Source of the DNA: an uncultured Pelagibacteraceae bacterium
GTDB lineage: Bacteria; Pseudomonadota; Alphaproteobacteria; Pelagibacterales; Pelagibacteraceae
Assembly (NCBI GenBank): GCA_902582155.1
Contig: CACHRI010000006.1
Span: 1-56,097 of the forward strand
Direction of reading: 5' to 3'
Length of the DNA stretch: 56,097 nucleotides
Part shown: positions 1 to 56,097 of the stretch, piece by piece
Layout: each line of letters starts with the position of its first letter
Numbering within the stretch: the stretch's first letter is position 1
Position numbers and translations under genes: made by a program
Notes under the pieces: model-generated
Told to the model about the DNA's origin: nothing
Seen by the model: only the letters and a program-made list of their open reading frames with translations
Databases searched by the model: none

Positions 1-1085
1 CCCCTTTTATAAAAGTTGAAGCTACTAGATTCACAGAGGTTGGGTATGTAGGACGAGACGTTGAACAGATAGTAAGAGATCTTGTTGAAATAGCTATAGC
101 TATGGAACGAGAGAAAAAAAGAAAAGAGGTTTATGCTAAAGCACAATTGCTAGCTGAAAATAAAGTTTTAGATGCTTTAGTTGGAAATAAGGCTTCAGTA
201 GCTACAAGAGAAAGTTTTAGAAAAAGGCTCAGAAACGGTGATTTAGACGATAAACAAATTGAAATTGAAGTATTAGATAATGCTTCAACAATGCCAAGTT
301 TTGAAATCCCTGGCATGCCTGGTGCAAATGTTGGAATGGTAAATATTGGAGAAATACTTGGTAAGTCAATGGGAAATAAAAAAGGTAAAAAGAAAAAAAT
401 GACTGTTAAAGAGTCTCACGAAATTTTAGTTGCACAAGAGTCTGATAAAATGATCGAGGAAGATAAAATCGTGCAAGAAGCAAAAAAATCGACAGAAGAT
501 AACGGAATTGTTTTTTTAGATGAGATAGATAAAGTTTCAGCTAGAGGTGATAGAGTAGGTGGAGATGTTTCAAGAGAAGGTGTTCAAAGAGATCTTCTAC
601 CTTTAATTGAGGGAACTACTGTTAACACAAAACATGGGCCAATTAAAACAGATCACATTTTATTTATAGCGTCAGGAGCTTTTCAACTTGCAAAACCTTC
701 TGATTTACTTCCTGAGTTACAAGGTAGATTGCCAATAAGAGTTGAATTAAGCGCATTAAATGAAAAAGATTTTATAAGAATTCTTAAAGAGCCAGATAAC
801 AGTTTAATAAAGCAATATAAAGCATTATTAAAAACAGAAAATGTTGATCTTGAATTTAAAGATGATGGTATTGAAATGCTTGCAAAAATATCTACTGAGG
901 TTAATTCTTCAATAGAAAATATTGGGGCAAGAAGATTACACACAATTATCGAAAAAGTTTTAGATGATATAAGTTTTAACGCAACCGATAGAGCAGGAGA
1001 AAAAATAGTCGTTGACAAAGAGTTTGTACAGAAAAACTTAGGAAACTTGGTAAAAGATACTGATCTTTCAAAATTTATTTTATAA
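1..1085 (+). CDS. hslU: ATP-dependent protease ATPase subunit HslU (5' truncated by window)
   Basis: This is the AAA+ unfoldase that feeds substrates to the HslV peptidase in the cytoplasm. The frame is open from the first bases of the window, where [21 protein letters not shown], the family block just after Walker A, can be read, so the true start and Walker A lie upstream. Walker B (FLDEIDKV) is at nt 511-534. The [15 protein letters not shown] block and sensor-2 motif [14 protein letters not shown] follow, and the protein ends in DLSKFIL, typical of HslU. The less conserved I-domain lies between. The stop overlaps the convergent Smr gene by 6 bp. The partner hslV is presumably just upstream, outside the window. 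Confidence 0.97.
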
Positions 1086-1493
1086 CTTTTTTAGTTTGAT
1101 TAACAACGCGCCTTCCCCACCATCTTTTTGAGGTGGATTAACGACCGATAAAACCAATTTTGAAATTTCTAAATCTGACTTAATAAATTCAGGAACGGAA
1201 AATCTTAATTTGCTCAATTCTGAGGACTTGTAAATATCGTCCTGGTTTGAATGCAGTCCTTTTCCTGTGATAAAAAGGATTTCCCTATAATTTCTTTCAC
1301 TGCAAGATTTTATTACTTCTTTAACTTTTTTGTTAGCTTGATCTAAAGTCAATCCGTGTAAATCGAAACTATATTTCCTTGTTGAACTCTTTATTTGATA
1401 TTCTTTATCTTTATTGGGAACATGAGATGTGTCTTCTAAAAAATTTTTCCAGTCCTCCCTGTCTTTTTTTGATAAAGTGTCTTTTTTTTTCAC
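1080..1493 (-). CDS. Smr-domain protein
   Basis: This 137-residue protein has a lysine-rich N-terminal stretch of about 40 residues followed by a Smr (small MutS-related) domain. The signatures seen are DLHGLT at residues 44-49 and TGKGLHS at 76-82, matching the DLHG and TGxG motifs of nickase-type Smr domains. The family includes nucleases and RNA-processing enzymes, so the exact substrate is unknown. The start overlaps the stop of the upstream Tim44-like gene by 4 bp, which suggests translational coupling. Its 3' end overlaps hslU convergently. Confidence 0.9.
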
Positions 1494-2098
1494 TTAGGTA
1501 AGATTTCAGCTAAATACCAATTAGGACTATTGCTTGTTACTTTCTTAGAAAATTTCCAATGATCTGTAACAGTTTTTATCCGATCTGGATTGCCTTCTAA
1601 AACATTATTCTCTTTATCTTTTTTTACTGAGATTATATCTGATACAAATTTTACTGTTGCAAATATATTATCTTGAACTTTTTCATATTTTTCTAGATTC
1701 GATTCTTTCATTCCGATAAAAGTTAGTTCAGATTTTATACCTTTGTCTTCTCTGTCTGAAATTGCATGATTAAAATTGGTAGCCATTCTTGGTGTTAAAA
1801 GATCTTTTAAACCTTTTTTGTCTCCTTTTGCAAATGCAGTAATTATTGTTTCGTAAGCTATTTCTGCACCTTTTATAAATTTATCCTTCTCTTCACCTTC
1901 AAGGTCATTAGTACTAGTCTTTGTAAATTTCACTTCTTGTTTTTTTTGAAATTCCTCAAATTTTTTTTCAGAAAATGTAGGATATATTTTATCCTCATGG
2001 CCAGTTTTCCTTCCTAAAATACTCCTTAGTCTTAGGATGATAAAACCAGCTATCATGGCTAATAAAATTATATCTATGTACCCAAAATTACTACTCAT
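1490..2098 (-). CDS. Tim44-like domain protein (TimA family)
   Basis: This 202-residue protein has one N-terminal membrane segment (about residues 7-24), then a basic RLRSILGRKTG stretch and a charged linker. A C-terminal Tim44-like fold follows, seen in the spaced pattern FIKGAEIAYETIITAFAKGD and the late DHWKFSK...SPNWYLAEI. Bacterial members resemble the mitochondrial import factor Tim44 and are common in alphaproteobacteria. They are thought to sit on the inner membrane, with a role that is not well defined. It lies head to head with fxsA across 44 bp. I am confident of the family but not of the function. Confidence 0.88.
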   Translation of the reverse strand: MSSNFGYIDIILLAMIAGFIILRLRSILGRKTGHEDKIYPTFSEKKFEEFQKKQEVKFTKTSTNDLEGEEKDKFIKGAEIAYETIITAFAKGDKKGLKDLLTPRMATNFNHAISDREDKGIKSELTFIGMKESNLEKYEKVQDNIFATVKFVSDIISVKKDKENNVLEGNPDRIKTVTDHWKFSKKVTSNSPNWYLAEILPK

Positions 2099-2142
2099 AG
2101 ATTGCTAAATATACATTATTAATATATTTTTGTATCAGACAA

Positions 2143-2556
2143 ATGAACACAATACTAATCTCAATTATTGCAATACCTATAATAGAAATATTGATTTTTA
2201 TCAAAATTGGCGAAAAAATTGGCGCTTTAAATACAATTTTACTGATATTTTTGACTGCAATAATTGGAATTTACTTCGCAAGAATTCAAGGAATAAAAAC
2301 TATAAAATCTGGATTGGTAAATGTTTACCAAAATAAATTACCAGTAAAAGAAATATTCTCTGGAGCCTCTATAGCTATAGCCGCAATTTTCCTTATAATC
2401 CCAGGTTTTTTTACTGATGTTTTAGGTTTTTTGCTGCTGGTACCATTTACAAGGAGTCTTTTAATAAGATCTATCTTAACAAAAAAAGAATTTAATAAGA
2501 AAGAGAGCGAGATAATTGAAGCAGAAGTTGTTGATGAGAAAAAAGATGACTTATAA
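2143..2556 (+). CDS. fxsA: FxsA family membrane protein
   Basis: This 137-residue protein has hydrophobic segments at about residues 3-17, 26-46 and 74-105. It carries the family pattern of an early glutamate in a hydrophobic helix (IPIIEILIFIKIG), then IGIYFARIQG and the IPGFFTDVLGFLLLVPFTR loop-helix that is the hallmark of FxsA. The C-terminus is acidic and cytoplasmic. E. coli FxsA is linked to suppression of phage T7 exclusion, but its ordinary role is unknown. The chosen ATG keeps the first hydrophobic helix. The 3' end overlaps the SecB-like gene, so the two are probably co-expressed. Confidence 0.9.
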   Translation: MNTILISIIAIPIIEILIFIKIGEKIGALNTILLIFLTAIIGIYFARIQGIKTIKSGLVNVYQNKLPVKEIFSGASIAIAAIFLIIPGFFTDVLGFLLLVPFTRSLLIRSILTKKEFNKKESEIIEAEVVDEKKDDL

Positions 2557-2962
2557 AATAGTAGCAAAATATATAAGTGATTTAGAATTTAATGTACCTA
2601 AAACTGATACATTTCTTTCTTTAAGCAAAGATATCTCCAACTATAAATTTAAAATTGATATTAAAAGCAATCGGTATAAAGAAAATATAATAGAGATACA
2701 GACAACATTGGCTTTAGTGGCAAAAGAGACTGGTAAAAATCTTATCAAAGCGCTTGCAACTTTCTCCGCGCTAGTAGAATTAGATAAAAATCTAAAAGAA
2801 AAAAAAGAACTAGAAGAAATTATTTTGATCAAAGTTCCTAATGAAATTTACCCTGAATTAAGAAATATTTTTATTTTTGTATTTGAGAAATCAGGTTTTA
2901 AAGAGATAAACATTGAAGAAAAAGTTGATTTCAAACATCTTTACTTGTCAAGAAAAAATTAA
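2546..2962 (+). CDS. secB: SecB-like protein-export chaperone
   Basis: This protein of about 138 residues resembles SecB, the cytosolic chaperone that holds precursors for SecA. It starts YKIVAKYISDLEFNVP, like the SecB N-terminal block (xxKYIKDLSFExP). It continues with the alternating beta-strand pattern and with LVALEL-like and IYPELRNIFIF stretches. In-frame alternatives exist: a TTG at 2516 and an ATG at 2534. I chose ATG 2546 because the SecB homology begins there and it overlaps fxsA by only 11 bp. The protein is diverged, so the call rests on pattern plus position: secB next to dnaQ is a conserved alphaproteobacterial arrangement. The stop overlaps convergent dnaQ by 4 bp. Confidence 0.78.
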   Translation: MTYKIVAKYISDLEFNVPKTDTFLSLSKDISNYKFKIDIKSNRYKENIIEIQTTLALVAKETGKNLIKALATFSALVELDKNLKEKKELEEIILIKVPNEIYPELRNIFIFVFEKSGFKEINIEEKVDFKHLYLSRKN

Positions 2963-3621
2963 TAAAAATTTTTTTTAAGCTCAACTTTTAAGAAATTTTC
3001 ATGGTTTTTTAATTCATCTAGACTTGGAGATATTATTTTTTTTGAATGTTCTGTAAATTTTTTAGTTTTTACTACTTTAAGGTTATCATTATTAAATGAT
3101 AATTTAGGTTCTTTAGCATCTAAAAGATTTATATAAACTTCTCTTAAAAGGTCGCAATCTAATAAAGCGTTATGTTTAGTTCTTCTAGAAAGATCGACAT
3201 TAAATCTTCTACATAGAGCATCTAACGAATTAGAAGATCCTGGAAATTTTGTTCTAGCAAGCTCTAAAGTATCTATTATTTTGTTATCTTTAATAATATC
3301 TTTATTTAGCAATTTTAATTCAAAATTTATAAATGGGATATCAAAGGAAGCATTATGGATTATTAAATCTTTTCCTTTTACAAAAGAAATAAGCTCATCA
3401 CATATTTCTGCAAATTTTGGTTTTTTTCTCAAAAAATCCGTTGAAAAACCATGGATCTTGTAAGCTTCGTCAGGCACATTTCTTTCTGGATTTATAATTT
3501 TATGAAAAATTTTTTTTGTCGGAATTAATTCTGAAGTTTCAATACAGGCTATTTCTACTATTCTATGATTGTCTCTAAAAGATAATCCTGTTGTTTCGAT
3601 ATCTAAAAAAATTTCAGTCAT
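2959..3621 (-). CDS. dnaQ: DNA polymerase III epsilon subunit (3'-5' proofreading exonuclease)
   Basis: This is a DEDDh exonuclease of 220 residues. The metal-binding set is visible: Asp7 and Glu9 (FLDIETTG), Asp94 (HNASFDIPF), and His150/Asp155 (KHNALLDCDLL). The C-terminal tail of about 45 residues is lysine-rich and would contain the segment that binds the polymerase alpha subunit. It proofreads during chromosome replication. The start overlaps the stop of coaE by 4 bp in the leftward chain ppsR-maf-aroE-coaE-dnaQ, in which each pair of neighbours overlaps by 4 bp. Confidence 0.95.
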   Translation of the reverse strand: MTEIFLDIETTGLSFRDNHRIVEIACIETSELIPTKKIFHKIINPERNVPDEAYKIHGFSTDFLRKKPKFAEICDELISFVKGKDLIIHNASFDIPFINFELKLLNKDIIKDNKIIDTLELARTKFPGSSNSLDALCRRFNVDLSRRTKHNALLDCDLLREVYINLLDAKEPKLSFNNDNLKVVKTKKFTEHSKKIISPSLDELKNHENFLKVELKKNFY

Positions 3622-4175
3622 TTTCTTATTATATCATTAACTTTTTTCTTAAGCACAACTTTTGATTTGTTATTAACAATAACATAATTGCAATACTTAA
3701 TCTTTTTTTTTGCTGGTATTTGGCTTTTATCTAATAACAAAAACATTTTTTTATCCCCGCCATTTTCCACATACCGTTTAAGTCTTAATTTTTTTGGAGA
3801 AATAACGATTATAATATAATCGAAAAATTTATTAAGCTTGCTTTCAATTAATAATGGAATTTCAAAAAATAAGATTTTTCTAGATTTATTTTTTTTGTGA
3901 AAGAAATACATTTTTTTTCTTACCTCAGGATGAATAAAGCTACCTAAAGATTTAAGTGAAATTTTCTTGCTTAATAATTTTCTTTTAATCTCGAATTTTA
4001 AATTCTGTTCTTTTAGTTTAAAACGTTTAGATAGTTTTTTTTTAAACAAATTGTTTTTATAGAGTTTTTGTACCTCATGATCAGCACTGAAAATTAACTT
4101 TGAGTTTTTTGATAATAATTTTACCACTGTTGATTTTCCTGAAGATATTGAACCTGTTATACCAATTTTCATCAA
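3618..4175 (-). CDS. coaE: Dephospho-CoA kinase
   Basis: CoaE catalyses the last step of coenzyme A synthesis, the ATP-dependent 3'-phosphorylation of dephospho-CoA. The 185-residue protein has the P-loop GSISSGKS at residues 8-15. It also has the family stretches FSADHEVQKLY (with the substrate-binding Asp), FIHPEVRK and FFEIPLLIES. It is lysine-rich even for this genome. It overlaps aroE and dnaQ by 4 bp at either end, so it is almost certainly translated in a coupled way. Confidence 0.94.
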   Translation of the reverse strand: MMKIGITGSISSGKSTVVKLLSKNSKLIFSADHEVQKLYKNNLFKKKLSKRFKLKEQNLKFEIKRKLLSKKISLKSLGSFIHPEVRKKMYFFHKKNKSRKILFFEIPLLIESKLNKFFDYIIIVISPKKLRLKRYVENGGDKKMFLLLDKSQIPAKKKIKYCNYVIVNNKSKVVLKKKVNDIIRK

Positions 4176-5002
4176 GATATTTTTGACTCTAGTAATTTTA
4201 TTAAATCGTCATCAATCTCAGGATTAATTTTATTCCACAAATAAAATGACTTCTGGCCCTGATAAATGAACATATTTAATCCATTATGTGTGCTTATTTT
4301 GTTTGATTTAAAATACTTCAATAACTTTGTTTGTGGCGGGTTATAAATTGTATCTATGTAAATCATATCTTTCTTGTAATTTTCTAAATTTATTTCAAAT
4401 TCATCATCTTGTTTTAAACCAAGACTTGTAGCGTTTATAAGTATATCAAATTTCTTGAGCTCTTCGGAACATTTTTCCCATCTCAGAATTTTCAAAGTTT
4501 TAAATTTATTCTTCAAAAATAGAGACTTGTCATATGTTCTATTTGATAATGAAATATCTGTAATATTAGATTTCATTAAGGCTAAAATTATTGATGGAGA
4601 AACACCGCCGGCCCCTAAAATTAAAGCTTTTTTATTTTTTTTTTCATCATTTATAATTGATTTAAGATACGCTGCCTGAAAACCATAAACATCTGTGTTT
4701 TCACCAGTAACATCGTTATTTTCATCTAGCATTACTGTATTCACTGAATATGTTTCTTTTGCATCATTAACAGTTTTTGAAAGTAATGGTATTATCGATC
4801 TCTTGTAAGGCAGTGTAACATTGATACCTTTTATATCCCCGGATTTAATTTTTTTTATTATACTTTCAATTTCATTTTCTTTAACATTTAATAATTCATA
4901 CTCTGCTTGTATATTATATTTTTTAAACCAATAATTATGTAGAGTAGGAGAGAGAGAATGAGATATTGGATCACCTATAATTGCAAATTTAATTTTACTC
5001 AT
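4172..5002 (-). CDS. aroE: Shikimate dehydrogenase
   Basis: AroE reduces 3-dehydroshikimate with NADPH in aromatic amino-acid synthesis. The 276-residue protein has the shikimate-binding block ISHSLSPTLHN (13-23) and the catalytic lysine Lys67 in NVTLPYKRSI. Asn102 and Asp104 lie in ENTDVYGF, and the dinucleotide-binding loop is GAGGV (130-134). The NADP-selecting NRT motif appears in SLSNRTYDKS. Length is normal. It sits in the overlapping chain maf-aroE-coaE-dnaQ, a gene order common near alphaproteobacterial origins. Confidence 0.96.
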   Translation of the reverse strand: MSKIKFAIIGDPISHSLSPTLHNYWFKKYNIQAEYELLNVKENEIESIIKKIKSGDIKGINVTLPYKRSIIPLLSKTVNDAKETYSVNTVMLDENNDVTGENTDVYGFQAAYLKSIINDEKKNKKALILGAGGVSPSIILALMKSNITDISLSNRTYDKSLFLKNKFKTLKILRWEKCSEELKKFDILINATSLGLKQDDEFEINLENYKKDMIYIDTIYNPPQTKLLKYFKSNKISTHNGLNMFIYQGQKSFYLWNKINPEIDDDLIKLLESKIS

Positions 5003-5583
5003 AATTTATAATTATCAATATATTCTTTAATCTGCTTAATCGGCAACCCCATAATTGAGTCTTGGTCACCTTTTACATATTCAAATAAATCTAAACCATT
5101 AGCTTCAATTTGATATACCCCGTAAGATCTTAGAGTTTCAGTATCAATTTTATTAAGATAATTTTTAAGATAATCAACAGATAAGTTTTTCATTTTTAGT
5201 TCAGACTTATCTGTGTAATTCCAAATCATAGATCCATTTTTTGTTATGCAAACAGAACTTATTAAAAAATGTTTTTTTCCATTTAACTTTTTTAGTATTT
5301 TAAAAGCCTCTTCACGATCTTTAGGTTTATTTATTACTCTATCATCCAAAGAAACGACACTGTCTGCACCAAGCACAAGTTTATTTGGTTGGGTAGAACT
5401 AACTTTAATTGACTTAAGTTCTGCGAGATTTTTAGATATCATTTCTGGGTCAGCACCCTTTTCTAACAAGGCTTCTTTAACTTGGTCTTCGTCTACATTA
5501 GATGGTACTACAGAAGAATTAATTTTATATCTATCTAAAATTTGTTTTCTAACTCCACTTTTTGATGCTAAAATTATTTTCAT
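4999..5583 (-). CDS. maf: Maf-like nucleoside triphosphate pyrophosphatase
   Basis: Maf/YhdE proteins hydrolyse modified or canonical NTPs to NMP and pyrophosphate as house-cleaning enzymes, and have been linked to septum control. The 194-residue protein has the N-terminal ASKSGVRKQIL block (family S-x-x-R-x-x-L), the VDE motif (VPSNVDEDQVKE), GADSVVSLDD with the catalytic Asp, and NKPKDREEAFKIL. The usual GRW/GRD loop is not clear. Position between ppsR and aroE matches the usual alphaproteobacterial order. Start and stop both overlap neighbours by 4 bp. Confidence 0.93.
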   Translation of the reverse strand: MKIILASKSGVRKQILDRYKINSSVVPSNVDEDQVKEALLEKGADPEMISKNLAELKSIKVSSTQPNKLVLGADSVVSLDDRVINKPKDREEAFKILKKLNGKKHFLISSVCITKNGSMIWNYTDKSELKMKNLSVDYLKNYLNKIDTETLRSYGVYQIEANGLDLFEYVKGDQDSIMGLPIKQIKEYIDNYKL

Positions 5584-6401
5584 TTATTTTTTTTAATATC
5601 AATAATTTTAATAATTGAAGCCGCAGTTTCCTCAACAGATTTTCTTGTAACATCAATTGTTGGCCAGTTATATTTTTTGAATAATTTTTTTGAGTCTTCC
5701 ACTTCTTTTTTAATTGCCTCTATGTTGGTGTAGTTAGATGATCTATTTTCTTGCATCAAAGCGACTCTATTTCTTCTTATATCAGATAATCTATCAGGAT
5801 CCGCGAACAAGCCTATTACACAAGATTTTATGCTGTTGTCTTTTAAAGACTCTGGAATTTCTTGATCAGGTACTAATGGTATATTAGTTGTCTTATAACC
5901 TCGGTTCGCCAAATATATAGAAGTAGGAGTTTTACTCGTTCTGCTTACACCCAGTAATATCACATCGGACTTAGTTAAATCTTCAGTTTTTTTTCCATCG
6001 TCATGAGACATTGTAAATTGAATCGCTTCTATTCTTTTGTAATAGTCTTCGTCCAATACATGCTGAGCGCTTGGTTTGTGTATAGCTTTCTGATTAAGAA
6101 GTTTTGAAAACGCTAAAATTAAATTTCCCAAAACACCAAAACATGGAATGTTTGTTTCTTCACATTTCTTTGACAGGTACTTTGCCAATTTAGTTTCAAC
6201 AATTGTATAAAGAATTATTGGATTTGTTACGCCCTTGCTCTCATTTATAATTTTATCTACTTGTTGTTCAGTTCTTACGAAAAAAAATTCTTTCTTATCA
6301 TATTGAAAATTTTTAAATTGAGACTGTAAAGAGAGAAATATTCTATCTAGAGTTTCACCTGTTGAATCTGATATTAAATATACACTATATTTTTCGTTCA
6401 T
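5580..6401 (-). CDS. ppsR: Pyruvate,phosphate dikinase / PEP synthase regulatory protein (DUF299)
   Basis: This bifunctional kinase/phosphotransferase family switches pyruvate,phosphate dikinase or PEP synthase off and on by threonine phosphorylation. The 273-residue protein has the N-terminal SDSTGETLDR, the P-loop-like GVSRTSKT at residues 151-158 and the FTMSHDDG motif at 129-136. It is the first gene of the leftward chain and faces the candidate replication origin. A DUF299 gene opposite hemE is the arrangement I associate with the Caulobacter and Rickettsia origins. Confidence 0.93.
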   Translation of the reverse strand: MNEKYSVYLISDSTGETLDRIFLSLQSQFKNFQYDKKEFFFVRTEQQVDKIINESKGVTNPIILYTIVETKLAKYLSKKCEETNIPCFGVLGNLILAFSKLLNQKAIHKPSAQHVLDEDYYKRIEAIQFTMSHDDGKKTEDLTKSDVILLGVSRTSKTPTSIYLANRGYKTTNIPLVPDQEIPESLKDNSIKSCVIGLFADPDRLSDIRRNRVALMQENRSSNYTNIEAIKKEVEDSKKLFKKYNWPTIDVTRKSVEETAASIIKIIDIKKNK

Positions 6402-6684
6402 ATATTTGTTGATAATTAATGAATAACATTAAATTATTAGTTTTATTAAAAAGATTAAAATTATTACTCACATTAACTAACATAACTAGTACATTTTATT
6501 CATTGTTAATTATTTTATACCTAAAATATGAAAATTGTGAGTATAATTATAATTTGGTTTAAATTGACACTAATATTTCACTTTAAGCTGGGTATAAAGT
6601 GTTTAAAACCAAGTATAATTATATATGATCACTACTAACATGACCTATTACAATTAATATACTTATTAATATATTATTTAATTA
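6402..6684. other. Candidate chromosomal replication origin (oriC)
   Basis: This 283-bp gap is almost pure A+T and non-coding. It separates a leftward block (ppsR-maf-aroE-coaE-dnaQ) from a rightward block (hemE-hemH-hemJ-rho). It holds an inverted pair of TACTCACA octamers (6465-6472 and, on the other strand, 6536-6543). The first lies in TTACTCACA, one mismatch from the relaxed DnaA box TTATNCACA. Nested inverted repeats lie at 6553-6613. In Caulobacter and Rickettsia the origin lies beside hemE, so synteny supports oriC. The DnaA boxes are weak and I could not compute GC skew. Confidence 0.55.
6539..6624. repeat. Nested inverted and direct repeats in the hemE upstream gap
   Basis: AGTATAATTATA occurs twice in direct orientation, at about 6539 and 6612. 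Between the copies, TTGGTTTAAA (6554-6563) is mirrored by TTTAAAACCAA (6602-6612), and inside that CACTTTA (6579-6585) is mirrored by TAAAGTG (6595-6601). The whole can fold as a two-tier cruciform. It could be part of the origin or a hemE regulatory site. Confidence 0.6.
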
Positions 6685-7686
6685 ATGAGTAACTTGTTAG
6701 ATTGTTTAATAAATAGAAAAAGTTCTTCAGTTCCTGTATGGTTCATGAGACAGGCTGGAAGATATTTACCTGAATTTAGAACTATAAGATCAAAAAATAA
6801 AGATTTTCTCAAATTATGTTTTAATAGTGAATTAGCTAAAGAGATAACTCTGCAGCCAATAAAAAGATTCGATCTTGATGCAGCAATTATTTTTTCTGAT
6901 ATTCTTGTGGTTCCTTACGCTTTAAATCAAAATATTGACTTCAAAGGTGTAGACGGTCCAAATATAAATGAACTTAATCTTAATAGTCTTCTTAATACCT
7001 CTAAAAAGAGTTTTTTATCAAAATTAGCACCAGTTTATGATGCTATTAAAATTACAAGAAAAAATTTAAAAAAAGAAAAATCTTTAATATCTTTCGTTGG
7101 CGCGCCTTGGACTTTATTAATTTATATTTTTGGCATGAAAGAGGGAAATAAATTAAATAAAAACATTTTTTCAAAAAAAAAAAATGAGATTAAATTAGTT
7201 ATGAAAAAGTTAGAAATTTTTTTAGAATTTCATATTGAAGAACAAATTAAATCTGGGGCAGATACTGTGCAGATATTTGATTCGTGGGCTGGACTTATAG
7301 ACGAAGATGATCTTGAGGAATTTTGCTTTGGACCAAACCAGAGACTCGTAAATTTTGTTAGGAGGAAAAAAATCCCAACTATATGTTTCCCTAAAGGTCT
7401 AAAAAAAAACTATAAAACTTTTAATGAAGTAGTAAATTGTGAAGGTTTAAATATTGACCAACATGTTGATCCTTCATGGGCCAGAGAAAACTTAAAAGAT
7501 GTGTGTATTCAAGGAGGAATGGATCCACAACTACTTCTTAAAGACAGTAAATTAGTTTTAAAGGAAGTTGAAAAATATTTAAGTATATTTAAGAATAATC
7601 CCTACATATTTAATCTTGGCCATGGTATTCTTCCCCAAACTAATCCAGAAATAATAAAAAAAATTGTAGACAAAATAAAAAAATGA
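6685..7686 (+). CDS. hemE: Uroporphyrinogen decarboxylase
   Basis: HemE removes four carboxyl groups from uroporphyrinogen III to give coproporphyrinogen III in the cytoplasm. The 333-residue protein opens with the diagnostic WFMRQAGRYLPEFR block (residues 19-32). The catalytic aspartate is Asp72 in FSDILVVPYAL, and FVGAPWTLLIY and the late GHGILPQTNPE motif are also present. The ATG overlaps TTAATTAATG of the AT-rich gap and has no clear Shine-Dalgarno. It overlaps hemH by 4 bp, so hemE-hemH-hemJ form a unit. Confidence 0.97.
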   Translation: MSNLLDCLINRKSSSVPVWFMRQAGRYLPEFRTIRSKNKDFLKLCFNSELAKEITLQPIKRFDLDAAIIFSDILVVPYALNQNIDFKGVDGPNINELNLNSLLNTSKKSFLSKLAPVYDAIKITRKNLKKEKSLISFVGAPWTLLIYIFGMKEGNKLNKNIFSKKKNEIKLVMKKLEIFLEFHIEEQIKSGADTVQIFDSWAGLIDEDDLEEFCFGPNQRLVNFVRRKKIPTICFPKGLKKNYKTFNEVVNCEGLNIDQHVDPSWARENLKDVCIQGGMDPQLLLKDSKLVLKEVEKYLSIFKNNPYIFNLGHGILPQTNPEIIKKIVDKIKK

Positions 7687-8675
7687 ACTCAGATCATCCA
7701 AAAATAAATTACGGTAAAACTGGAATATTATTAGTAAACCTTGGTACACCAGACTCCACTAGCTGGTGGGACATCAGAAAATACTTAAAAGAATTTCTTT
7801 CTGACAAAAGAGTAATCGAGGTAAACCCATTTTTATGGAAAATTATTCTATTTTTAATAATTTTAAATTTTAGGCCGTCCAAAACAGCTAAAGCTTATAA
7901 AGAAATATGGATGGAAAAAGAAAATATGTCTCCCTTAAGATATTATACCATAATGCAAACCAAGAAACTTTTGGATAGAATAGGTGGCAAAAATCTGATT
8001 GTTGACTATGCGATGAGATATGGAAATCCTAGTATTAGTGATAAAATCAACAAACTTCATAAAGCAGGATGTGAGAAGCTTATAATTCTTCCGCTGTACC
8101 CTCAATATGCTGCAGCAACTACAGCCACTGTTTGTGATGAAGTTTATAGGGTTTTGATGAAAATGAGATGGCAACCAAGTTTACAAATAATACCTCACTA
8201 CGAGTCAGAGCCTCTCTATATAAATGCTCTAGTAAATAGTATTAAAACTAAAATTTCACAATTATCTTGGAAACCGGAACTTATAATAGCTTCCTACCAC
8301 GGAATACCTCAAAAATATTTTGACAAGGGAGACCCTTACCAATGTTATTGTCAAAAAACATCAAGATTAATAAAAGAAAAATTTAAAGACATTAATTTGA
8401 TTACAACTTTTCAATCAAGATTCGGACCAGATGCTTGGCTGCAGCCATATACGGATAAAACTTTAGAAAAACTCCCAAAAGAAGGAAAAAAAAATGTGCT
8501 TGTAATTTGTCCTGGTTTTTCATCAGACTGTGTTGAAACTTTAGAAGAAATATCTATACAGGGAAGGGATTCATTTCTAGGTGCGGGAGGAAAAAATTTT
8601 GATATTGTCCCGTGTTTAAATGATAGTGAAGATCACATTAATTTGCTTGAAAAATTAGCTAAAGACGCAATTTAA
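7683..8675 (+). CDS. hemH: Ferrochelatase
   Basis: HemH inserts ferrous iron into protoporphyrin IX, the last step of heme synthesis, at the inner membrane surface. The 330-residue protein has LVNLGTPDS near the N-terminus and SYHGIPQKYFDKGDPY with the catalytic His at about 205. The later CPGFSSDCVETLEEI carries the conserved glutamate. CxxxC-like cysteines around QCYCQ and SDCVETL hint at, but do not prove, an iron-sulfur cluster. It starts inside the end of hemE. Confidence 0.97.
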   Translation: MNSDHPKINYGKTGILLVNLGTPDSTSWWDIRKYLKEFLSDKRVIEVNPFLWKIILFLIILNFRPSKTAKAYKEIWMEKENMSPLRYYTIMQTKKLLDRIGGKNLIVDYAMRYGNPSISDKINKLHKAGCEKLIILPLYPQYAAATTATVCDEVYRVLMKMRWQPSLQIIPHYESEPLYINALVNSIKTKISQLSWKPELIIASYHGIPQKYFDKGDPYQCYCQKTSRLIKEKFKDINLITTFQSRFGPDAWLQPYTDKTLEKLPKEGKKNVLVICPGFSSDCVETLEEISIQGRDSFLGAGGKNFDIVPCLNDSEDHINLLEKLAKDAI

Positions 8676-8679
8676 ATTT

Positions 8680-9114
8680 ATGAATGCATATTTAACTTTT
8701 AAATCTCTTCATTTGATAGCAGTTATATCATGGATGGCTGGCTTATTATATCTACCCAGGATATTTGTCTATCACTCTGATGTTAGAAATAATAGGGTGC
8801 AATCTGAAACATTCAAACTTATGGAAAGAAGGTTATATTTTTACATTATGAATCCCGCTATGATTTTGTCCTGGATTTTCGGTATTTTATTAATTCACAC
8901 TCAAGGTCTAGATAGTCTAAACTTCTTATGGATGAAAGTTAAGCTAGGCCTAGTAATTATATTAACTGGCTATCATTTATACTTATTATCTTTACTAAAT
9001 GACTTTCAGATCGATAATAACAGCAAATCTTCAAAGTTTTTTAGATATATAAACGAAGTACCTACCGTTTTGTTAATTATCATCATTTTTGTAGTTGTTT
9101 TTAAACCATTATAA
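8680..9114 (+). CDS. hemJ: Protoporphyrinogen oxidase HemJ
   Basis: HemJ is the membrane protoporphyrinogen IX oxidase used by many alphaproteobacteria in place of HemG/HemY. The 144-residue protein has four predicted helices and the family signature HLIAVISWMAGLLYLPRIFVYH, shown here in two parts as HLIAVISWMAG and LLYLPRIFVYH. The conserved residues are His11, Arg27 and His32. It starts four bases after hemH, so three heme genes are co-transcribed. Confidence 0.93.
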   Translation: MNAYLTFKSLHLIAVISWMAGLLYLPRIFVYHSDVRNNRVQSETFKLMERRLYFYIMNPAMILSWIFGILLIHTQGLDSLNFLWMKVKLGLVIILTGYHLYLLSLLNDFQIDNNSKSSKFFRYINEVPTVLLIIIIFVVVFKPL

Positions 9115-9175
9115 GACTTGATATTTATTTAAAAACACATATATTTAAAATACTTACCTCTTAAAAAACAATCAA

Positions 9176-10447
9176 ATGAATTTACAAGAACTAAAAAAAC
9201 AAAATCCAGCGGATTTAATATCTCAGGCAGAAAAGTTAGGTATTGAAAATCCTAGCACATTAAGAAAGCAGGAAATATTATTTGCAATCTTAAAAAAACT
9301 GGCAGAAAAAAATGAACAAATTAGCGCTTCAGGAGTACTTGAAGTATTACAAGATGGATTCGGTTTTTTAAGAGCAATAGAGTCGAATTATTTACCAGGA
9401 CCAGATGATATCTATGTTAGCCCAAGTCAAATTAGAAGATTTGGTTTAAGAACAGGAGATACGGTAGAGGGAGAGGTAAGGGCACCAAAAGATGCCGAAA
9501 GATATTTTGCTTTATTAAAAGTTAATAATATAAATTTTGATGAGCCTGAAAAAGGGAGAAATAAGATAGCTTTTGATAACTTGACTCCTCTTTATCCCAA
9601 TAAGAGAATAAAACTTGAAATAGAGTCTACAAAAATAGAAAAGAAACCTGACAATACAGCCAGACTTATTGACTTAGTTAGTCCTATAGGTAAAGGCCAA
9701 AGATCGTTAATAGTTTCGCCCCCTAGAGCTGGCAAAACAATGATACTTCAAAACATTGCTCAATCAATTACTGCTAATCATCCAGAAATTTATTTAATGG
9801 TTCTATTGATTGATGAAAGACCTGAAGAAGTTACAGATATGCAAAGATCAGTTAAAGGGGAAGTGGTTTCATCTACTTTTGATGAACCAGCTTCTAGACA
9901 CGTTGCTGTTGCAGAAATGGTAATTGAAAAAGCTAAAAGATTAGTTGAACACAAAAAGGATGTTGTAATACTTTTAGACTCAATAACTAGACTTGGCAGA
10001 GCTTATAATGCAGTTGTTCCAAGTTCAGGAAAAGTTCTTACTGGTGGTGTAGATGCGAACGCGTTGCAAAGACCTAAAAGATTTTTTGGTGCAGCTAGAA
10101 ATGTTGAACAAGGAGGCTCGCTAACTATAATTTCAACAGCTTTAATCGACACTGGAAGCAGAATGGACGAAGTCATTTTTGAGGAGTTTAAAGGAACAGG
10201 TAATTCAGAATTAATATTAGATAGAAAAGTTGCTGATAAAAGAATTTATCCTGCATTGGATATAACTAGGTCAGGAACAAGAAGAGAAGAGCTTTTATTT
10301 GCGAAAGATGACTTGTCTAAAATGAATGTTTTAAGAAGAATTATTAGCCCAATGGGCACTATGGACGGAATTGAATTTTTAATTTCAAAAATAAAAGATA
10401 CTAAAAATAATTCTGATTTTTTTAATTCAATGAATAAATCAAATTAA
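9176..10447 (+). CDS. rho: Transcription termination factor Rho
   Basis: Rho is the hexameric RNA helicase that ends transcription. The 423-residue protein has the cold-shock-like RNA-binding domain ([15 protein letters not shown], then [21 protein letters not shown]) and Walker A SPPRAGKT at about residues 181-188. Walker B is [16 protein letters not shown], and the Q/R loop region is [20 protein letters not shown]. Length is typical. hemE-hemH-hemJ-rho is a frequent order next to the alphaproteobacterial origin. It converges on the LON-domain gene across 13 bp with no obvious terminator hairpin. Confidence 0.98.
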
Positions 10448-10460
10448 TAATTTTATTACA

Positions 10461-11090
10461 TTATTGAATAGTCTCTTTATCGGAAGGGCTTTCGTAAGAA
10501 TAAAAATCAATAATATTTAAAAGCGTATCAGTCTTATCTCCTAAGGATACAGTTTCAAGAAGTTTTTGTTTTTCCTCATTTGATATCGGAGCAATCATAG
10601 AGATCGTATTAATTCTTTGAGATACGTCTAATTTTTCGAATTCTTTCCAATTTATCATCAATCCATTTTTTTCAAAAAATTTTTTCACCTTCCCAATAAA
10701 GTTTGTCTTATCAAATATTGTGTCGGCTTGATCTGGCGAAACCAAATCTTTCTGAAACTTTTGATAATCAACCTCAAATTCCCTATATTTTTTTTTATTA
10801 GAAATTTCCTTTTTAATTTCAAACCTTGTTATACCAGTAAGATTTATTAATACTCTTCCGTCAGAAGTTTCCTGATAATCACTGATTTTTCCTAGGCAGC
10901 CAACTTTATAAACTAAGCTGTTCTCTTTTTTTGACTGGACCATGCCCATTAATTTATCACTCCTGAAAGAATCATTAACTAAGTCTAGATATCTTTCTTC
11001 AAAAATATTTAAAGGTAAATTAGTCCTTGGAAAATAAATCACACCACTTAACGGAAAAATTGGTATATGTTTCGGAAATTTTTTATTCAT
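10461..11090 (-). CDS. LON N-terminal (substrate-binding) domain protein
   Basis: This is a stand-alone LON domain of 209 residues, without the AAA+ or protease parts of Lon. Features seen are the IPIFPLSGVIYFPRTNLPLNIFEERY start, the GMVQSKKE and GCLGKISDYQETSDGR strands, and a helical C-terminus. Such proteins are common single-domain genes in alphaproteobacteria. They are presumed to bind substrates or partners, but no specific role is established. A truncated tRNA gene lies 157 bp upstream on the other strand. Confidence 0.9.
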   Translation of the reverse strand: MNKKFPKHIPIFPLSGVIYFPRTNLPLNIFEERYLDLVNDSFRSDKLMGMVQSKKENSLVYKVGCLGKISDYQETSDGRVLINLTGITRFEIKKEISNKKKYREFEVDYQKFQKDLVSPDQADTIFDKTNFIGKVKKFFEKNGLMINWKEFEKLDVSQRINTISMIAPISNEEKQKLLETVSLGDKTDTLLNIIDFYSYESPSDKETIQ

Positions 11091-11151
11091 AATATAATTA
11101 TATGTTTAAAAAATTGGAGCTGTCAATTTATAAAAATATACTTAAAAATAT

Positions 11152-11183
11152 TTGGCATACTCTTGGCACTGTTCTGCTATAAT
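11152..11183 (+). promoter_or_regulatory. Possible extended -10 promoter upstream of the tRNA-Gly fragment
   Basis: TGCTATAAT (extended -10, with the hexamer at 11178-11183) is preceded by two copies of TTGGCA at 11152-11157 and 11163-11168. The spacings (20 and 9 bp) are not ideal, so any promoter would rely mainly on the extended -10. It sits 64 bp before the tRNA-Gly fragment and could be the original promoter of that tRNA gene. Confidence 0.4.
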
Positions 11184-11246
11184 TTAACAAATTTTGCCTA
11201 TTGCTTAATTTTAAAAAAGCTAATACTTTCAATGTTAACAGAACTT

Positions 11247-11285
11247 GCGGGCATAGCTCAGTGGTAGAGCGTCTCGTTGCCAACG
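11247..11285 (+). pseudogene. Truncated tRNA-Gly(GCC): 5' half only
   Basis: These 39 bases are identical to positions 1-39 of the intact tRNA-Gly at 14402. They run from the first base of the acceptor stem through the D arm and anticodon loop (TTGCCAA) to the second base of the 3' anticodon stem. Identity stops sharply at both edges: T versus A before, T versus A after. The 3' anticodon stem, T arm and acceptor strand are missing, so it cannot make a tRNA. Confidence 0.95.
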
Positions 11286-11425
11286 TTATCGACAAAAAAC
11301 TCGTTTCTTGCAAATCCATCAGGTTTAACAAAATTATTTGCTAATACAAAATAATCATTATATTTGCAAGTAATAGTATAGGTATTGATTATTTGAGTAT
11401 GTATATTAATTTTATATAATAATAT
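11286..11425. other. Non-coding spacer inside the island
   Basis: Together with 11091-11246 this forms a gene-free stretch of about 335 bp broken only by the tRNA fragment and the possible promoter. Past the fragment I see AT-rich sequence with no hairpin terminator, no second tRNA part and no convincing Shine-Dalgarno before the ATG at 11426. Confidence 0.5.
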
Positions 11426-14173
11426 ATGCAAAAATTTTTTAAAATAATAATTTTTCTTAATTTATTTTTTGTATTTTTTTCCCCTTTAAAGTCTGAAGAG
11501 ATTACCGAAAATACATCTGTTAGTAAAAAAGTCGAGGAACTCGGAAAATTTGTAGAACCAAAAAACTATCCCGCTGGCATGCAAGATTATTTTTTAGCTG
11601 GTTGCAATGGATTTGTATGTACTGCAGACAATTTAGCAAAAGAAATGATTGCTCTTTTTAATAGAAAAGGAGCCTATCTGGATAAATATCCAGGTACCCA
11701 GTTACATGCAATGGCAATGTTTGAGGTGTTCTATCAAAAAAAACTGAAAGATAATGAAGATAAAATTAATAAATTTATCGAAACATCAGAGGGAAAGAAA
11801 AAAAATAGTAAAGATATAAAGTCTTTAATCAAACTTAATGAAGCACGAAAAAAGATGAGATCTAGTTTAGGAATGAATTTGCAAATTAGTACAGAAAAAG
11901 CAATGGAAAATTATTGGGTATTGGGAGATTTCCTAAATCAAGGAGAGAGTAAAAAAAATAGAATTGACAAAGAAATAAAGAAAAGGAAAAAAATTATTAA
12001 AGAGTACCAATCAATTGTAAGTAGCTTAAAAACAAGTATTTCAAAAGAAAAAGAAAAAAAATTCTACGATAAATTAACAGATAAAAAAATTAATTTAGAT
12101 ATTAATTTTAAAAGAGATCCAAATGAAAAATTTAAGAGTGATATTTTAAAATTAAGAAAAAAAATAGTTAATTTACCTGAAGGAAAAAAAGAATTAGCAA
12201 AGAATTTCGACAAAGCAGTTGAAGAAATAAACAGCTTTACAGATTATGTCTTGGAAAATATTCAGAACGAAGCCTTAAAAGATAAAGGTTTAAATCTTTT
12301 AAAAAAAAAATTAGCTAATATTGAAAATAAATTACCAAAAGAATATTCTAACGATCTTTCAAAAGCCAATATTAAAAAAATAAGTAAAAATGCCCCAACC
12401 GTGATGGAAGAAGTAACTCAAAATATAAAAAGGAAAAGAGAAAAAGATACTAAAACCCTTATTGCAGATATGTCTGAATTTAATAAACAAGGTTTTAATT
12501 TGTTTAAATTAAATAGAAATTTAAAACAAATGGGCTTTGAGACTATTAAATTTGAAACTATTTCTAAATTTGTAAATAATAATGAAACCATTAATGAAAC
12601 TAGTAATAAATCGTCTAAATTAATTCAAAATAAAATTGACTTAACAACAAAATCAATGAGTAAGCTAGGTTATAAAAATAGCGAAATTAACAAAGAAATA
12701 GAGATTATAAAATCGACCGGGATAAACTCTGAATTATCTCAGAATATTTTGACTGCAAGGCAAATGATTATTTCTGGCGCAAGTGATAAAGAAATTCAAG
12801 ATGAAATAAATTTGTGGAGCAGCATTAACATTTCAAATCTTCAAAACGATGCATATCTAATGGCACTTAATGCAAGGTCACAAGGTATATTGGCAAAAAA
12901 TATAAAAAATAAAATTCAAATTATTAATGCTGTAGAAACATACAGACAAGTTGATAAATTATTAGCTCAAGTGGAAGAACAAGTGGATAAATCAAATATT
13001 CCTACTCTAGCACCTAGCGATAATGATCTTGAACAAAACGCTTTAGTTTTTGCTCAAGCAGGAGGATCCGAGTACACAAATAATTTCTTTTCTGCTGGTA
13101 GCAAGGATATGTTTTACGATAAATTCTTAGAGGAGCAAAAAAATAAACAGATAGAAATTTTTCAAAAGAAATTTACTGCAGCAGATATTTATAAGGAAAT
13201 CAATACACCCTTAACAATAGTTTCAGTAATAGTTGCACCGTCTCCAATGAATGTTATTAAATTAGCTAAAATAGCAAAAGAGCAAGCTGATGAAAAAAAA
13301 GCTAGAATTTTAGCAGCAGCAAGTTTTGGAACTGGGGAAGATGAACTAGGCGCAGGAGACTATGTAGATCCAAGAATTTTTGAGAGAACAATGAAAGTTT
13401 TAAACGCAATACAAGTAAAAGATATCAAGTCTAAAAATTTAGCAAAAAAATTAAATTATAGTATTAGACTTATATCTTTAGAAGCAGCCACAGATGAAAT
13501 TACAGATCAATCAGGTGATAATATTAGCGAAGTAATTCAGGAAAACAAAAAAGATGATGTACCGAAAAATATTTGTGTAGCTGAAGACTGTTTCGTCGTT
13601 GGACCACCTGTTGAACCAACACCAATAAATCCAATTATGCCTATAGATGATTTTATAAGAAAAGCTGAAAAAGTTAAAAAAGTAGAACTTATTAAAAATT
13701 TTCAAACAATGATTCAAGATAAAAATATTTCTAATTTAGAAATTTCAAATAGAACTTTAACTAATGGTAGAATAATGGATATTGAGCTTTACCTTGTGTC
13801 AACAGGCATAAAAGATGCTTCAAAAAAAGTATCCGATGCTTACGCAGCAGTCGGATTAAGCAAAGACGGAATGCCTTCACTGGACGCTATTTTAGATCCA
13901 TCATTTGATATTGCTGCTCATTTAGATGCAATGGATACAGTTGCTTCAGAAGCAGGTCTTCAAGCAGATATTGCCTCAGCAAGCCAAGCAGCAGCTGATG
14001 TTCAAGATGCAATCAATGCAGCTAGTGGTGAAATATCAGAAGAATTAGCTCAAGCTAATGCGGAAGCTCAACAAGCACTTGCAGATGCCCAAAAAGCATT
14101 AGATGAATCCAGAGCAGATCCTAATGCTGACGATGAGGGAGCAGATTGCGCTAGTGATATAAATGCGTGTTAA
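11426..14173 (+). CDS. Large exported alpha-helical protein of unknown function
   Basis: This 915-residue protein is unrecognised. Residues 1-23 form a clear signal peptide (KFF, a long hydrophobic run, then LKSEE), so it is probably periplasmic or secreted. Residues about 100-560 are dominated by Lys/Glu/Asn/Ile-rich helices with coiled-coil character. Residues about 600-640 contain a more hydrophobic segment (LTIVSVIVAPSPMNVIKLA), and the last 90 residues become Ala/Asp/Glu/Gln-rich. Six cysteines fall in three close pairs: C60/C65, C717/C722 and C908/C915, the last ending the protein. This suggests disulfides. It is alone between the tRNA-Gly fragment and the intact tRNA. It could be a surface, adhesin-like or filament-forming protein, but nothing in the sequence proves that. 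Confidence 0.85.
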   Translation: MQKFFKIIIFLNLFFVFFSPLKSEEITENTSVSKKVEELGKFVEPKNYPAGMQDYFLAGCNGFVCTADNLAKEMIALFNRKGAYLDKYPGTQLHAMAMFEVFYQKKLKDNEDKINKFIETSEGKKKNSKDIKSLIKLNEARKKMRSSLGMNLQISTEKAMENYWVLGDFLNQGESKKNRIDKEIKKRKKIIKEYQSIVSSLKTSISKEKEKKFYDKLTDKKINLDINFKRDPNEKFKSDILKLRKKIVNLPEGKKELAKNFDKAVEEINSFTDYVLENIQNEALKDKGLNLLKKKLANIENKLPKEYSNDLSKANIKKISKNAPTVMEEVTQNIKRKREKDTKTLIADMSEFNKQGFNLFKLNRNLKQMGFETIKFETISKFVNNNETINETSNKSSKLIQNKIDLTTKSMSKLGYKNSEINKEIEIIKSTGINSELSQNILTARQMIISGASDKEIQDEINLWSSINISNLQNDAYLMALNARSQGILAKNIKNKIQIINAVETYRQVDKLLAQVEEQVDKSNIPTLAPSDNDLEQNALVFAQAGGSEYTNNFFSAGSKDMFYDKFLEEQKNKQIEIFQKKFTAADIYKEINTPLTIVSVIVAPSPMNVIKLAKIAKEQADEKKARILAAASFGTGEDELGAGDYVDPRIFERTMKVLNAIQVKDIKSKNLAKKLNYSIRLISLEAATDEITDQSGDNISEVIQENKKDDVPKNICVAEDCFVVGPPVEPTPINPIMPIDDFIRKAEKVKKVELIKNFQTMIQDKNISNLEISNRTLTNGRIMDIELYLVSTGIKDASKKVSDAYAAVGLSKDGMPSLDAILDPSFDIAAHLDAMDTVASEAGLQADIASASQAAADVQDAINAASGEISEELAQANAEAQQALADAQKALDESRADPNADDEGADCASDINAC

Positions 14174-14240
14174 CTTAAAGATTAGCTTTCAAATTTTTAA
14201 AAATGTACTTTTTGTTTATAAGACTAATCGAAAATAAATA

Positions 14241-14304
14241 AGTGATAGCATAGGGATAGAGATTGCTCATTAACCCCGTAAATGAGTGATAGTATAGGGA
14301 TAGA
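14241..14304. repeat. Imperfect 20-bp direct repeat upstream of tRNA-Gly
   Basis: AGTGATAGCATAGGGATAGA at 14241-14260 recurs at 14285-14304 with one change (C to T), giving a 44-bp repeat period. It lies between the 915-residue gene and the intact tRNA-Gly, inside the right end of the putative island. It may be a recombinase arm site, a regulatory repeat or a duplication scar. Confidence 0.75.
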
Positions 14305-14356
14305 CTTTGTTCCACATACGTACACATCAAACCGCACCAATATATTTTTCATCATC

Positions 14357-14385
14357 TTGCTTTCTACGTTTTATGCGGTTAAACT
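14357..14385 (+). promoter_or_regulatory. Possible promoter of tRNA-Gly
   Basis: TTGCTT (14357-14362) and TAAACT (14380-14385) are 17 bp apart and place a transcription start about 8-10 nt before the tRNA. Each matches the sigma-70 consensus only partly. If the island model holds, this promoter came with the island. Confidence 0.35.
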
Positions 14386-14401
14386 TTCAGGATTAAAGAT
14401 A

Positions 14402-14476
14402 AGCGGGCATAGCTCAGTGGTAGAGCGTCTCGTTGCCAACGAGAAGGTCGAGGGTTCAAGTCCCTTTGCCCGCTCC
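14402..14476 (+). tRNA. tRNA-Gly (anticodon GCC)
   Basis: This is a complete cloverleaf. The acceptor stem is GCGGGCA/TGCCCGC, the D arm GCTC...GAGC, the anticodon stem TCTCG/CGAGA and the anticodon loop TTGCCAA, with GCC as anticodon. The T arm is GAGGG/CCCTT with loop TTCAAGT. The discriminator T is at 14473 and CCA is encoded (14474-14476). Its first 39 bases are duplicated at 11247. Confidence 0.97.
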
Positions 14477-14537
14477 AAACAATAGCGACCAAATTTCCAT
14501 TTTTTTTTGCTAATTTTTAGGTATTATTATCCTTAAT

Positions 14538-15038
14538 ATGTTTAGATTAATTATAAGTTTAATAATTATTTTCCCATCCATTTGTTTTGCTTCATCTATG
14601 AAGATGATTGGCGAAAAGGGGAATATCAAAGATGTAACAAAAGTTATCAATGTAAAAATGTACGATAACTATTATGAGCCAAATAAAATTACTGTTAAAA
14701 AAGGAGAAACAGTAAAATTCGTAGTTAAAAATATGGGTGAGCTTGTCCATGAATTAAATATTGCAACCAAAGAAATGCATATAAAGCATCAACCTGAAAT
14801 GGCGAAAATGGTAGAAAATGAAATACTCTTAGCTGACAAAATAGATAAAAATAAAATGAAAGAGATGGCAAAAATGGATCACTCTATGGGACACAAACAC
14901 GCCAATAGTGTTTTACTTGAACCAAATAATACTGGAGAGATAATTTGGAAGTTCAATACTTCAGCAAGATTGGAAATTGCATGTAATGTACCTGGCCATT
15001 ACGAAGCCGGGATGATAGCTAAGATAATTAAAGATTAA
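14538..15038 (+). CDS. Exported cupredoxin (copper-binding) domain protein
   Basis: This 166-residue protein has a signal peptide (about residues 1-19) and one plastocyanin/azurin-like domain. Type 1 copper ligands are visible: His71 (ELVHELNI), Cys149, His154 and Met159 (CNVPGHYEAGM). Between them is a long His/Met-rich insertion (residues 78-121, with MHIKHQPEM and MDHSMGHKH) that looks like an extra copper-binding loop. Likely roles are periplasmic copper handling or electron transfer, as in the CopI/CopC-associated cupredoxins. It starts 61 bp after tRNA-Gly and is followed 2 bp later by the PCD gene. Confidence 0.9.
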   Translation: MFRLIISLIIIFPSICFASSMKMIGEKGNIKDVTKVINVKMYDNYYEPNKITVKKGETVKFVVKNMGELVHELNIATKEMHIKHQPEMAKMVENEILLADKIDKNKMKEMAKMDHSMGHKHANSVLLEPNNTGEIIWKFNTSARLEIACNVPGHYEAGMIAKIIKD

Positions 15039-15040
15039 TA

Positions 15041-15376
15041 GTGAACGATTTAGCCAACAAAAAATGTATACCATGTGAAGGTGGTATTCCCGCCTTTGAT
15101 ATAAAAGAAATACATAAATATTTGAAAAAAGTTGATGGATGGAATGTCCTTGAAGATACAGACAAAAATTTTTACATTGAAAAAGATTTTAAATTTAGCA
15201 ATTATGTAGAAAGTGAAAAATTTGTTATCAGTGTCGGAAAAATTGCAGAAACAGAGGGCCATCATCCAGATATTATTTTTGGCTGGGGATACGCTAAAAT
15301 TAAAATTTCCACTCACGCAATAAAAGGCTTGGCCGAGAGTGACTTTGTGCTGGCCGCCAAAATAGATAGGATCTAA
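15041..15376 (+). CDS. phhB: Pterin-4a-carbinolamine dehydratase (PhhB/PCD)
   Basis: PCD dehydrates 4a-hydroxytetrahydropterin, formed by aromatic amino-acid hydroxylases, and has other pterin roles. The 111-residue protein has the active-site pattern EGHHPDI (His74, His75) and STHAIKGLAESDF (His92). The start is GTG at 15041, two bases after the cupredoxin stop, and gives the full family N-terminus. No phenylalanine hydroxylase is in the window, so the pterin substrate is unclear. It converges on purH with no gap. Confidence 0.93.
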   Translation: MNDLANKKCIPCEGGIPAFDIKEIHKYLKKVDGWNVLEDTDKNFYIEKDFKFSNYVESEKFVISVGKIAETEGHHPDIIFGWGYAKIKISTHAIKGLAESDFVLAAKIDRI

Positions 15377-16924
15377 TTAATGATTAAAATGTCTTATACC
15401 AGTAAAGATCATTTTGATCCTAGCTTTGTTCGCGGCTTCTATTACCTCTTTATCCCTTATTGATCCTCCTGGTTGAACAATAGTTTTAACTCCAGCATTT
15501 ATTAAAGTTTTAATTCCATCGGCAAAAGGAAAAAAAGCGTCTGATGCAGCTATTGAATTAATAAGATGTTTAGGCTGGAACTTTCTTGCTTTTTGAACAG
15601 CTATCTTACAACTATCTAATCTATTTTGTTGTCCTGCTCCAATTCCAATAGTTGAGTTATCTTTCACCACTACTATTGCGTTCGATTTTACATATTTACA
15701 TACTCTAAAAGCAAATTCTATGTCTTTAAGCTCTTTCCCAGTTGGCTTATTTTTTGTTACACATTTCAATTTCTTTCTTTGAAAAATGAAATCGTCTTTT
15801 TCTTGTAATAGAAATGAATTATCAAAAAATCTACCTGTTGTTTTAGACTCATAGTTAAATTTAGAAATGTCAATAATCCTCATATTTTTTTTCTTTTTTA
15901 ATATTTTCAAGGCTTTTTTATCAAATCCTTTTGCTAAAATTACTTCAAAAAAGGTTTTGCTAATTTCTATCGCAATCTTATTACTTATTTTAAAATTACA
16001 AGCCACTATTCCTCCGAAAGCGCTTATTGGATCACTAGCTTGTGCATTTATAAAAGAGGTTAAAGCAGATTTATTCGAAGATACCCCACAAGGATTAGCA
16101 TGTTTGATTATTACAGTTGACGGAGCCTTTAAGTTTGAATAAAGAATTTCTAGCCCAGCAAATATATCATTGTAATTGTTGTAGCTCAAATCCTTGCCAC
16201 TTAATTGGTGTAAATTAATATCATCACTTTTTAGACTACTGATATATATAGAACTTTTTTGATGGGGGTTTTCACCATATCTCAATTGACTAATCTTTTT
16301 TCCAAAAAAAGTTTTTCTTTCAGGAAACTTCAAATCAAGTTCTCTATTAAACCATTCTGACACTATAGAGTCGTAATAAGCAGTTAAGTTAAAAGCTTTG
16401 GCAGCCATCTTTTTTCTAAAGTTGTAAGTAGTTTTCCCTCGAAATTTTTTCAGTTCCGTTATCAGTTCTGTATAGTCTTCTTTATCTGTAATTATTGTTA
16501 CACTTTTGAAATTTTTTGCAGCTGCTCTCACCATACTTGGCCCACCAATATCAATATTTTCAATTAATTTTTCATTGTTTGATGTTTTTTTTATGGATGT
16601 TTCAAAAGGATAAAAATTAACAATTACTAAATCTATTGGGTCATAATTTTTTTTCTGCATTTCTTTTTTGTGTTTTTTTTTGTCCCTCTTAAAAAGAATT
16701 CCAGAGTGAATCTTTGGGTGAAGAGTTTTAACTCTACCATCCAACATCTCTTTAAAATCAGTATATTCTGAAACTTCTTTACATTTAAAACCTAATTTTC
16801 TTATAGATTTAAAAGTTCCACCAGAACTTATAACGTTAATTTTATTTTTTTTTAAAATATGTAATATATTTTTTAAGTTCTCTTTGTCTGAAACTGAAAT
16901 TAGAGCATTTTTAATTTTGTTCAT
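15377..16924 (-). CDS. purH: Bifunctional AICAR transformylase / IMP cyclohydrolase
   Basis: PurH performs the last two steps of IMP synthesis. The 515-residue protein has the N-terminal MGS-like cyclohydrolase domain (LISVSDKENL, VISSGGTFKSIRKLG, GRVKTLHPKIHSGIL). The transformylase domain carries KHANPCG at about 270-276 and the SDPISAFGGI block. The C-terminal SDAFFPFADGIKTL and GGSIRDKEVIEAA blocks are intact. It follows the heparinase-like gene by one base; rpe-heparinase-purH is a recurring alphaproteobacterial order. Confidence 0.97.
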   Translation of the reverse strand: MNKIKNALISVSDKENLKNILHILKKNKINVISSGGTFKSIRKLGFKCKEVSEYTDFKEMLDGRVKTLHPKIHSGILFKRDKKKHKKEMQKKNYDPIDLVIVNFYPFETSIKKTSNNEKLIENIDIGGPSMVRAAAKNFKSVTIITDKEDYTELITELKKFRGKTTYNFRKKMAAKAFNLTAYYDSIVSEWFNRELDLKFPERKTFFGKKISQLRYGENPHQKSSIYISSLKSDDINLHQLSGKDLSYNNYNDIFAGLEILYSNLKAPSTVIIKHANPCGVSSNKSALTSFINAQASDPISAFGGIVACNFKISNKIAIEISKTFFEVILAKGFDKKALKILKKKKNMRIIDISKFNYESKTTGRFFDNSFLLQEKDDFIFQRKKLKCVTKNKPTGKELKDIEFAFRVCKYVKSNAIVVVKDNSTIGIGAGQQNRLDSCKIAVQKARKFQPKHLINSIAASDAFFPFADGIKTLINAGVKTIVQPGGSIRDKEVIEAANKARIKMIFTGIRHFNH

Positions 16925-16925
16925 T

Positions 16926-18572
16926 TTATAACTTTTTAATTATTTCCCAATTAATAGTCTTTTCATTGTTTTCTATTATTCCTGAAATTAGTATACAGTA
17001 ATTATCTAACACTTTCTGACCTCCAAAAAAAATACTTTTTTCAATTTTTAAGTTTTTTTCATTTGTAGAGAATAACAATGATCTATTTTTATTTATTTGA
17101 ATTAATAAAGTGTTTCCACCAATAGTTTGAACAGCTGTAAGACCTGGATAAAGATGAAATCGTATATCATATCTGACTTTTGATTTTACATCTTTTCTTA
17201 AAAGCAAATCTTGTCCAATTACTTTATTATTAATTTTATCAATACTTATTTTTCTATTGTGTATACATCCAAAATTTTTAAGATATGCATCATGACCAGC
17301 GCTTATCCCAATCTCGTTTGAGTTATTTTTTTCTTCCAGGTTTAAAATTTTGAAGTCTTTTGTTATTAAGGAGCCATAAGCTTTATTCATTATGTTATTT
17401 TTTTCAAATCCAACTATAGATGTATCATTCAAACATAAGGCAGATTGGGCAGATGTAAATCTACTTAGCAATCTTGCTTTTTTTGAAATGTTCACACCAT
17501 ATCCGCAGTTTGTAATTATTTTATTATCGTCACAAAAATATTCAAAAGAAAGGGGGCCAGATTGGTAGCACGAAGATAAATTTTTTTTGGGGGGTTTTCC
17601 AGCTTCAAAATAAATTACATCTTTTTTATTTTTAAGAACATAAATACTACCAAAGTTAGCTTTTGGTTTATTTATTTTGATTTTAAAATGGCTCATATAA
17701 TCATAAAAGTTAGTTAGATCATCTTCAACACAACCATTAAACAAAGGTAAAGTATTTAATGGCGTAGTAATCTGTTTCAAACATTTTAAATTTTTCTCAA
17801 TTATATTTTCTAATAAATCTGGAACATATTTTTGAGCATCTTTAATAATCTCTCTTATTAATAAAAAATATTTTGCAAATTTTAATAAATCATATGGACC
17901 TCTAGTTAAAGGGAATCCTTTTTCATCAAAAGAGTTTTCAATTATTTTTTCAACTTCTTTTAATCCAAATTTGAAATTTTCTTCATATTCTTTAAATACT
18001 AAACCAGTTAGAATGAGGACTGCAATTACCTCTATTTTTTTTTGATGATCTATTTCGTATTTAAAGTTTTTTCTTAAGTGATTTGTTTGTATGATTATTG
18101 ACTCAATAAAGTTTCTTTTAAATTCAAAATTGGAATTTTCAAGAATTATGTCCGCATTTAATATCCAGCTCATAATTCTTTTGCTGATGACGCTAGTGTC
18201 CCAAATAAGAGATTTATATTTTAAATAATTTAAGTTCCACATATGTATAATTTTTCTTAAGGTAGATGAGTTGCCTTTACGATTTATTGAACTTAACCAT
18301 AAAAAATTATGCAGTTCTTTTTTTTCTTTAGGTGAACAATTTATATCCCAGAACGTTTCAGGATCAAGACTATCAATTTGAAAGGCAAACTTTTTGTAAT
18401 TAGAAAAAGATGACATTAAGAATGGATTAGGGAAAAAAAAGAATTGAATGGGGGTTTTCGATAGTAAAGATTTTCTATAAAAACTTGTGCTGAAATAAAT
18501 TTTTTTAAAAATTTTGATTAAATTTATTTTAACTGCTGAGATATAATAATAAGCAGTTTTGAGACTAATCAT
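16926..18572 (-). CDS. Heparinase II/III family protein
   Basis: This 548-residue protein has an alpha/alpha-barrel N-terminal half with repeated Trp/Phe-rich helices. The C-terminal beta-rich half has GPLSFEYFCDDNKIITNCGYG and RLLSRFTSAQSALCLNDTS, matching the heparinase II/III-like domain seen in alginate and heparin lyases. The alphaproteobacterial copy between rpe and purH is conserved, but its substrate is not known. It is probably a polysaccharide or cell-envelope enzyme. I see no signal peptide; a hydrophobic patch near the N-terminus is weak. Confidence 0.82.
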   Translation of the reverse strand: MISLKTAYYYISAVKINLIKIFKKIYFSTSFYRKSLLSKTPIQFFFFPNPFLMSSFSNYKKFAFQIDSLDPETFWDINCSPKEKKELHNFLWLSSINRKGNSSTLRKIIHMWNLNYLKYKSLIWDTSVISKRIMSWILNADIILENSNFEFKRNFIESIIIQTNHLRKNFKYEIDHQKKIEVIAVLILTGLVFKEYEENFKFGLKEVEKIIENSFDEKGFPLTRGPYDLLKFAKYFLLIREIIKDAQKYVPDLLENIIEKNLKCLKQITTPLNTLPLFNGCVEDDLTNFYDYMSHFKIKINKPKANFGSIYVLKNKKDVIYFEAGKPPKKNLSSCYQSGPLSFEYFCDDNKIITNCGYGVNISKKARLLSRFTSAQSALCLNDTSIVGFEKNNIMNKAYGSLITKDFKILNLEEKNNSNEIGISAGHDAYLKNFGCIHNRKISIDKINNKVIGQDLLLRKDVKSKVRYDIRFHLYPGLTAVQTIGGNTLLIQINKNRSLLFSTNEKNLKIEKSIFFGGQKVLDNYCILISGIIENNEKTINWEIIKKL

Positions 18573-18574
18573 TT

Positions 18575-19237
18575 CTAACTCGATCTTAATAATCCAATAT
18601 TTTTTTTTAAATCCCCATTGTTCTGTTTAAAAATAGTTGAGCCAGATACCAAAACATTTGCACCAGCTTCTACTGCGATCTTGCTATTTTCAAAATTAAT
18701 ACCACCATCAATTTCAAGATCTATATCTAGTTTTTTATTTTTAACGATTTCTTTAAGCTTCTTTAACTTTGTTAAAACTTCCGGCATAAACTTTTGGCCA
18801 GCAAAACCTGGTTCAACACTCATAACTAAAATTAGATCAATCTTGTCCAGATATTTTTCCACTAGATTAATGTCAGACTTAGGTTTTAATGAGATGCCAA
18901 CCTTTTTGTCAAATTTCTTAATAAGTTTTATTGTCTCTTCAGTATTTGGTGTTGCCTCTGGATGAAAAGTAATAATATCTGCTCCAGCTTCCGCAAAACT
19001 CTGAATATATTTATCTACAGGCTTAATCATTAAATGCACATCAAAAACTTTTTTAGTTACAGGCCTTAATTTTTTAATTATCTCAGGTCCAATAGTTATA
19101 TTTGGAACAAAATGTCCGTCCATAACATCTACGTGAATGTAATCCGCACCCGCTTTATCGAGTAAAATTATTTCTTCACCTAACTTGCTAAAATCTGCTG
19201 ATAAAATTGATGGAGAGATCTTTATATTAGAAGACAT
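18575..19237 (-). CDS. rpe: Ribulose-phosphate 3-epimerase
   Basis: Rpe interconverts ribulose-5-phosphate and xylulose-5-phosphate in the pentose phosphate pathway. The 220-residue TIM barrel has PSILSADFSKLGEE, metal and catalytic residues in HVDVMDGHFVPN (His35, Asp37, Asp40), His68 in DVHLMI, SVEPGFAGQKF, and EIDGGIN with the second catalytic Asp. It starts the leftward unit rpe-heparinase-purH with 2-bp and 1-bp gaps. Confidence 0.97.
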   Translation of the reverse strand: MSSNIKISPSILSADFSKLGEEIILLDKAGADYIHVDVMDGHFVPNITIGPEIIKKLRPVTKKVFDVHLMIKPVDKYIQSFAEAGADIITFHPEATPNTEETIKLIKKFDKKVGISLKPKSDINLVEKYLDKIDLILVMSVEPGFAGQKFMPEVLTKLKKLKEIVKNKKLDIDLEIDGGINFENSKIAVEAGANVLVSGSTIFKQNNGDLKKNIGLLRSS

Positions 19238-19277
19238 ATGTTTATTTATATTTTATATAATAAACTTGTCAAAAAAA

Positions 19278-19619
19278 TTATTTATCAGGACTAAATAATC
19301 TGTATAGTTCTCTTGAGAATTCATGATCTATAGGAAAAGATAACATTCCCATAGACCCATATCCTAGCAACCAGGGCATCAAATAAAATCTTATTAAATA
19401 GAAATAAAATGCAACATATAATGGAACAATTGGTCTTGCCAAGAACTCCGGAGTTATTTTGTCGAAAACTTTTAGAACTGGATTTGTAAACTTTACAAAA
19501 ATTCTCATAAAAAAGAAATTGGAGTCCTCCTTTTGAAAGATGTTCATAGCCGCTCTTCCAATTAAAGTGTACATCACTATTCCTAATATATAATCTAATA
19601 CGTAAACCCAAATAGGCAT
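19278..19619 (-). CDS. Small membrane protein, unknown
   Basis: This 113-residue protein has hydrophobic segments at about 3-20 and 65-88 and aromatic-rich loops. The stretch FVKFTNPVLKVFDKITP faintly recalls the YggT loop (TEPLLRPFRRIIP), but the overall match is weak, so I leave it unassigned. It lies between the symporter terminator and rpe. A second leftward frame over the same bases is a shadow. Confidence 0.7.
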   Translation of the reverse strand: MPIWVYVLDYILGIVMYTLIGRAAMNIFQKEDSNFFFMRIFVKFTNPVLKVFDKITPEFLARPIVPLYVAFYFYLIRFYLMPWLLGYGSMGMLSFPIDHEFSRELYRLFSPDK

Positions 19620-19649
19620 AATTTACATTATCATTATTGAGACAAAAAA

Positions 19650-19674
19650 AAAGGGGCGAATAAATCGCCCCTTT
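19650..19674 (-). terminator. Intrinsic terminator after the symporter operon
   Basis: A 10-bp perfect stem AAAGGGGCGA/TCGCCCCTTT surrounds a 5-base loop. Read on the minus strand it is followed by a long T run (the A run at 19643-19651 on the plus strand). It ends the leftward DUF4212-symporter transcript 21 bases after the stop codon. Confidence 0.9.
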
Positions 19675-19694
19675 AAATCATTTAATATTTTACC

Positions 19695-21533
19695 TTAGTG
19701 CGCTCTACCAAGAATAGCTTTTCCGCTAGGAACCCTAACTTCATCAACCATTCTTTGTGTTGCAGCATCAGGAGCTTTGGTCAATAAACTTACAACAACC
19801 ATTACTACTAAACATACTGGAGCACCAATAAGACCAAATCTTAAGTGGTCAATACCTAACCATGCAGGGTTACCCATAAACTTAGGATATACATAAATTA
19901 GATAAGCTGTTCCAGCCGCAAGTCCAGATAGCATTCCTGCTATTGCACCTTCTCTAGTAGCTCTCTTCCACCATACTCCAAGTACAAGTGGGAAGAATAA
20001 ACCTGACATCGCAAAGTCAAACGCCCATGCAACTGCTCCAAGGATACTAGTGATACGCATTGATGCAATGTATGCACCAGCCGCACCTACAACAATTAAT
20101 AGAACTCGCGCTACTATTAATCTTTTTCTAACATCCGCTTTTGGATCAATCATGTTGTAGTAAACATCGTGCGATAACGCGTTTGAAATCGCAAGCACTA
20201 ATCCATCGGCAGTTGACATCGCTGCAGCCATACCTCCGGCAGCAACCAGTCCAGAGATTACGTATGGTAATCCAGCAACTTCAGGAGTTGCAAGAACTAC
20301 TACACCTGTTCTCATAAACCATTCGTTTAACTGTAGTATGCCGTCACCGTTAAAGTCAGCAATAAACACTTGCTTTTGAGAAGACCATTGTTTGACCCAC
20401 TCTATACTTTGAACATCAGCAATAGATTTTCCAATAATACCTGTCGGTAAGTTTGGATCCATCAATGAAATTTTAGACAAAGTTGCAAGCATTGGCGCTG
20501 AAGAGTAAAGCAAGAAAATAAAGAATAGCGACCAAGCTACTGATTTTCTAGCTGATTTTACAGAAGGAGTTGTGAAGTATCTCATTAAAATATGAGGTAA
20601 CGACGCAGTTCCTACCATCATACAGATAGCTAGCGATATGTATTTCCATACTGCCATTCCACCTGCACCTACACCAGCATGTGCTACCGCGATAGATTTT
20701 AATCCACCAGGAACACCTGCTGCTTTTACATCAGCGGCACTGTTTTTGACTAAACCGAATTGACTTTCAAGTTCAGTTATTCTTGATACCTCATCACCTA
20801 ACATTAAGTGTGGGAATACACCGGCACCAATTTTGTTACTAATCCAGAATACTGGAATTAAGTAAGCAACAATCAATACAATGTATTGTGCTACTTGTGT
20901 CCATGTTACAGCTCTCATTCCGCCTAACATTGAACAAAGCAAGATACTAACTAAACCTACCCATACACCTGCTTCAAACGGAATACCTAATGCTCTAGCA
21001 GCAATAGTTCCTGTAGCATTTATCTGAGCTGTCACGTAAGTGAAAGAAGCTAATACAAGAACTAACACTGCACAGAAACGTACTCCGTTTCCACCGTATC
21101 TTGTTCCTATAAAATCTGGCACTGTGTAACATCCAAATTTTCTTAAGTATGGTGCTAATAAAGTTGACACAAGCACATAACCACCTGTCCAACCTACTAA
21201 GAAGGCCATATAACTATAACCACCGAAGTAAACACCACCTGCTAATGCTACGAACGAAGCACCTGACATCCAGTCAGCCGCTGTCGCCATTCCATTAAAC
21301 ACTGTTGGGACTTGTCTTCCTGCAAGATAGTATGCGTCTACCTGTACCGTTCTAGATAAATAACCAATTAAGGCATATATCGCCACGGTAAATGCAACAA
21401 ACAAAATACCAATTGTTTTTGCTGTTACACCAGCTTGCTCAGCTATAGCCATCATCAAGATGAAAACTAAGAAGCCTCCGGTATACAAACCATAAATCTT
21501 AGGAAGGTTTTGTATAAATCCACCTTTAAACAT
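19695..21533 (-). CDS. actP: Sodium:solute symporter, acetate/ActP-like (VC2705-type large subunit)
   Basis: This 612-residue SSS-family transporter has about 13 predicted membrane helices. Family blocks include DAYYLAGRQVPTVFNGMATAADWMSGASF and the late GMAAAMSTADGLVLAISNALSHD. Its small partner (DUF4212) lies immediately upstream with adjoining ends, and acetyl-CoA synthetase is nearby, which suggests acetate or a similar short-chain acid as substrate. One loop (residues about 393-404) reads DFNGDGILQLNE, an EF-hand-like Ca2+ loop that is not general in SSS proteins. Its codons are visibly more G/C-rich than its neighbours, as in a strongly expressed gene. The gene symbol is by analogy. Confidence 0.88.
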   Translation of the reverse strand: MFKGGFIQNLPKIYGLYTGGFLVFILMMAIAEQAGVTAKTIGILFVAFTVAIYALIGYLSRTVQVDAYYLAGRQVPTVFNGMATAADWMSGASFVALAGGVYFGGYSYMAFLVGWTGGYVLVSTLLAPYLRKFGCYTVPDFIGTRYGGNGVRFCAVLVLVLASFTYVTAQINATGTIAARALGIPFEAGVWVGLVSILLCSMLGGMRAVTWTQVAQYIVLIVAYLIPVFWISNKIGAGVFPHLMLGDEVSRITELESQFGLVKNSAADVKAAGVPGGLKSIAVAHAGVGAGGMAVWKYISLAICMMVGTASLPHILMRYFTTPSVKSARKSVAWSLFFIFLLYSSAPMLATLSKISLMDPNLPTGIIGKSIADVQSIEWVKQWSSQKQVFIADFNGDGILQLNEWFMRTGVVVLATPEVAGLPYVISGLVAAGGMAAAMSTADGLVLAISNALSHDVYYNMIDPKADVRKRLIVARVLLIVVGAAGAYIASMRITSILGAVAWAFDFAMSGLFFPLVLGVWWKRATREGAIAGMLSGLAAGTAYLIYVYPKFMGNPAWLGIDHLRFGLIGAPVCLVVMVVVSLLTKAPDAATQRMVDEVRVPSGKAILGRAH

Positions 21534-21787
21534 TAATCCTCCTTCTCTCCGAAACCAAACTCTTCATCGATCTTCTCTTGTTTGTTTGCAAACCAGAAAA
21601 TGATGATAACGAACGCAAGAAGTGATCCTTGTGCCGTCATGTAATAAGCTAACGGATATCCTAGAAAGCTCATTCCGTTGATTTCATATCCAAAAAGGAA
21701 AATCACCATTGAAAAGAAAGCCCAAAGACATAGAGTCAATATCATATGACCTTTAGTTTTCTGCCAATGCTTTTCTTTATTTGACAT
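21533..21787 (-). CDS. DUF4212 small subunit of the sodium/solute symporter
   Basis: This 84-residue protein has two hydrophobic segments (about 14-35 and 44-66). It has the family look HWQKTKGHMILTLCLWAFFSM and ends in an acidic tail (EKIDEEFGFGEKED). DUF4212 proteins accompany the large SSS subunit. It precedes the symporter with a one-base overlap. A strong Shine-Dalgarno (GGGGGA on the minus strand) lies just before its ATG. Confidence 0.92.
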   Translation of the reverse strand: MSNKEKHWQKTKGHMILTLCLWAFFSMVIFLFGYEINGMSFLGYPLAYYMTAQGSLLAFVIIIFWFANKQEKIDEEFGFGEKED

Positions 21788-21801
21788 ATTTCCCCCTATA
21801 T

Positions 21802-21815
21802 TTACGTTAACGTAA
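21802..21815. promoter_or_regulatory. Perfect 14-bp palindrome, candidate operator
   Basis: TTACGTTAACGTAA reads the same on both strands. It lies 15 bp upstream of the DUF4212 start codon in the 143-bp gap between the symporter operon and the divergent orphan gene. The position suits a dimeric repressor or activator controlling the symporter; the regulator is unknown. Confidence 0.55.
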
Positions 21816-21930
21816 CTTAATGGATAGGATCTTACTTATCTTGACGGTAATTAAAAGTTAAAAAACCTAATCTGAAGTGCTATAAATCCCTAAAAATAAG
21901 GGAAAAAAAAGAGACAAAAAGGCATACAAC

Positions 21931-22554
21931 TTGAAATTGAATTTAAAAGCAATATCTGAGGTCTTATCAGCTGTAAAGGACTATCTTTTTCCATACGAAA
22001 AAATTAGCAAAAAATTTTCGAAGATTAATAGTCAAGATGATTTAACAATTTTCATAAAAGAAAAATCTGCATTTGTAACTCAATCAACACTCTATGGTTA
22101 TCTTAAAACTAGGATGGGTTTAAAACAAAACATGATGTTCACCGATGACATTTTTGTGGAGTCTGTTAACAAAGCAAAGTGGAATATTTTTTCTGAAGCA
22201 GTGACAGATTTAACTTTTTATTCTGTCTCATTTTTAAATAAAAAATATAATATTAACAATTTAGATCCATACGTAATGTACGAAACAATTTTAGAGAAAG
22301 AGATTATTACCGGATTGCCAAAAGATTTGTGTGAAAAATACAAATCAAAGTTTAAAGAGAAAATAAATAGTTTTAATATAAAAGAATATTCCGATAAAAA
22401 TCCTTTTACAAACAGTTGCAATGCCTTGTTTCATTGGGCACCAATCGCTGATGAATTAAAAGAATTAGACAAAGAAATTGTAATTAATTCAATTAAGAAT
22501 AAATGGATGCTAGTAGTTGCAGATTTAGAAAAAATTCCTGTAAATTTAAAATAA
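21931..22554 (+). CDS. Hypothetical protein (orphan, 207 residues)
   Basis: I do not recognise this protein. It is soluble by eye, has no signal peptide, and mixes helices with scattered aromatic residues (VTQSTLYGYLKTRMGL, SNALFHWAPIADELKELD-like region). The start is TTG at 21931. No ATG is available before the conserved-looking middle, and the reading frame opens just there. It is divergent from the symporter operon and its stop abuts the acs stop with no gap. Its place between symporter and acs hints at a link to acetate metabolism, which is only inference. Confidence 0.72.
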   Translation: MKLNLKAISEVLSAVKDYLFPYEKISKKFSKINSQDDLTIFIKEKSAFVTQSTLYGYLKTRMGLKQNMMFTDDIFVESVNKAKWNIFSEAVTDLTFYSVSFLNKKYNINNLDPYVMYETILEKEIITGLPKDLCEKYKSKFKEKINSFNIKEYSDKNPFTNSCNALFHWAPIADELKELDKEIVINSIKNKWMLVVADLEKIPVNLK

Positions 22555-24651
22555 CTAATCTTTGTTTTGTCTATTTTCTACTAAAGACTCAACTACTGAT
22601 GGGTCTGCCAATGTTGTGGTATCTCCTAATTCATTATACTCATTGGCTGCTATTTTTCTTAGAATTCTTCTCATTATTTTACCTGATCTTGTTTTTGGTA
22701 ACCCTGGAGCAAATTGTATTAAGTCTGGAGTTGCTATTGGTCCAATTTGTTTTCTAACCCAAAGTTTAAGCTCTCTTTCTAAATCACCATCAGGATTTTC
22801 ACCAGCATTCAAAGTTACATAACAATACAAACCATTTCCTTTTATATCATGAGGGTAACCAACCACAGCAGCCTCTGCTACTTTAGGATGTGCAACAAAA
22901 GCACTTTCTATTTCTGCAGTTCCTAAATTATGTCCAGAAACTATTATCACATCATCAACTCTTCCAGTTATCCAATAATAACCATCTTTGTCTCTTCTGC
23001 ATCCATCCCCAGTAAAATATTTTCCATCGAATTGAGAAAAATAGGTGTCTATAAATCTTTTATGATCACCGTAAACCGTTCGCATTTGGCCTGGCCAAGA
23101 AGCAGACATACACAATCTTCCTTTGCATGCTCCTTTAAGTACTTTACCAGCTTCATCTACTATTACCGGTTTAATTCCATAAAACGGTTTAGTCGCAGAT
23201 CCTGGTTTTAGGTCTATAGCACCAGGTTGTGGGGCAATCAAAATCCCCCCTGTTTCGGTTTGCCACCAAGTATCGACTATTGGGCATCGCCCGTCGCCTA
23301 CTGTTTTGTAGTACCACATCCAAGCCTCTGGATTGATAGGCTCTCCAACAGTCCCAAGTAACTTTAAAGATTTTCTGCTAGTTTTTTTTACTGGCTGATC
23401 ACCTTCCCTCATCAGAGCCCTAATAGCCGTAGGAGCCGTATAAAAAATATTTACTTTATATTTATCCACGATTTGCCACCATCTCGAGCTATCTGGATAA
23501 TTTGGAACCCCTTCGAACATAATTGTTGTGGCTCCATTAGATAATGGTCCATAAATTATATAGCTGTGTCCAGTTACCCAACCTATGTCAGCTGTACACC
23601 AATAAATATCTTTAGGTTTATAATCAAATATATATTGATGAGTCATTGATGCATAAACTAAATAACCACCTGAAGTATGAAGCACACCTTTAGGTTTTCC
23701 TGTGGAACCCGAGGTATATAATATAAACAATGGATCTTCAGCGCTCATTTCTTCCGGATCACATTTAGCTGATACTTTTTTTATGAGCTCTTCATATGAA
23801 ACATCTCTCTCATCATCCCAACTGACTTGATTTCCGGTTCTTTTAACTACTATGCATTTTTTTACATTTGGACACTGAGATAAAGCTTCATCAGCTATTT
23901 TTTTAAGAGGAATAATTTTGCCTCCTCTTACACCTTCATCCGCAGTAATTAAGTAGTCAGACTCGCAATCGTTTATCCTTGTTGCTATTGAGTCAGGTGA
24001 GAAGCCGCCAAAAATTATAGAATGGACCGCACCTATTCTTGCGCATGCAAGCATTGTATATGCAAGCTCAGGTATCATGGTTAAGTAAATAGTTACCCTG
24101 TCACCCTTTTGTATTCCTATACTTTTTAGAGCGTTAGCAGCTTTGCTAACATTTTTATGTAATTCTTTATAAGTTATTTTTTTTGTATCTGCCGGATCAT
24201 CTCCTACCCAAATTATTGCAGTTTTTTTACCATTTTTTTTTAAATGTCTATCAATACAATTTGCTGAAACATTTAAAGTACCATCGTAAAACCATTTTAT
24301 CTTCACTTCATCTTTACTATATTTTACATCCTTAATTTTAGTGTATGGTTTAATCCAGGTAATTCTTTTTCCTTCTTTTTTCCAAAATTTATCATTTTCT
24401 TTCACTGATAAATTATATTTCTTTTTGTATTTAGAACTATTTATTAAAGCTTGATTAGACCAAGCTTCAGAAACTTTAATAACTGAATTTCCTTCTTCAT
24501 CCTTTGCGATAATGCTTTTTTTTGATCTTCCACCTTTAAACTTTGAAGACTTTATTTTTCTTATTTTTCTTCTAGATCTTTTTATTTTTTTGGATCTTTT
24601 TTTCGATCTAGTTTTTTTTTGTTTTTTATTTTTTTTTGATCTTTTAGCCAC
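22555..24651 (-). CDS. acs: Acetyl-CoA synthetase with a very basic N-terminal extension
   Basis: Acs makes acetyl-CoA from acetate, ATP and CoA through acetyl-AMP. The 698-residue protein has the AMP-binding motif [19 protein letters not shown], the ITGRVDDVI hinge and the C-terminal [11 protein letters not shown] with the lysine whose acetylation controls the family. The usual length is about 650. The excess is residues 1-45, of which 27 are Lys or Arg. No alternative Met exists before about residue 200, so the tail is probably real. It converges on the orphan gene and lies near the acetate-type symporter. Confidence 0.95.
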
Positions 24652-24675
24652 GATAAACCTTTTTTATTTTTTTTC

Positions 24676-25092
24676 TCAGATTTTACCCATCTTACAAATT
24701 ATTTTCCAGCTTTTAAAATCAATAGGCATTACTGATAATCTGCTCTGTTTTACCAGAGGTAAATGGGAAATTTGCTTTGTTTTTTTTATGTTTTCAAGTG
24801 TTACTGGTGTTTTTAACTTTTTTTTAAACCTAACCTGAACAGCAACAAATCTTTTTTTCTTATCAGTTTTATCAATAAAGGCGTTTTTAATAACTGATAC
24901 TATTCCCACAATTTCCTTACCTTCATTTGAATGATAGAAAAAACACTCGTCTCCAATTTTCATTTTTCTCAAATTATTTGCAGCTTGATAATTTCTTACT
25001 CCGTCCCACATGGCTCCTTTATGACCAGCCTTTTTTTGTTGATCAATAGACCAAACATACGGTTCAGATTTTATTAACCAGTAATTTTTCAA
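24676..25092 (-). CDS. EVE domain protein
   Basis: This 138-residue PUA-like EVE domain has the typical YWLIKSEPYVWSIDQ start, WDGVRNYQAANNLRKMKIGD (aromatic-cage region) and FYHSNEGKEIVGI. EVE domains bind modified nucleotides in nucleic acids; the physiological target here is unknown. It starts inside the end of tsaD (4-bp overlap), a pairing that recurs in alphaproteobacteria. Confidence 0.93.
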   Translation of the reverse strand: MKNYWLIKSEPYVWSIDQQKKAGHKGAMWDGVRNYQAANNLRKMKIGDECFFYHSNEGKEIVGIVSVIKNAFIDKTDKKKRFVAVQVRFKKKLKTPVTLENIKKTKQISHLPLVKQSRLSVMPIDFKSWKIICKMGKI

Positions 25093-26165
25093 AGTTTTAA
25101 ACCAGGCCCTTTCATATAAGGAGCATCCTTATCTAGCGGCCATCTAGATTTTGGTTCTACGTTTAAGTCGTTAATCAATTTTCTTTTGTATCTTTGTATT
25201 CCTGTCCAAGCAATCATTGCAGCGTTATCCCCACAAAATTTAAAATCAGAAAAAACCGGTTTAAAATTATTTTTTTTAGATAGCTCTTCTAAACTTTTTC
25301 GAATACTTTTGTTAGCAGCTACACCTCCTGCAACAACAAAAATATTATTTTCTTTTTTAGAAAATTTTTTAAATTCGCTAAACGCAACTTTAGTTTTTTT
25401 ATTTAAAATTTTAATTATAGTTTCTTGAAATGAAGCTGCTAAATTTAATTTAAGTTTTTTATTATTTTTAATTTTTTTTGACTGGATTAAAACCGCTGTT
25501 TTTAATCCCGCAAAAGATAAATTACATCCAGCTTTGTTAATTATAGGCTCCGGTAATTTATAAAAATTTTTATCTCCTTGTTTTGCAAATTTTTCAACAG
25601 CTGGACCACCTGGATAGCCAAGATCTAACATTTTTGCAGTTTTATCAAAGGCTTCACCCAAAGCATCATCTATTGTAGTGCCTATTTGTTTATAATCGTT
25701 AACATCTTTAACAACTAAGTATTGAGAATGGCCTCCAGATATAAGTAAAAGTAGATAAGGAAATTCAATTTTGTTACTTAATGCTGGACTCAAAGCATGC
25801 CCCTCAAGATGATTAACAGCAACAAATGGTTTTTTTGCGAAGCCAGCTATAGCCTTGCCAATATTTAACCCAACAGTTAAACAAACTATTAAACCTGGCC
25901 CAGCTGTAGCAGCCACACCATCTATTTGTTCTAAATTTGTTTTAGCATCTTTAAGAGCTTTTGATATTATAAAGTCGATATTTTCAATATGAGATCTTGC
26001 CGCTAACTCTGGAACAACTCCTCCAAATTTTTCATGTTCCTTTATTTGGCTCGATACAATCGAGGATAAAACTTTTGCACTACCATCTAAATTTTCTTGA
26101 ACTATTGAGGCCGCTGTTTCGTCACAGCTAGTTTCAATACCTAAAAAAATTAGTTTTTTTTCCAT
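25089..26165 (-). CDS. tsaD: tRNA N6-threonylcarbamoyladenosine transferase TsaD
   Basis: TsaD transfers threonylcarbamoyl to A37 of ANN-decoding tRNAs, together with TsaB and TsaE. The 358-residue protein has GIETSCDETAAS near the start, the metal-binding HLEGH motif (His119, His123), LLISGGHSQ, the DDALGEAFDKTAK block and VAGGVAANKSIRKSL. Length is normal. It is divergent from hemC across 38 bp and overlaps the EVE gene. Confidence 0.97.
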   Translation of the reverse strand: MEKKLIFLGIETSCDETAASIVQENLDGSAKVLSSIVSSQIKEHEKFGGVVPELAARSHIENIDFIISKALKDAKTNLEQIDGVAATAGPGLIVCLTVGLNIGKAIAGFAKKPFVAVNHLEGHALSPALSNKIEFPYLLLLISGGHSQYLVVKDVNDYKQIGTTIDDALGEAFDKTAKMLDLGYPGGPAVEKFAKQGDKNFYKLPEPIINKAGCNLSFAGLKTAVLIQSKKIKNNKKLKLNLAASFQETIIKILNKKTKVAFSEFKKFSKKENNIFVVAGGVAANKSIRKSLEELSKKNNFKPVFSDFKFCGDNAAMIAWTGIQRYKRKLINDLNVEPKSRWPLDKDAPYMKGPGLKL

Positions 26166-26203
26166 AAGATTAGATATTATAAAATAAACTTTAAAATACT
26201 TAA

Positions 26204-27118
26204 ATGAATAAAAAGATTATAATTGGTGCACGTGGTAGTAAACTTTCACTTTCTTACGTTGAGAAAGTAAAAAAGTTATTTTTTTTAGCATCGGGCAAAG
26301 AAAAGGAAACTGAAATTCAAATTATCAAAACATCCGGTGATATTTTTCATGATAAGAAAATTTCTGATATTGGCGGTAAAAATATTTTTTGTAAAGAAAT
26401 TGAAAATCAATTGATTGATAAAAAAGTTGATATTGCTGTTCATTCATTAAAGGATATGGACTCCTTTGAAGATAATAATTTAATAATTGGAGCTTATTTA
26501 AAAAGAAATGATCCAAGGGATGGCATTGTTCTTAAAAGTGGAAAATCATTTGATAGTGAAAACCTTACAATAGGTTCAAGTTCAAAACGTAGAGAGTTAC
26601 AATTTAAATCGCATTTTAAAAATATAATATGTAAAAATATAAGAGGAAATATAGATAGCAGAATATCTAAAGTTAAAAGGGGCGAGTATGATGGTACAAT
26701 TTTGGCTTTGGCTGGAATTCAAACTCTTAAGCTTGATCATGAAATTAAAAAAATTTTTTCTGAAGAAAAAATTATTCCTTGTGCCGGCCAAGGCGTTATA
26801 GCAGTTCAATGTAGAAAAAGTGACTCTGAAAATTTAAAAATTTTAAAAAAGATTAATGATGAAGATACTAAAATTTGTGCGATAACAGAACGAAGTTTAT
26901 TAAAAACAATAGGGGGTGATTGTCATACAGCTGTAGGAGCGTATGCAAAAATAGAAAAAAATAATATTATTATTATAGCGCAATTATTTTCAGACGATGG
27001 TTTAAAATCTTTTTCTATTAAAAAAATTGGAGATAAAAAACTTCCGGAAAAACTTGGAATATCTGCTGGAAAAGAGTTGCTAAAAAAATCTGAAGGTTAC
27101 TATAAAAAAAAAAGATGA
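26204..27118 (+). CDS. hemC: Hydroxymethylbilane synthase (porphobilinogen deaminase)
   Basis: HemC polymerises four porphobilinogens to hydroxymethylbilane. The 304-residue protein has GARGSKLSLS near the start, VDIAVHSLKDM, IRGNIDSRISKV and the cofactor cysteine Cys240 in GGDCHTAVGAYA, which carries the dipyrromethane. It overlaps hemD by 4 bp. The separate heme genes hemE/H/J lie about 18 kb away. Confidence 0.97.
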   Translation: MNKKIIIGARGSKLSLSYVEKVKKLFFLASGKEKETEIQIIKTSGDIFHDKKISDIGGKNIFCKEIENQLIDKKVDIAVHSLKDMDSFEDNNLIIGAYLKRNDPRDGIVLKSGKSFDSENLTIGSSSKRRELQFKSHFKNIICKNIRGNIDSRISKVKRGEYDGTILALAGIQTLKLDHEIKKIFSEEKIIPCAGQGVIAVQCRKSDSENLKILKKINDEDTKICAITERSLLKTIGGDCHTAVGAYAKIEKNNIIIIAQLFSDDGLKSFSIKKIGDKKLPEKLGISAGKELLKKSEGYYKKKR

Positions 27119-27819
27119 ATATAATTTTGACAAGACCACTTAATGATACCGAAAATTTAATGCAAGAACTTTTTAATCTAGGACATAAAATTATACATAT
27201 TCCAACTTTGAAAATTTCAAGTGCAAAATTAGAACCTTTAAAAATTCAAAATTATAATGGGTTGATTTTTACAAGTTCTAATGCAGTAAAAAATTTTAAG
27301 ATCGACGGTGATAAAAAAGATATCAAATGTTTTTGCGTTGGTTCAATTACTGAAAAAATTGCAAGAATGAATGGATTCACAAAAACAATATCTGCAAGCG
27401 GTAATGTAAATGCTCTTAAAAATTTGATTATCAACTCTAAAGAGCTTAAAAAAAATGATAACTTAGCTTATATCTGTGGAGATCAAATAACATACGAATT
27501 AGATCAAGAACTTAAAAATGAGGGATTTAAAGTGAGAAAGTTTATAAATTATTTTTCAGAAAAAATAACGTCGTTAAACGATGCTAACATTGAACTAATT
27601 AAAAAATATCCACCAAATGTAATATTTGTTTATTCTTTAAGAAGTGCAGAGAGTTTTAATAGTATAGTTGCTAATTATTCTTTAGCTCCAATGATGACAC
27701 AATCAGCAGTTATGTGTATAAGTAAAAAAATTGCAAATTTTTTTAAAAATGCTGGATGGAAAAATAACAAAATTTTTAGCCCAGGTAATGAAATTATAGA
27801 ACTAGAAAAAATTAAATGA
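27115..27819 (+). CDS. hemD: Uroporphyrinogen-III synthase
   Basis: HemD cyclises hydroxymethylbilane to uroporphyrinogen III. The 234-residue protein is as diverged as this family usually is. It shows ILTRPLNDTENLMQEL, FTSSNAVKNF and YVICGDQIT-like and VIFVYSLRSAESF stretches that match the two-domain fold. Position directly after hemC supports the call. It overlaps both hemC and the mscS-like gene by 4 bp. Confidence 0.9.
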   Translation: MNIILTRPLNDTENLMQELFNLGHKIIHIPTLKISSAKLEPLKIQNYNGLIFTSSNAVKNFKIDGDKKDIKCFCVGSITEKIARMNGFTKTISASGNVNALKNLIINSKELKKNDNLAYICGDQITYELDQELKNEGFKVRKFINYFSEKITSLNDANIELIKKYPPNVIFVYSLRSAESFNSIVANYSLAPMMTQSAVMCISKKIANFFKNAGWKNNKIFSPGNEIIELEKIK

Positions 27820-28907
27820 ATGTATTAGAAAATTTTCAAAACTTATTTATTGAAATTTGGCAACAAGGTATCGCTGGGATAAACTTTACACAAATAGGAT
27901 TAGGAATAATAATTTTATTATTATTTCTTTTATTAAGGGGTTTAATTTCAAGTTTCATATTAAAAAGGTTAGAAAACTACGTAGCAAAAACTTCAAATAA
28001 ATTTGATGATGCTCTCGTTGAAGCTTCAACAGGACCAGTCAAATTTCTTCCAATTGTGCTGGGAATATTTGTAGCAAGTTCTTACATGGAATTTGACGGT
28101 AAAATGTTAATCTTTATAGATAATATAAATCGTTCATTAATAACAATTCTAATATTTTGGTTAATTCATCAAATTGTTGAGCCGCTTACTTATCTGATAA
28201 GAAGAGTGGAAGAACTTCTGTCAAAAGACTTATTAAACTGGGTTGTTAAAGCTAATAAAATTTTAATTATCTTTTTTGGTTTCGCTGCTACATTAGATAT
28301 TTGGGGAATAAAAATTGCTCCAATAATTGCTGGTCTAGGTTTATTTGGAGTTGCGGTTGCATTGGGTGCTCAAGATCTATTTAAAAATTTAATTTCAGGT
28401 GTTTTAGTCTTAGTAGAAAAAAGATTTAAGATTGGCGATTGGATTTTTGTTGAGGGTGTTATCGAAGGAATTGTTGAAAGAATTGGTTTTAGATCAACGG
28501 TTATAAGAAAATTTGATAAATCTATTGCAACTATACCCAACTCTTCTTTTGCAGAAAATGCAGTTATAAACATTAGTGAAACGACTCATTGGAGAATAAG
28601 TTGGATAATTACATTACAGTATAATTCTACAATAGATCAGTTGAAAAATATTAGAGATCAAATTGAAAAATATATTGAGAATAATAAAGATTTTAAAATT
28701 GGGGATGAAACCGAGCACGCAGTTCGTATTGATAAATTTTCAGATAGTTCAATAGATCTTTATGTTAGATGTTTTACAGTTACTAATGAATGGAGTGAGT
28801 GGCTTAAAGTAAAAGAGAGATTAGCTGTTGAAATTAAAAAAATTGTTGAAGGCAATGGAGCATCATTTGCCTTCCCTAGCACATCAATATATGTGGAGAA
28901 AAAATAA
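27816..28907 (+). CDS. MscS-type mechanosensitive channel
   Basis: This 363-residue protein has four hydrophobic segments (about 20-45, 67-85, 95-120 and 140-165), then the MscS pore helix rich in Gly and Ala (GLGLFGVAVALGAQDLFKN) and the beta domain (RFKIGDWIFVEGVIEG, ATIPNSSFAENAVINIS). It would relieve pressure on osmotic downshock. It overlaps hemD by 4 bp and yggT by one base, although the link with heme synthesis is likely incidental. Confidence 0.93.
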   Translation: MNVLENFQNLFIEIWQQGIAGINFTQIGLGIIILLLFLLLRGLISSFILKRLENYVAKTSNKFDDALVEASTGPVKFLPIVLGIFVASSYMEFDGKMLIFIDNINRSLITILIFWLIHQIVEPLTYLIRRVEELLSKDLLNWVVKANKILIIFFGFAATLDIWGIKIAPIIAGLGLFGVAVALGAQDLFKNLISGVLVLVEKRFKIGDWIFVEGVIEGIVERIGFRSTVIRKFDKSIATIPNSSFAENAVINISETTHWRISWIITLQYNSTIDQLKNIRDQIEKYIENNKDFKIGDETEHAVRIDKFSDSSIDLYVRCFTVTNEWSEWLKVKERLAVEIKKIVEGNGASFAFPSTSIYVEKK

Positions 28908-29197
28908 TGAAATCAGCTTTAATTTTATTTGATAATATAATCACACTTTATATATGGATTCTTATAATTAACGCTGTTTTAAGTTGGCTCGTTGCCTTTA
29001 ACATACTTAATACCAGCAATAGATTTGTTTACGCTATTTTAGACGTTTCTTATAGATTAACAGCTCCTCCTCTAAATTTTATAAGAAGGTATATGCCTAA
29101 CTTAGGTTCTATCGATATATCTCCAGTAATACTAATTTTAGGATTAATGTTTTTTAGAAACTTAGTTTTTGAATATTTAGCTCCAAGTTTATTTTAG
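28907..29197 (+). CDS. YggT family membrane protein
   Basis: This 96-residue protein with two membrane segments has the family pattern ILIINAVLSWLVAF, LTAPPLNFIRRYMP and SIDISPVILILGL. YggT proteins are linked to osmotic tolerance and cell-division-associated clusters but lack a defined activity. It starts on the last base of the mscS-like gene (TAATG), which fits a shared osmotic-stress role. Confidence 0.92.
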   Translation: MKSALILFDNIITLYIWILIINAVLSWLVAFNILNTSNRFVYAILDVSYRLTAPPLNFIRRYMPNLGSIDISPVILILGLMFFRNLVFEYLAPSLF

Positions 29198-29199
29198 AT

Positions 29200-30036
29200 A
29201 TGATAATTGATGGAAAAAAAGAAGCAGCTATTTTAAGAGAAGAAATAAAAAATGAAATAGCCCAGTTAAAAAAGAAGACAAACAAAGTACCAGGTCTAAC
29301 TGTTATTTTAATTGGTGAATTTGCACCCAGTCAAATATATGTAAGAAATAAAGAAAAAAATTCTAAGGAAGTAGGAATAAACTCAAATGTTATAAAATAC
29401 CCATCGAATGTTAGTGAGGAAGAAGTACTTAATAAAATTGAAGAATTAAACAAAGATAAAAATATATCAGGTATATTAGTTCAGCTACCACTTCCAGACC
29501 AAATCAATAAAGAAAAAATCATTAATGCTATTGATCCATTTAAAGATGTAGACGGATTTAATCCAGTGAATGTAGGAAATCTTGCTTCGGGATACAAAGC
29601 AATAGTTCCCTGCACTCCATTAGGGTGTTTATTGCTAATTAAGAAGGTAGAAAAGAATTTAACGGGTAAACACGCTGTAATAATTGGTAGATCAAATCTA
29701 AACGGCAAGCCAATGGCTCAACTTTTGTTAAAGGAAAACTGCACAGTTACAATAGTTCATTCCAAAACCAAAAATTTACAGAATGAATGTTTAAAGGCTG
29801 ATATTTTAGTTGCTGCGGTAGGAGTGCCAAATTTAGTAAAAAAGGATTGGGTAAAAAGTGATGCCGTTGTGATTGATGTTGGAATAAACAAGGTTAATAA
29901 CAAAATTATTGGAGATGTAAACTTTAATGAGATAAAAGATAAAGTTAAAGCAATTACACCAGTTCCAGGCGGAGTAGGGCCTATGACCATAGCTTGCTTG
30001 TTAAGCAATACCTTGGAATGTTTTAAAGCTCGTTAG
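29200..30036 (+). CDS. folD: Bifunctional methylenetetrahydrofolate dehydrogenase/cyclohydrolase
   Basis: FolD interconverts 5,10-methylene- and 10-formyl-tetrahydrofolate, important in SAR11-type one-carbon metabolism. The 278-residue protein has the catalytic Tyr47/Lys51 in IYVRNKEK, ILVQLPLPDQIN, DVDGFNPVNVG, PCTPLG, the GRSNLNGKPMAQLL NADP loop and TPVPGGVGPMT. It starts two bases after yggT and ends 14 bp inside the convergent PsiE-like gene. Confidence 0.97.
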   Translation: MIIDGKKEAAILREEIKNEIAQLKKKTNKVPGLTVILIGEFAPSQIYVRNKEKNSKEVGINSNVIKYPSNVSEEEVLNKIEELNKDKNISGILVQLPLPDQINKEKIINAIDPFKDVDGFNPVNVGNLASGYKAIVPCTPLGCLLLIKKVEKNLTGKHAVIIGRSNLNGKPMAQLLLKENCTVTIVHSKTKNLQNECLKADILVAAVGVPNLVKKDWVKSDAVVIDVGINKVNNKIIGDVNFNEIKDKVKAITPVPGGVGPMTIACLLSNTLECFKAR

Positions 30037-30409
30037 ATTTTGAAGTGTCTATCTTTAAAAATTTACTATTTCTGAATCTTATAATAACTGTTGCTATCGC
30101 AACAATTAAAATTGCTAAAGATATATAAATTAAATTTGTGGGATCTTGGTCTTTGTCTTGAAGAATTATAAAACGAGCCAAAGCAGTAATAGCTATTATC
30201 ATTGGATAAGTAATCCTAACTGATCTAGTTTCCCAATAAGATCGCACTAAGCCAATTACTTCAATGTAAATGAACATAAGCAAAAGGTCTGCCAAACTTA
30301 TGTTTCTATTTTCATACATTGTATGAATTTCAAGAAAGAACGCAATTACGGTAGCAAATAGAACAATTAACACTGCAACTAGTTGAATATTTCGAATCGT
30401 TGAATTCAT
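30023..30409 (-). CDS. PsiE-like (phosphate-starvation-inducible E) membrane protein
   Basis: This 128-residue protein has four hydrophobic helices. It has the family-like LLLMFIYIEVIGLVRSYWE, then RITYPMIIAITALARFII. PsiE proteins are inner-membrane proteins induced by phosphate starvation in E. coli, with unknown activity. It overlaps folD convergently by 14 bp and lies 20 bp after argG. Confidence 0.85.
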   Translation of the reverse strand: MNSTIRNIQLVAVLIVLFATVIAFFLEIHTMYENRNISLADLLLMFIYIEVIGLVRSYWETRSVRITYPMIIAITALARFIILQDKDQDPTNLIYISLAILIVAIATVIIRFRNSKFLKIDTSKSNEL

Positions 30410-30429
30410 AACAATCTTCTAACAAATTT

Positions 30430-31611
30430 TTACTGTTTATGTAATTGTTTTGAGTGAAATTTTATGAATTTCTCAATTTTCGATTTCTTAAATGTTTTAT
30501 TTTCCTCAAAAGAAACTTTCTTAAGCGAATAAGCTTTATTTTTTGATCTTCTCGATAAAATAGCGATGTTACCTTTATAGATTTTAAGAACCACTTCTCC
30601 ATTTACATGATTTCTTTTTTTATCTACAATTTTTTGCAAATTTAATCTTTTTTTTGAAAACCAATAACCGTTATAAATCAATTCAGCATATAATGGCATA
30701 ATTCTCTCTTTAGCATGCATAGTTGCCTTATCTAATGTCACGGACTCCATTGCTCTGTGAGCACAATATAAGATAGTACCTCCTGGCGTTTCATAAACTC
30801 CTCTAGACTTTATTCCAATAAATCTATTTTCTACAAGATCAACTCTGCCCACGCCATTTGCTCCCCCAATTTTATTTAATTTTTCTAAAAGTAATTCTGG
30901 TTTGTATTTTTTTCCATTAATAGATACTGGATCACTATTTTTAAAACCGATCTTAACCCTAGTAGATTTATTTTTCGCTTTTTCTGGTGAAATAGTTTTT
31001 TGAAAAATAAATTCTGGAGGAGAGTTTTTTGGGTTTTCAAGAACTTTTCCCTCGGTTGAAACGTGGAACAAATTGTCGTCCACAGAAAATGGAGGAGCCC
31101 CTTTTTTATCTTTAGGAATTGGAATTTTATATTTTTTAGCATATTTAATTAAATCTGTTCTTGATTGTAGCTTCCATTCTCTCCACGGAGCTATCACTTT
31201 AATTTTTTTTCCAAAGAAAGCATATCCAAGCTCAAATCTAACTTGATCATTTCCTTTTCCAGTAGCACCATGTGAAACAGCAAAAGCTTTGAACTTTTTT
31301 GCGATTTCTATTTGTCTCTTGGCTATCAAAGGTCTTGCTATTGAAGTTCCTAGTAAATAAACACCTTCATAAACAGCATGAGCTCTAATCATTGGAAATA
31401 CATAATCCTTAACAAAAGTATTTTTTAAGTCCTCAATTATTATTTTTTTTACTCCAAGTCTTCTCGCATTTTGAATTATTTTTTTCTTATTTAAATCTTG
31501 ACCTATATCTGAAGTATAAGCGATTACCTCTGCCTTGTAATTTATTTGTAACCATTTTAGAATTATTGAGGTATCTAAACCCCCAGAGTAAGCTAAAACA
31601 ATTTTTTTCAT
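30430..31611 (-). CDS. argG: Argininosuccinate synthase
   Basis: ArgG condenses citrulline and aspartate with ATP for arginine synthesis. The 393-residue protein has the PP-loop AYSGGLDTSIILKWL (residues 6-20), SHGATGKGNDQVRFELG, IAPWREW, and FSVDDNLFHVSTEG. A GVGRVDLVENRFIGIKSRG block binds substrate. It abuts the IalB-like gene by one base. A leftward second frame within it is a shadow. Confidence 0.97.
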   Translation of the reverse strand: MKKIVLAYSGGLDTSIILKWLQINYKAEVIAYTSDIGQDLNKKKIIQNARRLGVKKIIIEDLKNTFVKDYVFPMIRAHAVYEGVYLLGTSIARPLIAKRQIEIAKKFKAFAVSHGATGKGNDQVRFELGYAFFGKKIKVIAPWREWKLQSRTDLIKYAKKYKIPIPKDKKGAPPFSVDDNLFHVSTEGKVLENPKNSPPEFIFQKTISPEKAKNKSTRVKIGFKNSDPVSINGKKYKPELLLEKLNKIGGANGVGRVDLVENRFIGIKSRGVYETPGGTILYCAHRAMESVTLDKATMHAKERIMPLYAELIYNGYWFSKKRLNLQKIVDKKRNHVNGEVVLKIYKGNIAILSRRSKNKAYSLKKVSFEENKTFKKSKIEKFIKFHSKQLHKQ

Positions 31612-32111
31612 TAACTACAAACTTTTTTAGCAGTATTATAAGCTTTTGTGAATCCCATCATGGAGTAATGGTCTGTTGTTTCAGCACCATCTTTTGTTTT
31701 ACCTTTAATCATCAGATCTGTTGCTCTTTTCATTAATTTAATAAATTTTTTTTCTTCATTTTCATCTAGCAGCCATGCAAAATCTCCTTGAGAAAAAAAA
31801 GAAAAATTACTTTTCCCTGATTTTGCTGAAACAGTAGAATTTTTATAAGCATGACCACTTGTTATGCTTATTTCGTCTTTAATGTTTTCGCTTGGTCTAA
31901 ATGTAACGAATATTCTTGAGTCTTTTCTTTTAATAGCTGCAGGAGCTCTTTTTACCGGTTTAGTTTGAGCAAAACAGACTTTTCCTTTATCAGTCATTAA
32001 TGTAAAGCTTTCCCAATTCTTATACTTGCCGGACGATTTAGGTGTATTAGCAATTGCACTCGATGCCACTAAATAGGTTAAAAATAAAATAGTAATTAAT
32101 TTTTTTATCAT
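31611..32111 (-). CDS. Invasion-associated locus B (IalB)-like exported protein
   Basis: This 166-residue protein has a signal peptide (about residues 1-21, ending AIA). The mature part has WESFTLMTDKGKVCFAQTKP, RIFVTFRPSENIKDEISI, and a late Cys near the C-terminus (KKVCS), like alphaproteobacterial IalB-domain proteins. Their role in free-living cells is not known; the name comes from Bartonella. It overlaps argG by one base. Confidence 0.85.
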   Translation of the reverse strand: MIKKLITILFLTYLVASSAIANTPKSSGKYKNWESFTLMTDKGKVCFAQTKPVKRAPAAIKRKDSRIFVTFRPSENIKDEISITSGHAYKNSTVSAKSGKSNFSFFSQGDFAWLLDENEEKKFIKLMKRATDLMIKGKTKDGAETTDHYSMMGFTKAYNTAKKVCS

Positions 32112-32154
32112 TATATCTTTTTTATACTAAAAAAAATCTAATTCAATCCTTGTA

Positions 32155-33192
32155 TCAAGGAGCAGGATTAGGATTATTATTGTGAATTAAATTGATTTTA
32201 TCTAACGTATCTTGATTTAATTCGATATTAATACTACCTATATTTTCTCTCAATTGGTCCATAGTTGTAGCTCCAATTATATTGCTTGTAACAAAAGGTC
32301 TTGAATTTACAAACGACTGTGCGAGTTGAACCATAGTAATATTGTTTTCTTTAGCTAATTTTTCATATTCTTCATATGCTTTCATTGCTAAGGGATTTAA
32401 CATTCTATCCCATCCCTTAAACAAGCTCATTCTTGAATTTTTGGGCATTTTTCCATTTTTATATTTTCCTGAAAGAGCGCCAGCTGCTAAAGGATAATAA
32501 ACAAGCAATCCACATTTTTCCCTAATCGATATTTCTGACATACCAATCTCATAAGTTCTATTAACTAAGCTGTAAGGGTTTTGAACTGACATCATTCTAG
32601 GCAGTTTTTTATTTTTTGACAATTCTAAATACTTTGATAATCCATATGGCGTTTCGTTTGACATTCCTATATATCTAATTTTTCCACTTTTAATAAATTT
32701 TTCCAAAGATTTAAGAATTGACTCAAAATCGTTCCATTCTCCCTCATTTTTATTAATAGAAAACTCTCTTCTGCCAAAACAATTGGTAGATCTCTCAGGC
32801 CAATGTAATTGATATAAATCTATGTATTCTGTTTTTAACCTTTTAAGACTATCGTTTAAAGCTTCAGTCATTTTTTTTTCTGAAAAGTTGTTTCCGCCAC
32901 CTCTAATCCAGTCACAACCTGGGCCAGCGACTTTAGTAGCTAAAATTGTTTTACCCCTATTTTTTCTTTTTTCAAACCAGTTGCCTATCATTATCTCAGT
33001 TTTACCGTAGGAGTCTGGAGTAGGGGGAACAGAATAAAGTTCAGCTGTATCAATAAAGTTAATTCCTTGAGCAATAGAATAATCCATTTGTTCAAAAGCT
33101 TCTTTCTCAGTATTTTGAGTACCCCACGTCATTGTTCCAAGACAGATTAAGCTGACATTTAAATCGGTATTTCCTAATTTTTTATATTTCAT
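32155..33192 (-). CDS. Aldo/keto reductase (Tas-like)
   Basis: This is an NAD(P)H-dependent oxidoreductase of 345 residues with the AKR tetrad: Asp48, Tyr53 (FIDTAELYS), Lys87 (ATKVAG) and His130 (YQLHWPER). The long N-terminal stretch YKKLGNTDLNVSLICLGTMTWG and the late ASNIIGATTMDQL match the Tas/YghZ branch. The substrate is unknown. It is divergent from the Bax-inhibitor-like gene across 79 bp. Confidence 0.93.
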   Translation of the reverse strand: MKYKKLGNTDLNVSLICLGTMTWGTQNTEKEAFEQMDYSIAQGINFIDTAELYSVPPTPDSYGKTEIMIGNWFEKRKNRGKTILATKVAGPGCDWIRGGGNNFSEKKMTEALNDSLKRLKTEYIDLYQLHWPERSTNCFGRREFSINKNEGEWNDFESILKSLEKFIKSGKIRYIGMSNETPYGLSKYLELSKNKKLPRMMSVQNPYSLVNRTYEIGMSEISIREKCGLLVYYPLAAGALSGKYKNGKMPKNSRMSLFKGWDRMLNPLAMKAYEEYEKLAKENNITMVQLAQSFVNSRPFVTSNIIGATTMDQLRENIGSINIELNQDTLDKINLIHNNNPNPAP

Positions 33193-33271
33193 AAAATTAA
33201 TGCAATATTCTACGTTTTTTAATGCAAAAATTACCTATTGAAAAGTTATTAAAAGTTCATATATTGGATTT

Positions 33272-34024
33272 ATGGTTTTTAATAAACAAAGTTCTGCAAC
33301 AAGATCAGGAGTTTCTGAAGCAATTATAGATCAGGGCCTAAGAGCTTACATGCTCAAAGTCTATAACTACATGGCATCCGGAGTAGCTTTGACAGGTTTT
33401 ATAGCTTTACTTCTATTTAAGATGGCAGTCGTTAGTGGTCCAAACGGAGAAATATTGGGACTAACTCAATTAGGAAACACATTATATAATTCTGGTTTTG
33501 CTTGGGTAGTGATGCTAGCCCCACTAGGAGTAGTATTTTACATGAGCTTTGGTATTGCAAAAATGAGCGCCTCAAAAGCTCAAACAGTTTTCTGGATTTT
33601 CGCAGCTTTAATGGGAGCTTCACTGTCTTCAATTTTTTTAGCTTACACAGGGACAAGTATTACAAGAGTATTTTTTATAACCGCAGGAACTTTTGGTGCG
33701 ATGAGTATTTATGGTTACACTACTAAGAGAGACTTAACAAAGCTTGGTTCATTTTTAATGATGGGTTTAATAGGGATTATAATAGCTTCTCTAGTCAATA
33801 TTTTCTTAAAGTCTTCAATGATGTATTTTGTTATATCTATAATCGGAGTTTTAGTTTTTGTTGGTCTAACAGCCTACGACACACAAAAAATAAAAAATAT
33901 GTACCTTGCAAGCGATAGCGGGGAACTTATTGGAAAAAAAGCAGTAATGGGAGCTTTAACTCTTTATTTGGATTTCATTAATTTATTTATAATGCTTTTA
34001 AGACTATTTGGTCAGAGAAGATAA
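33272..34024 (+). CDS. Bax inhibitor-1 / YccA family membrane protein
   Basis: This 250-residue protein has seven predicted helices. It has the family GLRAYMLKVYNYMASGVALTG start, the FWIFAALMGASLSS helix, and VGLTAYDTQKIKNMY with the conserved Asp, followed by ALTLYLDFINLFIMLLRLFG. Bacterial members act as calcium leak channels or as modulators of FtsH. It ends with no gap against the DUF2794 gene on the other strand. Confidence 0.94.
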   Translation: MVFNKQSSATRSGVSEAIIDQGLRAYMLKVYNYMASGVALTGFIALLLFKMAVVSGPNGEILGLTQLGNTLYNSGFAWVVMLAPLGVVFYMSFGIAKMSASKAQTVFWIFAALMGASLSSIFLAYTGTSITRVFFITAGTFGAMSIYGYTTKRDLTKLGSFLMMGLIGIIIASLVNIFLKSSMMYFVISIIGVLVFVGLTAYDTQKIKNMYLASDSGELIGKKAVMGALTLYLDFINLFIMLLRLFGQRR

Positions 34025-34366
34025 TCACTTAACTAATTTAAGTTTTCCAATACTAGAGCTGTCAATCAAAAAATTTAGACTTTCAGACTTTTGTATAACT
34101 TTTCCATTTTTATCTTTAATTAAATATCTTTCGTTTTTATAAAAAGGTTTAAGATTTTTTAAAATTCTTAAAATTGGCTTTTCCGAAGCCCTTTTATAAA
34201 CATTAAAAGAGATCTCTTTGTTGCCAGTACAGAGACTGTAATCTTTCCAAGTTCCATTGGATACCATTTTTGCGTATAAATTTAAAATTGTCTGTAATTC
34301 TTTTTTTACGAAGTAGGGCTGCTTTATTTTTTTTGTATTATTTACAACTAATTTAATATTCTTCAT
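34025..34366 (-). CDS. DUF2794 protein
   Basis: This 113-residue protein matches DUF2794 of alphaproteobacteria: FVKKELQTILNLYAKMVSNGTWKDY (split here as KELQTILNLYAKM and VSNGTWKDYSL), FNVYKRASEKPILRI, and a closing beta hairpin YLIKDKNGKVIQKSESL. No function is known. Its start overlaps the yciB stop by 14 bp, so the two genes are probably co-expressed. Confidence 0.85.
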   Translation of the reverse strand: MKNIKLVVNNTKKIKQPYFVKKELQTILNLYAKMVSNGTWKDYSLCTGNKEISFNVYKRASEKPILRILKNLKPFYKNERYLIKDKNGKVIQKSESLNFLIDSSSIGKLKLVK

Positions 34367-34919
34367 TATTTTTATGTTTATTAATCAAAGGTAATTGTAA
34401 CGCCGTAAATAAAAAAGTTAAAGGTAAAATTCCCCATACTTTAAAATTTACCCAAATATACTCTTTCTCTGGAGCAAAGGATCTCCAAACCACCTCGTTA
34501 AGTAAAGCTAAAAAAATAAAGAAATACGCCCAACGCTTATTAAGCAATGTCCATCCTTGATTATTTAAATTAAATGCATTTTTTAGCATTAGCTTGAGTA
34601 AATTCTTATTTAAAAAGATATCACTAATTAAAAGCGCAGCAGCAAAAACTAGATTAATGATTGTTGGTTTTAAATAGATAAAAATGGGATTATCGAAATA
34701 TAATGTTAATCCTCCAAATAAAGAAATTAATGCAGCTCCTATCAATGGAACATATGGTATTTTACGTTCGATCACATAAACTACAAAGACAGCAATAATT
34801 GTTGAGACTATTAAAGGTGGTATTGCGACACTTAATGTATTTCCGCTTTTTTTATAAAAGTAAAAGAATATAAGTAAAGGCCCGAAGTCAGTAATAAATT
34901 TTAATAAAGACTTATTCAC
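34353..34919 (-). CDS. yciB: Septation protein A / YciB (IspZ family)
   Basis: This 188-residue protein has about five membrane segments. It starts KFITDFGPLLIFFYFYKKSGN, the family hallmark. Later it has FGGLTLYFDNPIFIYLKPTIIN, LNNQGWTLLNKRWAYFFIFLALLNEVVWR and WVNFKVWGILPLTFLF. YciB affects envelope integrity and septation. It is divergent from hspQ across 77 bp. Confidence 0.95.
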   Translation of the reverse strand: MNKSLLKFITDFGPLLIFFYFYKKSGNTLSVAIPPLIVSTIIAVFVVYVIERKIPYVPLIGAALISLFGGLTLYFDNPIFIYLKPTIINLVFAAALLISDIFLNKNLLKLMLKNAFNLNNQGWTLLNKRWAYFFIFLALLNEVVWRSFAPEKEYIWVNFKVWGILPLTFLFTALQLPLINKHKNNEEY

Positions 34920-34996
34920 ACTAAAACCCTAACATAAAAATTTCCAATGTTAAATTTATATATTGATTTTAATAAAAAAATTATTAAGTATTAAAT

Positions 34997-35317
34997 ATGA
35001 CAACAAATATTGCAAAATTTTCAATAGGTGAGGTGGTAAAGCATAGACACTTTGATTTTCGTGGAGTTATCTACGATGTAGACTTTGAATTTAATAACTC
35101 TGAGGAATGGTACCAATCTATACCAAAAGATGTAAGGCCAAGAAAAAACCAACCTTTCTATCATTTGCTTGCTGAAAGTAATGAGGTAACTTACGAAGCT
35201 TACGTATCTGAGCAAAATCTTTTAATTGATGATTCAAACGAACCTGTAAAGCATCCTTTGATTGAAGAAATATTTGTTGGAAAAAAAGGAACAAGCTATT
35301 TAAAGCCATCAAATTAA
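34997..35317 (+). CDS. hspQ: HspQ / hemimethylated DNA-binding (YccV-like) protein
   Basis: This 106-residue protein has FSIGEVVKHRHFDFRGVIYDVD, PFYHLLAES and AYVSEQNLL blocks. These match HspQ, which in E. coli binds hemimethylated oriC DNA, affects DnaA stability and modulates Lon. It stands alone between a divergent yciB and the ccm leader region. Confidence 0.94.
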   Translation: MTTNIAKFSIGEVVKHRHFDFRGVIYDVDFEFNNSEEWYQSIPKDVRPRKNQPFYHLLAESNEVTYEAYVSEQNLLIDDSNEPVKHPLIEEIFVGKKGTSYLKPSN

Positions 35318-35389
35318 TTTTCCGCCTTAAATTAAACATTATTGGTTCAAAACTCGGCCAAAAAATTATAACAAAATAATCCTGTTTAA

Positions 35390-35442
35390 GCCTAATTGGG
35401 GATTACTCATACTTCTTACTCCCTCTCAATTCTCAATTAGGC
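35390..35442. promoter_or_regulatory. Inverted repeat in the leader before ccmC
   Basis: GCCTAATTG (35390-35398) is mirrored perfectly by CAATTAGGC (35434-35442), with 35 bases between. A second copy of the core, TCTCAATT at 35424, offers an alternative partner for the left arm. It lies in the 172-bp hspQ-ccmC gap, 48 bp before the ccmC ATG, and no T run follows, so it is not a standard terminator. It may be a leader hairpin or a protein site. Confidence 0.5.
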
Positions 35443-35489
35443 AAAAATGCACCTTCCCTTAAAAAAAATACTGTAGTAGTTAACTATTA

Positions 35490-36194
35490 ATGGAATTCTT
35501 TTCTTTTGGAAATATAATAGTTTATATCGATAAATTTATTAAATTCATCAATTCAATTTTTTTTGTGATTTTAATAATTGGATTATCTTTTGCTTTGATT
35601 ATTTCTCCTGTCGACTATCTACAAGGCGACTCAGTAAGAATTATGTATGTTCACGTTCCTTCAGCATGGATTGGGCTCTCAATCTTTTCGCTGATTGCAG
35701 TAAGTACAATATTAAATTTTTTATTTAAAATAAAAAACTTATTTTTATTTACAAAAAGCTTAGCACCAATAGGATTATTATTTACATGTCTTTCAATCGT
35801 TACCGGGTCTATATGGGGAAAACCAACTTGGGGAACCTGGTGGGCTTGGGACGCGAGACTTACTTCGATGTTAGTATTAATGTTATTCTATGTTTTATTT
35901 ATTCTTACTTTAAAATATTTTAAGAATAATGAAAACTTAACAAAAATTTTGTCAATTTTATCAATTGTAGGAATAATTAATATTCCAATTATTAAATATT
36001 CAGTTGAGTGGTGGTCGACCCTACATCAGCCAGCTAGTATTAAATTTTTGGGTACATCTAGCATTCATACCAGTATGTTGATTCCATTATTCTTGATGTT
36101 ATTGGTTTTATTGTTGTATTGTGCGTTAATTTTTCTAATGAAATATAAAACAGAAATCATTAAAATAAAGAAACAAAATATTAAAAGATTATGA
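35490..36194 (+). CDS. ccmC: Cytochrome c maturation heme-handling protein CcmC
   Basis: CcmC binds periplasmic heme and loads it onto CcmE. The 234-residue protein has six helices and the WWD domain WGTWWAWDARLTSM (about residues 111-125). Flanking heme ligands are His in MYVHVPSAWI and His in STLHQPASI. First gene of a ccmC-D-E-F-G-H operon; ccmA and ccmB are not in the window. Confidence 0.97.
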   Translation: MEFFSFGNIIVYIDKFIKFINSIFFVILIIGLSFALIISPVDYLQGDSVRIMYVHVPSAWIGLSIFSLIAVSTILNFLFKIKNLFLFTKSLAPIGLLFTCLSIVTGSIWGKPTWGTWWAWDARLTSMLVLMLFYVLFILTLKYFKNNENLTKILSILSIVGIINIPIIKYSVEWWSTLHQPASIKFLGTSSIHTSMLIPLFLMLLVLLLYCALIFLMKYKTEIIKIKKQNIKRL

Positions 36195-36424
36195 TTATTG
36201 AATTTTTAAAAATGGGAGGATATGGATTTTATGTCTGGTCATCCTTTTTGGTAGTTTTTACTTTTTGCACTTTACTTTTTTATAAAACAAGAAAAACTTT
36301 AAAAAAATATGAAAAAGAATTTGCTAAGGAATTAGAGAATTTACCAGCAGAACACAAAAAGAGAATTGCAAAATCATCTAAAGTTATTAGCAGTATTTTA
36401 GCATCGCAAAATAAATTAAGCTAA
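36191..36424 (+). CDS. ccmD: CcmD, heme exporter subunit
   Basis: This is a small single-pass protein of 77 residues, with a membrane segment at about 14-30 preceded by FLKMGGYGFYVWSS, the CcmD signature. The cytoplasmic part is lysine/glutamate-rich and rather long for the family. It assists release of heme-loaded CcmE from CcmABC. It overlaps ccmC by 4 bp. Confidence 0.92.
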   Translation: MIIEFLKMGGYGFYVWSSFLVVFTFCTLLFYKTRKTLKKYEKEFAKELENLPAEHKKRIAKSSKVISSILASQNKLS

Positions 36425-36434
36425 AGCATCTTGA

Positions 36435-36863
36435 ATGCTTACACAAAAAATTAAAACAAGACTTTTATTTCTCGTCTCAATTATTTTAATCACTCTGTCT
36501 TTTTTGATTTTTATTTATCTTAATCTTAAACAAAACATATTATATTTTAAAACCCCGTCCGAAATTTTTATGAATGGCCCAATAGAGGGAAACTCTATGA
36601 TTAGAGTGGGCGGGATGGTAAAAAAAGATTCTATTAGACAGAACAATAAAGAAATAAGGTTTACCTTAACAGATTATGAAAAAGAATTAATTGTTGTTTA
36701 TAGTGGCACTGTTCCAAATTTATTCTCTGAGGAGCAAGGAGCAGTAGTTGAAGGAATTCTTAATGATAAAAAATATCTAATAGCAAATCGAATATTGGCT
36801 AAACACGATGAGAATTATATGCCCCCACAAATGAAAAAAATATTAAAGGAAAATGCTAAGTAA
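36435..36863 (+). CDS. ccmE: Heme chaperone CcmE
   Basis: CcmE carries heme through the periplasm. The 142-residue protein has one N-terminal membrane segment (about 9-30), then an OB-fold beta domain (IRVGGMVKKDSI, VVYSGTVPNLFSEEQGAVVEG). The heme-attachment motif is LAKHDENYMPP, with His124 and Tyr128. It overlaps ccmF by 11 bp. Confidence 0.96.
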   Translation: MLTQKIKTRLLFLVSIILITLSFLIFIYLNLKQNILYFKTPSEIFMNGPIEGNSMIRVGGMVKKDSIRQNNKEIRFTLTDYEKELIVVYSGTVPNLFSEEQGAVVEGILNDKKYLIANRILAKHDENYMPPQMKKILKENAK

Positions 36864-38730
36864 CCTTGGAAACATTTTACTTTTTGGAAGTATTTTTATT
36901 ACATTATCAATTATTTATTTTGCTTATCAAAATATTAAAGAAAGAAAATTCTTGATTGAAAAAAATTTAGTTTATCTCTCTTTTTTTCAAATAACATTTA
37001 TTATTACATCATTTTTATTATTAATTTTTGCATTTGTTTTTTCAGATTTTTCACTTCTTGCCGTTTATCAAAACTCCCATACAGCAAAACCTATTTTTTA
37101 TAAAATAGCAGGTGTTTGGGGCAATCATGAGGGCAGCTTACTATTATGGGTAAACATTATGGTAATCTTCTCTTTTTTATTTTTTTTATTTAATTATAAA
37201 TTAAACAAAATTTATAGTCTTTATACTTTGTTGGTACAAAATATTTTGATTCTTGGCTTCTTAGTATTTTTAATTTCTAACTCTAATCCATTTTTTAAAA
37301 TATTACCTATTCCATCAGAAGGTTTAGGATTAAATCCGATTTTACAAGATCCTGCTTTAGCTATACATCCACCATTGTTGTATTTAGGCTTTGTCGGATC
37401 ATCAATTTATTTTTCTGCAGCAATGGCTGCAATACTTTCTAACAGTAACGGTAAAAATTTTGCCTCTTCAATAAAAGTTTGGGTATTAATCTCCTGGAGC
37501 TTTCAATCACTAGGTATAATTGTTGGCTCTATTTGGGCTTACTACGAATTAGGTTGGGGTGGGTTTTGGTTTTGGGATCCAGTTGAGAATGCATCTCTAA
37601 TACCATGGTTTTGTATGACCTCATTAGTTCACTCAGTATTAGTTTTAGAAAAAAGAAACTATCTTTATAATTGGGTTTTAATTTTATCTATTATAACTTT
37701 TATTTCTAGTGTCACCGGAACCTTTTTAGTTAGATCTGGGATATTAAATTCTGTTCATACTTTTGCAAATGATCCAGCTCGGGGAATGTATATTTTAATA
37801 TTTTTATCTTTAATGATATTTTTTTCCTTCGTAATTTTTTTTAAAAGAAAAATAAATGATAATTTTTATCTTGAGCCAATTAGTAAAGAAACTTTTATTC
37901 TAAGCAATAATTGGTTTATGATGTTTTATTTAGCAACTGTATTTATAGGTACAATTTATCCAATTTTTACTCAAGTTCTTTACGATACAAAAATTTCAGT
38001 TGGACCACCTTTTTACAATTCTGTAATCGCACCGATAATCATTCCATTTCTAATAATGATGGCAATCGGACCAAGAATAAGTTGGATTAAACAAAAATAT
38101 AATGATTTTAAATCCTTAATTTTCATTTTAATTTTATCATGTGCTATTAATTTTTTAATTTTCACTTTTTTAAAAAGTTACAATTTATTATCAAATTTAA
38201 TTATTATTTCATCTCTGTTTTTAATTTTACACTCACTAAAGGACTTTATAATAAATTCGAAAACTAAATCATATTACAACTTACCAAGTTTTTTATCTCA
38301 CACTGGTTTTGGAATTTTAATGTTGTTTATAATTTTAAACCACAATTTTAGTAAAGAATATGACCTTAATATTAAAGTGGGTGAAACAAAAAAAATAGAT
38401 AATATTGAAATTAAGTTTAAAGATTTGAAAATTGAAAAAAGAGAGAATTATAATGCTATAATAGGTGACTTTAATATTCTGGATTTAAACAAAAATTTTC
38501 AAAAAAATTTAAATCCTGAAATAAGAATTTACAACAATCCCCAAACATTAACTTTTGAGTCAGCGATAAAGACTAATCTTCAACAGGATCTGTATTTAAC
38601 CATGAGCAATATTGATGGATCTGATTTTTATAATGTTAAATTTCAAATAAAGCCTTTTATGATATGGATTTGGTTTGCTGCATTACTTACAGCTAGCGGA
38701 GGTTTATTAAGAATTTTTTTAAAAAAATGA
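36853..38730 (+). CDS. ccmF: Cytochrome c heme lyase subunit CcmF
   Basis: CcmF attaches heme to apocytochrome c with CcmH. The 625-residue polytopic protein has the WWD motif GGFWFWDPVENASLIPW, the ligand-bearing GVWGNHEGSLLLW near residue 90, and LAIHPPLLYLG. It has many membrane helices and a periplasmic C-terminal segment. It overlaps ccmE and ccmG. Confidence 0.97.
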   Translation: MLSNLGNILLFGSIFITLSIIYFAYQNIKERKFLIEKNLVYLSFFQITFIITSFLLLIFAFVFSDFSLLAVYQNSHTAKPIFYKIAGVWGNHEGSLLLWVNIMVIFSFLFFLFNYKLNKIYSLYTLLVQNILILGFLVFLISNSNPFFKILPIPSEGLGLNPILQDPALAIHPPLLYLGFVGSSIYFSAAMAAILSNSNGKNFASSIKVWVLISWSFQSLGIIVGSIWAYYELGWGGFWFWDPVENASLIPWFCMTSLVHSVLVLEKRNYLYNWVLILSIITFISSVTGTFLVRSGILNSVHTFANDPARGMYILIFLSLMIFFSFVIFFKRKINDNFYLEPISKETFILSNNWFMMFYLATVFIGTIYPIFTQVLYDTKISVGPPFYNSVIAPIIIPFLIMMAIGPRISWIKQKYNDFKSLIFILILSCAINFLIFTFLKSYNLLSNLIIISSLFLILHSLKDFIINSKTKSYYNLPSFLSHTGFGILMLFIILNHNFSKEYDLNIKVGETKKIDNIEIKFKDLKIEKRENYNAIIGDFNILDLNKNFQKNLNPEIRIYNNPQTLTFESAIKTNLQQDLYLTMSNIDGSDFYNVKFQIKPFMIWIWFAALLTASGGLLRIFLKK

Positions 38731-39251
38731 AAATAAGTTTTCCAAAAATAATTTCAATTTCTTTAGTAGCATTTTCTCTTATAGTTTTTTTCTTAGCTTT
38801 AAATATTGAGAAAAGATACAGCACTGAAAAAATAGTTGGAAAAAGTGTAGATAATTTTGAAATAAAATTTCTAAATAATGATGAGGTATTTAAAAAACAA
38901 GATTTAACTAATGATAAATATTATCTAATAAACATTTGGGCCTCTTGGTGCCTTCCATGCAGAAAAGAACATCCTATATTAATGACCTTAAAAAAAGAAA
39001 ATAAATTAAAAATTATTGGCATAAATTTTAAAGATAAAAAATTAAATGCCAATAATTTTTTGGGAGAACTGGGTAATCCATATGATTTTTCTTTAAGCGA
39101 TAAGGATGGAACAAAATCAATTTTATTTGGCGTTTATGGTATACCAGAAAGTATATTAATTGATAAAAAGCATAAAATTATTAGGAAATTTATTGGGCCT
39201 CTGAATGTCAAAGACTTTGAAGATATATTACAATTAGTAAATGAAAAATAA
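38727..39251 (+). CDS. ccmG: Thiol:disulfide interchange protein CcmG/DsbE
   Basis: CcmG keeps the apocytochrome CXXCH cysteines reduced. The 174-residue protein is anchored by a membrane segment (about 7-25) and has a thioredoxin fold with the active site WASWCLPCRKEH (Cys75, Cys78) and the cis-Pro loop YGIPESILID. It overlaps ccmF by 4 bp and ccmH by 11 bp. Confidence 0.97.
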   Translation: MKISFPKIISISLVAFSLIVFFLALNIEKRYSTEKIVGKSVDNFEIKFLNNDEVFKKQDLTNDKYYLINIWASWCLPCRKEHPILMTLKKENKLKIIGINFKDKKLNANNFLGELGNPYDFSLSDKDGTKSILFGVYGIPESILIDKKHKIIRKFIGPLNVKDFEDILQLVNEK

Positions 39252-39603
39252 ATTTATTATAATATTTTTTTATATTTTTTTCATAGAGCCTAGTGCTGCT
39301 GAAACAAATAAATTAGAGTCAAAAATTTTCAAAAGTCTTAGATGTATAGTCTGCCAAGGACAATCTATCGCAGAGTCCAATTCAGATTTCGCACAAACTA
39401 TTAAAATTGTAGTTAGAGATAAAATCGATCAAGGAGATAATGAGAAAGAAATTTATGAATTTTTGGCCGAAAAGTATGGGGAATGGATTATTTATAAACC
39501 TAAATTTAATTATATAAATTCATTATTGTGGTTTTCTCCTTATATAGTTTTGGTTTTTGGTGGATTATTGATTTTTAAATATCTAAAAAGAAGAAAACAG
39601 TAA
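39241..39603 (+). CDS. ccmH: Cytochrome c maturation protein CcmH
   Basis: CcmH is a 120-residue membrane-anchored thiol-reducing subunit of the heme ligation step. It has a signal/anchor at the N-terminus, the LRCIVCQGQSI motif (Cys35, Cys38), SNSDFAQTIK, and a C-terminal membrane helix. It ends the ccm operon. The TPR partner CcmI is absent here. Confidence 0.96.
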   Translation: MKNKFIIIFFYIFFIEPSAAETNKLESKIFKSLRCIVCQGQSIAESNSDFAQTIKIVVRDKIDQGDNEKEIYEFLAEKYGEWIIYKPKFNYINSLLWFSPYIVLVFGGLLIFKYLKRRKQ

Positions 39604-39653
39604 TTTTGTCTTACTGACTATACATTTTTGAATTTACGTAGTAATTTGTAGTT

Positions 39654-40154
39654 ATGAAATTAAAGTTTATTACATATTTTTTATTATTGTTCGTTTTTAA
39701 ACAAACAGTAGTGTTAAGTGAAAATTTAGACATCTCAGTTTATACAGGAACATTTGATGTTATTGATAAAGAGGGAGATGATCAAACTACTCTTATAGGT
39801 GTCGAACACAGAAACACAGATTTATTTAGAAAAACTTTTCTTGGTAAAATGGCACCAGTTACAGGAGCTTTTGTTACAGGAAAAGACTCTATTTATTTTT
39901 ATACAGGGATAGAGGGTCAGTACGATATTGGTCCAATGAAAATTTCTCCTAGCTTTACTCCTGGATATTATGAAAAAGGTAGTGGCAAGGATTTAGGTAG
40001 CGCATTAGAGTTTAAAAGTGAAATAAAAGTTGGATTTGATATCTTGAAAGAGTCAAAACTCGGTTACAGCTATAGTCATATTTCTAATAATGACTGGGGA
40101 AGCACAAATCCGGGAACTGATAATCAACAAATTACTTTTTCAACAAGGTTTTAA
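39654..40154 (+). CDS. PagL-like (lipid A 3-O-deacylase) outer-membrane beta-barrel
   Basis: This 166-residue protein has a signal peptide (about 1-22) and alternating beta strands ending in Phe (TFSTRF), typical of an outer-membrane barrel. The C-terminal part has GYSYSHISNNDWGSTNPGTDN. This matches the PagL active site: His142 and Ser144 are in place, but the catalytic Glu at +14 from His is Asp156 here. PagL removes an acyl chain from lipid A. Its stop directly touches the lldD-like start, so it is coupled to a cytoplasmic-side dehydrogenase, which is odd. Confidence 0.75.
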   Translation: MKLKFITYFLLLFVFKQTVVLSENLDISVYTGTFDVIDKEGDDQTTLIGVEHRNTDLFRKTFLGKMAPVTGAFVTGKDSIYFYTGIEGQYDIGPMKISPSFTPGYYEKGSGKDLGSALEFKSEIKVGFDILKESKLGYSYSHISNNDWGSTNPGTDNQQITFSTRF

Positions 40155-41306
40155 ATGTCATTAAAAAATTGCCATAACTTTAGTGACTTTCGAAAACTAG
40201 CTAAGAGAAAATTACCTAGTCCAATATTTCATTACATTGATGGAGCAGCTGATGATGAAGTTACTTATGCTCGAAACACTAGTGCTTTTGATGATGTTGA
40301 TTTAGTTCCAAATGTTTTACGAGGAGTTGAGAATGTTGATTTATCAACTACTATATTTGGAAAAAAACTAGACTTACCTTTTTACCTCGCACCAACTGCC
40401 TTACAACGACTCTTTCATTATGATGGAGAGAGAGCCGTAGGAAGAGCTGCGCAGAAATTTAATACAATGTTTGGAGTTTCTGCACTAGCAACGGTAAGTG
40501 TGGAAGAGATATCTTCTATGATTGATACTCCAAAAATGTTCCAGTTTTATTTTCACAAAGATAGAGGGCTTAACACTTCGTGTTTGGAGAGAGCTAAAGC
40601 TGCTAAATTTGATGTTATGGCCTTAACAGTTGATACTATAACAGGGGGAAACAGAGAAAGAGACTTAAGGACTGGCTTTACATCTCCTCCAAAATTAACT
40701 CTTGCAAGCTTATTTAGTTTTGCAACAAAACCAATGTGGGGGATCAATTATCTAACCAAAGGTAAGTTTGAATTACCACACATACAAGATCACCTTGAAG
40801 CTGGAACTAACACTAATACCTCAATAGGAAACTACTTTTCTACAATGTTAGATCAATCTATGAATTGGAAAGATGCTGAAAAACTTTGCGCTCAATGGGG
40901 AGGGCATTTTGCATTAAAAGGAGTTATGAGCGTTGAAGATGCCAAAAGAGCTGTAGACATTGGATGTACAGGAATTATGGTTTCAAATCATGGAGGAAGA
41001 CAACTCGATGGATCAAGATCTCCTTTTGACCAATTGGCTGAAATTGTAGATGCCGTTGGAGATAAGCTGGATGTTATTTGTGAAGGAGGAATTCATCGAG
41101 GGACTCATATGCTTAAAGCTTTATCACTAGGTGCCAAAGCATGTTCAGGAGGAAGACTTTATCTATATGCTTTAGCAGCAGCCGGTCAAGCTGGAGTTGA
41201 AAGAGCCTTAGGGCAATATAAGGCTGAACTTGAGAGAGATATGAAGTTAATGGGATGTACAAAGATAAGCGAACTAAGTAGAAAAAATTTAAGATTCAGA
41301 AAGTAA
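40155..41306 (+). CDS. FMN-dependent alpha-hydroxy-acid dehydrogenase, copy 1 (LldD-like)
   Basis: This 383-residue (S)-2-hydroxyacid dehydrogenase/oxidase family enzyme (L-lactate or glycolate type) is an FMN TIM barrel. Catalytic elements present are YIDGAADDE, LTVDTITGGNRERD, ALKGVM and SNHGGRQLDG with the base His279. The FMN-phosphate loop reads CEGGIHRGTH (309-318), while the family has DGGIRRG, so Asp and Arg are replaced by Glu310 and His314. The later GGR arginine is kept. It starts immediately after the PagL-like stop and overlaps copy 2 by one base (TAATG). Confidence 0.93.
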   Translation: MSLKNCHNFSDFRKLAKRKLPSPIFHYIDGAADDEVTYARNTSAFDDVDLVPNVLRGVENVDLSTTIFGKKLDLPFYLAPTALQRLFHYDGERAVGRAAQKFNTMFGVSALATVSVEEISSMIDTPKMFQFYFHKDRGLNTSCLERAKAAKFDVMALTVDTITGGNRERDLRTGFTSPPKLTLASLFSFATKPMWGINYLTKGKFELPHIQDHLEAGTNTNTSIGNYFSTMLDQSMNWKDAEKLCAQWGGHFALKGVMSVEDAKRAVDIGCTGIMVSNHGGRQLDGSRSPFDQLAEIVDAVGDKLDVICEGGIHRGTHMLKALSLGAKACSGGRLYLYALAAAGQAGVERALGQYKAELERDMKLMGCTKISELSRKNLRFRK

Positions 41307-42457
41307 TGAGTCTTGAAGATAATTTTAATTTTGAAGATTTTAGAAGAGTAGCTAAAAAAAAATTACCCGCTCCAATATTTCACTATATCGATGGAGGATC
41401 TGACGATGAGGTAACTCTTAAAAGAAATACGGATTCTTTTTCAAAGTGTGATTTAGTACCCAATATTTTGGCTAGTGTAGGCGAGCCTGACTTAACAACT
41501 GAAGTTCTAGGATCTAAAATAGATATGCCTTTATTTCTATCGCCAGTAGCTATGCAAAGACTTTTTCATCACGAAGGAGATAAAGCTAGCGCAAGAGCTG
41601 CAGAAAAGTTTGGTACTTTTTATAGCATGTCAACAATGGCAACCTCTTCTATAGAAGAAATCGCAAATACAGCAAGCGGACCAAAAATGTTTCAAATATA
41701 CATTCACAAAACTCAAGGATTAACAGATAATTTAATTGATAGATGTAAGAGCTCGGGTTTTAATGCAATGTGTCTTACCGTAGATACAATAGTTGCAGGT
41801 AACCGCGAAAGAGATCATAAATGGGGTTTTACAACACCGCCAAAATTAACTTTGAAAAGTTTAATAAGTTTTGCAACCCATCCAATGTGGACAATTAATT
41901 ATCTTACTCATGAAAAATTTCAATTACCAAATGTTTCTCAGTTTGTAAAAAAAAGTTCTTCTATTGCTAAAGGAGTTATGGAATATATTAATGAACAATA
42001 TGATCCAGCTATGAGTTGGAAGGATGCTGAATATTGTATTAAAAGATGGGGTGGACCATTTGCTTTAAAGGGCGTTATGTCAGTCGAGGACGCTAAAAGA
42101 GCTATTGATATAGGCGCCAGTGCAATAATGTTATCAAATCATGGAGGTAGACAACTTGATGGATCAAGAGCGCCGTTTGATCAGCTAGAAAAAATTGTTG
42201 ATGCTGTCGGCGGCAAAATAGAGATAATAGTAGATGGAGGCATAAGAAGAGGAACTCATGTTTTAAAAGCTTTGTCTCTAGGGGCAACAGCCTGTAGCTT
42301 TGGAAAAGGATTTCTGTTTGCATTAAGTGCTGGAGGGCAAAAAGGTGTAGAAATTATGCTCCAAAGAATGAAAGAGGAACTAAGAAGAGATATGATACTT
42401 TTGGGCAAAAGAAACATAGGAGATTTGTCCAAAGAGAATATTGCATTTAGAGACTAA
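41306..42457 (+). CDS. FMN-dependent alpha-hydroxy-acid dehydrogenase, copy 2 (LldD-like)
   Basis: This is a tandem paralogue of copy 1, also 383 residues and clearly diverged (YIDGGSDDE, SNHGGRQLDG, LTVDTIVAGNRERD). Here the phosphate loop is the standard VDGGIRRGTH, but the later glycine-arginine is FGKGFLF, so the arginine is replaced by lysine. The two copies therefore have opposite departures from the usual FMN site. They could be hetero-oligomeric partners or prefer different hydroxyacids. It is followed 17 bp later by the aminotransferase gene. Confidence 0.93.
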   Translation: MSLEDNFNFEDFRRVAKKKLPAPIFHYIDGGSDDEVTLKRNTDSFSKCDLVPNILASVGEPDLTTEVLGSKIDMPLFLSPVAMQRLFHHEGDKASARAAEKFGTFYSMSTMATSSIEEIANTASGPKMFQIYIHKTQGLTDNLIDRCKSSGFNAMCLTVDTIVAGNRERDHKWGFTTPPKLTLKSLISFATHPMWTINYLTHEKFQLPNVSQFVKKSSSIAKGVMEYINEQYDPAMSWKDAEYCIKRWGGPFALKGVMSVEDAKRAIDIGASAIMLSNHGGRQLDGSRAPFDQLEKIVDAVGGKIEIIVDGGIRRGTHVLKALSLGATACSFGKGFLFALSAGGQKGVEIMLQRMKEELRRDMILLGKRNIGDLSKENIAFRD

Positions 42458-42474
42458 GGATTCTAATATTAGGT

Positions 42475-43641
42475 ATGAAATTAGCAAAAAGTTTAAATAG
42501 ATTAGGAACAGAAACTGCTTTTAGCGTGCTTGCAGAAGCAAAAAAATTAGAGGCAGCAGGAAAGCCGATGATCCATCTTGGACTAGGTCAGCCAGATTTT
42601 AAAACTCCAAAACATATAGTTGATGCTGCAAAGAAAGCTTTAGATGACGGTCATCACGGTTATGTTTTATCAAATGGAATTCTAGAATGCAGACAGGCAG
42701 TTACAAGAAAAATTAAAAAATTATACAATCAAGATATTGATCCAGAAAGAATTATAATAATGCCAGGCGGAAAGCCGACGATGAGTTATGCAATTCAATG
42801 TTTTGGCGAACCAGGTGTTGAAATAATTCATCCGACACCAGCATTTCCAATTTATGAGTCTATGATTAACTTTACAGGAGCAAAACCTGTTCCTTACGAT
42901 TTAACTGAGGATAAAGATTTGAAATTTAATCCAGAAAAAATTTTATCATTAATTACTGAGAAAACTAGACTACTAGTTTTAATCAATCCAAATAATCCAA
43001 CAGGAAGTTTTGTTGATAAATCTGATATTGATGTTTTAGCAGAGGGACTTAAAAAACATCCTCATGTTACTATTTTAAGTGATGAAATTTATAGTAGGCA
43101 AATATTTGACGGAAAAGAGATGCCAACATTTTTTAATTACCCCGAACTTAGAGAAAGGTTAATTGTTCTTGAGGGATGGAGCAAAGCTTACTCTATGACA
43201 GGATGGAGACTCGGTTGGAGTTTCTGGCCAGAAAAATTAGTGGAACATGTAAATAAATTATTAATTAATAGTGTTTCTTGTGTAAATGCAGCTGCTCAAT
43301 TTGCAGGCATTGCCGCTTTAGATGGTTCGGACGAATCGATAGATCATATGATGAATAAGTTTACAATTAGAAGAAAACTTATTCATGATGGTTTAAACAA
43401 TCTGCCAGGTGTAGAATGTAGTTTACCTGGTGGAGCTTTTTATGCTTTTCCAAAGGTTATTGGTACAGGGATGAATGGTGCGGAGTTCGCAAAAAAATGC
43501 ATGCATGAAGCTGGTGTCGCTATAGTGCCTGGAACTGCATTTGGAAAGACCGCAAAAGATTATGTAAGGTTTAGTTTTGCTGCCTCACAAGCTAACATTT
43601 CACAAGCTCTTGAAAACATAAAAAAAATGCTAGCTAAATAA
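42475..43641 (+). CDS. PLP-dependent aminotransferase, class I/II
   Basis: This 388-residue aspartate-aminotransferase-fold enzyme has the PLP lysine Lys237 in GWSKAYSMTGWRLGW, the NPNNPTGS loop and LSDEIYSRQIF with the pyridine-N aspartate/tyrosine. It lies among 2-hydroxyacid enzymes, so it may transaminate a keto acid such as glyoxylate, pyruvate or hydroxypyruvate. The sequence alone cannot fix the substrate. Confidence 0.93.
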   Translation: MKLAKSLNRLGTETAFSVLAEAKKLEAAGKPMIHLGLGQPDFKTPKHIVDAAKKALDDGHHGYVLSNGILECRQAVTRKIKKLYNQDIDPERIIIMPGGKPTMSYAIQCFGEPGVEIIHPTPAFPIYESMINFTGAKPVPYDLTEDKDLKFNPEKILSLITEKTRLLVLINPNNPTGSFVDKSDIDVLAEGLKKHPHVTILSDEIYSRQIFDGKEMPTFFNYPELRERLIVLEGWSKAYSMTGWRLGWSFWPEKLVEHVNKLLINSVSCVNAAAQFAGIAALDGSDESIDHMMNKFTIRRKLIHDGLNNLPGVECSLPGGAFYAFPKVIGTGMNGAEFAKKCMHEAGVAIVPGTAFGKTAKDYVRFSFAASQANISQALENIKKMLAK

Positions 43642-43679
43642 GCTGTATTTTCTTCAAATTTCAATTAATATCTCTTTTT

Positions 43680-45053
43680 ATGAATGAACAAGTTCAATCA
43701 GAACTAAAAAAAATTTTTAATGGCAGATTTTCTACATCTGTCTCGACAAGATCTAACTATGCTAGAGGTGAGGACACCTTTGATCCAGTTTTATCTCAAG
43801 CAGTAGTTTTTCCAGAGACAAACGAAGAAGTTTCAAAAATTTTAAAACTTTGTAATCATCATAAAGTACCAGTTGTGCCATTTGGAACAGGAACATCCTT
43901 AGAGGGCAATGTTGTAGGAAACGACAAAGGCATTACTATTTCTTTAGAAAAGATGAATAAAATTTTAAGTGTAAACGTTGAAGATTTTGATTGTAGAGTT
44001 CAAGCATGTGTGACTAAAGAACAATTAAATGACTATTTAAGAGAGGACGGAGTTTTTTTCCCAATTGATCCTGGCGCTAATGCTGCAATTGGAGGTATGG
44101 CCTCAACCTCAGCTTCTGGAACGATGGCTGTAAAATATGGAACCATGAAAACAGTAATTACAGGCTTAACAGTTGTTCTTCCAAATGGTGATATAATTAA
44201 TACTGGAAGTAGAACCAAAAAGACTTCAGCTGGATATAATTTAACAAATTTGTTTATTGGTTCAGAGGGCACGCTTGGAATAATCACTGAAATACAATTA
44301 AGATTATCCCCTATACCGGAGAGTATTATGAGTGCAGTTTGCCATTTCCAATCATTAGAAGATGCAGTTAAAACTGCACAACAGATTATTCAATACGGTG
44401 TGCCTATTGCAAGAATTGAAATGTTAAATAAAGATCAAATGGATATAAGTATTAACTATTCGAAGTTAAAGGATCTTAAAGTTTTACCAACATTGTTTTT
44501 TGAATTCCATGGATCAGAGTCTTCTAATAAAGAAAATATAAAAGTTGTTGAAGAAATATCTAATGACAATAATGGAAGTTCTTTCAAGTGGGCTAAAGAT
44601 TTAGCAGAGAGAAACAAATTATGGCAGGCTCGATGGGATGTTTATTATTCAGTGAAAGCATTGATAAAAAATGGAAGAGTTTATTCAACAGATGTATGTC
44701 TTCCAATTTCAAAAATAACTGAGTGCGTAAATTTTGCTGAAGAGGAAACAAAAAAATTCGGACTAAGAGCTCCAATGGTTGGGCATTTAGGAGATGGTAA
44801 TTTTCATGTGATTTTGCCCTATGATCCTCAAAAAAAGGAAACTTACAAAAAGATTAGAGAGTTCAGTGATTTACTAATTAAAAAAACATTAGAATTAAAA
44901 GGAACTATTACTGGTGAACATGGAATAGGACTTCATAAAAAAGAATATCTTTTAAAAGAACATGGAGATAATATCCCAGTAATGAAATCTATAAAACGAA
45001 CTCTTGATCCTAATAATATTATGAATCCTGGCAAGATTTTTGATTTAAACTAA
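43680..45053 (+). CDS. FAD-linked D-2-hydroxyacid (glycolate/D-lactate) dehydrogenase, GlcD-like
   Basis: This 457-residue PCMH-type flavoprotein has VVPFGTGTSLEGNVVG, the GGMASTSASGTMAVKYGTMKT loop (split as GGMASTSASGT and MAVKYGT), GSEGTLGIITEI, and the C-terminal GHLGDGNFHVIL and TGEHGIGLHKKEYL. It would oxidise D-lactate, glycolate or similar. GlcE/GlcF partners are absent, so it resembles single-subunit D-lactate dehydrogenases. Confidence 0.92.
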   Translation: MNEQVQSELKKIFNGRFSTSVSTRSNYARGEDTFDPVLSQAVVFPETNEEVSKILKLCNHHKVPVVPFGTGTSLEGNVVGNDKGITISLEKMNKILSVNVEDFDCRVQACVTKEQLNDYLREDGVFFPIDPGANAAIGGMASTSASGTMAVKYGTMKTVITGLTVVLPNGDIINTGSRTKKTSAGYNLTNLFIGSEGTLGIITEIQLRLSPIPESIMSAVCHFQSLEDAVKTAQQIIQYGVPIARIEMLNKDQMDISINYSKLKDLKVLPTLFFEFHGSESSNKENIKVVEEISNDNNGSSFKWAKDLAERNKLWQARWDVYYSVKALIKNGRVYSTDVCLPISKITECVNFAEEETKKFGLRAPMVGHLGDGNFHVILPYDPQKKETYKKIREFSDLLIKKTLELKGTITGEHGIGLHKKEYLLKEHGDNIPVMKSIKRTLDPNNIMNPGKIFDLN

Positions 45054-45061
45054 TATTCTAA

Positions 45062-46015
45062 ATGAAAAAAATTCTTATCACTAGAAGACTACTTAGATCT
45101 TGCGAAGACAAAGCTAGCAAAATTTTTGACGCAAAATTTAATTCTAATGACGAATTACATTCACAAGAAAAATTGATTAAGCTCAGTGAAGGATGTGATG
45201 GAATTTTATCTGCTCTAACGGATAAATTGGATGCTGCAACTATAAATAAATTACCAGAAAGTATTAAAATATTATCAAACTTTGCAGTAGGATTTGGAAA
45301 TATTGATTTAGAAGCTGCAAAAAAAAGAAATATAATTGTAACTAACACCCCTGAAGTTTTGACTGACGCTACAGCTGAAATTGGAATTTTATTAATATTA
45401 GGTGCTTGCAGAAGAGCACCTGAAGGGATTGAAGCAGCAAAAAAGTCAAATTGGAAATGGTCTGCTGATTATTTAATAGGAAAACAATTAACAGGAACCA
45501 GATTAGGTATTCTAGGCATGGGAAGAATAGGTCAAAAAATAGCAAGTATTGCAAAATCCTTAGGAATGATAATACATTATCATAATCGATCAAAACTAAG
45601 TAAAGATAAAGAAAATGGAGCTGTCTACCATAAAGATCTGAAAAGTTTGATGAGCGTTTCTGATGTATTATCAGTTTGTTGCCCTGCAACAAAGGAAACT
45701 ACAAATTTGATTAATAAAAAAACTTTGGAATACTTACCCACTGGAGCTGTTGTAACAAATGTTGCAAGAGGTGACATCGTTGATGACGAAGCTTTAATCG
45801 AAGCTCTTAATTCTAGAAAAGTTTATGCTGTTGGATTAGACGTTTATCAGGGAGAGCCAAATTTAAATCCAGGCTATTTAAAACATAAGAGTGCTTTTAT
45901 TCTTCCTCACTTAGGTAGCGCCTCAAAACAAACTCGAACTGCTATGGGGAATTTAGCGATAGATAATATAGATGAGTTTTTTAAAACTGGTAGCTGCAAA
46001 AACAAAGTAAATTAA
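45062..46015 (+). CDS. D-2-hydroxyacid dehydrogenase (glyoxylate/hydroxypyruvate reductase-like)
   Basis: This 317-residue NAD(P)-dependent enzyme has the Rossmann motif GMGRIGQKIA from residue 152, catalytic Arg in NVARGDIVDD, Glu in YQGEPN and His in LPHLGSAS. The family includes D-glycerate dehydrogenase and glyoxylate reductase. It could convert keto acids made by neighbouring oxidases back to D-hydroxyacids, or act on hydroxypyruvate. It starts 8 bp after the GlcD-like gene. Confidence 0.93.
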   Translation: MKKILITRRLLRSCEDKASKIFDAKFNSNDELHSQEKLIKLSEGCDGILSALTDKLDAATINKLPESIKILSNFAVGFGNIDLEAAKKRNIIVTNTPEVLTDATAEIGILLILGACRRAPEGIEAAKKSNWKWSADYLIGKQLTGTRLGILGMGRIGQKIASIAKSLGMIIHYHNRSKLSKDKENGAVYHKDLKSLMSVSDVLSVCCPATKETTNLINKKTLEYLPTGAVVTNVARGDIVDDEALIEALNSRKVYAVGLDVYQGEPNLNPGYLKHKSAFILPHLGSASKQTRTAMGNLAIDNIDEFFKTGSCKNKVN

Positions 46016-46134
46016 ACATTTATTCTTATATTCTAGTAAAGGTTGTAAGCGTCAAATTATTTAAATTTTGGTGAGACTCTCAAAAATTAATATGTTTAAA
46101 TAATTTTAATTATTAATAATTAAGGGGGACAAAT

Positions 46135-47283
46135 ATGTCTAAAAAAATAAAAGGAGTTAAAACTCCTTCAAGACGTAAGTTCTTTAAAGCAGCGGCTGCA
46201 ACAGGTGCAGCAGCAGCAGCAACTGTAGCAATGCCAAACATTGCTTTAGGAGCTCCTAAGACTTTAAAGATGCAAGCAGCTTGGCCTTCAGGAGCTAACA
46301 TATTTTTTGAAATGGCAGGAGACTATGCAAAAATGGTTAGCGACATGTCTGGCGGACAATTAAAAATTGACCTTCAGCCAGTTGGTGCAGTTGTAAAAAC
46401 ATCAGAGATCGGACAAGCAGTAAGTTCTGGAGTTCTAGATATGGGACACTGGGTAACAGCTTACTGGTATGGAAAAAATCCAGCAGCATCTCTATTCGGA
46501 ACAGGTCCGTCGTACGGTATGTCATCTCAAGAAGTAATGGGATGGATGGAGTACGGTGGAGGTAGAAAACTTTATGATGAAACACTTGCAAAAGTAGGTT
46601 TTGATTATATAGGTTTCTTCCATATGCCAATGCCTGCACAGCCATTTGGTTGGTTCAAAAAGAACGTAACTAAAGTGTCTGATGTTAAAGGTATGAAATA
46701 TAGAACAGTTGGTTTAGCTACTAACGTTTTAACGGCTATGGGAATGGTTGTAAGACAACTTCCAGGTGGTGAAATTCAACCTGCAATGAAAACAGGTTTG
46801 ATTGAAGCTGCGGAGTTTAACAACCCTACTTCAGACTCTCAGTTTGGTATGCAAGACGTTTCTAAGCATTATCACTTAGGAAGCTTCCACCAATCACAAG
46901 AGATGTTTGAAATTCCAGTAAATAAGAAAACGTTTAATGGATTAAGTCCTCAACATCAGGCAATCCTAAAAAACGCTGCTTATGCTGCAAACACAGACAA
47001 CTACTTTAAAGCTCTAGTGAGATACTCAGCTGACTTATCTAAGTTGATGAACCAACATAAAGTAAATGTTTATCAAACTTCTGATGAGATTTTAGCTCAA
47101 CAGCTTAAAGGTTGGGATAAAGTTATAGGTGACTTTAACAAAAAAGATCCTTTCTTTAAGAAGATAATAAACTCACAGAAAGCTTATGCTAAAAGAGTAA
47201 TGAAGTACTTACTCATGAATCAGCCTAACTATAAATTGGCTTATGAAAATGAGTTTGGCTCTATAGCTAAAGTTAAAATCTAA
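46135..47283 (+). CDS. TRAP transporter substrate-binding protein (DctP family, Tat signal)
   Basis: This 382-residue periplasmic protein has a Tat-type leader (SRRKFFK at 12-18, then an Ala-rich core) and mature sequence from about residue 40. It binds a carboxylate: the conserved arginine is in MKYRTVGLATNVL, with the GLIEAAEFNNPTSD loop. The pattern is closest to TakP/mannitol-chloroaromatic type receptors for 2-oxo or hydroxy acids. A strong Shine-Dalgarno (AAGGGGGAC) precedes the ATG, and codons are biased as in abundant proteins. An intrinsic terminator follows before the permease genes. Confidence 0.95.
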   Translation: MSKKIKGVKTPSRRKFFKAAAATGAAAAATVAMPNIALGAPKTLKMQAAWPSGANIFFEMAGDYAKMVSDMSGGQLKIDLQPVGAVVKTSEIGQAVSSGVLDMGHWVTAYWYGKNPAASLFGTGPSYGMSSQEVMGWMEYGGGRKLYDETLAKVGFDYIGFFHMPMPAQPFGWFKKNVTKVSDVKGMKYRTVGLATNVLTAMGMVVRQLPGGEIQPAMKTGLIEAAEFNNPTSDSQFGMQDVSKHYHLGSFHQSQEMFEIPVNKKTFNGLSPQHQAILKNAAYAANTDNYFKALVRYSADLSKLMNQHKVNVYQTSDEILAQQLKGWDKVIGDFNKKDPFFKKIINSQKAYAKRVMKYLLMNQPNYKLAYENEFGSIAKVKI

Positions 47284-47303
47284 TATTTAACTAAAAAAAT
47301 TTA

Positions 47304-47328
47304 GGGGGCATTTTTGCCCCCTTTTTTT
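47304..47328 (+). terminator. Intrinsic terminator between TRAP receptor and permease genes
   Basis: A perfect 7-bp GC-rich stem GGGGGCA/TGCCCCC closes a 4-base TTTT loop and is followed by seven Ts. It lies 20 bases past the receptor stop and 36 before the small permease start. It is likely a partial terminator giving far more receptor than permease. Confidence 0.93.
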
Positions 47329-47363
47329 ATGGAAATTTTATAAAAATTAGAATAGTTTATTTT

Positions 47364-47948
47364 ATGCGCTCTTTTATCTTTTTTGCAGATCATCTAAGTA
47401 CATCAGTTGGGAAAGCATTCTCTTGGTGCATCGTGATTTTAATGGGAGGGACATGCTATGAAGTTTTCATGGCTAAAGCTTTTAATGCTCCAACACTGTG
47501 GAATTTTGACTTTAGCTTGCAGATGTACGGAGCAATATTTATGATGGCAGGTGCTTACACTTTATCCACTGAGGCTCACGTAAGAGGAGACGTAATTTAC
47601 AGACTTTTTAAACCTAGAACACAAGGCTATATTGATTTAGTGTTATATTTTATATTTTTCTTTCCTGGTGTAATTGCACTTGCATTTTATGGTTATGAGT
47701 ATGCGTCTTTAGCTTGGAAAATCAAAGAGACGAGCTGGAATAGTCCAGCACAAATACAAATTTATATGGCGAAATCTTTAATTCCAGCAGCTGGAATTTT
47801 ATTAATTATACAGGGATTAAGCGAAGTTTTTAGATCAATTATATGTATACAGACAGGCCATTGGCCGGCACGAATGGTGGTAGCAGAAGAAACTGAAAAA
47901 ATTTTAATGAGAACTTCTCAAGACGAGGATCAAAAAGATGTTATTTAG
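47364..47948 (+). CDS. TRAP transporter small permease (DctQ family)
   Basis: This 194-residue protein has four membrane helices (about 12-34, 50-68, 90-115 and 132-152) and conserved EAHVRGDVIYRLF after the second helix, the family hallmark. It forms the transporter with the large permease, driven by a sodium or proton gradient. It overlaps the large permease gene by 11 bp. Confidence 0.94.
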   Translation: MRSFIFFADHLSTSVGKAFSWCIVILMGGTCYEVFMAKAFNAPTLWNFDFSLQMYGAIFMMAGAYTLSTEAHVRGDVIYRLFKPRTQGYIDLVLYFIFFFPGVIALAFYGYEYASLAWKIKETSWNSPAQIQIYMAKSLIPAAGILLIIQGLSEVFRSIICIQTGHWPARMVVAEETEKILMRTSQDEDQKDVI

Positions 47949-49299
47949 TTTAACTAATCCAGAAATTGCAATTTTAATGATGGTGATATTTTTATTTGCA
48001 GTTCTTCTTGGATTCCCAATTGCATTTACATTAATGGCAATGGGCGTTGGTTTTGGATACTACGCTTACTTTGATCCAACACGAATGGAACATTTATTAG
48101 ATAATAGAATTTTTCAATTATTTGTTCAGAACACCTACACTGTAATGGATAATACAGTACTAACCGCCGTCCCGCTATTTTTATTTATGGGATATCTTGT
48201 AGAGCGAGCTGGAATAGTTTCAAGATTATTTTTTGCTATAAGATTGGCTTGCCACGGTCTTCCTGCTTCGATGGCTGTAGCAGCTTTAATTACTTGTGCT
48301 TTATTTTCAACGGCAACAGGAATTATTGGAGCTGTAGTAACATTAATGGGATTATTGGCATGGCCCGCGATGGTGAAAGCTGGTTATGATAAAAAATTTG
48401 CTTCAGGAGTTATCTGTTCAGGTGGTTGTTTAGGAATACTTATTCCACCAAGCATTATGCTTATAGTTTATTCTGTGATAGCACAGCTGTCACCTTTAAG
48501 ATTATTTGCAGCTGCAATTTTTCCAGGGCTAATGTTAGCGGGTCTATATATAGTTTATGCAATTACTAGAGCTTATCTAAATCCCTCATTAGCGCCAAAA
48601 CCGCCTGCGGAAGAGATACCTCCTAGATCAGTTATACTTAGAGAAGTTTTGGTATCTTTTTTGCCACTGTTTTCTCTAATCATACTTGTATTAGGCACAA
48701 TTCTTGGAGGACTAGCTACACCAGCAGAAGCAGCAGCAGTTGGGGCATTTGGGTCTTTAGTCTTATCTTATTTTTATAAAACGCTTAAATGGAAAAACTT
48801 TAAAGAGTCAGTATTCCTAACAGCAAAAACAACAGCAATGATAATGTGGTTATTTATTGGTTCTTGGACATTTGCATCAGTATTCTCGTATTTAGGTGGC
48901 CATGAAGTATTTGAACATTTCTTTAAATCTATGAATTTGCAACCTTGGCAGTTTTTAGTTATTACACAGATAATAATTTTTCTCTTAGGCTGGCCATTAG
49001 AATGGACAGAAATTTTAATTATTTTTGTTCCAATCTTTCTACCACTTGTAGAATTTTTTGGAGTTAACCCGTATTTCTTCGCTATGTTAATTGCGCTTAA
49101 CCTTCAAACTTCATTTTTAACTCCCCCCATGGCCATGTCAGCATATTATCTAAAGGGAGTACAAACTAAAAATGTTGAGTTAATGGAAATATTTAGAGGA
49201 ATAATGCCATTTTTATCAATAGTAATTTTATCTATGGTTTTAATGTACCTTTTTCCAGGTATTGCATTGTGGTTACCTGACACTTTATTTGCAAATTAA
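47938..49299 (+). CDS. TRAP transporter large permease (DctM family)
   Basis: This 453-residue protein has about 12 membrane helices. Family motifs are seen: VLLGFPIAFTLMAMG, AVPLFLFMGYLVERAG, GCLGILIPPSIMLIVYS, and GWPLEWTEILIIFVPIFLP. It catalyses uptake of the ligand delivered by the receptor, here probably a small hydroxy- or keto-acid by context. The amidase gene starts 6 bp later. Confidence 0.96.
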   Translation: MLFSLTNPEIAILMMVIFLFAVLLGFPIAFTLMAMGVGFGYYAYFDPTRMEHLLDNRIFQLFVQNTYTVMDNTVLTAVPLFLFMGYLVERAGIVSRLFFAIRLACHGLPASMAVAALITCALFSTATGIIGAVVTLMGLLAWPAMVKAGYDKKFASGVICSGGCLGILIPPSIMLIVYSVIAQLSPLRLFAAAIFPGLMLAGLYIVYAITRAYLNPSLAPKPPAEEIPPRSVILREVLVSFLPLFSLIILVLGTILGGLATPAEAAAVGAFGSLVLSYFYKTLKWKNFKESVFLTAKTTAMIMWLFIGSWTFASVFSYLGGHEVFEHFFKSMNLQPWQFLVITQIIIFLLGWPLEWTEILIIFVPIFLPLVEFFGVNPYFFAMLIALNLQTSFLTPPMAMSAYYLKGVQTKNVELMEIFRGIMPFLSIVILSMVLMYLFPGIALWLPDTLFAN

Positions 49300-49305
49300 T
49301 TTTCC

Positions 49306-50637
49306 ATGGAAAATATAACAACAACTTCGGCTCATGAATTAGTTGAGAAAATAAAAAAAGGGGAGATATCTTCAGTAGAAGTTTGTGAGGCTTATATAGA
49401 AAGAATTAAAAAATTCGATAAAGATGTAAAGGCCTGGGCTTTCTTTGACAAAAAACTTCTTATTGAAAAAGCAAAAGAAAAAGACGAGTATAGAAAGTCA
49501 GGTAAGCCTTTGGGCGCACTTCATGGCTTACCCATAGCCGTTAAAGATATTATAGGAACTTTTGACATGCCTACGGAATGTGGCACGGTTTTTCGAAAAA
49601 AAATGTCAAGCTCTCAAGACTCTGAAATAGTAAATCTTTTAAAAAATGCTGGTGCAATTGTTATGGGTAAAACGGTAACTTGTGAATTAGCATATATACA
49701 TCCTAGCAAAACAACTAATCCTCACGATTACTCAAGAACTCCTGGTGGATCATCAAGTGGATCAGCTGCTGTAATCGCATCTCACATGGCCCACCTCTCT
49801 ATAGGATCTCAAACAGGAGGCTCAATAATTAGACCAGCTTCATATTGTGGAGTAGTTGGATATAAACCTTCTTACGGACTAATTTCAAGAAGTGGGGTTC
49901 TTAAAACTTCCGAAAAACTAGATACAATTGGGGTATTTGGAAAAACAGTTAAAGATGTAGCTTTATTAGCAAAATCTTTGATTAAAAAAGATTTATATGA
50001 CCCAGCCACAGTTCATTTTGCTGCAGATGATATGCTTAAAGTTTGTGATGAAGGACCACACTTTGAACCAAAATTCATTTTTTATAAAACTGATAAGTGG
50101 AAAAATATAGGTAAAGATTCTCAAAAAGCTTTTGAATTTTTGATTAAAAATTTCAAAAAAAATATTGAAATCTTTGATACCCCTTCATATTTCAAAGAAA
50201 TTCCTAAATATCATCAAATAATTCATGAAACCGATTTAGCTAACAACTTTCAAGTTTATTATAATAAAGATAAAACAAAACTGTCAAAAGAGATGAGAGA
50301 TGCGATTGGAAGGGGATTAAAATATTCTGCAAAAGAATATACTGACGCAATCGATTTTATGAAAAGAAGTTACGAATCCTACAAAGAAGTTTTTGAAGAC
50401 TACCATGGTATTATTACTCCATCTGCCAGCGGAGTTGCAGACAAAGGCTTGAAGTCCACTGGTAGTGCTGATTTCCAAAAAGTCTGGACCTATATGGGAT
50501 TACCGGCTATTTCACTTCCTTTACTTACTGGTGAAAATGACTTACCATTAGGCGTTCAGTTAGTTGGTGATAAGTTAGACGATTTAAGATTTTTAGGAAC
50601 TGCTAATTGGCTTGAGAAAAATTGTAAAGATGAATAG
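49306..50637 (+). CDS. Amidase signature family enzyme
   Basis: This 443-residue protein has the Ser-cisSer-Lys triad region: Lys79 in AVKDIIG, TPGGSSSGSAA (about residues 145-155) and the nucleophile loop GSQTGGSIIRPAS. It hydrolyses an amide; the substrate is unknown. It follows the TRAP permease closely, so the imported or a related compound may carry an amide. The last bases contain the start of a small membrane gene. Confidence 0.92.
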   Translation: MENITTTSAHELVEKIKKGEISSVEVCEAYIERIKKFDKDVKAWAFFDKKLLIEKAKEKDEYRKSGKPLGALHGLPIAVKDIIGTFDMPTECGTVFRKKMSSSQDSEIVNLLKNAGAIVMGKTVTCELAYIHPSKTTNPHDYSRTPGGSSSGSAAVIASHMAHLSIGSQTGGSIIRPASYCGVVGYKPSYGLISRSGVLKTSEKLDTIGVFGKTVKDVALLAKSLIKKDLYDPATVHFAADDMLKVCDEGPHFEPKFIFYKTDKWKNIGKDSQKAFEFLIKNFKKNIEIFDTPSYFKEIPKYHQIIHETDLANNFQVYYNKDKTKLSKEMRDAIGRGLKYSAKEYTDAIDFMKRSYESYKEVFEDYHGIITPSASGVADKGLKSTGSADFQKVWTYMGLPAISLPLLTGENDLPLGVQLVGDKLDDLRFLGTANWLEKNCKDE

Positions 50638-50809
50638 AAAATTTGCTACTATTACCGGATGTGTTTTATGTATTGCTTTCCTACTTGGATTAGCAACTAC
50701 CTTAACGAGATCTATGATGATTGGTTTCTTTGATGTTTTACCAGTTTACATTTTAATGGGAATAGTAATTGTCATGATGCTTTATGAAGCCTTCTACGAC
50801 AAAAAATAA
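50630..50809 (+). CDS. Small two-helix membrane protein, unknown
   Basis: This 59-residue protein has two hydrophobic stretches (about 8-23 and 35-52) and little else. The ATG at 50630 overlaps the amidase stop by 8 bp and gives a normal short positively charged N-terminus (MNRKFAT). A TTG six codons upstream is possible but less likely. The end overlaps the DMT exporter start by 26 bp. Its function is not recognisable. Confidence 0.7.
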   Translation: MNRKFATITGCVLCIAFLLGLATTLTRSMMIGFFDVLPVYILMGIVIVMMLYEAFYDKK

Positions 50810-51692
50810 CAATCTTTTTCCTTATATATTATTATTTGTACAGCCTATATTTATGGCAACAAACATTATTGTTGCTAGAGGTGGCGTAGAATACGTACCT
50901 CCGATTTCACTTGCTTTTTGGAGATGGTTTTTTGTATTTCTAATTTTATTACCTTTTTTTTATTCTGAAATTTATAAAAAAAGAAAATTTTTAAAAAAAG
51001 AATTTTATAAATTATTTTTCTTGGGTTTGATGGGGTGTGGAGTTTGTGGAGCATTCCCTTTTATTGCTGGTATGTCTACCACAATGGCTAATATGGGAAT
51101 CATATATACCTCCTCTCCAGTTTTTATTGTAATTCTGTCAGTATTTTTGTTTAGTGAAAAAATTAGTTTAAATAGAATAGTAGGTCTCATAATTTGTTTA
51201 ATCGGAGTTATCACCATCATTACAAAAGGTAATTTTAATTACCTAATAAATTTTAGTTTTACCACCGGAGATTTTTGGATGTTAGGTGCTGCAATTGGTT
51301 GGGCCCTATATTCAATTTATCTTTTAAACTGGAAAAGTAAATTTAGTTTAATGGGAAGATTTACTTTAATCGCCTTTTTTGGTTTCATCTCATTGTTTCC
51401 TTTTTATATATTAGAAGAATCTTTATTTTTTGATACCAAATTCAATTTTACTTTTTTAGCATGGGTTTTGTTTGCTGCTATTTCACCAGGTATAATCGCA
51501 TTTAGTTTGTACACAAAGGTACAAAGATATTTAGGTGCATCGTTAACAGGATTCACGCTTTATTTGTTCGCTGTTTATGGCGCAATATTTGGAATTATTC
51601 TTTTTGAAGAAATGTTACTCCCTTTCCACTATTATGGAGGTGCATTAGTTTTTGCTGGTGTATATATAGCAAGAAAAATAAAAACAATATGA
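50784..51692 (+). CDS. DMT-superfamily transporter (EamA domains)
   Basis: This 302-residue protein has ten membrane helices in two EamA repeats (PIFMATNIIVARGGVEYVPP, then later AIGWALYSIYLLNW). Such transporters export amino acids or other metabolites; the substrate cannot be deduced. It overlaps both neighbours and is followed by an alpha/beta hydrolase gene in the next frame. Confidence 0.92.
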   Translation: MKPSTTKNNNLFPYILLFVQPIFMATNIIVARGGVEYVPPISLAFWRWFFVFLILLPFFYSEIYKKRKFLKKEFYKLFFLGLMGCGVCGAFPFIAGMSTTMANMGIIYTSSPVFIVILSVFLFSEKISLNRIVGLIICLIGVITIITKGNFNYLINFSFTTGDFWMLGAAIGWALYSIYLLNWKSKFSLMGRFTLIAFFGFISLFPFYILEESLFFDTKFNFTFLAWVLFAAISPGIIAFSLYTKVQRYLGASLTGFTLYLFAVYGAIFGIILFEEMLLPFHYYGGALVFAGVYIARKIKTI

Positions 51693-52489
51693 AATATATT
51701 TATATATTAATTTCTTCAGCATTAGTAATTTATTTGATTTTGTTAACTTTGATTTATGTAAATCAAAGAAAATTACTTTATCTTCCCAGCGAAAACAATT
51801 ATTTAGACGATCCTATCAATTTTAATTACAAAGAACTTTTTATAGAAGTTGATAAAAATATTAAACTAAAATCTTGGTTGATTGAAAAAGATTTAAAAAA
51901 ATATAAAACAATTTTATTTCTACACGGAAACGCAGGAAATTTATTTAATAGATCATACAAGCTCAACAGATTTAATGAATTAAACTTGAACGTTTTAATT
52001 ATTTCTTGGAGAAGCTTTAGTGGTAACTCTGGAAAGCCTAATGAGGTCAATCTATATGAAGATGCAAAAAAGGCAGTGAAGTGGTTAAACGACAAGGGAG
52101 TCGCAACCGAAAACATTATATTATACGGGGAATCACTTGGAACAGGAGTTGCGGTTGAAATTGGTCAAACAAATGAATTTAATAGTATCATTTTGGAGTC
52201 ACCATACACATCAATGGAAAAAGCAGCAAAAATTTATTATCCATATTTACCAGTGAAATTGTTATTAAAAGATAAATATAATTCAGAAAAAAAAATTAAA
52301 AACATAAAAACTCCAATTTTGATAATGCATGGTAAAAAGGACAACATCGTTCCATTCTATATGGGAAAAAGATTATTTGAAATTGCAAATAAACCAAAAA
52401 AATTTTTACAAGTAGAAGAGGATGATCACATGCTTACTTTCAATGATAATTTACTTTCAGAAATTAAAAACTTTATAAATAAATATTAA
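51689..52489 (+). CDS. Alpha/beta hydrolase (BEM46-like)
   Basis: This 266-residue protein has an N-terminal membrane helix (about 4-24) and an alpha/beta hydrolase domain. The oxyanion-hole stretch is FLHGNAGN, the nucleophile Ser149 is in GESLGTG, an acid Asp sits in GKKDNIVPF and a His in DDHMLTF. It is likely a membrane-anchored esterase or lipase of unknown substrate. It converges on ftsY with a 4-bp overlap. Confidence 0.92.
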   Translation: MKYIYILISSALVIYLILLTLIYVNQRKLLYLPSENNYLDDPINFNYKELFIEVDKNIKLKSWLIEKDLKKYKTILFLHGNAGNLFNRSYKLNRFNELNLNVLIISWRSFSGNSGKPNEVNLYEDAKKAVKWLNDKGVATENIILYGESLGTGVAVEIGQTNEFNSIILESPYTSMEKAAKIYYPYLPVKLLLKDKYNSEKKIKNIKTPILIMHGKKDNIVPFYMGKRLFEIANKPKKFLQVEEDDHMLTFNDNLLSEIKNFINKY

Positions 52490-53403
52490 TTAATTGAGAG
52501 CAAAGTTTTTGCAAACAAATCTGCTTTAAAGGGCTGAAGGTCGTCTTCTTTTTCTCCCATCCCAACAGCAATTATTGGTAATTTGTATTTCTTACAGATG
52601 GCTAAAACTATACCACCTTTTGCAGTACTATCTAATTTAGTAATTATTAAGCCAGTCAAGTTATGTATTTTAGAAAATTCTTCTACTTGGTTTAAAGCGT
52701 TTTGCCCTGTTGTAGCATCAAGAACTAAAATTATTTCATTAGGATAATCATTATCTATTTTTTTTAGAACATTGATTATTTTTTTATATTCCTCCATTAA
52801 GTTCTTTTTGTTTTGTAATCTTCCCGCTGTATCTATTAGTGCAATATCAATACGATTTTTTTTGGTGAATTCAGCAGTCTTGAAAGCTACAGACGCGGGA
52901 TCGCTACCAGTTTCAGATTTGATAATATCCACTTTTATTTTTCTAGCCCAAAGCTCTAATTGATCAATAGCAGCAGCTCTGAAAGTATCTGCGGCTCCAA
53001 AAACAACTGACTTGTTATTGTCTTTAAAAAATTTTCCCATTTTTCCAATCGTTGTAGTCTTTCCAACTCCATTTACACCTGAGACAACAATAACTGCGGA
53101 TTTATTATTTCCAAGGTCATTTAAATTCTTTTCGTACTTAAGTAGTTCTAGAGAAAGTTTATCAGCTAACAATTTAAGAATTTCTTTGTGATCATCTATT
53201 TTTTTATCTATTCTAAATTTTTCAAAATCATTCTTAAGATTTTGAGCAGTTTCAATACCAACATCTGAACTAATTAGTAAATCTTCAAATTCATGTAAAA
53301 TATCTTGATCAACTTTTTTCTTTTTAAAGATGTTATTTATTCCCTCAGATAAAGAGGAGGAACTTTTATTTAATCCTAATTTAAATTTTTCTAATAAATT
53401 CAT
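52486..53403 (-). CDS. ftsY: Signal recognition particle receptor FtsY
   Basis: FtsY is the membrane docking GTPase for SRP-bound ribosomes. The 305-residue protein has the four-helix N domain and then the G domain with P-loop GVNGVGKTTT (109-118), DTFRAAAIDQLELWA, the DTAGRLQNK motif and TKLDSTAKGG. The acidic A domain seen in E. coli is missing, as usual in this group. It overlaps dapF by one base. The other SRP GTPase, ffh, starts about 1 kb away in the opposite direction. Confidence 0.97.
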   Translation of the reverse strand: MNLLEKFKLGLNKSSSSLSEGINNIFKKKKVDQDILHEFEDLLISSDVGIETAQNLKNDFEKFRIDKKIDDHKEILKLLADKLSLELLKYEKNLNDLGNNKSAVIVVSGVNGVGKTTTIGKMGKFFKDNNKSVVFGAADTFRAAAIDQLELWARKIKVDIIKSETGSDPASVAFKTAEFTKKNRIDIALIDTAGRLQNKKNLMEEYKKIINVLKKIDNDYPNEIILVLDATTGQNALNQVEEFSKIHNLTGLIITKLDSTAKGGIVLAICKKYKLPIIAVGMGEKEDDLQPFKADLFAKTLLSIN

Positions 53404-54221
53404 TATATTGAAATACTTAATTCATTAATTTTTGAAACAGGTCCAGTCATAAAAATATTTTTATCTTTATTATACTCAATTTTTAAAGATCCTTGATCAA
53501 AAGCAATTTGTACTTTTCTTTCAGTGAGATTTTTAGTAAAAGAAGCAACAGCAGTTGCACAAGCAGCTGTGCCACAAGCTTTTGTAAGTCCCGCACCACG
53601 TTCCCAAACATTAATTTTGATATTTTTTTTATCAATTACATTAGCAAATGTAACATTAGTTTTTTCTGGAAATAGATTATGATTTTCAATTTTAGGACCT
53701 ATAATTCTTAAGTCATGCTTTAGATAATCTTTATCAAAAAAAATTATATGCGGATTTCCTACGTTTACACAAAAACCTTCAGAAAACGTTTGATCATTAA
53801 TATCCAAAACTACGTTACTAGGATTAATTTTTTTCGAAAGCGGTATCTCTTCAGACCCAAATAAAGGTTTTCCCATTTCCAGCTCTACCTGAAAATCCCC
53901 AATTATTTTTGCATTAAGTAACCTGTTATTTGTTTTAATTTGTATTTTTTTTTTATTTAAGTTTTCACTTAAAAGATAAGCTACACATCTTGCTCCGTTT
54001 CCACACGCACTTACCTCTCCACCATCAGAGTTGTAAATTGTAATAGGATAGGAATCTTCTTTTTGTTTTTCGATAAAAATTATTTGATCAAAGCCAATAT
54101 TAGCTCTGTTTCCAAGTTCAATAATTTTACTCTTTTTTATTTCTATAGATTTTTCTCTTCTATCTATGATGATAAAATCATTTCCTAATCCATCCATTCT
54201 ATAAGCATTAATCGCTGCCAT
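53403..54221 (-). CDS. dapF: Diaminopimelate epimerase
   Basis: DapF makes meso-diaminopimelate for lysine and peptidoglycan. The 272-residue protein has the two catalytic cysteines Cys73 (SACGNGARC) and Cys216 (KACGTAACA), with GLGNDFIIID near the start and GNPHIIFF. dapF followed by ftsY resembles the alphaproteobacterial order dapF-mtaB-ftsY, but mtaB is missing here. Confidence 0.97.
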   Translation of the reverse strand: MAAINAYRMDGLGNDFIIIDRREKSIEIKKSKIIELGNRANIGFDQIIFIEKQKEDSYPITIYNSDGGEVSACGNGARCVAYLLSENLNKKKIQIKTNNRLLNAKIIGDFQVELEMGKPLFGSEEIPLSKKINPSNVVLDINDQTFSEGFCVNVGNPHIIFFDKDYLKHDLRIIGPKIENHNLFPEKTNVTFANVIDKKNIKINVWERGAGLTKACGTAACATAVASFTKNLTERKVQIAFDQGSLKIEYNKDKNIFMTGPVSKINELSISI

Positions 54222-54282
54222 AATTGATTAGTATAATTATTCATTGACTTTTAAAACCCCTAATTGTAACTTCAGCCACTTT

Positions 54283-54383
54283 CCGCAAATACATGTGTTT
54301 TTGCGGTGCTCTTAGAAATAAGAGGATCGACACCAGTCAGCGAGGGTTCGCCCACTGGTGCGATAGGTGTTGGATGATTATAA
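54283..54383 (+). ncRNA. Structured leader RNA upstream of ffh
   Basis: Three hairpins lie in a row. P1 is CCGCAAA/TTTGCGG (54283-54306) with a 10-base loop. P2 is CTCTTA/TAAGAG (54309-54324) closed by a GAAA tetraloop. P3 is CACCAGT/ACTGGTG (54331-54360) with a six-base bulge and an inner GGG-TTCG-CCC stem. The sole CACC (54331-54334) could also pair with GGTG at 54305-54308 or GGTGT at 54366-54370, so the leader may switch. GNRA and UUCG loops suggest selected structure. It lies 24 bp before the ffh ATG and carries no 4.5S RNA core motif. I cannot name a family. Confidence 0.7.
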
Positions 54384-55736
54384 ATGTTTGAAAATTTAAC
54401 AAATAGATTAGAAAATATTTTTTCTAAATTAAAACAAGCTCCTTCTTTAACAAAGGAGCAAGTAGATATCGGTTTAGTAGAAATTAGACAAGCGCTATTA
54501 GAAGCAGATGTCTCGCTTCAAGTCACAAAAAATTTTATAGAAAGAGTTAAGCCAAAAGCTATAGGACAAGAAATCATAGAGTCCACTACCCCTGGTCAAA
54601 TGGTAGTTAAAATTGTTAATGATGAATTAATAAATTTATTGGGTAACAAAAATGAAGAAATAAATTTAAAATCTTCAAGCCCAGTAAGTTTATTAATTTT
54701 AGGACTACAAGGTTCTGGTAAAACAACAACTTCAGCAAAGTTAGCTCATTTTATAGAAAAAAAATTTAAGAAAAAGACTATGCTAGTGAGTTTGGATGTC
54801 TATAGACCTGCTGCTCAAGAACAATTAAAAATTCTTGCAGATAATAATGATATTTTAAGTTTACCAATTGTTCAAAATCAGCAACCCTCTGAAATTGCTA
54901 GTCGCGCAATGAATACAGCAAATCTAAATGGAGCAGATGTAATTATATTTGATACAGCAGGTAGAACTCAAATAGATTTACCAATGATGACAGAAGTAAA
55001 GCAAATCAAAAGTTTAGTGAAACCAACAGAAACAATATTAGTAGCAGACTCTCTTACTGGTCAGATAGCTGTAAATGTTGCAAGTGAATTTGATAAAGCA
55101 GTTAATATTTCAAGTATAATTTTAACCAGAGTAGATGGCGACGGAAGAGGTGGAGCCGCTTTAAGCATGAAGGAGGTTACCGGCAAACCAATAAAATTGA
55201 TAGGTGTTGGCGAGAAGATTGACGAACTCGAGAGTTTTCATCCTGAAAGAATAGCTAAGCGTATTTTAGGGATGGGTGATATTGTTTCTTTAGTTGAGAA
55301 AGCAACTAAAGACCTTGATGAAAAAAAGTTAAAAGACACTGAAGCTCAATTAAAAGAGGGAATTTTCACAATGGAAAATTATCTATCTCAACTAAGACAA
55401 ATGAAAAAAATGGGTGGCATGGGAAGTGTGATGTCTATGTTGCCTGGAGCTAATAAGATTAAACAACAAATGGAAAACTCATCGTTCGATGAAAAAATGT
55501 TAAGTGACAATGAAGCGATTATTCTTTCAATGACACCAAATGAAAGAGAAAATCCTAAAATTATAAGCGGATCAAGAAAAAAAAGAATAGCAACAGGCTG
55601 TGGCTTAGATATTTCTAAAATTAATAAACTTCTAAAACAATTTAAGATGATGTCAGACATGATGAAAAAAATGTCTAAAGGAAAAGGAATTCCATCAGGA
55701 AATATTCCTGATGAATTATTAAATCAACTAAAATGA
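54384..55736 (+). CDS. ffh: Signal recognition particle protein Ffh
   Basis: Ffh binds 4.5S RNA and signal peptides. The 450-residue protein has the N domain, the G domain with P-loop LGLQGSGKTTT (about 107-117), SLDVYRPAAQEQL, DTAGRTQIDL and TRVDGDGRGG, then a methionine-rich M domain (MKKMGGMGSVMSMLPG, RIATGCGLDISKINKLLKQF). rpsP follows 10 bp later, as in the usual ffh-rpsP order. Confidence 0.98.
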   Translation: MFENLTNRLENIFSKLKQAPSLTKEQVDIGLVEIRQALLEADVSLQVTKNFIERVKPKAIGQEIIESTTPGQMVVKIVNDELINLLGNKNEEINLKSSSPVSLLILGLQGSGKTTTSAKLAHFIEKKFKKKTMLVSLDVYRPAAQEQLKILADNNDILSLPIVQNQQPSEIASRAMNTANLNGADVIIFDTAGRTQIDLPMMTEVKQIKSLVKPTETILVADSLTGQIAVNVASEFDKAVNISSIILTRVDGDGRGGAALSMKEVTGKPIKLIGVGEKIDELESFHPERIAKRILGMGDIVSLVEKATKDLDEKKLKDTEAQLKEGIFTMENYLSQLRQMKKMGGMGSVMSMLPGANKIKQQMENSSFDEKMLSDNEAIILSMTPNERENPKIISGSRKKRIATGCGLDISKINKLLKQFKMMSDMMKKMSKGKGIPSGNIPDELLNQLK

Positions 55737-55746
55737 GAGGTAACAT

Positions 55747-56097
55747 ATGTTAAAAATAAGACTATCAATGGGGGGAGTAAGAAAAAGACCGGTATACAAA
55801 ATTGTTGTAGCCGACAGTAGAGCACCTAGAGATGGAAGATTTGTAGAAAAGATTGGATTGTTTAATCCACTTCTTCCGAAAGACAAGAAAGAGAGAATAA
55901 AGGTAGAGGCCGAAAGAGTAAAATATTGGATAAGTAAAGGGGCTAAGCCAACTTTAAGGGTTTCAAGAATTTTAGGTGAGGCTAAGTTAATGCCAATGCC
56001 AAAACCGGGTAATAATCCTCAAAAAGCTGTTCCGAAAAAAGAAAGAAAAAAAACGGATGAGCCCAAAAAAGATACTCCTAAACAAGAAGGTAAAGAA
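55747..56097 (+). CDS. rpsP: 30S ribosomal protein S16 (3' end beyond window)
   Basis: 117 codons can be read before the window ends, with no stop. The protein starts MLKIRLSMGGVRKRPVYKIV and has SRAPRDGRFVEKIGLFNP, the S16 signature. After the roughly 80-residue core comes a Lys/Pro-rich C-terminal extension (QKAVPKKERKK, DEPKKDTPKQ). A Shine-Dalgarno-like GAGAGG precedes the ATG. Confidence 0.97.
   Translation, partial: MLKIRLSMGGVRKRPVYKIVVADSRAPRDGRFVEKIGLFNPLLPKDKKERIKVEAERVKYWISKGAKPTLRVSRILGEAKLMPMPKPGNNPQKAVPKKERKKTDEPKKDTPKQEGKE

Follow-up and report, generated by a model that had tools for sequence, protein, structure and literature searches.

A duplicated 5' half of tRNA-Gly marks a probable integrase-less gene cassette in a Pelagibacteraceae genome

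What kind of event leaves the 5' half of a tRNA gene about 3 kb upstream of the complete gene, with a single long reading frame in between? The question is raised by the window analysed here, a 56,097-nucleotide stretch from an uncultured Pelagibacteraceae bacterium. Positions 11247-11285 are identical to positions 14403-14441 at 39 of 39 nucleotides and on the same strand, the matched part being positions 1-39 of tRNA-Gly(GCC), that is, its 5' half, located upstream of the full gene; a simple base-composition model puts the chance expectation for exact 39-mer pairs in the window at ~1e-12. The preliminary description of this DNA was right about the exact, same-strand upstream copy and off by one in its distance, which it gave as 3,155 bp and which we measure, start to start, as 3,156 bp. 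ARAGORN calls a single tRNA-Gly(GCC), at 14403-14477, and makes no call at the half copy; a search of the whole assembly (977 kb, 17 contigs, 88% complete) with the 75-nt gene at E <= 0.001 returned the full gene and the upstream half only, and the gene looks single-copy in the host genome. No recombinase was found in the insert, the assembly's sole PF00589 match being located on another contig (C1), so that the earlier claim of a 5'-half duplication lacking a recombinase is upheld. The features of the locus are as follows.

10461-11090, minus strand: LON substrate-binding-domain gene (Pfam PF02190), the left neighbour, adjoining the site in 51 of the 61 fetched pieces on which the LON gene and a full tRNA are both present
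11153-11246, plus strand: probable scar, the right end of an older type-2 element, aligning with the type-2 right ends of G036, G151, G063 and G093
11247-11285, plus strand: displaced tRNA-Gly 5' half (positions 1-39), putative attL side, exact repeat of 14403-14441
11286-11388, plus strand: conserved left end of the type-1 cassette, alignable with the left ends of G009, G091, G146 and G098
11369-11388, plus strand: degenerate arm-type repeat of the left end, 3 mismatches of 20
11426-14173, plus strand: cargo gene (open reading frame, 915 aa), the only long gene between half and full tRNA
14241-14260, plus strand: arm-type repeat of the right end, copy 1, AGTGATAGCATAGGGATAGA
14285-14304, plus strand: arm-type repeat of the right end, copy 2, AGTGATAGTATAGGGATAGA
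14305-14402, plus strand: right end leading into the tRNA, with promoter-like TTGCTT (14357-14362), 17 nt and TAAACT (14380-14385)
14403-14477, plus strand: complete tRNA-Gly(GCC) called by ARAGORN, presumably rebuilt, putative attR side
14538-15038, plus strand: cupredoxin gene (Pfam PF13473), the right neighbour, in the same position in G001, G016 and G074

The probable scar contains an arm-like repeat (~11153-11171) and, further on, TTGCTT (11201-11206), 17 nt and TACTTT (11224-11229). Its identity to the right end of G036 is 65.4% over the aligned stretch, and inspection by eye found it absent from the empty sites of the near relatives G001, G016 and G027.

Comparison with related genomes favours insertion. 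A single tRNA-Gly stands between the LON and cupredoxin genes in G001, G016 and G074, which thus represent the empty site, and fragment and gene are not carried by all relatives: the gap between LON gene and tRNA is at most 250 bp in 37 of the 51 pieces holding both neighbours (the 37 including G141, which retains a remnant right end). Exact half copies of 37-40 nt occur in 9 of the 169 genus genomes searched (any match in 138 of 169), and the same repeat is found with different cargo in other genomes, which likewise argues for insertion. Across genomes the cargoes at the site include genes for defence, for type IV pili and for the uptake of phosphonate, in addition to the 915-aa protein of the window. 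In the 18 half/full tRNA-Gly pairs that we tabulated, the separation ranges from 191 bp to 23.6 kb and the integrase tested for appears in two; many cassettes are 1-2 kb in size and most have no integrase. Elements are arranged in tandem at the site in G009. The proposal that the tRNA gene served as attachment site is hence borne out by the empty sites in near relatives together with ends that recur around other cargo, and we consider it likely that these 3,156 bp represent an integrated gene cassette which lacks its own integrase, was mobilised in trans and rebuilt the tRNA on insertion. Against this explanation count (i) G108 and G100, which carry the 915-aa cargo at the site with other neighbour genes and no half copy, and whose right ends match only near the TTGCTT..TAAA motif (45-46% overall), and (ii) the inserts in G028, G014, G015 and G003, where no half was detected.

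The left junction, the arm-type repeats and the right end are shared with related genomes, where they enclose other cargo; the arm motif was found in 8 of the 169 genus genomes (0 for the reversed control), and in 7 of those 8 it adjoins tRNA-Gly or the half copy. As judged from these alignments, insertion at tRNA-Gly is site-specific, and genome comparison places the insertion point inside tRNA-Gly(GCC) and shows that, in other Pelagibacteraceae, different cargo is enclosed by such conserved ends at this site. Tandem tRNA duplication leaving a scar, which had also been considered, or an assembly join would account for the repeat alone. Yet the left end following the half is common to other genomes, and separate assemblies show the ends again around other cargo, so that this pair of explanations retains next to no probability. 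The scar is rejected because left junction, arm-type repeats and right end recur around unrelated cargo elsewhere. A join must be considered very unlikely, since junctions of this type are present in genomes that were assembled separately, three of them matching assemblies with AG- names that we take to be single-cell genomes.

The right end is by far better conserved than its surroundings: positions 14241-14402 exhibit 98.8% identity to G009 and, over 143 nt, 97.9% identity to G091, whereas the core genes rho, LON, PCD and purH of these two genomes are 71-83% identical, and identity drops to 37-44% in the first 60 nt downstream of the tRNA. Two observations are at odds with the favoured explanation, namely that the left end of the window cassette is ~82% identical to G009 and G091, which is not above the core genes or rho, and that the last 42 nt before the tRNA diverge in G091 (71% identity). 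TTGCTT..TAAA is present at the equivalent position in most aligned type-1 right ends; counting against its role, a consensus promoter scan made no call at the TTGCTT..TAAACT motif of the window.

In the mechanism that we propose, a tyrosine integrase provided in trans by a satellite or phage would act on both the arm repeats and a core located in the anticodon region. Since the cassette, as a circle, would carry its own tRNA 5' half along with a promoter, recombination would rebuild a complete, transcribable tRNA on the right, while the old promoter on the left would then read into a useless half. Since the tRNA looks single-copy, selection would be expected to preserve the right end and to let the left half decay. 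Each cassette thus probably supplies a replacement promoter and, if this is true, the element holds a single-copy tRNA gene hostage, which is a testable prediction. Among the options of the preliminary description, we infer that a cargo-only satellite mobilised in trans is best supported.

Does the integrase-less form actually move? In at least one subtype it does, because an integrase-less cassette is 99.9% identical between the diverged genomes G230 and G302, the flanks of which are 70.6% identical. The copy in the window may itself no longer be mobile because its left arm repeat carries 3 mismatches of 20, and this degeneracy, the decaying halves in G093 and G098, the complete integrase-bearing elements sharing the site and the failure to find a type-1 helper would all be in accordance with a relic, that is, a formerly complete satellite or island from which deletions removed the integrase and replication genes, the window cassette now being fixed and its right end retained since it drives the tRNA. 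We regard this as unlikely, given that the integrase-less form recurs with intact ends and different cargo, and that the G230/G302 cassette is nearly identical between diverged genomes. More doubtful still is a scenario in which homologous recombination, anchored in the tRNA gene and the common right ends, spreads the cassettes and site-specific integration is confined to ancient times. Such recombination is described, in the available part of the source, as frequent in SAR11 populations (PMC2217521), tRNA copies provide short identical anchors, and the flanks of G230 and G373 are also ~93-95% identical; however, 39-41 nt is a short anchor, and identity ends at defined points: for G230/G302 one boundary is the tRNA and the other lies 2 nt ahead of the half, and for G000/G009 the boundary is the tRNA.

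Trans mobilisation raises the question of which integrase acts. A host Xer-type recombinase, the sole PF00589 protein in most of these genomes, might move the cassettes, and in line with this a single PF00589 match was obtained in each of 13 of the 18 genomes tested, with none on the element contigs of the 18. We nevertheless consider this highly improbable: the site is a tRNA and not dif-like, paired arm repeats point to an integrase of the lambda kind, and satellites with their own integrase occupy the same site. The latter are the satellite-like elements of G388 (~6 kb, with PF00589 integrase and DUF5906 primase) and G387; moreover, the circular 5.9-kb viral contig L086 carries a matching putative attP (the tRNA 5' half) next to such an integrase gene. 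No integrase matching the type-1 arm repeats was found in the genus genomes searched, which are drafts, G373 gave no match to the L086 integrase, and neither the type-1 left end nor a type-2 right end was matched in the viral scans. The type-2 left-end pattern had nine matches in viral contigs, eight of them with neither tRNA-Gly half nor integrase match and the ninth being L086. The arm motif was also encountered in 11 viral contigs, as near-identical stretches of related contigs with no open frame and with no tRNA-Gly on the pieces examined, and these were treated as unrelated. The 75-nt tRNA found no match in the phage collection (near mode), and on the viral contig L087, which bears a complete tRNA-Gly, no half was seen in the 4.3 kb examined. 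A ~70-aa N-terminal extension of PilM in the pilus cargo was considered as an integrase arm-binding domain, an idea that found no support (hhalign probability 0.1, no Pfam match).

The 915-aa cargo protein has no match in Pfam, PHROG or NCBIfam nor in viral contigs, a single weak PADLOC match (PDC-M35B, 54 residues, E 8e-4) and a best E of only 0.42 against PDB sequences; an AlphaFold model from one sequence was unusable (mean pLDDT 38.5). Full-length homologues of 74-79% identity exist in G009, G108 and G100, adjoining tRNA-Gly in all of them. It may be a secreted or envelope protein because its N-terminus, by eye, resembles a signal sequence.

SAR11-type bacteria combine great abundance with streamlined genomes, and a defined chromosomal slot bears on how they gain single adaptive genes. 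The slot offers recognisable ends, candidate integrases and cargo of clear ecological meaning, and any set of genomes can be screened for occupied sites by the half-tRNA signature. It is tempting to speculate, at slightly less than even confidence, that Pelagibacteraceae harbour a trans-acting system of integrase-less units of one to few genes, equipped with a tRNA-Gly half, arm sites and a replacement promoter, which satellite integrases would shuttle between species and which would commandeer expression of a single-copy tRNA; in the surface ocean it could transport genes for phage defence, pili and the uptake of phosphonate, and the recent phnCDEubiE transfer known from the literature may be an instance.

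Tycheposons were reportedly treated by Hackl in 2023, virion-encapsidated elements by Eppley in 2022 and integration sublocations by Williams in 2002. We found no description of SAR11 tRNA-Gly 5'-half cassettes in the titles and abstracts searched, a search with most subscription journals outside it. According to the available part of the Islander paper (PMC4383910), 159 of 3,919 tRNA/tmRNA islands have a 5' fragment, anticodon-region sites are also known, and candidates without integrase gene or below 2 kb are excluded. Like these islands, the window has a whole tRNA gene at one end and a same-orientation upstream 5' fragment at the other; most cassettes here, in contrast, are devoid of an integrase, and many measure 1-2 kb. 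The window cassette is not classed as an Islander island because it has no integrase gene, the window contig giving no PF00589 match. Tycheposons are defined, in the accessible text, by a tRNA border and a tyrosine recombinase (PMC10872708), of which the insert has no recombinase. Integron cassettes are characterised by an attC site and an integron integrase; the ends observed in the window consist of a tRNA half and arm-type repeats. Comparable, too, are the integrase-less ssrA islands of Dehalococcoides, termed possible cis-mobilizable elements in the portion of the paper at hand (PMC3146451), which likewise keep att ends at an RNA gene also used by integrase-bearing islands, occur in tandem and carry adaptive cargo; there, however, the repeat derives from the ssrA 3' end and goes with a serine-family recombinase, whereas here a tRNA 5' half and tyrosine-type integrases are involved. 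The window cassette, with one cargo gene, appears to have kept such att ends, judged by their sequence, without integration or transfer genes. PICMI phage satellites, which can carry restriction-modification genes, resemble the G388 element in its size of ~6 kb and in pairing a PF00589 integrase with a DUF5906 primase; as far as the available text goes they reside beside fis in Vibrionaceae and require alpA (PMC10803314), which was not found here, and in the window cassette none of integrase, AlpA and primase was found. Replacement of a promoter has been shown experimentally, in the part available, for elements inserted in dusA and prfC (PMC8409611); these too enter the 5' part of a gene and supply it with a new promoter, the difference being that dusA and prfC are protein genes whereas here promoter replacement is deduced for a tRNA gene. 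Finally, the phnCDEubiE operon transferred between HIMB59 and Pelagibacter is 3,263 nt long and in Pelagibacterales lies near tRNA genes and tyrosine recombinases, the available part of that paper neither naming the tRNA nor describing a cassette (PMC12416821); compared by description, the G373 cassette, with phnD-, phnC- and phnE-like genes and a methyltransferase over 3,243 nt, resembles this operon in both gene content and length.

The 39-nt tRNA-Gly repeat of the preliminary description is real and exact, with both copies in the same orientation. The chance expectation for such a repeat in the window is ~1e-12, and a single complete copy of tRNA-Gly(GCC) was found in the 977-kb assembly (17 contigs, 88% complete).

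Features of the 3,156-bp cassette (window coordinates)
11247-11285, half copy, positions 1-39 of tRNA-Gly(GCC)
11426-14173, cargo ORF of 915 aa, the sole long ORF between both tRNA copies
14241-14402, right end, non-coding
14403-14477, complete tRNA-Gly(GCC), same orientation as the half copy

In related genomes (G numbers; L numbers denote individual contigs or pieces of them), a divergent LON-domain gene is usually followed by tRNA-Gly and then by a PCD gene, or by a cupredoxin gene plus PCD. The LON gene and the full tRNA are both present on 51 of 61 pieces, with a gap of at most 250 bp in 37 and a larger one in 14, counts that represent no frequency, occupied sites having been deliberately chosen for retrieval. 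In G001, G016 and G027, the Rho of which is ~98% identical to that of the window, the gap is 122, 205 and 124 bp, respectively, and the cupredoxin gene adjoins the tRNA in G001, G016 and G074. Hence, the single short site by which an insertion was to be recognized does occur in near relatives, and the window's genome carries an insertion relative to G001, G016, G027 and G074. Inserts at this site, with the half copy undetected, are likewise present in G028, G014, G015 and G003; that of G003 (L048, reverse strand, ~7500-12960) contains apparent tripartite tricarboxylate transporter genes and has a partly type-1-like right end (see below).

A search with the tRNA gene in 169 genomes of the genus yielded some match in 138 and, in nine, an additional exact copy of its 5' end, 37-40 nt long (39 nt in the window's genome G000, G009 and G146; 40 nt in G091, G151, G036, G063 and G024; 37 nt in G107). 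Diverged half copies occur in G093 and G098, and a further diverged match in G127. The element ends were assigned to types by eye. Type-1 left ends (G000, G009, G091, G146 and, diverged, G098) exhibit TATC.ACAAAAAACTC behind the half copy and then one 20-nt arm-type repeat; type-1 right ends, found additionally in G033 and as a remnant in G141 (240-bp gap, counted among the 37), contain at most two such repeats and continue into the tRNA. With up to two mismatches, the arm motif is present in 8 of the 169 genomes (reversed-motif control, zero) and adjoins tRNA-Gly or its half in seven of these, the exception being G099, from whose assembly a tRNA-Gly match is absent. The G099 motif (L102, 1501-1520) has two mismatches and lies ~1.2 kb from the end of a contig without tRNA-Gly. 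Among the genomes of 84,980 species, a collection that may omit the window's own genome, the exact motif occurs in three, all Pelagibacteraceae: AG-325-J13, AG-913-O23 and AG-414-M09 (G091, G146 and G009, respectively).

The expectation that the same repeat would bracket different cargo in other genomes was borne out. Type-1 cargo comprises (i) the 915-aa gene in G000, (ii) a type IV pilus system in G091, where the insert measures 23.6 kb, and pilus genes in G033 and G098, (iii) an endonuclease of the PvuII family accompanied by a DNA methylase in G146, and (iv) an OmpA-like barrel with two further ORFs in G009. The pilus system at the tRNA-Gly site (L113/L114 in G091, L047 in G033, L169/L170 in G098) encodes a PilM/PilN protein with an unmatched N-terminal extension of ~100 residues; the G091 locus holds an array of ~10 similar pilins, and its purH homologue (L113, 711-2266) consists of two overlapping ORFs, owing to a frameshift or an assembly error.

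Across the family (397 genomes), 14 genomes were examined, namely 12 with two matches among the matches listed plus G387 and G388; two matches are also listed for G517, G525, G575 and G577, which lie outside the 14. In 11 of the 14, the half copy precedes the full tRNA by 1.1-8.4 kb on the same strand; in G285 it sits on a separate contig, and G271 and G508 show other arrangements. G508 (L219) has a second, partial match (85% over positions 29-75) on the downstream side of the full gene, perhaps a 3'-half arrangement or another tRNA. Family cargo includes a choice-of-anchor-I beta-propeller of 416 aa that is present in five genomes (identified by Pfam from the copy of G302), a DUF4268 protein that matches PDC-S11, a candidate defence family (E 1e-122), a trypsin-like protease, a T5orf172 protein that partially matches PDC-S57 and PD-Lambda-1, type I methylase and specificity subunits, a protein of 195 aa that matches no Pfam family and, within the G373 cassette (L214, 2280-5522, minus strand), phnD-, phnC- and phnE-like genes plus a methyltransferase, with only PhnE passing the NCBIfam cut-off. 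Cargo functions are to be read as predictions. In all data, at least 18 half/full pairs lie on a single piece, spaced by 191-23,557 bp. The integrase of viral contig L086 is matched in 2 of 18 pairs, a count that tests one integrase family, and PF00589 was found on none of the element contigs of 18 genomes searched; since most genomes are incomplete drafts, integrase absence is weak evidence.

Full-length copies of the 915-aa protein number four, every one beside tRNA-Gly: those of the window, G009 (79% identical to the window's), G108 (77%) and G100 (74%). Some match exists in 29 of the 397 family genomes (two candidates scored per genome), the relatives often being two neighbouring ORFs at other loci. 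Such ORFs on L193-L200 and L043 encode ~220-300 and 320-1,600 aa, and several of them lie close to a tRNA-Leu gene. The genes of G108 and G100 lack the half copy and neighbour GT17 and FkbM genes, and the right ends there match type 1 just around the TTGCTT..TAAA motif (45-46% overall). Given also the inserts of G028, G014, G015 and G003, in which a half copy was not detected, there may have been more than one route by which the cargo arrived at the site.

The window's right end is 98.8% identical to that of G009 and 97.9% to that of G091 (143/162 nt aligned), and 93.3% and 92.4%, over shorter stretches, to those of G141 and G033; rho, LON, PCD and purH are 71-83% identical in G009 and G091, and over the 60 nt past the tRNA identity drops to 37% and 44%, respectively. 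Against movement count the left end, ~82% identical in both genomes and thus no higher than rho, and the final 42 nt before the tRNA, where G091 diverges from the window (71%). Recent movement of a cassette that itself lacks an integrase is indicated most strongly by G230 and G302, of another genus of the family, which have in common a 1,647-bp integrase-less cassette (99.9% identical; PCD-purH stretch, 70.6%), the BLAST block starting 2 nt before the half and stopping just beyond the tRNA. We infer that cassettes move in trans.

Candidate helpers occupy the same site. In G388, the half tRNA is followed by an integrase (317 aa, PF00589), small ORFs, a DUF5906 protein and the full tRNA (spacing 6,066 bp), and G387 contains a related element of 8,355 bp. 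L086 is probably a 5,875-bp circle, since it has an exact 123-bp terminal overlap; 41 nt of the tRNA-Gly 5' half immediately precede its integrase gene, whose product is 73% identical to the G388 integrase over the first 225 residues, and it also encodes a Terminase_2-like gene and an AAA ATPase. Its left end is, by eye, similar to type-2 cassette ends. In G388 and G387, both ends bear arm-like repeats of their own, which differ from the type-1 repeat; L086 shows no evident repeat of this kind, and a 9-mer comparison revealed none in G036 or G151 either. Among G388, G387 and L086, a helper for the window's cassette was thus not found. The L086 integrase has no match in G000. A 43-kb viral contig (L087) carries a complete tRNA-Gly(GCC) at 603-677, the first 39 nt being those of the window's tRNA.

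The stretch upstream of the half copy (~11153-11246), which by eye is missing from G001, G016 and G027, can be aligned with type-2 right ends; an arm-like repeat lies within it, as does a promoter-like motif. The simplest order of events for the window would be that a type-2 element inserted and was then mostly lost, its right end staying as the tRNA promoter, and that a type-1 cassette subsequently entered the restored tRNA. In G009, a 915-aa homologue, a half copy, a second element and the full tRNA stand in tandem. Within 60 nt upstream of the tRNA, the 37 near-empty sites exhibit TTGACC (26), TTGCTT (5) or neither (6, including the nearest relatives). Read by eye, type-1 right ends have TTGCTT-17-TAAACT, and type-2 right ends TTGCTT-17-TACTTT or TTGCAT-17-TATAAT. 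A consensus promoter scan did not call the window's motif, and promoter-like sites in its region are no more numerous than in shuffles. Judging from the motifs, cassettes probably replace the promoter by one of their own; promoter supply by elements is known for dusA and prfC (PMC8409611).

Searches of open-access literature yielded no description of this combination of traits, small and mostly integrase-less tRNA 5'-half cassettes with a probable portable promoter, spread across Pelagibacteraceae. Islands at 5' fragments of tRNA genes (159 of 3,919; PMC4383910), islands that lie at an RNA gene and lack an integrase (PMC3146451), and small satellites with an integrase and a primase (PMC10803314) are each known, and the G373 cargo resembles the phnCDEubiE operon of PMC12416821 in gene content and length, the level at which the two were compared.
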